Positions 1 to 29,285 of a DNA stretch of 29,285 nucleotides are shown here, in pieces. The position numbers were made by a program, and so were the translations under genes. Each line of letters starts with the position of its first letter. The stretch's first letter is position 1. This DNA is from a virus: positions 1-29,285 of IMG/VR virus record IMGVR_UViG_3300023242_000110; one strand, given 5' to 3'. Below the pieces are notes generated by a model that worked only from the letters and a program-made list of their open reading frames with translations, made no database searches and was not told where the DNA came from.

Positions 1-28
1 CCTTCATATAGCCTACAGGAGAAAAATA

Positions 29-229
29 ATGAATAAGAAAAAAAGAATATGGAATAACTGTATTACTCCCTCTCTTTCATTAATTAAATATCAGAATAAA
101 TTTGATAAATTAATGATACAAATTGAGAGAGATAAAATCTTAAAAAAAGTGCCGGGTAATCATATTAGAGGAATGGCTGTTCAAATGATTAAGAGTTTAA
201 ATAGCTATTTGAAAACAAATAGACTGTGA
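29..229 (+). CDS. Small basic hypothetical protein (66 aa)
   Basis: Product unknown. The start is supported by a strong Shine-Dalgarno sequence, TACAGGAG, eight bases before the ATG. This is the same ribosome-site style used by several other genes here (5531, 6255, 6529, and minus-strand 3465 and 3962). The protein is Lys/Ile/Asn rich, with no membrane segment or motif that I recognise. It ends just before the octamer-repeat block that starts near 235. It is probably the last gene of an operon entering from the left edge of the window. Confidence 0.65.
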   Translation: MNKKKRIWNNCITPSLSLIKYQNKFDKLMIQIERDKILKKVPGNHIRGMAVQMIKSLNSYLKTNRL

Positions 230-234
230 GACTG

Positions 235-682
235 AATTGTGTTCCAATTGTGGCAAGATTAAGGCAAAATAAGGCAGATTACTGCGACACCCAAGGTGTC
301 GCAAGGTATCGCATAAATGCGTTTTATGCGGGTTTTGCTATCGCAGGGTGTCGCGAGATTTCTGTTTTTCTGTGTCATTGTGTCGCATGTCTGTATACTT
401 ATGTCGCAGGTAAAGCCCATATAGAGAAAAAACTGCGATAGCTACCTTGAAAAAAATGGCGTTAAATGAACAACTGCGACACCTGCGATACCACTGCGAC
501 ACCCCAGGTGTCGCATGTTTTTGGTCAAATGGACAGCGATTACCAACACTTCTAGGAGATAGGTCAACATTATTTACTTCTTGCGACACCTCCCAGGATT
601 TTTTAGCGCAAATAAATAAAAAAAATAAAAATATGCTCTTTAGGTGTCGCAGCACCAAAGCTGCCTTATTTCAAACACAATT
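235..682. repeat. Octamer array GCGACACC/GGTGTCGC with inverted boundary elements
   Basis: Exact GCGACACC occurs at 284-291, 476-483, 496-503 and 583-590. Its complement GGTGTCGC occurs at 295-302, 347-354, 507-514 and 643-650. Variants with ATCGC or ATGTCGC cores lie at 305-312, 337-344, 379-386, 401-407, 435-442 and 485-492. Two pairs form 8-bp inverted repeats around a 3-nt spacer (284-302 and 496-514). A further hairpin, CGCATAAA/TTTATGCG, is at 310-330. The block is bracketed by AAATAAGGCAG (267-277) and its exact complement (661-671), next to AATTGTGTTC (235-244) and AAACACAATT (673-682). I see no credible gene in 230-737. It may be a protein-binding, origin-type or partition-type site; the function is unproven. 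Confidence 0.8.
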
Positions 683-737
683 GAGGCAAATTTTATTTTC
701 CCTGTTCGTGCCTATATTTTTGATATATAGAAGTTTC

Positions 738-1058
738 ATGCCTAAAAGAAAAAACAAATCTAGAAATTTGAACACTTATTCTAAACCTAAATTGATTAAA
801 CAAGAGGTTACATTCCCCTATTCAAGATATAAAATAGATTGGTGTGACATCGTCACTGAAGGCGGTTGGGGATCTGAAAAAGAATTTAATAACATGAAAT
901 TAGCAACTCCAGTAAGTGAAGGTTATCTTTTTAGTAAGGATAAACACACTGTAAAAATTTTTGCGGGTTATGATATTGATGATGATGGTACTATTACTTT
1001 TTCTGAACGATCGGTGTTTCCGACTTCGTGTGTTCTGAAGATGACGAAACTTCATTAA
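738..1058 (+). CDS. Conserved-looking hypothetical protein (106 aa)
   Basis: An open frame extends upstream to 447, but that part runs through the octamer array and reads as repeat-encoded sequence. I place the start at the ATG at 738. The protein has a basic N-terminus (KRKNKSRN) and a compact soluble body with WCDIVTEGGW and YDIDDDGTITF. The latter is an acidic D-x-D-x-D-G stretch that could bind a divalent ion in EF-hand style, though a full EF-hand is not evident. No strong ribosome site is seen. The last 65 bases overlap the 3' end of the convergent small terminase gene. Function unknown. Confidence 0.6.
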   Translation: MPKRKNKSRNLNTYSKPKLIKQEVTFPYSRYKIDWCDIVTEGGWGSEKEFNNMKLATPVSEGYLFSKDKHTVKIFAGYDIDDDGTITFSERSVFPTSCVLKMTKLH

Positions 1059-1539
1059 CTTCTTCTTCTAATGCATCAACAGTCTTCATATTTAACATCG
1101 GAGCGTAGTCTTCTAAAATCTTTTTCATCTTTAATTCTATTTCTTCCTCTGACATATCTTCTATTTTCCCATGTTTTATTATTTTTCTGTCTATGTATAG
1201 TCCTGCTGCCTTGCCTCGAGATACTTCAGCGTTTACAGCAGAAGAGAAACTCCCTTTCTTCAAAGCCGCTGTTTTAATTCTATCTAGTTCAGCTAAATGT
1301 TTATCGTACGTAACTTCATGTTTAGCTAATCTCTCTTGTTTAAGTGAATCTACATATTGAACTACTAATGGAGATAGTCTAGGATTTAATAACTCTGATC
1401 CTTCTACCTTGCACCGCTTATGACTGTACCCAGCTAACTTAGCTGCTTCTGATTGAGATACAGGACCTTCTTCATCACCGAATACTATAAACTCGGCAAA
1501 TCTCTTTTGCATTTCTGTTAATCTTTTTGGTACTCCCAT
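994..1539 (-). CDS. terS: Terminase small subunit
   Basis: 181 aa. Small terminases recognise the packaging site and recruit the large subunit to concatemeric phage DNA. The N-terminal half begins MGVPKRLTEMQKRFAEFIVF and continues with SQSEAAKLAGYS. This is the helix-turn-helix arrangement of the Terminase_2/Nu1-like small subunits. A Lys/Glu-rich helical middle follows, and an acidic Ser-rich tail (EEEVNEVSSSSE). The gene is on the opposite strand from the large subunit (7095) and about 5.5 kb away, which is unusual because the two are normally adjacent. No Shine-Dalgarno precedes the ATG. A minus-strand promoter ends six bases before it, so the message may be leaderless. Family assignment is from recalled sequence pattern. 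Confidence 0.75.
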   Translation of the reverse strand: MGVPKRLTEMQKRFAEFIVFGDEEGPVSQSEAAKLAGYSHKRCKVEGSELLNPRLSPLVVQYVDSLKQERLAKHEVTYDKHLAELDRIKTAALKKGSFSSAVNAEVSRGKAAGLYIDRKIIKHGKIEDMSEEEIELKMKKILEDYAPMLNMKTVDALEEEVNEVSSSSEHTKSETPIVQKK

Positions 1540-1578
1540 GTTGACAATTTAGGGTAACTATCCTATAAAGTCAATATG
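1537..1578. promoter_or_regulatory. Divergent overlapping promoters in a near-palindrome
   Basis: Plus direction: TTGACA (1541-1546), 17-bp spacer, TATAAA (1564-1569), then six bases to the ATG at 1576. Minus direction: TTGACT (1574-1569), 17-bp spacer, TAAATT (1551-1546), then six bases to the ATG at 1539. The -10 of each overlaps or abuts the -35 of the other, and the 42 bp is close to a perfect palindrome with a TAGGGT...ATCCTA core. The expected transcription start (about 7 bases past the -10) falls on each ATG, and neither gene has a Shine-Dalgarno. The core resembles the TAGGATAGT operator of the promoters at 5473, 6193 and 6474. Confidence 0.75.
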
Positions 1579-1875
1579 AAAGATGAAGACAAAACATTTG
1601 AAAATGAAAGGAAACACGTGAGTGAACCAGTAGAAGATAGAGGAGCGTCTGATTTAACCTTCCTTATTGAAGAACATCAAAGACAAATTTGGGAATATAA
1701 ACAGAAAGAATCTGAATGGATTAAGACTGATAATATACTTAAAGGTTCTAAAAAAATTATAGATGAGTTAAGCACTAAGTTGGTTGGTCTAGCCAGACGT
1801 ATTCAAGAGTTAGAATATAACAATGCTACTTACAGAAAAGAAATTGATAAACTACTTGCAGAAAAATCTAAATGA
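1576..1875 (+). CDS. Coiled-coil hypothetical protein (99 aa)
   Basis: A charged, helical protein with no recognised family. Residues about 28-97 (from TFLIEEHQRQIWEYKQKESEW to the C-terminus) have the Leu/Ile spacing and Glu/Lys density of a coiled coil. There is no membrane segment or cysteine. It is the first gene of a plus-strand pair; its last codons overlap the start of the next gene (ATGA, 1872-1875), which implies translational coupling. The start lacks a Shine-Dalgarno and sits at the predicted transcription start of the divergent promoter. It may partner or regulate the small terminase, inferred only from position. Confidence 0.7.
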   Translation: MKDEDKTFENERKHVSEPVEDRGASDLTFLIEEHQRQIWEYKQKESEWIKTDNILKGSKKIIDELSTKLVGLARRIQELEYNNATYRKEIDKLLAEKSK

Positions 1876-2135
1876 GAGTAAGAGACCTTCAAGAATTCTT
1901 ATCTAAATTTACTGAGTCTAAAAAAGATGGAAGTCGTCAAGGCAACGCTATGAGTGATGCTGTGATTATGGTAGAGATCAATGGATTCCTAGAAGAAATT
2001 AAAAAAATGGAAGTACACGAAAACAATCAAACAATAATTGGGTTAACTAAAAACCATCAATCTCACCGTCTAGTTTTAAAAACTAAGAGCGATAGAAAGA
2101 TAATTATTCCAGATAAATTACGTGATACACTGTAG
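1872..2135 (+). CDS. Hypothetical protein coupled to the coiled-coil gene (87 aa)
   Basis: The start codon overlaps the stop of the preceding gene by four bases. The first part is helical and charged. The second half (NQTIIGLTKNHQSHRLVLKTK, then RKIIIPDKLR) looks like a small beta-rich fold. No catalytic motif, Zn site or membrane segment is seen, and I do not recognise the family. Codon style matches its neighbours, so it is probably a real phage gene co-expressed with the gene at 1576. Confidence 0.65.
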   Translation: MRVRDLQEFLSKFTESKKDGSRQGNAMSDAVIMVEINGFLEEIKKMEVHENNQTIIGLTKNHQSHRLVLKTKSDRKIIIPDKLRDTL

Positions 2136-2167
2136 TATTTGCGTGACATGGTTACTTTAAAAAACCT

Positions 2168-2551
2168 ATGGGCCCAGAGGCTAAATTATACCAAAAAGTT
2201 AAGCGTCATTTTAAGGATTTTTCACTTCTCAGACTTGAAAACATTAGCTTACTTGGTACTCCTGATCTATTGGTCTACAATAATAATCGCCACTTCTTCA
2301 CTATTGAATTAAAAGTAACCAAGAGTAAAAAAGTTCGTTTCTCACCACATCAAATTGCGTTCCATTTAAGGCATCCTGACAATACATTTATCCTTATAGA
2401 GGCCCTTGGTCCGTGTACCTTGAATACTTTTCCTATATCCATGTACCATGGTTCCCGGATCAGGGAGCTTGTAGCTTCCGGCTTGAAGCTTGACGCTTGT
2501 TACTCTGGTTGGGATGCTTGCCGCTTGAAACTTTCGGAGCTTGGTGCTTGA
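2168..2551 (+). CDS. VRR-NUC / PD-(D/E)XK-type nuclease
   Basis: 127 aa. The core matches a small VRR-NUC-type nuclease: G30-T-P-D33, then E47-L-K49, then Q62 at the start of a helix (SPHQIAFH). These are the PD...ExK...Q residues of the PD-(D/E)XK fold, which binds Mg2+ and cuts DNA. Stand-alone VRR-NUC proteins in phages are thought to act on branched or recombination intermediates. The last 35 or so residues (from YHGSRIREL) are encoded by the GCTTGNN repeat array and are probably not part of the fold. The start has no clear Shine-Dalgarno and no in-frame alternative nearby. The DNA substrate cannot be judged from sequence. Confidence 0.75.
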   Translation: MGPEAKLYQKVKRHFKDFSLLRLENISLLGTPDLLVYNNNRHFFTIELKVTKSKKVRFSPHQIAFHLRHPDNTFILIEALGPCTLNTFPISMYHGSRIRELVASGLKLDACYSGWDACRLKLSELGA

Positions 2552-2600
2552 TGCTTGGCGCTTGAAGCTTGATGCTTGGCGCTTGCAGCTTGAAGCTTCC
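2467..2600. repeat. Heptamer tandem array A (GCTTGNN)
   Basis: GCTTG recurs every 7 bases at 2467, (2474 as GCTTC), 2481, 2488, 2495, 2516 and 2523. After a 2-base phase shift it continues at 2539, 2546, 2553, 2560, 2567, 2574, 2581, 2588 and 2595 (the last as GCTTC). The 14-bp interruption at 2502-2515 keeps the phase, so it looks like two decayed units. The array forms the 3' end of the nuclease gene on plus and gives a KHQAPS-type repeat peptide on minus. Seven is not a codon multiple, so the repeat is more likely maintained as DNA than as protein. Confidence 0.85.
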
Positions 2601-2697
2601 TAAATATAGGCGCGTGGGATTTTCTAATTGGTTCGGGAGCCTTGGGCCGCGGATCATGGCGCCTGCACCAGCCGGTGCCGTTTTTAAAAAAATCCAT
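2500..2697 (-). CDS. Doubtful small ORF running into heptamer array A
   Basis: A 65-aa frame whose ATG overlaps the stop of the gene at 2697-2855 (TAATG), as in the coupled genes of this minus-strand cluster. The N-terminal part (MDFFKNGTGWCRRHDPRP) could be genuine. The last 30 residues, starting KLQAASAKHQ, are only the heptamer array read in one frame. The DNA behind residues 5-12 also forms a hairpin with a T-run on the plus strand, a better fit to a terminator for the convergent nuclease gene. I keep it as a low-confidence candidate. Confidence 0.25.
   Translation of the reverse strand: MDFFKNGTGWCRRHDPRPKAPEPIRKSHAPIFRKLQAASAKHQASSAKHQAPSSESFKRQASQPE
2665..2685 (+). terminator. Hairpin plus T-run after the nuclease gene
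   Basis: GCACC (2665-2669), loop AGCC, GGTGC (2674-2678), then CG and five T residues. The GC-rich stem and T-run in AT-rich DNA fit an intrinsic terminator for plus-strand transcription leaving the nuclease gene, just before the convergent minus-strand cluster. Confidence 0.45.
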
Positions 2698-2855
2698 TAG
2701 TGCTTGACGCTTGAAGCTTTTATTTTTGTTATACCTAACGCGCGCAGCTGTGAGCTGGACAACGTGCGGCCTTTATTAATATTCAAAAATGATTCAGGGC
2801 GCATTAAATGACCGTCCCTGGATCTATACATAAAAGTGTACTTTGTTTTTTTCAT
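2697..2855 (-). CDS. Small hypothetical protein (52 aa)
   Basis: The ATG at 2855 lies immediately after the stop of the Gp88-family gene (TAATATG), with GGTGAG just upstream as a possible ribosome site. A longer frame starts at 2879 but overlaps the Gp88 gene. The product, MKKTKYTFMYRSRDGHLM onward, is basic and has no family I know. Its last residues (KIKASSVKH) are encoded by a short heptamer cluster at 2702-2720. It is probably co-transcribed with the Gp88 gene. Confidence 0.5.
   Translation of the reverse strand: MKKTKYTFMYRSRDGHLMRPESFLNINKGRTLSSSQLRALGITKIKASSVKH
2702..2720. repeat. Heptamer cluster B (GCTTGNN, about 3 units)
   Basis: GCTTG at 2702 and 2709 and GCTTT at 2716 keep the same 7-base period as arrays A, C and D. 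The cluster lies at the 3' end of the minus-strand gene 2697-2855. Confidence 0.6.
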
Positions 2856-2856
2856 A

Positions 2857-3465
2857 TTAGTGCTCACCATAACAAACATTTGAAACTGATTTATCCCAGC
2901 AAGCTCTACAATCTTTACACTTATTACCCTGAAGAGGGGCCGGGCATGTTACATCAATTTTTTTAGTTGAGACTGTCGACGTGTTGGGCCAGCTGGTCCC
3001 TGCTGCCTGGTCCACCATTGGAATGGAGAACCGGACAACAAGATTGTCAGGAGCTTCAACAATATAGTCTTTGGTCCATGCTTCTCTAGTTGGCATCCAA
3101 TGCTTAACTTCAGGCGTCAACCTACAGACCTCGTAAATTCGTCTTAAATGGTCCAGGTTTTGAACATCACCTGAATCGTGCCATCTAAAATATTTGACCT
3201 TCTTTGAATTAATTTGTGCGGCCATAGCCTCCACCCATTTAGGATGAGTTAAAGATCTAAATCTTTTATATTGCGCGTCTATAACATTTTGGAATCTATA
3301 ACGGCCTCGTTTGTAGGCGTAACAGTTAGAACAGACAGAGTTTGGAATTAATCTTAATTTAGTACCTGTTTTGCATTCGTGAGCTGGTGTTGAATATGCA
3401 AACCCGGGCATCTTGCCGGGCTTGCTTAAAGTGTGAGTTATTGCTTGTGCTTCTTTTATATTCAT
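2857..3465 (-). CDS. Gp88-family phage protein, Cys-rich
   Basis: 202 aa. It resembles the phage 'gene product 88' family: MPGFAYSTPAHECKTGTKL, then VCSNCYAYKRGRYRF, then KYFRWHDSGDVQ, HWMPTREAW and a Cys-rich C-terminus (CPAPLQGNKCKDCRACW, VCYGEH). The CxxCYA motif and the late CxxxxxxxCxxCxxC cluster could bind Zn or an Fe-S cluster. The family's biochemical role is unknown to me. The start is supported by TACAGGAG upstream of the ATG. The conserved element AATTGTGTTC (minus-strand reading) lies about 45 bases upstream. It heads a short run with the 52-aa gene that follows. Confidence 0.8.
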   Translation of the reverse strand: MNIKEAQAITHTLSKPGKMPGFAYSTPAHECKTGTKLRLIPNSVCSNCYAYKRGRYRFQNVIDAQYKRFRSLTHPKWVEAMAAQINSKKVKYFRWHDSGDVQNLDHLRRIYEVCRLTPEVKHWMPTREAWTKDYIVEAPDNLVVRFSIPMVDQAAGTSWPNTSTVSTKKIDVTCPAPLQGNKCKDCRACWDKSVSNVCYGEH

Positions 3466-3497
3466 TGTTTTATTTCTCCTGTATATTTTATTTATTA

Positions 3498-3524
3498 GTA
3501 CTATTTAATTGTGTTCGAATTAAG
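3498..3524 (-). promoter_or_regulatory. Conserved upstream element copy 2, before the Gp88 gene
   Basis: GTACTATTTAATTGTG continuing to ATTAAGGC (plus-strand reading) repeats almost exactly at 3992-4019. The core is AATTGTGTTC (3507-3516), two bases, ATTAAGGC (3517-3524). Both copies lie 30-50 bases upstream of a minus-strand gene with a TACAGGAG ribosome site, and both touch a heptamer array on the other side. It may be a promoter or operator, or a boundary sequence of the repeat unit. Confidence 0.55.
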
Positions 3525-3689
3525 GCTTGCCGCTTGACGCTTGGAGCTTGCCGCTTGGTCCTTGGGCCCTGGTCCATGGAGCTTGAGACTTTTAAAAAAG
3601 CGCTCGCAGCTGGCAACATAGGCGCGCGGTAGGCGCCTATGATCTTGTAAAAAATAGTGAGTTAGATCTCGATGTTTAATTCTTTTCAT
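3501..3689 (-). CDS. Small ORF ending in heptamer array C (62 aa)
   Basis: The ATG at 3689 overlaps the upstream gene's stop as TGATG, suggesting coupling. A TTG one codon earlier is the alternative start. Residues 1-35 (MKRIKHRDLTHYFLQ onward) could be a basic soluble protein. The remainder (KDQAASSKRQAAS) is the heptamer array translated. An 8-bp inverted repeat, ATAGGCGC/GCGCCTAT (3618-3640), sits inside the frame and is GC-rich relative to the genome. Function unknown; possibly a genuine short gene extended by repeat DNA. Confidence 0.4.
   Translation of the reverse strand: MKRIKHRDLTHYFLQDHRRLPRAYVASCERFFKSLKLHGPGPKDQAASSKRQAASLNSNTIK
3525..3585. repeat. Heptamer tandem array C (GCTTGNN)
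   Basis: GCTTG at 3525, 3532, 3539, 3546 and 3553, CCTTG at 3560, and GCTTG again at 3581. All are in the same 7-base phase; the gap 3565-3580 equals decayed units and contains GGTCCATGG. It begins directly after the element at 3507-3524. Confidence 0.8.
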
Positions 3690-3853
3690 CAATTTAAACT
3701 CCCTAAGCTTTCAATTTGTTTGTGCATATTTATTATTCTAAGATTATCTTTAATTTCTTCAGCTTTAAGTAGGATTATTGCATCGTCTTCTGAAATATTG
3801 TGTTTCTTTAGATATTTTAAAAGATCTTTCAAAGATTTAACTTGTGCTTTCAT
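3689..3853 (-). CDS. Small helical hypothetical protein (54 aa)
   Basis: The start is set at 3853 because GGAGG lies seven bases upstream of that ATG; a longer frame to 3901 lacks such a site. The protein is MKAQVKSLKDLLKYLKK onward, helical and charged, with SEDDAIILLKAEEIKDN suggesting a short helical hairpin. No known family. It overlaps the end of the 41-aa gene by 17 bases in another frame and passes into the next small ORF through TGATG, so the three are likely one minus-strand operon. Confidence 0.6.
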   Translation of the reverse strand: MKAQVKSLKDLLKYLKKHNISEDDAIILLKAEEIKDNLRIINMHKQIESLGSLN

Positions 3854-3962
3854 CTTTGTCCTCCATGTATTTTCTTGATTTTTCTTGGTCCTCTTTAACA
3901 AGACGCAGGATCTCTTCTATTGCATCCGCTATTCTAATTAACGCTTTTGTACTTTCTGACAT
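3837..3962 (-). CDS. Very small helical protein (41 aa)
   Basis: MSESTKALIRIADAIEEILR followed by LVKEDQEKSRKYMEDKDESTS. It is a single amphipathic helix or coiled coil with an acidic tail. The start is strongly supported by the AACCAATACAGGAG leader just upstream, shared with the genes at 5531, 6529 and 14007. It is the first gene of the minus-strand run. Function unknown. Confidence 0.65.
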   Translation of the reverse strand: MSESTKALIRIADAIEEILRLVKEDQEKSRKYMEDKDESTS

Positions 3963-3991
3963 TTTATTCTCCTGTATTGGTTAACTTATAC

Positions 3992-4019
3992 TGTACTACT
4001 TAATTGTGTTCTTATTAAG
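3992..4019 (-). promoter_or_regulatory. Conserved upstream element copy 3, before the minus-strand small-gene run
   Basis: GTACTACTTAATTGTG continuing to ATTAAGGC; core AATTGTGTTC (4002-4011), two bases, ATTAAGGC (4012-4019). Downstream on minus lies TATAAG (3991-3986), a possible -10, followed by the ribosome leader and the 41-aa gene. No good -35 is visible, so an activator-type element is possible. Confidence 0.5.
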
Positions 4020-4054
4020 GCTTGGTGCTTGAAGCTTGCCGCTTGAAACTTTCA
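4020..4054. repeat. Heptamer tandem array D (GCTTGNN)
   Basis: GCTTG at 4020, 4027, 4034 and 4041, decaying to ACTTTCA at 4048. It starts directly after the element copy at 4002-4019, as array C does after its copy. Confidence 0.75.
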
Positions 4055-4075
4055 ACTTCAGGTTGAATTTTTTTT
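4051..4075 (+). terminator. Hairpin with T8 tract
   Basis: TTCAAC (4051-4056), loop TTCAG, GTTGAA (4062-4067), followed by eight T residues (4068-4075). The stem is short and AT-rich, so termination may be weak. A second dyad, CAACCT-C-AGGTTG, follows at 4077-4089. It would stop plus-strand transcripts entering the structured region. Confidence 0.4.
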
Positions 4076-4115
4076 ACAACCTCAGGTTGAATTTGCTAAT
4101 TAGAATCATTCTAAA

Positions 4116-4344
4116 GTGATCAGTCACTAGCTACGTAGGGTCCGGGACTGATTTATTACCGGTTTTACGAGAGGCCACCCCGAAAGTCGCAACCTATGTT
4201 CTAGTGTTTATTCTCACAGTCATAGTAACTGATCCCAGATCCCTTGAGTGCTGGCCAGTAGCAACGATCGTTTCCGCATAAGCTACACCACTCGGTCAAG
4301 AGATCAGGGATCAGTAGCACGACCACAAAGTACGTGCTACTGAT
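4116..4344. other. Structured intergenic region, candidate ncRNA or origin
   Basis: No gene is seen between 3963 and 4500. Helices visible: AGTGA/TCACT (4116-4129); CTAG plus ACGTAGG (4127-4139) with CCTATGT and CTAG (4193-4204), a stem around a 50-nt domain; a 20-bp arm pair with two mismatches (4228-4247 and 4296-4315) around GTAGC/GCTAC (4258-4262, 4282-4286); and a perfect 12-bp stem, ATCAGTAGCACG (4310-4321) with CGTGCTACTGAT (4333-4344). ATCAGT at 4310-4315 belongs to both of the last two helices, so they exclude each other. ATCAGT/ACTGAT occurs five times. The strand of any RNA is unknown. Confidence 0.5.
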
Positions 4345-4347
4345 AAA

Positions 4348-4419
4348 ATTAGTAATAGGGATTAATGCACAACAAACTTGTGTGTAATCAATTACTTGAT
4401 TACTTTACCTATTACTAAT
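4348..4419. repeat. Nested inverted repeats upstream of the 4501 gene
   Basis: Outer arms ATTAGTAATAGG (4348-4359) and CCTATTACTAAT (4408-4419) are exact 12-bp complements. Inside are CACAA-CAAAC-TTGTG (about 4369-4383) and GTAATCAA-TTAC-TTGATTAC (4384-4403). This fits an operator cluster or cruciform just before the promoter at 4438. Confidence 0.6.
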
Positions 4420-4437
4420 CTATCTCCTATATAATGC

Positions 4438-4466
4438 TTGACAAAGTATTAGTCAAGGGCTAAATT
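4438..4466 (+). promoter_or_regulatory. Sigma-70-type promoter for the 4501 gene
   Basis: TTGACA (4438-4443), 17-bp spacer, TAAATT (4461-4466). The -35 and spacer include the dyad TTGAC/GTCAA (4438-4442, 4452-4456), a possible operator. An exact TATAAT lies just upstream (4430-4435) without a matching -35. Confidence 0.6.
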
Positions 4467-4500
4467 GATTTTAATTAAAATAAATATAACCAAAGGAAAC

Positions 4501-5469
4501 ATGACACAGAAAATAAGAATGAACACCGAACTACGAAACAAACTGTTTAATAAAATTAAACACGTTTTTGAAAATGAAAGCACACAAGAGAGAGAGGACT
4601 ATCTACAAGCAAGAGAAAATGTTGATGTTCAATATAAGTCAGCATTTGGATTAGCTTCTCAAATAGTTGAACGTGCTTATCCAAGTGATGATGTTGCAAC
4701 ATTAAGACATTATAAAAAGAAATATGGTGAAGCTGTTGATGTTGTAGCCAAAGATAAATGTTTTTACTTTGCACACAATGAAGCTGTTGATGAAGATAAT
4801 GACACAGTTGAAACTAAATCACACTTTGACTTTGGTTTGTTTGGTAATCTAAATGGTAATGAACACTCAAGCGACGAGGGTAGAAAGTTTGCCTATGCTT
4901 ATTTAAGAGAGGACTTGAGAGCATTGGACTTAAATCCAGATATACTAGCACAGCAAGATAAAAACCAAGACAATCCACACAAGACAAAACATATTGACCT
5001 GAATGATAAAGCATTAGGGAGAACAGGAAGATATAATGATAGGGATAATAATGGTTTAACGAAATCATTTGACGACCAATTTTATCTTGATGTTATTGGA
5101 ACATCTTATTGTAGGTCAAGAGCAATAGCTTGTACTCAAGATGAATACAAACAACTTGAAGCATGGAGAATTGCCAAAGGTCAAGTTGTATCAACTCATC
5201 AAACATGGGTGGATAGTATAACTAAACAATGCGACCAATTAAAAATTGGATTGAAAGCATATAGATACTTGAGTGAAGCAATAGAACTTGCAACTGAACT
5301 AGGTATTGAAATTGAGGAAGCTGAATTGATTAGAACTAACTCAACAGGCTTAACAATCTACAACCCTAAAAATCTTGCTGATATGATTAAAGGTCTAAAG
5401 AATAATAAACCTTTAACCCTAGCCCAGAAGATAGAAGCACGAAAAAAATATGAAGCAAGTGTAAATTAA
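4501..5469 (+). CDS. Conserved-looking hypothetical protein (322 aa)
   Basis: A longer frame starts at 4465, but AAAGGAA just before the ATG at 4501 and the promoter at 4438 favour 4501. The N-terminal 110 residues are helical (MTQKIRMNTELRNKLFNKIK onward). The middle is acidic (EAVDEDNDTVE), then comes a GRTGRYNDRDNNG loop. The C-terminal part is a long helical stretch (LKAYRYLSEAIELATELGIE) ending in Lys-rich sequence. No signal peptide, membrane segment or catalytic motif is evident. It is the largest gene of the early-looking block and, with its own promoter and dyad-rich upstream region, probably expressed early and strongly. I do not recognise its family. Confidence 0.85.
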   Translation: MTQKIRMNTELRNKLFNKIKHVFENESTQEREDYLQARENVDVQYKSAFGLASQIVERAYPSDDVATLRHYKKKYGEAVDVVAKDKCFYFAHNEAVDEDNDTVETKSHFDFGLFGNLNGNEHSSDEGRKFAYAYLREDLRALDLNPDILAQQDKNQDNPHKTKHIDLNDKALGRTGRYNDRDNNGLTKSFDDQFYLDVIGTSYCRSRAIACTQDEYKQLEAWRIAKGQVVSTHQTWVDSITKQCDQLKIGLKAYRYLSEAIELATELGIEIEEAELIRTNSTGLTIYNPKNLADMIKGLKNNKPLTLAQKIEARKKYEASVN

Positions 5470-5472
5470 CAT

Positions 5473-5508
5473 TTGACATGGGCTATCCTATAATATAGGA
5501 TAGTCCTA
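5473..5508 (+). promoter_or_regulatory. Promoter/operator cassette 1
   Basis: TTGACA (5473-5478), 17-bp spacer, TAGGAT (5496-5501). The -10 is the left part of the palindrome TAGGATAGTCCTA (5496-5508). A second, perfect 10-bp-arm palindrome, CTATCCTATA-A-TATAGGATAG, spans 5483-5503. The -10 and start site are therefore buried in operator-like sequence. It drives the genes from 5531. Confidence 0.75.
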
Positions 5509-5530
5509 TAACCAATACAGGAGAAATAAC

Positions 5531-5716
5531 ATGGACAAAACATTTTACATTACTTACTACGCAAACAAGCACAAAAAACACATCACGAGAAAAGGAAAGC
5601 ACGACGAAAAATCTCGTTATGGTAAAAATAAACAAGGTGTTCCATACTATGTATATTATGATTTAGATAATAATGGATATAGAACAGCAACTGTTAATTG
5701 GAAAGTGAGGTACTAA
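5531..5716 (+). CDS. Small basic hypothetical protein (61 aa)
   Basis: Strong leader ACCAATACAGGAG (5511-5523) before the ATG. MDKTFYITYYANKHKKHITR, then a Tyr/Lys-rich body with YYVYYDLDNNGYRTATVNW, probably a small beta sheet. The Lys/Tyr content could suit nucleic-acid binding, but no family is recognised. It is the first gene after cassette 1; its stop overlaps the next ATG (TAATG). Confidence 0.7.
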   Translation: MDKTFYITYYANKHKKHITRKGKHDEKSRYGKNKQGVPYYVYYDLDNNGYRTATVNWKVRY

Positions 5717-5889
5717 TGACACAACTAAATGAAGAACACTTTGAACTACACGACCAGAACAAAGCTGAAAGATATGAAAGACAAAAGATTAAATTTCTAG
5801 AGGACAGAATAAAAGTTCTAGAGAGTGCAATCGAGAGCCATGCGAAAATCTTGGCTAGATTTCAAATGACCGAGGGAGATAACTCATGA
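5716..5889 (+). CDS. Small coiled-coil protein (57 aa)
   Basis: The start is taken at 5716, overlapping the previous stop; a longer frame from 5698 would overlap more. Residues 15-50 (KAERYERQKIKFLEDRIKVL onward) show a clear heptad of hydrophobic residues, so a coiled coil is likely. Function unknown. The end overlaps the next gene (ATGA, 5886-5889), implying coupled translation. Confidence 0.7.
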   Translation: MTQLNEEHFELHDQNKAERYERQKIKFLEDRIKVLESAIESHAKILARFQMTEGDNS

Positions 5890-6209
5890 GTGAACATGTA
5901 TGGTGCCATGGACCGAGTTGCCATACCTCTCATACACAAGATAGAATAAGAGGTGTTAAAGGTAGCAAGGTTTTAAGAACTAGGAAAGTAAAACAATACT
6001 CAAACAATATAAACATGTACTCTTATTTCTGTAGTAATGGCTGTTACAATGACTTTGCTAATAAACATATAGAACGAGTCATTGCCATTGAACCAAGGAC
6101 CACGCCCCTTGAAACATCGGTTGAGGTTACCAAAGAAAAGAAACAATATGGATATGGGGACGGAACTTATACTGATACAATAATAACAAGGGTTGACAAT
6201 CCTAGTTGA
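5886..6209 (+). CDS. Zn-ribbon-like small protein (107 aa)
   Basis: Cys pairs at 7 and 12 (CHGPSC) and at 49 and 53 (CSNGC), separated by a basic stretch, resemble a four-Cys zinc ribbon or treble clef; nearby His residues could also contribute. The C-terminal part (KKQYGYGDGTYTDTIITRV) looks like a beta hairpin. Such small Zn proteins in phages often bind nucleic acid or host factors, but no specific family is recognised. The TTGACA of the next promoter cassette (6193-6198) lies inside its last codons. Confidence 0.7.
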   Translation: MSEHVWCHGPSCHTSHTQDRIRGVKGSKVLRTRKVKQYSNNINMYSYFCSNGCYNDFANKHIERVIAIEPRTTPLETSVEVTKEKKQYGYGDGTYTDTIITRVDNPS

Positions 6210-6228
6210 ATAAACTAGGATAGTCCTA
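6193..6228 (+). promoter_or_regulatory. Promoter/operator cassette 2
   Basis: TTGACA (6193-6198), 17-bp spacer, TAGGAT (6216-6221) inside TAGGATAGTCCTA (6216-6228). A 9-bp inverted repeat, ATCCTAGTT/AACTAGGAT (6199-6207, 6213-6221), covers the spacer and -10. The -35 overlaps the 3' end of the upstream gene. It drives the gene at 6255. Confidence 0.75.
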
Positions 6229-6254
6229 CATTAACTTTATACAGGAGATATAAT

Positions 6255-6467
6255 ATGACAAGAACAATTAAAGCCGAGTACATGCCAGGAGGCGAGAGAC
6301 GTCAAGAGATGTTAGACAAAGCAGTTGACTACATCAGAACACCTGGACAAACTCAACAGATAAAACATGAATTCTGTTTAACTTATCTTAAAATGACAGA
6401 GACCGAGTATCTTGAAGCGCTCAACGCAGCGACCAACGGCGCAATGGTCAAGGATCTTTGGAACTAA
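6255..6467 (+). CDS. Small hypothetical protein (70 aa)
   Basis: TACAGGAG ribosome site before the ATG. The protein is helical and soluble: MTRTIKAEYMPGGERRQEML, KAVDYIRTPGQTQQIKHEF, and LTYLKMTETEYLEALNAA. The last part reads like a helix-turn-helix or helical bundle but matches no family I can name. It is a single gene between promoter cassettes 2 and 3. Confidence 0.7.
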   Translation: MTRTIKAEYMPGGERRQEMLDKAVDYIRTPGQTQQIKHEFCLTYLKMTETEYLEALNAATNGAMVKDLWN

Positions 6468-6473
6468 TAACAG

Positions 6474-6509
6474 TTGACAGGGCTATTCTAATAAACTAGG
6501 ATAGTCCTA
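6474..6509 (+). promoter_or_regulatory. Promoter/operator cassette 3
   Basis: TTGACA (6474-6479), 17-bp spacer, TAGGAT (6497-6502) inside TAGGATAGTCCTA (6497-6509). CTATTCTA upstream (6483-6490) pairs with TAGGATAG with one mismatch. The ACCAATACAGGAG leader follows at 6512-6524, as in cassette 1. Confidence 0.75.
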
Positions 6510-6528
6510 TAACCAATACAGGAGATAT

Positions 6529-6840
6529 ATGACAAAACAAAACACACTAAGCACAGACGCCAACGAGTTTGTTATCATTGATGACAAAAAGAATGAGCCA
6601 CAATACAAAGCAGTATCAGACTTTGTTGGTGGCATGGTTGAATGTGTATCGTTTCCAAATGGTGACTTACTTCTTTTAAATGAAGAGGGCAAACTAATGG
6701 GCTTACCATTAAACGAGAAAGCCAGTAAGTTATGGAAAGATACATTTGATAACGACAACTATATTACAGGCCGTAAGGACTATGTTGTTGGCCCTGCAAT
6801 ACTTATAAAGAAACAAGCCCTTAACACTTGGGCTAACTAA
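6529..6840 (+). CDS. DUF3846-like protein (103 aa)
   Basis: The pattern VGGMVECVSFPNGDLLLLNE, EEGKLMGLPLNEKASKLW, then a late YVVGPAILI fits the small DUF3846 family found in phages and plasmids. Its function is not established as far as I know. The length suits the family. It has its own promoter/operator cassette and strong ribosome leader. It ends the early-looking block and is followed by hairpins that probably stop transcription before the late genes. Confidence 0.7.
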   Translation: MTKQNTLSTDANEFVIIDDKKNEPQYKAVSDFVGGMVECVSFPNGDLLLLNEEGKLMGLPLNEKASKLWKDTFDNDNYITGRKDYVVGPAILIKKQALNTWAN

Positions 6841-6853
6841 CCGAACACCAACT

Positions 6854-6875
6854 GTGTGGTCCTGTTGGACCACAC
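6854..6875 (+). terminator. Strong hairpin ending the early-looking block
   Basis: GTGTGGTCC (6854-6862), loop TGTT, GGACCACAC (6867-6875): a perfect 9-bp stem 14 bases after the stop of the DUF3846-like gene. No T-run follows, so it may act as a processing or rho-dependent site rather than an intrinsic terminator. Confidence 0.5.
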
Positions 6876-6880
6876 TCACA

Positions 6881-6995
6881 CGCACAGGTTGTGCGCCCCC
6901 CTATCACAGCATAAATACATAATCAATAGAGGTACCAGACGCGATCCGAAAAATCGCGCGCGCTCAGTAATCGATCCCCTTTAAATAAAAAGGGG
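6881..6995. other. Hairpin-rich non-coding gap before the terminase gene
   Basis: CGCACA-GGT-TGTGCG (6881-6895) and CCCCTTT-AAATAA-AAAGGGG (6976-6995) are exact stems. A GC-rich CGCGATCC...ATCGCGCGCGC stretch lies near 6940-6962. No gene is seen in 6841-7094. A site for terminase cutting next to terL is possible but not shown. Confidence 0.45.
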
Positions 6996-7019
6996 TCCCA
7001 CTACTTCAGGTTGTATTGC

Positions 7020-7048
7020 TTGATTTAGACAGTTAATGGGTGTATAAA
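7020..7048 (+). promoter_or_regulatory. Candidate late promoter
   Basis: TTGATT (7020-7025), exact 17-bp spacer, TATAAA (7043-7048), about 45 bases before the large terminase ATG. Unlike the three upstream cassettes it lacks the TAGGATAGTCCTA operator, so it could be separately timed. Confidence 0.6.
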
Positions 7049-7094
7049 ACTTCTTCACCTTAAAAAGTGCAAAAAAAATTATAAAAATTTTAAA

Positions 7095-8576
7095 ATGGAT
7101 TTAAATAACTTAGATATAAGCCAATTACCATCTGATGTTAGAAAAGAATTTAAACAATTAAGATTACTTCACACCGAAAAAAAGATTCAAAACAAGGCTA
7201 GAGAGGATTTTATGTCCTTTGTTAAGTGCGTATGGCCCGAGTTCATTGAAGGTGCGCACCATAGAGTAATTGCTAAAAAATTTAATGATCTTGCAACTGG
7301 TAAAATTAATAGATTAATCGTGAACATGCCTCCTAGGCATACTAAATCTGAATTTGCATCTTACCTACTTCCAGCGTGGATGGTGGGCCGTAATCCAAAA
7401 CTCAAGATCATTCAAGCAACCCACACAGGTGAACTTGCTGTAAGATTTGGTCGTAAAGCAAAAACCTTGATTGATAGTGAAGAATATTCTAAAATATTTG
7501 AAACAAGTTTAAGAGAAGACAGTCAAGCCGCTGGGAGGTGGGAAACAGCACAAGGCGGCGAGTATTTTGCTGCGGGTGTCGGCGGTGCAATCACTGGACG
7601 GGGTGCTGACTTATTAATCATTGATGATCCTCACTCAGAGCAAGATGCGATGTCAGCAAGTGCATTTGACAATGCTTATGAATGGTACACCTCTGGTCCA
7701 CGTCAAAGGATGCAGCCAGGTGGAAAAATTGTTTTAGTTATGACTCGATGGTCTAAAAAAGATTTAACAGGAATTTTATTAAAGAACCAAGGTAAGATTA
7801 AAGGGGATCAGTGGGACGTGGTCCAGTTTCCGGCAATCATGGACCACGGACCAAAGGAAGGAAAGCCCGTTTGGCCTGAATATTGGAAAATAGATGAGTT
7901 AGAGAAGGTTAAAGCAACCCTTCCGGTTGGAAAATGGAACGCGCAGTGGATGCAAAAGCCAACTAGTGAAGAAGGAGCGATTATAAAACGTGAATGGTGG
8001 CGAAAATGGGATCGAGACACGTTACCAGACATAAGTTATGTTATTCAAAGCTATGATACGGCTTTTTTAAAAAAAGAAACTGCCGATTTTAGTGCAATTA
8101 CTACTTGGGGAGTATTTTATCCTGAAATTGATGGTCCCGCTAATTTAATTTTAATGGATTGTCTAAAAGATCGATTTGAATTTCCAGAATTGCGTCGTGC
8201 AGCTCTTGAACAATATAAATATTGGAATCCTGACATGGTGGTCATCGAACAAAAAGCGTCTGGAACCCCTTTGACCCATGAATTTCGTCAAATGGATATT
8301 CCAGTTATGCCCTTTACTCCAAGCCGAGGAAATGATAAACATGTAAGAATAAATTCATGTGCACCTCTTTTTGAAGCGGGTTTAATCTGGGCGCCAGATA
8401 TGCGTTTTGCAGAAGAAGTGGTTGAGGAATGCGCGGCATTCCCACATGGAGATCATGATGACTTAGTAGATTCTATGACTATGGCTGTTATGCGATTTAG
8501 ACAGGGAGGTTTTATAACTCACCCGGAAGATTATGTAATTGAAACACAACCGCCTAGAAAAAGAGAGTATTATTAA
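7095..8576 (+). CDS. terL: Terminase large subunit
   Basis: 493 aa. This is the packaging motor: an ATPase that translocates DNA into the prohead and a nuclease that cuts concatemers. The Walker A variant PPRHTKS lies near residue 79, Walker B LLIIDDP near 173, and the coupling motif VMTRW near 216. The C-terminal RNase H-like nuclease has QSYDTAFLK near 317, VVIEQKASG near 382 and HDDLVDS near 453, giving the expected acidic triad. Length and order fit the Terminase_6-type family. There is no strong Shine-Dalgarno before the ATG. The stop overlaps the next start (TAATG), so the following giant gene is probably translated by coupling. Its small-subunit partner lies far upstream on the other strand. 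Confidence 0.95.
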   Translation: MDLNNLDISQLPSDVRKEFKQLRLLHTEKKIQNKAREDFMSFVKCVWPEFIEGAHHRVIAKKFNDLATGKINRLIVNMPPRHTKSEFASYLLPAWMVGRNPKLKIIQATHTGELAVRFGRKAKTLIDSEEYSKIFETSLREDSQAAGRWETAQGGEYFAAGVGGAITGRGADLLIIDDPHSEQDAMSASAFDNAYEWYTSGPRQRMQPGGKIVLVMTRWSKKDLTGILLKNQGKIKGDQWDVVQFPAIMDHGPKEGKPVWPEYWKIDELEKVKATLPVGKWNAQWMQKPTSEEGAIIKREWWRKWDRDTLPDISYVIQSYDTAFLKKETADFSAITTWGVFYPEIDGPANLILMDCLKDRFEFPELRRAALEQYKYWNPDMVVIEQKASGTPLTHEFRQMDIPVMPFTPSRGNDKHVRINSCAPLFEAGLIWAPDMRFAEEVVEECAAFPHGDHDDLVDSMTMAVMRFRQGGFITHPEDYVIETQPPRKREYY

Positions 8577-11500
8577 TGAGTAAAGCATTACAATTTATAC
8601 ACGCAGTAGCAAGAAAATTTCTTGCCAAAGAAGGGGAAGGAATTACCTCTATTGCCAATAGAATGCGGGCTGAAGCTAAAGCTAGTGAGATTGCAACAAC
8701 TTTTCAAGAATCAGGTTTACCTTTATCTAGATTGGATGAATTTATTAAAAGTGAGAACGATGTTGTTAAATATTTAAATATTATTGAGAGTAAAAAATCA
8801 GAAGCTACATCTAATAATATGATGGATATCGTTCGTAGAGGAGTCGATAAATTTAAAACTAAAAAATCAGCAGACGTATTAGATTTAAAAGGCAATAGAA
8901 TTAAAAACACAGACAATATCATGGGCGGGGAAGAAATTAAAATAAAAGATCCTGCATTATATGAAGATAGAGGTGGAAATATAATTCCTACACAATTTAG
9001 TGAAGCACCAGCATTTCCGTCTTATACGGCAAAAGAAACAGAAGAACAAATTCTAAAAAGATTAAAAAAACAAAACGAAGATTCAATTAACAGACTTAAG
9101 AATAAAAAAGATCCAGAAGATCCTCAAAAATTCTACCAAGGAGGCCAAGCACAAATAGAACCTGATCTATCAGACGTGGGCCATGGTTCGGATGCCCTGA
9201 TGGCAAGAAACATGCAACTCTCTCCAGGAAGTCAAGCTACAACATCAACAGGCTTAAATTATTTATTAGGTGAAGATAATGATACAACACGAGTGCCCTA
9301 CAAGAACGCCGGACCCGTGATTCTTCCAAAACCTAAACCAAAACCCAAAGCAGACCCTATGGTGGAGTTACAAAGAATTTATGATCTGTATCAAGAAGTA
9401 GCTCCGGGAGTAGCACAAGAAACTCAAAAATATCTGCAACAGGATTTTATAAATAAATTAAACGATGCTGGAATTTCACAAGAACAGTTTATGACTAATC
9501 GAATGCAAAACAATTTTGCAGAAGGTGGTAGAATAGGATATAATATGGGTTTATCTGTTTTAGGTTTTACACCAGAACACAATGCAGCGGTTTTTGATAT
9601 GGATAAAAATTTTACTGGAAGTCAATTTGATTATGCAGCTGCTTCAACAAAAGATATGGTTGATAGAGCATCAAGTCCATTAGGCTCTGTAGCAAGTGCT
9701 ATAGGTAATGTTGCTGGAAGACCTGCCTATGACTTTGTTGATGCTGCAAAAGAATATGGAAAAAAAGGTTATCAAGGAGAATTTGGTTTAAGTACTCAAG
9801 GAGCAATTGACTTTGGAAAAAATTTAGGAGCGTTTGGAAAAGAATTTTTAGATCAAAAACCTGGAACTATGATGGCAGGTGCACTTAAAGGAGGTATACA
9901 AAGTTTAGGTACAACATTAGGAGAAAGTATTTACGATAAACTTAATCCTACAGAAGATGAAGAAGATGAAATTAATATGAAAATGAGACATATCGATAAA
10001 AAAAAACAAGAAAAAATAAAACAACAAACAGAAATTTTTAAAGAAATAGAAGCAGCAGAGGTAGCTAAAGCAGCAGAAGCATCTCAAAGACAACAAACAA
10101 CTGCAATGGCTGCGCAAAATAAAGCAAACAACACAGGCGGATATCAATCTAGTTTTGGTCAAGATACAGGTTTTATGGGAGGATCAGGCACCGCTGCTGA
10201 GATGGGTTCTTTTGCAGAAGGTGGACCCGCAAGACAAAACTTTGCCATGGGCAAACGTGCGTTCTTAAAAATGCTAGGTGGAGTCGGCGCAGGAATCGCA
10301 GGCATTAAAACAGGACTCTTGGGACTCGGTAAAAGTGGTGGTAAGAAAGTTGCAACTGAAGTTGCAAAAGAAGCAGCAACCAGTGGAGCTCCTCCACACT
10401 TTTTAAAACTAGTAGCAAAAATTAAAGCATTAGGTGATGATGTAACTGAAACAGCTGCTTTAGCTGATAGACAAACTGTTAAGAGATATAAAGATTTTGA
10501 ATTAACAGAAGACATTGCAACTGGTAGAATTGAAATTCAAAGAGTTAAAGTTGCTGATGATATGGATTATTATGGTTCTCCTATAACGGAAGAAAGTTAT
10601 ATGGGTTATTCACCAGGAGAAGAAATATTTCAGGAAACGGCCAAAGGTAAAACTAAAATTACTAAGGCTCAACCAAAGTATGAAGAAGGCACTACTTATC
10701 TTAGAAATGACGGGCCTGAAACAGGTAGCGTCCTTGATGAGATGTCCGGTCTTTCCGATGATATATATGAAGAAGCAGGTGAAGCAGTACCAGAAGCTAT
10801 TAGAAAAGGAAAAGCAGATGGTGGCAGAATGGGTTATGCGGGTGGTAAAAAAGTAGTGCAAGGTTTAGCCGCTTTGATTAAGGGAAAATTTGGTAAGAAA
10901 GCAATTACAACTGCAGACAAACTTAAAACACCTCAGAAAACATTAGACAGAGATATGTTTAGTAAATTTAAAGATAGAAACCCAGATCCTAAAAGAGAGA
11001 TAACAGATGATGAGTTTCAAGATCTTATGGAAGACGTTGGTGATTTAGATGCTTATAATTTTGATGGTACTATTGGTTCTGCAAACAAAATAAGAAAAGA
11101 AGCAAAAGATTATCAAGATTACATGTATAAGCAATATAAAATGGGTAAACTAGATCCTGTAGCAGGCGATAAGTCTCCAGGTAGAAAAAGATTTTTAGAA
11201 CAAAAACTTGACGATATGGAAGGCAGCGGCGACAAAAGATTAATGAGCCCGGATGAAATAGAAGAACTATCTAGTTTTGATCTTGGTACTCAAATGGATC
11301 AAATGAAAAAGAAAACACTTCCTGAAATAGATGACAAACTTTTAAAAAATTACAACGATGAAATTAAAAGAGGCGTGGCTGAAATAATGGGTGATACCTC
11401 TCCTGAAGCTTTAAAAAAAAGTATAGAGATTGATAATCTTATGTTAAAATATCCAGGAATGGATAAGAACCTTGCAGATCAAATTGCATCTTCATCACCC

Positions 11501-11650
11501 AGAATGAAAGCTGATATGATCGCCATGGTAGAACAAACTTTTAAGATGAGTGAAAAAGGAATGAGTGGTGATGATATTATACAAACATTTAAAAACACAA
11601 CTAGAAGAAAACAAGCAACCGGGGGCCTTGCTTCTATGTTAGGAGAATAA
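8576..11650 (+). CDS. Very large motif-bearing virion protein candidate (1024 aa)
   Basis: Function unknown; position between terminase and portal suggests an internal or ejected virion protein. The N-terminal 130 residues are helical and charged. A Lys/Pro linker (PKPKPKPKAD) lies near 262. A Gly-Gly motif recurs: AEGGRIGY (315-322), AEGGP (547-551), ADGGRMGYAGG (747-757) and C-terminal TGGLASMLGE. Just after the second comes GKRAFLKMLGG (559-569) and a Gly/Ala/Ile stretch, a likely membrane-active or Tat-like segment. A Lys/Glu coiled coil lies near 465-510. Unusually long for this map position; the motif could mark processing sites. The start overlaps the terL stop, and the stop overlaps the next ATG. 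Confidence 0.85.
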   Translation: MSKALQFIHAVARKFLAKEGEGITSIANRMRAEAKASEIATTFQESGLPLSRLDEFIKSENDVVKYLNIIESKKSEATSNNMMDIVRRGVDKFKTKKSADVLDLKGNRIKNTDNIMGGEEIKIKDPALYEDRGGNIIPTQFSEAPAFPSYTAKETEEQILKRLKKQNEDSINRLKNKKDPEDPQKFYQGGQAQIEPDLSDVGHGSDALMARNMQLSPGSQATTSTGLNYLLGEDNDTTRVPYKNAGPVILPKPKPKPKADPMVELQRIYDLYQEVAPGVAQETQKYLQQDFINKLNDAGISQEQFMTNRMQNNFAEGGRIGYNMGLSVLGFTPEHNAAVFDMDKNFTGSQFDYAAASTKDMVDRASSPLGSVASAIGNVAGRPAYDFVDAAKEYGKKGYQGEFGLSTQGAIDFGKNLGAFGKEFLDQKPGTMMAGALKGGIQSLGTTLGESIYDKLNPTEDEEDEINMKMRHIDKKKQEKIKQQTEIFKEIEAAEVAKAAEASQRQQTTAMAAQNKANNTGGYQSSFGQDTGFMGGSGTAAEMGSFAEGGPARQNFAMGKRAFLKMLGGVGAGIAGIKTGLLGLGKSGGKKVATEVAKEAATSGAPPHFLKLVAKIKALGDDVTETAALADRQTVKRYKDFELTEDIATGRIEIQRVKVADDMDYYGSPITEESYMGYSPGEEIFQETAKGKTKITKAQPKYEEGTTYLRNDGPETGSVLDEMSGLSDDIYEEAGEAVPEAIRKGKADGGRMGYAGGKKVVQGLAALIKGKFGKKAITTADKLKTPQKTLDRDMFSKFKDRNPDPKREITDDEFQDLMEDVGDLDAYNFDGTIGSANKIRKEAKDYQDYMYKQYKMGKLDPVAGDKSPGRKRFLEQKLDDMEGSGDKRLMSPDEIEELSSFDLGTQMDQMKKKTLPEIDDKLLKNYNDEIKRGVAEIMGDTSPEALKKSIEIDNLMLKYPGMDKNLADQIASSSPRMKADMIAMVEQTFKMSEKGMSGDDIIQTFKNTTRRKQATGGLASMLGE

Positions 11651-13878
11651 TGGCTAACGAGTACTTTGCATCAAAGAGTTGGTTAACTAAATACGCTCAA
11701 GCTGACGACAGCAGAAGTGCGTGGCAAGACTATGTTAAAGAGGTCGAGGACCGTGATTCACGATCCATGGTCCAGGAACCACGGAACATGTACAACCAAG
11801 GTCAGTTAGTACGAAACACGGTTGATGGATCACGGCCCGGGTATGCGGGTAAACAAGGCAATGTTAATAACCATCCTGTAAAACCATTAAACAAAGATCA
11901 GAAAAAAATTTATGATATGATGTTAAAAGAAGAGCTTCCTACTAATAGGCCATCAGTGTCTAAGCAATTAGTAGAACGTTTTAACAAACCATGGGAAAAA
12001 TTAGACAACACTGCAAGAGCAAATTTTATTAATCAAACTTATCCAAGATATAAAAAATTACTAGAAAGAGCTGGTGGTAAAATAAGCAGAAATCAATTAG
12101 CAAAGATATTAAGTGAAAAATTAGATAAACCTATAAGTTTAGGACAAATACACGGATATGGGGGAACTAGAGCCGGAGGCAGAAAAAAAACAGAATTTAG
12201 TAAAACTTTAGATGAAGTTTTAGATGTAACAAACGTTACACCAAAAAATCCAATGTATAAAATTCCAACGGAAGCAGATATTAAAAAACTAAAACCCTTA
12301 TTAGATATAACTCCTGCTAATTCTTTAAAAAATAGTACTGCAGATAACATTATAAAATTAAATAAAAAATATACAGGTATGTATAAAAGTGGAAAACTTC
12401 CTAGCCTTGAAACAGTCTTAAAAGATTTTCCTAACATGACTTCTACTCAAGCAAGTAATGCAACAATACAATTATCTCAAATTTACAGTGGTAATAAATT
12501 TAAATTATTTAGTAATTTAGATCCAAAAATAAAAAAAGCAGTAGAAAATATTAAAGTAGATAAAAAACTTGGAGATAAAGTATTTAAACTAATAGGAGAT
12601 TCTCAGTTTAATGACTACCGTCGTTCTATGTATCGTATTTCTTTAGGTATGATTGATGAAAAATTAGGTAATAAAAAAGGAACGTTTGAATCATTAAAAA
12701 CTCAAGCACGTCAAATTTTAAAAGATAATAAAATACCTATATATTCACCGGAAAAGAAAAATGCGGCAGGTAAAATTATACAAAAGGCAACGCAAGGTTT
12801 TAATATTAATGAAATTGCCGGAGTATCGGGAAGTGCTAAATCTAAAGCAGCAGAGTTTTCTCAATTTATAGATGTTATGGAAGGAAATCTAAATCAAAAA
12901 ACTATGGCAAATTTTCAATCTAAACTTTCAAGTGCAAGACAATTAATAGAAAATAATCCTTCAATGTTATCTAGTGAATCTAAAAAAATTAATAAACTAG
13001 CTCGTAATTTAGAGAATGAATATAGTATAGAATTACCAAGATTAAGAGACCCTGATGCCACTAAATATTTTTCACCCAAAAGATTAAAAGAATTAAATAC
13101 ACAAGGGTTAGATATTGTTAAAGCTGCAGAACGTGCAGGCTACACAATTCAAATGCCAAAAAGTGCTCAAACAATAAATGAGTTTATAGATAAACCTGAC
13201 CAAGTCCGTTTAGCAAAAATAGGTTGCCCTGGTAAAGCAATGGGAGGGCGTATTGGATTTAGTGAAGGTCAAAATCTAGTAGCGTGTGTTACACGAGGTG
13301 TAGAAAAATTACAAGGGGATCCAGGTAAACTCTCACCAGGAGACAAGGCAAATTTACGTGCGCTTACAAAATCGGGTAAAGCTTTAAACTTTTTAAAAGG
13401 AGTATTAGGCCCTGTTGCAATATTAGGTGAAGTTGTACTTGAAGGTGGAATTGCTGCGAATAAAACTTTAAATGAAGGTGTGCCTTTTAAACAAGCATTA
13501 GGTGAATCTTATTTAAACTATGCGCTTGGTCCAAAATTAAAAATAGATGTTGAAGCAGAACGTGAAAAAGAATTTGCAAAAGGTGAAGATTATGCAATGG
13601 CAGAACGGGGTAGAAGAATGATGATTCCACAAAGTGCTACAGCTGACAAACAAAGATTAAAAAAAAGATATGAGCAAATGGACAAAGATGTACCAACTTA
13701 TTCCTCACAACAAATTGATAAAATGCTAATAGATTCTAATATAACTCGTGAAGAAATGGGAATGGACGACAATCAAATTAATAAATATATAAAAAACCAA
13801 AGAGTCGCCGATGCAGGAGGAGTATCTAATTTAGCCCAAGGTGGATTAGCTGATTTAATGAAAAAGTATTATGACTAA
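11650..13878 (+). CDS. Large Lys-rich motif-bearing virion protein candidate (742 aa)
   Basis: Sister-like to the preceding protein in style: VDGSRPGYAG (58-67), AMGGRIGF (530-537) and a C-terminal AQGGLADLMKKYYD. Residues 70-500 are very Lys/Asn rich and helical, suggesting DNA-associated or internal virion protein. A segment with YGGTRAGGRKK near 165-180 is strongly basic. A hydrophobic stretch (FLKGVLGPVAILGEVVLEGG) near 579-598, after the GGRIGF motif, may insert in a membrane. No enzymatic motif is recognised. The start overlaps the previous stop (TAATG). Role in DNA ejection is inferred from position and composition only. Confidence 0.85.
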   Translation: MANEYFASKSWLTKYAQADDSRSAWQDYVKEVEDRDSRSMVQEPRNMYNQGQLVRNTVDGSRPGYAGKQGNVNNHPVKPLNKDQKKIYDMMLKEELPTNRPSVSKQLVERFNKPWEKLDNTARANFINQTYPRYKKLLERAGGKISRNQLAKILSEKLDKPISLGQIHGYGGTRAGGRKKTEFSKTLDEVLDVTNVTPKNPMYKIPTEADIKKLKPLLDITPANSLKNSTADNIIKLNKKYTGMYKSGKLPSLETVLKDFPNMTSTQASNATIQLSQIYSGNKFKLFSNLDPKIKKAVENIKVDKKLGDKVFKLIGDSQFNDYRRSMYRISLGMIDEKLGNKKGTFESLKTQARQILKDNKIPIYSPEKKNAAGKIIQKATQGFNINEIAGVSGSAKSKAAEFSQFIDVMEGNLNQKTMANFQSKLSSARQLIENNPSMLSSESKKINKLARNLENEYSIELPRLRDPDATKYFSPKRLKELNTQGLDIVKAAERAGYTIQMPKSAQTINEFIDKPDQVRLAKIGCPGKAMGGRIGFSEGQNLVACVTRGVEKLQGDPGKLSPGDKANLRALTKSGKALNFLKGVLGPVAILGEVVLEGGIAANKTLNEGVPFKQALGESYLNYALGPKLKIDVEAEREKEFAKGEDYAMAERGRRMMIPQSATADKQRLKKRYEQMDKDVPTYSSQQIDKMLIDSNITREEMGMDDNQINKYIKNQRVADAGGVSNLAQGGLADLMKKYYD

Positions 13879-14023
13879 AGACAATCCAACACTTGTAAAA
13901 AACATGAAACATGTTAAATGGAAAGAGATCCCTCCTTTAAAAGGACCCAATTCTCGAGGGTTGATTAAAGAGAAGAAACAAGATAAACCAATACAGGATA
14001 AAAAATATGGCAGATATAGATAA
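13871..14023 (+). CDS. Tiny basic protein overlapping two genes (50 aa)
   Basis: MTKDNPTLVKNMKHVKWKEI followed by PPLKGPNSRGLIKEKKQ. Lys/Pro rich with a PPLKGPNSRG motif. It begins inside the last codons of the 742-aa gene and ends 17 bases into the portal gene, both in other frames. The overlap at both ends and the coherent basic composition favour a real gene over chance. It contains the portal ribosome site (ACCAATACAGGA) within its coding sequence. Function unknown. Confidence 0.55.
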   Translation: MTKDNPTLVKNMKHVKWKEIPPLKGPNSRGLIKEKKQDKPIQDKKYGRYR

Positions 14024-16496
14024 AACCCTTCCTAATACTAGACCTGAAGATGAGCTTATAAAAGAGCAAATGGAAGAGGTTGATGTTGCAGATGAATTAG
14101 GTAAAGGTCCAATAGAAATTACAGATGAAGAAGATGGTGGAGCAACTATCGACTTTGATCCAAATGCAGTTCAAATGCCAGATTCAGGAGATCCGTTTGC
14201 AAATTTAAATGATCTTCTTCCAGAAGATACTACTGATCTTATTGGTAGTGAATTACAAAGTGATTACGCAGAATATAAAACTTCTCGTGCAGATTGGGAA
14301 AGAACTTACATTACTGGATTGGATTTATTAGGATTTAAATACGATAATAGAACAGAACCTTTCCAAGGAGCAAGTGGTGCAACTCACCCTGTTCTTGCAG
14401 AAGCGGTTACACAGTTTCAAGCATTAGCTTATAAAGAATTACTACCTTCAGATGGACCGGTTAGAACGATGGTCATGGGTTCAGCAACCCCTCCAAAAGA
14501 AGCACAAGCTCAAAGAGTTAAAGATTTTATGAACTATCAATTGATGGATCAAATGAAAGAATATGAACCTGAGTTTGACCAAATGTTATTCTATCTTCCT
14601 TTAGCAGGATCTACATTTAAAAAAGTTTATTATGATGATTTGCTTGGAAGAGCCGTATCTAAATTTATTCCAGCAGATGATTTAGTAGTCCCTTATACAG
14701 CGACTTCATTAGATGATGCGGAAGCAGTTATTCATGTTATTAAAATATCTGAAAATGATTTAAGAAAACAACAAGTAGCTGGATTCTATTCTGATATAGA
14801 ATTATCAAAACCACAAGATTCAAATTCTAATGAATTAAAAGAAAAAGAGAGAGAAATAGAAGGAGTTACAAAATCAAATAAAGCAGAGTCAATGTACACT
14901 TTAATTGAGTGTCATGTTAATTTAGATTTAGAAGGTTTTGAAGACGTGGGGCCCGATGGTGAGCCTACTGGAATAAAACTACCTTACATTGTAACAATCG
15001 AAGAAAGTAGTAGAAAAGTTTTATCAATTAGAAGAAACTTTAAACCTGAAGACCCTAAGAAAAATAAGATTCAATATTTTGTTCATTTTAAATTTTTACC
15101 AGGATTAGGTTTTTATGGTTTAGGATTAATTCATATGATTGGTGGATTAAGCAGAACTGCAACTGCAGCGCTTCGTCAGTTATTAGATGCAGGAACGTTA
15201 TCAAATTTACCAGCAGGATTTAAACAAAGAGGTGTCAGAGTTCAAGATGACGCTACAGCGATTCAACCCGGAGAATTTAAAGATGTAGATACTCCAGGCG
15301 GTAATCTAAAAGATGCTTTCGTATTCTTACCCTACAAAGAACCTTCACAGACTTTATTGCAGTTGATGGGTATTGTAGTTCAAGCAGGACAAAGATTCGC
15401 ATCAATTGCTGACATGCAAGTTGGTGATGGGAACCAACAAGCAGCTGTTGGTACAACTGTAGCTCTTTTAGAACGTGGTTCAAGAGTGATGTCAGCAATC
15501 CATAAAAGGTTGTACGCTTCACTTAAGAATGAATTTAAATTACTTTCAAATATCTTTAAAACTTATTTACCTCCTGAATATCCTTATGATGTTCCAGGGG
15601 CATCGAGAAATGTTAAAGTTACAGATTTTGATGACAAGGTAGATATTCTACCGGTAGCAGATCCTAACATATTCTCAATGAGTCAAAGAATATCAATGGC
15701 ACAAACACAATTACAATTAGCTCAATCTAATCCACAAATGCATAATATGTATATGGCTTATAGAAATATGTATTCAGCAATTGGTGTAAAGGATATAGAT
15801 TCAATCTTACCTGCGCCACCACAAAATCAACCGAAAGATCCGGCGTTAGAACATATTGATGCAATGGGAGCAAAACCTTTTCAAGCGTTTCCAGGTCAAG
15901 ATCACAGAGCACACGTTACAGCACACTTAAGTTTTATGGCTTCTAATTTTGTTAGAAATAATCCGAGTATCACTGCAGCGTTAGAGAAAAACATTTTAGA
16001 ACATATTTCAATCATGGCCCAGGAGCAAGTACAACTAGAGTTCCCACAAGAAATGCAAATGTTACCACAAATGCAACAAGCGGCTGTTCAGAATCCTCAA
16101 GCTCAACAACAGATGCAACAAATCTCACAAAAGATTGAAGCAAGAAAAGCTATTCTAATTGCTGAGATGACTGAAGACTTTATGAAGGAAGAAAAAGCTA
16201 TCACAGATCAATTTGATCATGATCCATTATTAAAACTTAAAGAAAGAGAAGTTGATCTTAAAGCAATGGATGCAGAAAGAAAACAAAAAGAAGATGAAGC
16301 TAGAATTAATTTAGATAAAACTAAATTTTTACAAGGTCAACAACTAGATGAAGCAAAACTACAACAGAATGAGGATTTAGCTAATTTAAGAGCGGATACA
16401 GCTATGGCTAAGTCAGAATTGTCTGCAGAAGTAAAATTAACCTCAGATGCTATGAAAGCGAAGGATGTTAATCGCTTGAAAGGGCCGAGAAATTAG
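14007..16496 (+). CDS. Portal protein
   Basis: 829 aa. Portals form the dodecameric ring at one capsid vertex through which DNA is packaged and ejected. The acidic N-terminus leads into YAEYKTSRADWERTYITGLD and GFKYDNRTEPFQGASGATHP, then long helical wing/stem regions. The mid part contains FLPGLGFYGLGLIHMIGG and RTATAALRQLLDAGTLSNL, typical of large podovirus-type portals. The C-terminal 230 residues are Gln/Met-rich and then a charged coiled coil, consistent with an extended barrel domain. Length suits P22-type portals rather than the shorter HK97 type. Ribosome leader ACCAATACAGGA precedes the ATG. Family assignment is by pattern and synteny with terL, scaffold and capsid. Confidence 0.9.
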   Translation: MADIDKTLPNTRPEDELIKEQMEEVDVADELGKGPIEITDEEDGGATIDFDPNAVQMPDSGDPFANLNDLLPEDTTDLIGSELQSDYAEYKTSRADWERTYITGLDLLGFKYDNRTEPFQGASGATHPVLAEAVTQFQALAYKELLPSDGPVRTMVMGSATPPKEAQAQRVKDFMNYQLMDQMKEYEPEFDQMLFYLPLAGSTFKKVYYDDLLGRAVSKFIPADDLVVPYTATSLDDAEAVIHVIKISENDLRKQQVAGFYSDIELSKPQDSNSNELKEKEREIEGVTKSNKAESMYTLIECHVNLDLEGFEDVGPDGEPTGIKLPYIVTIEESSRKVLSIRRNFKPEDPKKNKIQYFVHFKFLPGLGFYGLGLIHMIGGLSRTATAALRQLLDAGTLSNLPAGFKQRGVRVQDDATAIQPGEFKDVDTPGGNLKDAFVFLPYKEPSQTLLQLMGIVVQAGQRFASIADMQVGDGNQQAAVGTTVALLERGSRVMSAIHKRLYASLKNEFKLLSNIFKTYLPPEYPYDVPGASRNVKVTDFDDKVDILPVADPNIFSMSQRISMAQTQLQLAQSNPQMHNMYMAYRNMYSAIGVKDIDSILPAPPQNQPKDPALEHIDAMGAKPFQAFPGQDHRAHVTAHLSFMASNFVRNNPSITAALEKNILEHISIMAQEQVQLEFPQEMQMLPQMQQAAVQNPQAQQQMQQISQKIEARKAILIAEMTEDFMKEEKAITDQFDHDPLLKLKEREVDLKAMDAERKQKEDEARINLDKTKFLQGQQLDEAKLQQNEDLANLRADTAMAKSELSAEVKLTSDAMKAKDVNRLKGPRN

Positions 16497-16520
16497 TATA
16501 TTAACAATTAGGAGAAAATT

Positions 16521-16730
16521 ATGAAGAACTCAAAAATAACAAAAGCAGTTGGAGTAAACAAAGATGGTTACGCTAGTGGCGGAGTTAAAGTAGAAGAGTC
16601 TTCTCAAAACTTGCACATAGATCCTAGATCTCAAACAAGTATCAGAGGAAGAAACTACATTGCTCAAGGTGACACAGTAACTGTTAAAGGTACAAAGACT
16701 AGAAAACCTCAAAAAGCTACTTGGTTTTAA
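16521..16730 (+). CDS. Small hypothetical protein (69 aa)
   Basis: AGGAGAA ribosome site upstream of the ATG. MKNSKITKAVGVNKDGYASG, then KVEESSQNLHIDPRSQTSIRGRN and a basic end (KGTKTRKPQKATWF). Likely small and beta-rich, with no known family. It lies between portal and holin-like genes and is probably a late protein. Confidence 0.7.
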   Translation: MKNSKITKAVGVNKDGYASGGVKVEESSQNLHIDPRSQTSIRGRNYIAQGDTVTVKGTKTRKPQKATWF

Positions 16731-16731
16731 T

Positions 16732-17109
16732 ATGTGGTTATCGGCAATTAAATTAGCCGTTTCTGCAGGCTCACACATTTACAAAAATAAGCAACAGACA
16801 AAGATGCTTATGTCGGATGCTGCTATGAAACATGCTCATAAAATGAGTACTGGAGAATTAGAGTATTCTGGAAAATTACTAGAAGCGAGACAATCGGACT
16901 GGAAAGACGAATTTATTTTGGTTTTGCTGTCAATTCCAATCGTAATGCTGGGATGGTCTGTATGGTCAGATAATCCTGTACATATGGAGAAAATGGAGTT
17001 ATTCTTCCTACACTTTGGAAATTTACCATTTTGGTACCAAACAATTTTTGTTGGCGTCATTGCATCCGTCTATGGACTTAAGGCAACAGATCTGATAAAA
17101 AGAAAATAA
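16732..17109 (+). CDS. Two-TM membrane protein, probable holin
   Basis: 125 aa. Two hydrophobic segments, FILVLLSIPIVMLGW (about 62-78) and WYQTIFVGVIASVYGL (about 101-116), separated by a short loop. A soluble N-terminal region carries an amphipathic first helix (WLSAIKLAVSAGS), and the end is Lys-rich (DLIKRK). Holins permeabilise the inner membrane at lysis; size, late position and basic C-terminal tail fit, but no endolysin is next to it. Alternatively a phage membrane protein of unknown role. Starts two bases after the previous stop. Confidence 0.6.
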   Translation: MWLSAIKLAVSAGSHIYKNKQQTKMLMSDAAMKHAHKMSTGELEYSGKLLEARQSDWKDEFILVLLSIPIVMLGWSVWSDNPVHMEKMELFFLHFGNLPFWYQTIFVGVIASVYGLKATDLIKRK

Positions 17110-17125
17110 CAAAAGGAAAATAATT

Positions 17126-17437
17126 ATGTCAGGATATTTTAATATAGGTAAAAACTTAGCTTCAGGTGTAGGTCAAGCTATCAATAAAGTTAAAACAAAA
17201 ATTAATAAAACAAAATTAGATAAAGCAAACAGCAATTTAGATATTGCTAAACAAAAATTAAAAGCTGGGAAAGCAAAATTAGATCAAACTGTTTTTGAAA
17301 TAAAAAATAAGATGCCTATTACTTTTAAAAGTAAAAAAGGAAAATCAGAATCAAATACAGAATCATATAAAAGAATACAAAAAGATAATACTAAAGTAAT
17401 TAAAGGCATGCTTGACAAAGCAGCTGGAAAAAAATAA
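17126..17437 (+). CDS. Lys-rich helical small protein (103 aa)
   Basis: AAAGGAAAA ribosome site before the ATG. MSGYFNIGKNLASGVGQAIN, then a repetitive Lys/Asn-rich amphipathic helix (residues about 20-60), then basic sequence to KKAAGKK-like end. Strongly cationic with no Cys, so it may bind DNA or membrane surfaces. It heads the run of tiny basic proteins between portal and scaffold. Confidence 0.7.
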   Translation: MSGYFNIGKNLASGVGQAINKVKTKINKTKLDKANSNLDIAKQKLKAGKAKLDQTVFEIKNKMPITFKSKKGKSESNTESYKRIQKDNTKVIKGMLDKAAGKK

Positions 17438-17447
17438 GGAGAAAAAT

Positions 17448-17801
17448 ATGGCTGGTCAAGAAAAATCAAAAGAACCTTTAAGTCCGTCTAAAAGAAAAAA
17501 ATTAAGAAAACAAAAAGAGGATCAAGAGACAAAACAAAATTTAACACAAGACTATGCTTATACAGGTATTCCTGGAGCAAAAGCTACAGCAAAAGGTGTT
17601 AAATATAGTCAAGATGATGTTCCTACAAGACTCTCTAAAAGCGACGAAGGTAATAAAAAAGTAGAAACCCTTAAATATAAACCTTCAAAAAGAACTCTTC
17701 CACCTGGAAAATCAATTTTAATGAAAGCCAAAGGTGGCAGAGCCGGTTACAAACACGGTGGCGCAGCTAAACGTGGCCGAGGTTGTGAACTCAAGTCTTA
17801 A
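17448..17801 (+). CDS. Basic protein with GGRAGY motif (117 aa)
   Basis: The start is taken at 17448, where AAGGAGAA lies seven bases upstream; a frame from 17412 overlaps the previous gene. The N-terminus is very basic (SKRKKLRKQK). The centre contains YAYTGIPGAKATAKGVKYSQ. The tail has MKAKGGRAGYKHGG (92-105), the same Gly-Gly-Arg-x-Gly-Tyr motif as the two giant proteins upstream. The shared motif suggests the same maturation or binding step. Function unknown. The stop overlaps the next ATG. Confidence 0.75.
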   Translation: MAGQEKSKEPLSPSKRKKLRKQKEDQETKQNLTQDYAYTGIPGAKATAKGVKYSQDDVPTRLSKSDEGNKKVETLKYKPSKRTLPPGKSILMKAKGGRAGYKHGGAAKRGRGCELKS

Positions 17802-17998
17802 TGTTTAAATCAGTTAAAAGTTTTATCTGTAAACTATTTCATATCAAAGCATGCGAATGCCCAGATGAACATCTTGAAATTTACGAAGGAACCTATGAAC
17901 CAGAAGTACCGGTTCATGAAGAAAAACAAATGCACTGTGGGTCTCATGTAAGATTTATAAAAAGTTGTCCCACTTGTGTTGCAATTATAAAAGGATAA
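17801..17998 (+). CDS. Cys-rich small protein (65 aa)
   Basis: Cys at 10, 18, 20, 46, 56 and 59, with CECPDEH and CPTC motifs plus His residues. This could bind Zn or form a small disulphide-linked fold. A short N-terminal hydrophobic stretch (VKSFICKLFHI) might be a weak membrane anchor. No known family. Overlaps the previous stop by one base (TAATG). Confidence 0.65.
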   Translation: MFKSVKSFICKLFHIKACECPDEHLEIYEGTYEPEVPVHEEKQMHCGSHVRFIKSCPTCVAIIKG

Positions 17999-18002
17999 AA
18001 TA

Positions 18003-18158
18003 ATGGCTAAAGGGACTCACAAAACTAAAGACGGACGTACAGCTAAAAAAGGGCTTTGGTATAATATTGCTATGAAGAAAAAACGTGGTGAAAAAATGAG
18101 AGCTAAAGGAGCTAAAGGAGCACCTACCGCTAAAGCAATTAAAAAAAGTCAAGCATAA
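18003..18158 (+). CDS. Tiny cationic protein (51 aa)
   Basis: MAKGTHKTKDGRTAKKGLWY, NIAMKKKRGEKMRAKGAKGA and PTAKAIKKSQA. Lys/Arg/Gly-rich with a single aromatic patch, resembling small ribosome- or DNA-condensing proteins. An AAAGGA ribosome site is upstream and the stop overlaps the next ATG (TAATG), so it is almost certainly translated. No family is recognised. Confidence 0.7.
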   Translation: MAKGTHKTKDGRTAKKGLWYNIAMKKKRGEKMRAKGAKGAPTAKAIKKSQA

Positions 18159-18430
18159 TGGCTACTGCAGCGTGGACTAGAAAAGAAGGTAAATCTAAAT
18201 CAGGTGGACTGAACGCTAAAGGTGTAGCTTCTTACAGAAAAGCAAATCCCGGTTCTAAATTAAAAACAGCTGTTACAACTAAACCCTCAAAATTAAAAGC
18301 AGGATCAAAAGATGCCAAACGTAGAGCTTCTTTCTGTGCGCGTATGACCGGTATGCGTAAGAGACAAAAAGCTAGTAACAATACAGGTGAAGATAGATTA
18401 TCTAAATCACTTAGAAAATGGAATTGTTAA
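18158..18430 (+). CDS. DUF6321-like basic protein (90 aa)
   Basis: The N-terminal WTRKEGKSKSGGLNAKGVASYR and C-terminal SFCARMTGMRKRQ with final LRKWNC match the small DUF6321 domain seen in phage and marine viral genomes. Two Cys and many Lys/Arg could bind nucleic acid. The family's function is not known to me. Overlaps the previous stop and the next start by single bases, so the cluster 17801-18597 is translated as a tight unit. Confidence 0.7.
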   Translation: MATAAWTRKEGKSKSGGLNAKGVASYRKANPGSKLKTAVTTKPSKLKAGSKDAKRRASFCARMTGMRKRQKASNNTGEDRLSKSLRKWNC

Positions 18431-18597
18431 TGAGAGATACGAAAGTATTAGAAAGTTTTTTAAAACATACAGAAAAGAAAATAAAAGAAATGAATCTTTT
18501 TAAGTTTTTAAAAAAAGAAGTAGAAACGGGTGCTAATGGTACGCAGGACTACATAATTAAAAAGGGCATAAACAAAGATAAACTAGCAAAAAAATAG
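18430..18597 (+). CDS. Small hypothetical protein (55 aa)
   Basis: MRDTKVLESFLKHTEKKIKE, MNLFKFLKKEVETGANGTQD and YIIKKGINKDKLAKK. Helical, charged, no known family. It starts on TAATG from the preceding gene. It is found by reading on in frame and has codon use like its neighbours. Part of the coupled tiny-protein run. Confidence 0.6.
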   Translation: MRDTKVLESFLKHTEKKIKEMNLFKFLKKEVETGANGTQDYIIKKGINKDKLAKK

Positions 18598-18606
18598 AAA
18601 GTAAAC

Positions 18607-18843
18607 ATGGAACCAGAACAAGTAGTAACTAAATTAAGAAGAGCATTAGACAATAGAATAAATCAATTATCAATATCTGTCACTTCTGGTGGAGTTGACA
18701 AGATGGAGACTTACAAGTATATAATAGGACAAATAAACGCATTGGAATCAGTGCGTCAGGAAATCATTACCCTGCTAACCGATAAGGAACAAAATGAAAC
18801 AAGCGGAACAGTCATCGACCTCAAAAGAGGTCCCAGAAGTTAA
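18607..18843 (+). CDS. Small helical hypothetical protein (78 aa)
   Basis: MEPEQVVTKLRRALDNRINQ, then KYIIGQINALESVRQEIITL. Two helices with regular hydrophobic spacing; possibly a small adaptor or head-associated protein. The C-terminal part overlaps the first 50 bases of the co-chaperonin gene in another frame. No known family. Confidence 0.7.
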   Translation: MEPEQVVTKLRRALDNRINQLSISVTSGGVDKMETYKYIIGQINALESVRQEIITLLTDKEQNETSGTVIDLKRGPRS

Positions 18844-19234
18844 GTCAGCACTTTTAGACAAATACAAAGAAGAACCTAAAAAAGAAATTACCAAAGAAAC
18901 CACTAAGCTCCCCATGCCTACCGGCTGGAGAATGTTAATTTTACCTTTCAGAATGAAAGAGAAAACTGACGGCGGAATCCTATTAGGAAATGAAACTATC
19001 GACAGACAACAAGTTGCCTCACAATGCGGAAACGTTATTGCGATGGGTGATGCATGTTATGTTGATAAAGAAAGATATCCCAATGGTCCGTGGTGCAAGG
19101 TTGGTGATTGGGTAGTCTTTGCACGTTATGCAGGATCACGTATTGAAATTGAAGGAGGCGAAGTTCGTCTTTTAAATGAAGATGAAATACTTGCAACCGT
19201 ACAGGATCCAACAGATATCCTGCACAAATATTAA
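18794..19234 (+). CDS. GroES-like co-chaperonin
   Basis: 146 aa. The region from residue about 42 matches chaperonin-10: PTGWRMLILPFR, mobile loop KTDGGILLGNE with the hydrophobic tripeptide I62-L-L that in GroES (IVL) docks on GroEL, GNVIAMGD, CKVGDWVVFARYAGSRIEI and LLNEDEILATV. About 40 acidic/Lys residues precede the core. The roof hairpin is replaced by ACYVDKERYPNGPWC. Phage co-chaperonins such as T4 gp31 adapt GroEL to fold the capsid protein; this gene lies directly before scaffold and capsid genes. It starts 50 bases inside the previous gene. Host GroEL is the likely partner, inferred. Confidence 0.85.
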   Translation: MKQAEQSSTSKEVPEVKSALLDKYKEEPKKEITKETTKLPMPTGWRMLILPFRMKEKTDGGILLGNETIDRQQVASQCGNVIAMGDACYVDKERYPNGPWCKVGDWVVFARYAGSRIEIEGGEVRLLNEDEILATVQDPTDILHKY

Positions 19235-19255
19235 CATAGTAGAAAAGGAGACACT

Positions 19256-20194
19256 ATGCCAGAAGAAGAGAAAAAAACTGTCGATTTAGATACATCCGGC
19301 CCAGAGGTCGATGTATCGATTGAAGAGACAAAAGAGGAAGCAGTAATTGAAACTGCACCCGAAAAAGAAACAGGAGCCACGGAACAAGAAACAGTAGTAG
19401 AAGAAAAAACGGATACAGGAACACAAGACGAAGCATTAGAAGATTACGGTAAAGGCGTTCAAGCTCGTATTGCGAAATTAACTCGTAAGATGAGAGAGGC
19501 GGAGCGAAGAGAAGCTTCTGCTCTTGAATATGCTAAAGCTGTAGAAACAAAAAGACAACTTGATAATGAGCGATTTAAAAAAGTAGATTTAGATTATACT
19601 AAAAAGTTTGAAAATAATCTAAAAACTGGAATGGAGTCTGCGCAAAAAGAACTTGCAATGGCTATTGAAGCCGGTGACGCTGTTGCTCAAGTTGAAGCTA
19701 ATAAAAAAGTTGCTACTCTTGCATTTGAAAACGCAAGAATGGAACAACAAAAACAGAACGTTGAACAGGAAGTTCCTGTTGAATTATCTGACGGCGGTAG
19801 ATTACCAAGACAGACACCGAGATCATTACCCGAAGCTGATCCTGAAGCTGAAGATTGGGCTAGTAGAAATACATGGTTTGGAAAAGATAGAGCCATGACT
19901 TTTACTGCGTTCGAAATTCATAAGGATTTAGTGGATAAAGAAGGCTTTGATCCTAAAGGTGAAGAATATTATGTAGAAATAGACAAGAGAATTAGAGTTG
20001 ACTTTCCTCATAAATTTGGTAAGACTGATACAACTACGTCTAAACCCGTTCAGTCGGTGGCTTCTGCGAATAGAAGTGTAAAACAAGGACGCAAAACTGT
20101 GAGACTCACATCATCACAGGTAGCAATAGCTAAAAAATTAGGTGTGCCACTAGAAGAGTATGCAAAACAATTAAAACTCACGGAAGGAGCATAA
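19256..20194 (+). CDS. Scaffolding protein
   Basis: 312 aa. Scaffolds guide capsid assembly and are lost before packaging. The first 65 residues are highly acidic (Glu/Thr), followed by a long charged helix (about 65-170) with coiled-coil pattern, then a Pro/Gly linker and a basic C-terminus (VKQGRKTVRLTSSQVAIAK) that could contact capsid. Length and position just before the capsid genes fit podovirus-type scaffolds. AAAGGAG precedes the ATG. No protease motif is seen. Confidence in role rests on composition and synteny. Confidence 0.8.
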   Translation: MPEEEKKTVDLDTSGPEVDVSIEETKEEAVIETAPEKETGATEQETVVEEKTDTGTQDEALEDYGKGVQARIAKLTRKMREAERREASALEYAKAVETKRQLDNERFKKVDLDYTKKFENNLKTGMESAQKELAMAIEAGDAVAQVEANKKVATLAFENARMEQQKQNVEQEVPVELSDGGRLPRQTPRSLPEADPEAEDWASRNTWFGKDRAMTFTAFEIHKDLVDKEGFDPKGEEYYVEIDKRIRVDFPHKFGKTDTTTSKPVQSVASANRSVKQGRKTVRLTSSQVAIAKKLGVPLEEYAKQLKLTEGA

Positions 20195-20198
20195 GCAT

Positions 20199-20660
20199 AT
20201 GAAAAAAGAAGAAGAACAAAAAAAACCTTTACGTGCGGCTAATATTCGGTCAAAGACTGAAAGACCAAAAGAGTATAAGCCCCCATCATCTTTAGATGCA
20301 CCACCAGCGCCTGACGGATTTAGGCACAGATGGATAAGAGCAGAGTCAATGGGTTTCAATGATACCAAAAGTATTCACGGTAGATTGAGATCTGGTTATG
20401 AGTTAGTGAGAGCTGACGAATATGATTCTGAATCCTACCCTGTTGTCATGGACGGAAAATACGCTGGAGTCATTGGAGTAGGTGGCCTTCTCCTGGCAAG
20501 GATACCGGAAGAACTCGCACAAAGCCGTGTTGCCTATCAGCAAAGACAAACTGAAGGACAAAACGAAGCTTTAGAAAACGACTTACTGAAGGATCAGGAT
20601 AAAAGAATGCCCATGAAGTATGAGCATTCTAGCAAAAACTTCGGTGGTACAAAGAAATAA
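20199..20660 (+). CDS. Capsid-assembly-associated hypothetical protein (153 aa)
   Basis: GGAGCATAAGCAT leader before the ATG, only five bases after the scaffold stop. Lys/Pro-rich N-terminus, then a compact domain FRHRWIRAESMGFNDTKSIH, RLRSGYELVRADEYDSESYP and VIGVGGLLLARIPEE, then a charged tail with Gln-rich helix. The pattern recurs in phages next to scaffold and capsid genes, perhaps a head-completion or accessory head protein. No enzymatic motif. Confidence 0.75.
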   Translation: MKKEEEQKKPLRAANIRSKTERPKEYKPPSSLDAPPAPDGFRHRWIRAESMGFNDTKSIHGRLRSGYELVRADEYDSESYPVVMDGKYAGVIGVGGLLLARIPEELAQSRVAYQQRQTEGQNEALENDLLKDQDKRMPMKYEHSSKNFGGTKK

Positions 20661-20689
20661 TATTTCTTTCTCCAACGATAACATTAACC

Positions 20690-20718
20690 GTGACTGGAGG
20701 TCCGCAAGGACAGGTCAC
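20690..20718 (+). other. Hairpin before the decoration-like gene
   Basis: GTGAC (20690-20694) and GTCAC (20714-20718) enclose GTCC-GCAA-GGAC (20700-20711), a GNRA tetraloop stem. It lies between the assembly-associated gene and the gene at 20736 and has no T-run. It may be an RNA-processing or stabilising element raising expression of the head genes. Confidence 0.55.
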
Positions 20719-20735
20719 ATAAGGAGAAAATAACT

Positions 20736-21323
20736 ATGGCAAATAGAAACACCGTAGGATTTGGTCTTATAGCTCAAGGCACTGTTGGTTCAACTGACGC
20801 TGCTGGCGGTCAAGGCAAATACTACATAGATGCTGGTTATGCTGTTGATTTATTCCAAGGTTCTGTAGTACAGAGCAAAGTTGGATATATTAAAACTGCA
20901 CAAGCGGCTATAACAGATAGCTCTATAGGAATTTTGAATGGCATTTTTTATAATGCATCAACGACTCAAAAACCTACATGGGCGAACTGGTACAATCAGC
21001 CGATTACACCGGCTAATAGTGAAGACGTTACGGCTTTCGTAATTGACAACCCTCTACAACTGTTTACAGTTTGTTTAGACACGGCAGCAGCACAAGCAGA
21101 ATATGGTAAAACATACGGTATGACTGTAACTGCAGCAGGATCAGAAACTTCTGGTCAGTCAAGCTCGAAGCTATTACTAGCGGGAGTATCGGACACAGCA
21201 AATCAATGGCGTTTACTAAGATCGGCAGAAGATCCTGAAAATAATGAAAATGCGGCGAATAGAACCGTTGTCGTTTGTCAGAATCTTAACCAGTACTTAG
21301 ATAACTCTGTAACATGGCAATAA
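20736..21323 (+). CDS. Head decoration-like protein (195 aa)
   Basis: AAGGAGAAAATAACT leader before the ATG. Ala/Gly/Thr-rich, no Lys-rich repeats: MANRNTVGFGLIAQGTVGST, KYYIDAGYAVDLFQGSVVQS, then a beta-rich body. Placed directly before the capsid gene and after the hairpin, matching decoration or capsid-stabilising proteins. Not assigned to a named family. A minor structural role is the alternative. Confidence 0.75.
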   Translation: MANRNTVGFGLIAQGTVGSTDAAGGQGKYYIDAGYAVDLFQGSVVQSKVGYIKTAQAAITDSSIGILNGIFYNASTTQKPTWANWYNQPITPANSEDVTAFVIDNPLQLFTVCLDTAAAQAEYGKTYGMTVTAAGSETSGQSSSKLLLAGVSDTANQWRLLRSAEDPENNENAANRTVVVCQNLNQYLDNSVTWQ

Positions 21324-21338
21324 TAGGAGCATAATAAC

Positions 21339-22259
21339 ATGGCAATATCACGAGCACAGCTAGTTAAAGAACTAGAACCAGGTTTGAATGCACTATTCGG
21401 CCTGGAATACAAAAAGTATGAAAATCAGCACGCTGAAATTTATACGACGGAATCATCAGACAGAGCTTTCGAAGAGGAAGTAATGTTATCTGGTTTCGCT
21501 AACGCAGATGTAAAAGCAGAAGGTCAAGGCGTATCATACGATGATGCACAAGAGACTTACACTGCAAGATACACTATGGAAACGATCGCGCTAGCTTTCG
21601 CTATCACAGAAGAAGCAATAGAGGACAACCTTTATGACAGACTTTCTTCTAGATACACAAAAGCACTAGCAAGATCTATGTCTAACGCAAAAGAAGTTAA
21701 AGGCGCTAACCCTTTAAATAATGGTCTACCAGCAATAACTGGTACATCAACATTTAAATCAGGTGATGGCAAAAACTTGTTTAGTACTTCTCACCCAACT
21801 ATCGCGGGTACAGTATCAAACACTTTAGCAACTCAAGCGGACTTAAACGAAACTTCATTAGAACAAGCATTGATTGATATTGCTGCTATGACTGATGAAA
21901 GAGGTTTGAGAATAGCTGCAAAAGGAGTTAAAATGATAATTCCTTCTGCAAATCAGTTCAATGCTGAAAGACTTATGAAGTCTCAAGGCAGAACTCAAAC
22001 AGCTGATAATGACATCAATGCAATCAACTCAATGGGTATGATTCCTCAAGGTTACAGAGTGAACAACTTCCTAACTGACGCTGATTCTTGGTACATTACA
22101 ACAGACGTTCCAAATGGTATGAAGATGTTCTCAAGAACTCCATTGACTACTTCAATGGAAGGAGACTTCGATACAGGCAATGTTAGATACAAAGCTAGAG
22201 AAAGATACGCTTTTGGCGTTTCTGACTTTAGAGGTATCTACGGTTGTGAAGGTGCGTAA
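21339..22259 (+). CDS. Major capsid protein
   Basis: 306 aa. Forms the icosahedral shell; HK97-fold expected. The N-terminal arm (MAISRAQLVKELEPGLNALF, then EYKKYENQHAEIYTTESSD) is followed by YTMETIALAFAITEEAIEDN, the P-domain-like helix, then DGKNLFSTSHPTIAG, ERGLRIAAKGVKMIIPSANQ and a terminal KARERYAFGVSDFRGIYG. Codons are better optimised and less Lys-rich than neighbours, as usual for an abundant protein. GGAGCATAATAAC precedes the ATG. It is followed by a clear terminator at 22273-22301, which would set its level relative to downstream tail genes. Homology is by recalled pattern and synteny. Confidence 0.9.
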   Translation: MAISRAQLVKELEPGLNALFGLEYKKYENQHAEIYTTESSDRAFEEEVMLSGFANADVKAEGQGVSYDDAQETYTARYTMETIALAFAITEEAIEDNLYDRLSSRYTKALARSMSNAKEVKGANPLNNGLPAITGTSTFKSGDGKNLFSTSHPTIAGTVSNTLATQADLNETSLEQALIDIAAMTDERGLRIAAKGVKMIIPSANQFNAERLMKSQGRTQTADNDINAINSMGMIPQGYRVNNFLTDADSWYITTDVPNGMKMFSRTPLTTSMEGDFDTGNVRYKARERYAFGVSDFRGIYGCEGA

Positions 22260-22272
22260 GCAATAATCATTT

Positions 22273-22301
22273 TGTGGCCGGACATGTTTCGGCCACATTT
22301 T
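22273..22301 (+). terminator. Intrinsic terminator after the capsid gene
   Basis: TGTGGCCG (22273-22280), loop GACATGTTT, CGGCCACA (22290-22297), then TTTT. An 8-bp GC-rich stem with a T-run, 14 bases after the capsid stop. Partial termination would lower tail-gene expression. Confidence 0.7.
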
Positions 22302-22320
22302 AATAGTAGAAAGAAAAATT

Positions 22321-22581
22321 ATGAAAAAAACTCTAATCAATATATGGGCCTACAACTACCATGCTAAATTTAGTATTGAACATGTTGATGATTCAGTTGA
22401 AAATATTGAAAAAGTTATACTTGACAAACTAGGAGAAAAGAGTATAGTTTGGGAACATCTCGGAGATAGTTATCATCCGGGATTAAATAGAATAACTTAT
22501 GAAGAGGTTATTAATGATACGAGACCTATACAAACAAAAAAGGTACTTGGAGTTGAAGTGGCAACAGGAGCATCTGGATAA
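22321..22581 (+). CDS. Small hypothetical protein (86 aa)
   Basis: AGTAGAAAGAAAAATT before the ATG gives a weak ribosome site. MKKTLINIWAYNYHAKFSIE, then IEKVILDKLGEKSIVWEHLG and a C-terminal RPIQTKKVLGVEVATGASG. A small alpha/beta protein, no family recognised. The last 80 bases overlap the next frame. Confidence 0.65.
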   Translation: MKKTLINIWAYNYHAKFSIEHVDDSVENIEKVILDKLGEKSIVWEHLGDSYHPGLNRITYEEVINDTRPIQTKKVLGVEVATGASG

Positions 22582-22723
22582 TAACAGATATACTCTTGAA
22601 ATGGTTAGGATTGATGACACGATTAAAAAGGTCATTACTGACATAAAGCTTGAAGAAGCTAGAATTGCTCACTTACAAAACAGCGTAGAAGGCGCTGCTC
22701 CACAAGTTTCTGTAGCTACTTAA
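22499..22723 (+). CDS. Small coiled-coil protein (74 aa), start uncertain
   Basis: From KWQQEHLDNNRYTLEMVRID to KLEEARIAHLQNSVEGAA the protein has a convincing coiled-coil/helix pattern, so a real product is likely. The ATG at 22499 (or 22514, six residues on) overlaps the previous gene by about 80 bases and lacks a good ribosome site; 22601 is a shorter option. Possibly a tail assembly or adaptor helix protein. Dual coding in 22499-22581 is possible. Confidence 0.55.
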   Translation: MKRLLMIRDLYKQKRYLELKWQQEHLDNNRYTLEMVRIDDTIKKVITDIKLEEARIAHLQNSVEGAAPQVSVAT

Positions 22724-22809
22724 GTCACCAAAGCTACATTGCGTAAATCGCATTTTTACCGTAGGATCTCTTGCACTCTATTCAAATCTAGTGTACTACT
22801 TACTTACTA

Positions 22810-22815
22810 TATAAT
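22810..22815 (+). promoter_or_regulatory. Possible -10 element in the 22724-22889 gap
   Basis: An exact TATAAT lies about 75 bases before the gene at 22890, in a 166-bp gap, but I see no recognisable -35 at 16-18 bp. Offered only as a candidate for a separate tail-gene promoter. Confidence 0.25.
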
Positions 22816-22889
22816 AAATTAATTGAATGCTGACCTAATATAGTGGACGGCCTAGAGACAGTATTCATAATAACTAGGAGAATATAAAC

Positions 22890-23408
22890 ATGGCAACAAC
22901 TACATTTTCGGGACCAGTAAGATCATTAAATGGTTTTATTAATTTCGGACCAACAGCAGCAGTTAGTTTAACTGCTGATACAACTTTAACAATGAATAAT
23001 CATGCAGGTAGAATCTTACTTTGTAATGACGCGGACGGTAAATTTACTTTACCTAGCATTACAACTGGTAGTGCAGGTTCAACGGCTGGATCTAATGATC
23101 CAAATGTAGCATCTAATCTTGGAGCTACTTATACGTTTATTGTTCAAACTGCAGCAACAGACATGGATATTTTAACAGACGGAACTGATAAATTTATTGG
23201 TTTTGCAAAAAGTCTAGTATCTACTGCAGCAACCGGCGCAGCTTGGTTCCCAGGAACATCTAATGATGTAATGACTTTTAATGGTACTACTTCAGGTGGA
23301 ATTGTTGGAACTATGATTAAAGTCACAGCGGTAGCTAGTGCTCAATATTTTGTGGAAGCATACATAAAATCATCTGGCACACAAGTAACTCCGTTTGCGG
23401 ACGCATAA
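22890..23408 (+). CDS. Virion protein of unknown type (172 aa)
   Basis: ACTAGGAGAATATAAAC leader. Ala/Thr/Gly-rich: MATTTFSGPVRSLNGFINFG, then DTTLTMNNHAGRILLCNDAD, and a repeated beta pattern to PFADA. Likely a beta-sandwich structural protein such as a decoration or fibre-base protein. No family recognised. A stem-loop follows it (23421-23438). Confidence 0.7.
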   Translation: MATTTFSGPVRSLNGFINFGPTAAVSLTADTTLTMNNHAGRILLCNDADGKFTLPSITTGSAGSTAGSNDPNVASNLGATYTFIVQTAATDMDILTDGTDKFIGFAKSLVSTAATGAAWFPGTSNDVMTFNGTTSGGIVGTMIKVTAVASAQYFVEAYIKSSGTQVTPFADA

Positions 23409-23420
23409 TAAATAATTAAT

Positions 23421-23438
23421 GGAGCCCTTCGGGGCTCC
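23421..23438 (+). terminator. UUCG-loop hairpin
   Basis: GGAGCCC (23421-23427), loop TTCG, GGGCTCC (23432-23438). A very stable tetraloop stem with no good T-run (TACAAAATTTT). Works as a terminator or as a 3' mRNA stabiliser for the preceding gene. Confidence 0.6.
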
Positions 23439-23464
23439 TACAAAATTTTAAGGAGAATAAAATT

Positions 23465-23794
23465 ATGGCAATAACATCAAAAGTAAGACAATCAGTTGTG
23501 TTAGCAGCAGACGGACAAGTGCAAGCACTCGTAGCCGGTTCAGCAGCCAATATTACTAAAGCAAATATTATGACTATATATGGTCAAGCTTCTGCAGCAG
23601 ACGCTGAAATTAAACTTTATAATGAAATTGGAGATTCAAAAACAGCTTCTGCATTAATTTTTCATGGTAAGTTTGGAGCAAACGCTAATGAATTTATGGA
23701 ATTTAATTTACCAGGAGCAGGTATTTATGCTGACACTGGAATATATGCAGATGTAACTAACTGTGATTTCTTTTATATAGTAGGAACATTTTAA
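23465..23794 (+). CDS. Small virion-associated protein (109 aa)
   Basis: TAAGGAGAATAAAATT leader before the ATG. MAITSKVRQSVVLAADGQVQ, AGSAANITKANIMTIYGQAS and EFNLPGAGIYADTGIYADVT; beta-rich, Ala-rich, no Cys cluster. The neighbour at 22890 has the same style, so both may be surface or connector proteins. No named family. Confidence 0.65.
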   Translation: MAITSKVRQSVVLAADGQVQALVAGSAANITKANIMTIYGQASAADAEIKLYNEIGDSKTASALIFHGKFGANANEFMEFNLPGAGIYADTGIYADVTNCDFFYIVGTF

Positions 23795-23805
23795 AGGAGT
23801 ATTAA

Positions 23806-24612
23806 ATGTCTAATACAACTTCAGGTTCTTATCAATTTGATCAGGACTTTTCAATCGATGAGATTATACAAGATGCTTACGAGCGTATTGGTTTAGTTGG
23901 AACTGCTGGACATCAACTTAAAACAGCTAGAAGATCTTTAAATATATTATTTCAAGAATGGGGTAATAGAGGTGCACATTTTTGGGAAGTTGGGAATACT
24001 AATATTAATTTAATAGTAGGTTCTTCAACTGATGTAAATGCAACAGACGAAGGTGCAGGTACTTATACTTTTTATAGAAACTCAGTTGATAGTGCTGCAG
24101 CAGCAGCAGCTTCACCTCAAGCAACAACTGTGCCAACAACAAATGTTTATGGTATCACAGATATTTTAAATGTTAACTATAGACAAAATTATAATACAAC
24201 AAGTCAATCAGATACAGGTTTAACTAAAGTTGCAAGAGACGCTTATGCTGCAACAGCAAATAAAGCATCCCTTGGAACTCCTTCACAATTCTGGATTCAA
24301 AGATTTATTGATAAAGTTACAGTAACTATTTATCCTTTACCTAATTCAACTGCAGCTAGTAATTATTTAAATATTTATTATGTAAAAAGAATTCAAGATG
24401 TTGGAGCTTATAGTAACGCAACAGATACGCCTTACAGGTTTGTTCCCTGTATGATTTCAGGATTAGCTTATTATTTATCTATGAAATTTGCACCACAAAG
24501 AACACAAGAAATGAAATTGTTATATGAGGATGAATTTGCTAGAGCTTTATCAGAAGATGGTTCACCGGCTAGCACATTTATTACTCCTAAAGCATATTAC
24601 CCTGGAGTTTAA
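23806..24612 (+). CDS. Head-tail adaptor / tubular A-like protein (268 aa)
   Basis: SIDEIIQDAYERIGLVGTAG, KTARRSLNILFQEWGNRGAH and a C-terminal YRFVPCMISGLAYYLSMKFA with DEFARALSEDGSPAS resemble P22 gp4 / T7 tail-tubular-A-like adaptors joining portal to tail. The helical N-terminus, a beta middle and a helical C-terminus fit. GGAG site upstream. Its partner at 25421 has a similar layout, so two stacked rings are possible. Confidence 0.7.
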   Translation: MSNTTSGSYQFDQDFSIDEIIQDAYERIGLVGTAGHQLKTARRSLNILFQEWGNRGAHFWEVGNTNINLIVGSSTDVNATDEGAGTYTFYRNSVDSAAAAAASPQATTVPTTNVYGITDILNVNYRQNYNTTSQSDTGLTKVARDAYAATANKASLGTPSQFWIQRFIDKVTVTIYPLPNSTAASNYLNIYYVKRIQDVGAYSNATDTPYRFVPCMISGLAYYLSMKFAPQRTQEMKLLYEDEFARALSEDGSPASTFITPKAYYPGV

Positions 24613-24614
24613 TT

Positions 24615-25418
24615 ATGGCTAGATTTGCAAAAGGAAGTAGAGCACTCTCTATCTCAGATAGATCAGGGGCCGCGTTTCCTTATAAAGAAATGGTTAAAGA
24701 ATGGACAGGAGCCTGGGTTCACACATCTGAATTTGAAGCTAAACAACCCCAATTAGAACCTCATCCAGTAGGAGCAGATCCACAAGCTTTATTACACGCA
24801 AGACCTGCAAGAACAGAATTTGCAGTACAAGATATTTTACCAGAAAATCCTTTTACAACTACCGCTGCATCAACAACTTTAAGTGTATCTTTTCCAAACA
24901 ATGGTTTAAACGCAGGAACTTCTTATGTAAGATTTCAAGCTGTTAAACAAAATGTTGGAGGCGTTGTGGTATCTACATTTGAATTAGCTACAGCTTTAAA
25001 TGAAACACTTACTGCTTCGGATACAACAATTACTTTAACTGATGCATCAGAATTTCCAACATCAGGATACATTGTAATTGAAAAAGTAAATAGTACATCT
25101 GGAGCTTATGAAAATGAAACTATTCAATACACAGGAAAATCAACTAATGATTTAACAGGATGCACTAGAGGAACGGCAGCACCTTATAGAGGAGCTACTC
25201 CTCCAGCTACAACTGCAGGAACACACACTAGTGGAGCAAAAGTATATGGATCTTATTTAGCAACAGCTATAGCAACAACAGTAGTTGTGGGTCCTAAAGC
25301 ATCACAAACAGAAACGTTATATAATTCATTAACTGTGCCTTTAGTATCTAATGCAACTACAGCAGTAACAGGAGGCGGTTTTCAGTGTACAATTGGACCC
25401 GTTAATGATAGAGGTTAA
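24615..25418 (+). CDS. Tail or hub protein with beta repeats (267 aa)
   Basis: N-terminal MARFAKGSRALSISDRSGAA is followed by a likely structured region (YKEMVKEWTGAWV), then Thr/Ala-rich strands including ETLTASDTTITLTDASEFP and a GYIVIEKVNS-like hairpin. Possibly Ig-like or beta-helical tail component. Lies three bases after the previous stop. No named family; placed between two adaptor-type genes. Confidence 0.65.
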   Translation: MARFAKGSRALSISDRSGAAFPYKEMVKEWTGAWVHTSEFEAKQPQLEPHPVGADPQALLHARPARTEFAVQDILPENPFTTTAASTTLSVSFPNNGLNAGTSYVRFQAVKQNVGGVVVSTFELATALNETLTASDTTITLTDASEFPTSGYIVIEKVNSTSGAYENETIQYTGKSTNDLTGCTRGTAAPYRGATPPATTAGTHTSGAKVYGSYLATAIATTVVVGPKASQTETLYNSLTVPLVSNATTAVTGGGFQCTIGPVNDRG

Positions 25419-25420
25419 CT

Positions 25421-26167
25421 ATGGCAGGATTAACACATTATACATATAGTACTTTAGTAACAGCTATCAGAGATTATACTGAAGTTGATGCTAATGTATT
25501 TACAGAAACTATTGTTGATGGTTTTATTATGGCTGCTCAACACAGAATTAATTTAGACATTCCAATGGATGCAGATAGATTTGTTCAAGAAGGAACAATG
25601 GCAGCTGATGTAAATAGTATAAGAGTACCTGCAGGAGCTTTATTTGTAAGAGGTGTAGAAGTATTTAATGCCTCTAATACTACGGAACAAGGTACATGGT
25701 TAGAGAGACGTGATCAAACTTTTTTATCTGAATACGTTGGTAGATTAACAGGACCAGAAGGTTCTGCTACTGCACAGGATGTAACAGGAATCCCTAAATA
25801 TTACTCCATGTTTGGTGGAGCAACGGGATTAAATGATACCACTTCAGGATCTATTTATTTAGCCCCTACACCCGATGTTAATTACAATTTTAGAATATAT
25901 TATAACAAAATGCCCGTGGGCCTTGGTTCAGGAGCCGATGGTAATTCTACAACGTATATTAGTAATTACTTCCCTCAAGGGCTACTCTATGCTTGTTTAC
26001 TAGAAGCATTTGCCTTCTTAAAAGGACCAACAGACATGTTGACATTATATGAACAAAAGTATACTAATGAATTACAAAAGTTTGCAGCAATGCAGATTGG
26101 TAGAAGAAGAAGAGATGATTACTCAGATGGTACAATAAGAATTGCAATCGAGTCACCACCTCAATAA
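25421..26167 (+). CDS. Phage adaptor protein (248 aa)
   Basis: The N-terminal YSTLVTAIRDYTEVDANVFT and IVDGFIMAAQHRINLDIPMD match a phage head-tail adaptor domain (SU10-adaptor-like); the C-terminal helical part (LYACLLEAFAFLKGPTDMLT, YEQKYTNELQKFAAMQIGRR) is also typical. It probably forms a ring below the portal. Starts three bases after the previous stop. Similar in plan to 23806. Confidence 0.75.
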   Translation: MAGLTHYTYSTLVTAIRDYTEVDANVFTETIVDGFIMAAQHRINLDIPMDADRFVQEGTMAADVNSIRVPAGALFVRGVEVFNASNTTEQGTWLERRDQTFLSEYVGRLTGPEGSATAQDVTGIPKYYSMFGGATGLNDTTSGSIYLAPTPDVNYNFRIYYNKMPVGLGSGADGNSTTYISNYFPQGLLYACLLEAFAFLKGPTDMLTLYEQKYTNELQKFAAMQIGRRRRDDYSDGTIRIAIESPPQ

Positions 26168-26183
26168 CTAGGAGCAAAAAATT

Positions 26184-26624
26184 ATGGCAATAACATCGGC
26201 AATATGTAATTCATTCAAAGTAGAAATTTTAACAGGTACGCACAATTTTACTGCGTCAACGGGCGATACTTTTAATTTAGCTTTGTATACAGATAGTGCA
26301 ACTTTAAGTAAATCAACAACAGCTTACTCGGATACTAACGAAATTACAAATGCTTCAGGTTCAGCTTATTCTGCAAAAGGAAACGCACTTACAAGTGTGA
26401 CACCAGTTTTATCAACTGATACAGCGGTATGTGATTTTGCTAATTCTTCATGGAGTTCAGCTTCTTTTACAGCTAGAGGATGTTTAATTTTTAATGACAC
26501 AGCAGCTGGTGATCCAGCAGTTTGTGCAATAGATTTTGGTGGAAATAAAACTGTAACAAGTGGAACTTTCACAATTGAATTTCCAGCAGCTTCTGCAGGA
26601 ACAGCTATTATCGGTATAGCATAA
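26184..26624 (+). CDS. Virion protein candidate (146 aa)
   Basis: AACTAGGAGCAAAAAATT leader. MAITSAICNSFKVEILTGTH, FNLALYTDSATLSKSTTAYS, WSSASFTARGCLIFNDTAAG; a beta-sandwich-like, Thr/Ser-rich protein typical of tail or fibre-base components in marine phages. No named family. Confidence 0.7.
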   Translation: MAITSAICNSFKVEILTGTHNFTASTGDTFNLALYTDSATLSKSTTAYSDTNEITNASGSAYSAKGNALTSVTPVLSTDTAVCDFANSSWSSASFTARGCLIFNDTAAGDPAVCAIDFGGNKTVTSGTFTIEFPAASAGTAIIGIA

Positions 26625-26637
26625 GGAGTAGTTCCTT

Positions 26638-27627
26638 ATGGCTAATACTTGGGGACAATCCGGAACAACCTGGGGACAAAATCAATGGGGCGATCAAGCC
26701 GATGTTGATGTAATTCTTACAGCCCCTACACAATTATCAACAACACTCGGTACAGTTACACCCTTCAATGAATTAGGTTGGGGCTCTGATACATATGGAA
26801 CAGAAAACTGGGGCGAGTCAGGTCTTACAGTTTTAATTAGTGGAGTATCAGCAACTTCTGCTGTGGGTGCAATTGCGCCGGCAGATGTAATGGGACTGAC
26901 TGGACTTTCAGCAACGTCTTCAGTTGGAATAATTAATGTTGGACTAGGAATTCCATTAACAGGACTTTCAGCAACTTCTGCTGTTGGTGCAATTATTATT
27001 GGAGAAGGAATTCCATTAACAGGACTTTCAGCAACTTCTGCTGTGGGTGCAATTGCGCCGGCAGATGTAATGGGATTAACAGGACTTGCATTAACAACTG
27101 CTGTAGGATCTTTATCATTTGTATCGAGTCCAACATTTACTTTAACAGGTCAAGCTGCAACAACTGCAGTAGGTTCAATTATTGTTGGAGTGGGAATTCC
27201 ATTAACAGGACTTGCATTAACGACTGCAGTAGGTTCTCCAGTTGCTAGAGGAGATTATACAGAATCATTAACAGGACTTTCAGCATTAGGTGCTGTAGGG
27301 GGTGTAACTGTTACATCTAATCCAACAGTTCAACCTGCCGGACTATCCTTAACTTCTGCAGTGGGAACATTAGCACCAGCTGATGTAATGGGATTAACTG
27401 GACTATCTTTAACGTCAACAGTTGGATTAATTTCTCCTGCTGATGTAATAGGCTTGACTGGAGTATCTGCAACTGCTAATGTAGGAAATGTAGCACCTTT
27501 AGGATATGGAGATGTTACAGGAACACAAAGTGCTAGTTATAGTAACATATCAGCATCACAAAGTGCTAGTTATAGTAATGTAACTGCAGCACAAAGTGCT
27601 AGTTATACGGACGTTGATAGTGTATAA
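26638..27627 (+). CDS. Repeat-rich appendage protein (329 aa)
   Basis: The start has WGQSGTTWGQNQWGD and GWGSDTYGTENWGES, Trp-Gly motifs common in marine phage tail proteins. Then come about eleven degenerate units built on LTGLSATSAVG, spaced 20-30 residues, some preceded by GIPLTGL, others by PADVMGL. The end has three 11-residue units (QSASYSNISAS-like). Stacked repeats suggest a fibrous beta structure such as a tail appendage. No enzymatic motif. Repeat number may vary between related genomes by recombination. Confidence 0.8.
   Translation: MANTWGQSGTTWGQNQWGDQADVDVILTAPTQLSTTLGTVTPFNELGWGSDTYGTENWGESGLTVLISGVSATSAVGAIAPADVMGLTGLSATSSVGIINVGLGIPLTGLSATSAVGAIIIGEGIPLTGLSATSAVGAIAPADVMGLTGLALTTAVGSLSFVSSPTFTLTGQAATTAVGSIIVGVGIPLTGLALTTAVGSPVARGDYTESLTGLSALGAVGGVTVTSNPTVQPAGLSLTSAVGTLAPADVMGLTGLSLTSTVGLISPADVIGLTGVSATANVGNVAPLGYGDVTGTQSASYSNISASQSASYSNVTAAQSASYTDVDSV
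26843..27610 (+). repeat. DNA-level repeats inside the appendage gene
   Basis: GGAATTCCATTAACAGGACT-type blocks recur near 26948, 27008 and 27196; GCAATTGCGCCGGCAGATGT recurs near 26870 and 27050. A 33-base unit, coding the 11-aa repeat, occurs three times at about 27525-27610. Near-identity of some units points to recent duplication. Confidence 0.75.
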
Positions 27628-27683
27628 CGTCATTGACTTTATAAGTAATATAAATTAAAGATCTAATTAGGAGAACAAAATTA

Positions 27684-28850
27684 ATGGCATCAACATACAC
27701 GGATCTCGGCCTAGAGTTAATGGCAACCGGTGAAAACGCTGGTACTTGGGGAACAAAAACAAACGCAAATTTAAATTTAGTAGAACAAATTACTGGTGGA
27801 TATTTAGAAGTATCTATTGCAGGTGGTGCGGGTAATACACCTTTAACAGTAGCAGATGGTGCTTTAACAGGTAAAGCTCAGAATAGAATTATAAAACTTA
27901 CAGGGGCTATAACAGGAAATCAAACGGTAACCTTACCGGTTTTGATGGAAAACTTTTACATTATTCAAAATGCAACTACAGGGGCATACACTGTTGAATT
28001 AAAAGCAGTTTCTGGTTCAGGGGCCACGGTCACTTGGGCAACTACGGATAAAGGTTGGAAAATATTATATGCAGATGGTGTTGCAACAAACACAGGTGTT
28101 TATGATACTGGATTCTCAACTACAGATGGGGACGTAACTCTTACTGGAACACAAACTTTAACAAACAAAACTTTAACAGCACCTAAAATTGGTACTTCTA
28201 TTTTAGACACTAATGGAGCTGAATTATTTTTATTAACAGCAACAGCTTCAGCAGTTAATGAATTAACTTACGCAAATGCTGCAACAGGTAACAACCCAAC
28301 ATTTACGGCATCTGGTGGAGATACTAATATTGGCATTACTTTAACTCCAAAAGGTACTGGAGAAGTTGTTATTGCTGCTGGAAACCTTAATTATGGTGCG
28401 ACAGCCGTGACTGCAACAGGTGCTGAACTTAATTATTCTGATCTTGCAACACTAGGTACTACTGCTGCTTCAAAAGTATTTACAGCAGATGCCAATAACC
28501 TAACAACAGTTTCAGGTGCTGTAGCAAATGTAGAAGATACATTAACTGATGAAGCTACTATTACTTGGAATGTAATTGATTCTCCAGTTGCAAAAGTAAC
28601 TTTAGCTGGAAACAGAACTTTATCTGCACCAAGTGGAACTACACCTATTTCTGGTCAATTTGTTTCATTACTTATTATTCAAGATGGAACTGGTGGAAGA
28701 ACTATTACTTGGAACGCAGTTTACGAATTTGCAGCAGACACTGCTCCAACATTAACAGCAACAGCTAGTCTTGGCGACTTGTTTACCTTTAGATATAATG
28801 GATCAAAGTGGTTAGAGGTTGGAAGAAATTTAGCATTAACTTTATCATAG
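27684..28850 (+). CDS. Tail fibre / receptor-binding protein
   Basis: 388 aa. The N-terminus ELMATGENAGTWGTKTNANL followed by NLVEQITGGYLEV is the adaptor segment seen at the base of many marine phage tail fibres. The rest is Thr/Gly/Ala-rich beta structure including GTQTLTNKTLTAPKIGTS, a repeat-type hinge in fibre shafts, and a compact C-terminal domain (TFRYNGSKWLEVG). It probably binds the host surface; receptor unknown. AATTAGGAGAAC leader. Confidence 0.85.
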   Translation: MASTYTDLGLELMATGENAGTWGTKTNANLNLVEQITGGYLEVSIAGGAGNTPLTVADGALTGKAQNRIIKLTGAITGNQTVTLPVLMENFYIIQNATTGAYTVELKAVSGSGATVTWATTDKGWKILYADGVATNTGVYDTGFSTTDGDVTLTGTQTLTNKTLTAPKIGTSILDTNGAELFLLTATASAVNELTYANAATGNNPTFTASGGDTNIGITLTPKGTGEVVIAAGNLNYGATAVTATGAELNYSDLATLGTTAASKVFTADANNLTTVSGAVANVEDTLTDEATITWNVIDSPVAKVTLAGNRTLSAPSGTTPISGQFVSLLIIQDGTGGRTITWNAVYEFAADTAPTLTATASLGDLFTFRYNGSKWLEVGRNLALTLS

Positions 28851-28857
28851 GAAATAT

Positions 28858-29285
28858 ATGTACGCATTAGTAATAGACGAAACAATAACAAAATACTTTA
28901 GCTATCCAAAAGGCTTTACTTTAGGAGATAAACAATACCCAGCAGATATATTTATGAAATGGTCTGTTGAAGAAAAAGAAGCTATTGGAATTTATGAAGT
29001 AGTCTTTGATGACAGTAATAAAAAAGATGAGAAATGGTATATCAACACTAATCAATCTTTTAATTTTGCTGATGATACTGTAACTGCAAGTTATGGAACT
29101 GCTACACCAAAGGCTCATGCTGATACTACATGGTCGCAAGATGATGAAGATGCTGGAGATTTACCAGATGACAAATCAGTTGGAGATATTAAAACTAGAG
29201 GATTAAAATATAATTTAATTCAAACTATTAAACAACAAGCTGCTGGATTATTAGCACCTACTGATTGGTATGTAGTTAAAGCAAA
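28858..29285 (+). CDS. Tail-fibre-associated protein, cut by window end
   Basis: Starts eight bases after the tail fibre stop (TAGGAAATATATG) and runs off the right edge. At least 142 residues: MYALVIDETITKYFSYPKGF, FMKWSVEEKEAIGIYEVVFD, and AAGLLAPTDWYVVKA at the edge. The start and the late LLAPTDWYVVKA piece resemble small fibre-assembly or DUF4376-like proteins that follow phage tail fibres. The C-terminus is missing from the window, so the call is tentative. Confidence 0.6.
   Translation, partial: MYALVIDETITKYFSYPKGFTLGDKQYPADIFMKWSVEEKEAIGIYEVVFDDSNKKDEKWYINTNQSFNFADDTVTASYGTATPKAHADTTWSQDDEDAGDLPDDKSVGDIKTRGLKYNLIQTIKQQAAGLLAPTDWYVVKA

Follow-up and report, generated by a model that had tools for sequence, protein, structure and literature searches.

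A GroES-like co-chaperonin with a lengthened mobile-loop stretch, encoded ahead of the capsid gene in a marine pelagiphage

Introduction

GroES is the lid of the bacterial protein-folding chamber, and its loop carrying a hydrophobic tripeptide is the part that docks on GroEL. Among phage counterparts T4 gp31 is the best described, and in T4 the case for a special lid is made from how large the capsid protein is. The window, the whole stretch of DNA analyzed here (29,285 bases, virus record IMGVR_UViG_3300023242_000110), contains an open reading frame that a sequence-only reading had taken for a phage GroES-like co-chaperonin beside scaffold and capsid genes. The locus raises two questions: whether the frame encodes a co-chaperonin, and which proteins such a lid would serve. 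The frame is:

18794–19234, plus strand: Cpn10/GroES-like co-chaperonin, 146 aa (PF00166, phrog_3188, predicted fold)

Results

The open reading frame encodes a Cpn10/GroES-family protein

A ribosome-site-like AAGGA precedes the ATG of the 146-residue frame. The Pfam Cpn10 model (PF00166) matches its product at 44 bits against a cut-off of 21.1 (E = 2.2e-11), over model positions 4–92 of 93, and phrog_3188 (co-chaperonin GroES) matches at 7e-22; the PDB sequence matches are to Cpn20 and Cpn10 chains (best E = 2.3e-14), and the matches to the NCBIfam GroES models fall far under their curated cut-offs. The predicted model has a confident core, mostly with pLDDT near 90. When it was compared with known structures in Foldseek, all 34 rows at E = 0.001 or better were Cpn10-type chains (best E = 8.6e-8), and rows 35 and 36 were T4 gp31. 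Alignment with VIA-align gave Z = 10.4 for Cpn10, 9.2 for gp31 in complex with GroEL and 8.0 for a second gp31 row, with the first unrelated protein, an oxidoreductase with a GroES-like barrel, at 7.9. Because such oxidoreductases come next, the function of the protein is not given by its fold alone.

The core of the protein is also constrained: the median dN/dS of the Cpn10 core is 0.10 (range 0.05–0.17) in comparisons of the window with 68 relatives, which have common ancestry and so are non-independent. These were drawn from loci L001–L080, the others being duplicates, too close, or impossible to align without gaps. The 18 codons preceding the core vary more (mean pN 0.217 versus 0.076). 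As the core is under purifying selection, the frame is more than a chance ORF; it is real and encodes a member of the Cpn10/GroES family. The identification made from the sequence alone is thus upheld by sequence, profile and predicted fold, and that fold, far from being unlike Cpn10, matches both GroES and T4 gp31.

The closest named relative is the co-chaperone GroES of phage HTVC027P (QGZ17836.1), with 63.7% identity over the full length. Homologs with the same downstream gene order to the capsid gene are present in the Pelagibacter phages HTVC027P and HTVC023P (QGZ17665.1) and in phages 023Pt_psg01 and DSL-LC04, all of which share with the window protein the Trp-Cys pair and the 17-residue loop stretch described below; they differ from it in sequence divergence and in the length of the N-terminal extension. 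Planktothrix phage Pag-Yong1 likewise has an annotated GroES, with an unchanged gene order as far as the capsid gene, and BFVD entries under the name 'Co-chaperonin GroES [uncultured virus]', A0A221S4I5 among them, which are predicted models only, reach 52% identity at best (rmsd 1.7). In a 2022 study of 82 genomes, co-chaperonin GroES is listed among the 13 core genes of HTVC023P-type pelagiphages (PMC9599517), and a figure in a paper on Roseobacter CHAB-I-5 phages marks GroES (PMC10149686). The gene is expected in this phage type, is already annotated in relatives and will be no surprise to specialists.

The mobile-loop stretch is lengthened and the roof stretch is not

Four segments of the protein require separate description:

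18794–18916, plus strand: N-terminal extension, residues 1–41 (low pLDDT; variable length; first 50 nt overlap the upstream gene)
18977–19027, plus strand: docking half of the mobile loop, residues 62–78, with the tripeptide ILL (by alignment; exceeds the bacterial GroES examined by 4 residues)
19049–19102, plus strand: roof stretch, residues 86–103, with Trp100-Cys101 (near-normal length by alignment; coil in the models)
19208–19231, plus strand: C-terminal tail PTDILHKY, residues 139–146 (kept in close relatives; extends past the point where E. coli GroES stops)

The mobile-loop tripeptide ILL is present at residues 62–64, as had been claimed, with I-L-L following K-T-D-G-G (KTDGGILL), and 244 of 245 distinct relatives have hydrophobic residues at all three positions (each set of identical frames counted as one, and 6 of 341 loci had no usable match). 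Loop and roof were measured in an alignment of 13 phages, namely the window and 12 references, with E. coli GroES. Between G61 and G79 the window has 17 residues against 13 in E. coli, a count that comes from this one alignment, and every one of the 13 phages has 17 or 18. Bacterial GroES proteins, in contrast, have 13 in all 27 cases parsed by script and in five more read by eye (n = 32, comprising the best 30 alphaproteobacterial loci by match and two others, with the divergent copies at the end of the list left out). A helix predicted within the loop of the window model (residues 66–75) was not reproduced in the model of a DSL-type relative (L255), in which the mobile loop is a low-confidence hairpin, and it was not retained as a feature.

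The roof had been thought to be replaced by a longer, Cys-containing loop. Its length does not support this: the window protein has 18 residues between G85 and G104, E. coli GroES has 17 and the remaining phages have 9 to 21, and the alignment count places the extra length in the mobile-loop stretch (17 versus 13). What stands is that the sequence is unlike GroES and contains cysteines, Cys88 and Cys101. In both predicted models, of the window protein and of the DSL-type relative, the roof stretch is coil with no beta hairpin. Trp100-Cys101 is invariant across the 245 distinct relatives, 200 of which differ in the core, although this set is biased toward the motif by search patterns that, in several cases, included it. 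The pair was rejected as a family-wide signature, as only 8 of the 13 aligned phages carry it and the larger set is search-biased.

Comparison with bacterial GroES (E. coli, alphaproteobacteria and one SAR86 bin) shows a common Cpn10 core and hydrophobic tripeptide, set against a loop stretch of 13 rather than 17 residues, the absence of Trp-Cys from all 32 sequences examined and, in E. coli, the lack of an N-terminal extension. The likeness to T4 gp31 (1g31, 2cgt) lies in the predicted fold and in a mobile loop longer than that of GroES; the gp31 loop has 22 residues versus 16 in GroES, and gp31 has no roof loops (PMC6318259), whereas the window protein keeps a roof stretch of normal length.

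The terminal segments vary between relatives

About 40 acidic and Lys residues had been noted in front of the core, and the composition agrees, the 38 N-terminal residues including 9 Lys, 7 Glu and 1 Asp. In the window model pLDDT is below 50 at residues 1–17 and 26–35, and in that of the DSL-type relative the extension is partly helical with pLDDT near 80. The number of residues before Pro42 is 41 in the window and ranges from 4 to 51 over the 13 aligned phages. The extension was considered as a defining domain and set aside, being only 4 to 8 residues in 3 of these 13 and of low confidence in the window model. The C-terminal tail, which was missed in the sequence-only reading, is strongly conserved among the distinct relatives (P139 in 245 of 245, H144 in 242 of 245); it is absent from some distant members and so was not accepted as a conserved feature of the family.

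The gene sits among head genes

The genes on which the neighborhood analysis relies, all on the plus strand, are:

7095–8576, plus strand: terminase large subunit (PF17289 1.1e-7, phrog_38 1e-107)
14007–16496, plus strand: portal protein, SU10 type (PF23899 6e-17, phrog_1216)
18607–18843, plus strand: small ORF, 78 aa, phrog_32603, directly upstream and overlapping the co-chaperonin gene by 50 nt
19256–20194, plus strand: putative scaffold (by position), matching phrog_28737 of unknown function
20199–20660, plus strand: phrog_36003 protein, function unknown, encoded between the putative scaffold and the capsid protein
20736–21323, plus strand: phrog_37556 protein, function unknown, also encoded between the putative scaffold and the capsid protein
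21339–22259, plus strand: major capsid protein, phrog_371/Phage_capsid_4 type, 306 aa, 33.6 kDa (PF25209 1.3e-12, phrog_371 7e-26)

The placement before scaffold and capsid genes thus holds in full for the capsid gene, which lies downstream; 'scaffold' is a positional assignment, for the frame matches phrog_28737 strongly and its Pfam match is below the cut-off. In the T4 genome, gene 31 is separate from the cluster of head genes.

The same arrangement recurs in IMG/VR, among 320 loci that were retrieved with four related GroES sequences as queries and are consequently relatives rather than independent cases. The putative scaffold directly follows the GroES-like ORF in all 279 loci with more than 1,000 bases downstream, a capsid match lies 1,985–2,267 bases downstream in all 187 with more than 3,100 bases, and a match to the small ORF is directly upstream in all 296 with more than 350 bases before the ORF. 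Frames of 55–79 aa hold the place of this small ORF in 11 reference phages, a Y....G pattern is common to 9 of 12 aligned small upstream proteins, and in Alcaligenes phage QDWS535 an unannotated frame may occupy the corresponding position.

Several other features of the window were recorded. A match to the small terminase subunit (phrog_51) lies at 994–1539 on the minus strand, apart from the large subunit and on the opposite strand to it. Short GGRxGY/GGRxGF motifs recur in three ORFs with no PHROG match, two between terminase and portal (8576–11650 and 11650–13878) and one after the portal (17412–17801). Degenerate 7/21-bp repeats of the AGCTTGA type occupy 2469–2719 and 3527–3591, with nine 23-nt family copies in two clusters, and tandem repeats of 60 bp (26848–27236) and 33 bp (27517–27607) lie within ORF 26638–27627, which also has no PHROG match.

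Co-occurrence with one capsid type

A search with the capsid protein matched 22 of 50,697 phage records at 1e-5, and 21 of the 22 have a Cpn10 profile match; the other, the 10.8-kb record MT836833, gave no Cpn10 profile match. In the 18 records with a capsid E value of 4e-50 or better, Cpn10 lies 1.8–2.3 kb before the capsid gene (3.1 kb in MW202675; the distance in MinM2, whose record starts between the two genes, assumes a circular genome), and a scaffold-sized ORF directly follows it. These 18 amount to about 12 lineages, as they include near-copies (four Caulobacter phages, three records of 65,014 bases and two Roseobacter phages), and their hosts are as varied as SAR11 and cyanobacteria. 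Where a portal gene is annotated in the stretch, it lies upstream, often with other ORFs intervening; within the stretch inspected none is annotated in MW202675 or the two Roseobacter phages. Three of the 22 records, BK063670, MW202601 and MW202604, depart from this in having Cpn10 elsewhere than near the capsid gene; in MW202601 it is close to a single-stranded DNA-binding protein gene, and MW202604 has it at the same coordinates. The first of these belongs to an archaeal tailed virus whose capsid protein is a distant relative, and it has Cpn10 near the terminase (BK063670.1, 42826–43182; L390).

Across the 13 aligned phages the divergence of GroES parallels that of the capsid protein (distance correlation r = 0.85, a value reached by none of 5000 permutations). 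Any two co-inherited genes would nevertheless be expected to show linkage and matching distances, and these therefore do not mark the capsid protein as the client. The literature searched, with most subscription papers outside its coverage, gave no description of the capsid-type linkage or of the loop length, which is weak evidence that neither is in print.

Distribution and the partner chaperonin

No Cpn60 match was found in the window or in any of the 22 phage records that the capsid search had returned, so the partner chaperonin would come from the host. With E. coli GroES as the tblastn query at least 89 of the 50,697 phage records were hit, some of them pieces of bacterial chromosome, and with the window protein at least 28; both are lower bounds because tblastn misses distant Cpn10. 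Of 178 candidate stretches in cellular genomes, three were confirmed as loci related to the window gene, and the two of these found in one SAR86 metagenome bin are perhaps misplaced phage contigs. The SAR86 bin REDSEA-S09_B4 contains a typical GroES, and long frames on its other contigs give four weaker matches to Cpn10 (L087/L339, L088/L337, L340 and L341); two were checked and both are of the phage type, so that they either belong to misbinned phages or hint at SAR86 hosts. Five plasmid records have Cpn10 matches, at less than 60% identity. A tree built from 30 Cpn10 rows requires two changes of the phage label and has long branches, for which reason it does not separate a single phage origin from several.

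Discussion

The explanation that best fits these observations, and that we consider probable, is that the phage Cpn10 forms a GroES-like ring that caps host GroEL during infection through its tripeptide and in this way promotes efficient folding of at least one virion protein, the major capsid protein being the likeliest. The subunits would assemble into the ring as those of GroES do; the ring would dock on the host chaperonin by way of the hydrophobic tripeptide of the mobile loop; and the lidded GroEL would then fold proteins of the head cluster. From the position of the gene and the T4 precedent we infer that the capsid protein would be the natural client. The longer mobile loop could, by conjecture, change the affinity for GroEL and the dwell time on it rather than the size of the cage.

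The T4 precedent, invoked in the sequence-only reading, carries over in part. It extends to the lengthened loop, and it fails for the roof, which is kept here, and for the rationale of capsid size. The reason proposed for a special lid in T4 is a capsid protein of about 56 kDa, which slightly exceeds what the normal cage can hold (PMC6318259); the window capsid protein is 33.6 kDa, well below T4 gp23, and the size argument consequently does not apply.

This small capsid protein is one of the points in favor of the main rival, in which the protein is a general helper lid that replaces or tops up scarce host GroES for many phage and host proteins, and its place in the head cluster gives only late, high expression. 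Such a role would also accommodate the three records in which Cpn10 is away from the capsid gene, and it accords with a study of Southern Ocean viruses, most of which encode at least one GroEL or GroES analogue; the study treats these analogues as an adaptation to cold water (PMC8407431). Against it, 18 of the 22 records keep the gene 1.8–3.1 kb before the capsid gene, which is steadier than general help would need, though co-inheritance could suffice to explain it. We regard this general role as rather unlikely.

More improbable still is reuse of the Cpn10 fold as a head-assembly or virion component that acts without GroEL, for example as a ring at the scaffold or portal. The tight place among head genes, the additional N- and C-terminal segments and the divergent roof would suit such a component, but the loop and its hydrophobic tripeptide are retained, and in the model of the DSL-type relative the loop has the low confidence that a mobile loop would have. 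That the protein is instead a decoy or inhibitor of the host chaperonin, which blocks host GroES and does nothing for the folding of phage proteins, is very improbable: a divergent lid could compete with host GroES, a point that bears on the idea only indirectly, whereas the gene is conserved beside head genes and under purifying selection, and gp31, the known phage co-chaperonin, supports folding (PMC6318259).

Beyond the favored reading of a lid for host GroEL that serves virion proteins, a more specific proposal is put forward tentatively, as one that may well prove wrong. The lineage with the phrog_371-type capsid may depend on a co-chaperonin of its own, encoded directly before the putative scaffold, whose loop, longer by 4–5 residues, would alter the time for which GroEL holds the capsid subunit and not the size of the cage, with the small upstream ORF as a possible partner; this would apply to phages of SAR11, Roseobacter, Caulobacter, Alcaligenes and cyanobacteria.

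What is distinctive here is the combination of a lengthened loop with a steady position beside one capsid type. Marine phages with a much smaller capsid protein than that of T4 still carry the lid, and carry it in a steady place, and they thereby allow a clean test of whether the purpose of a phage lid is size, speed or freedom from reliance on host GroES.
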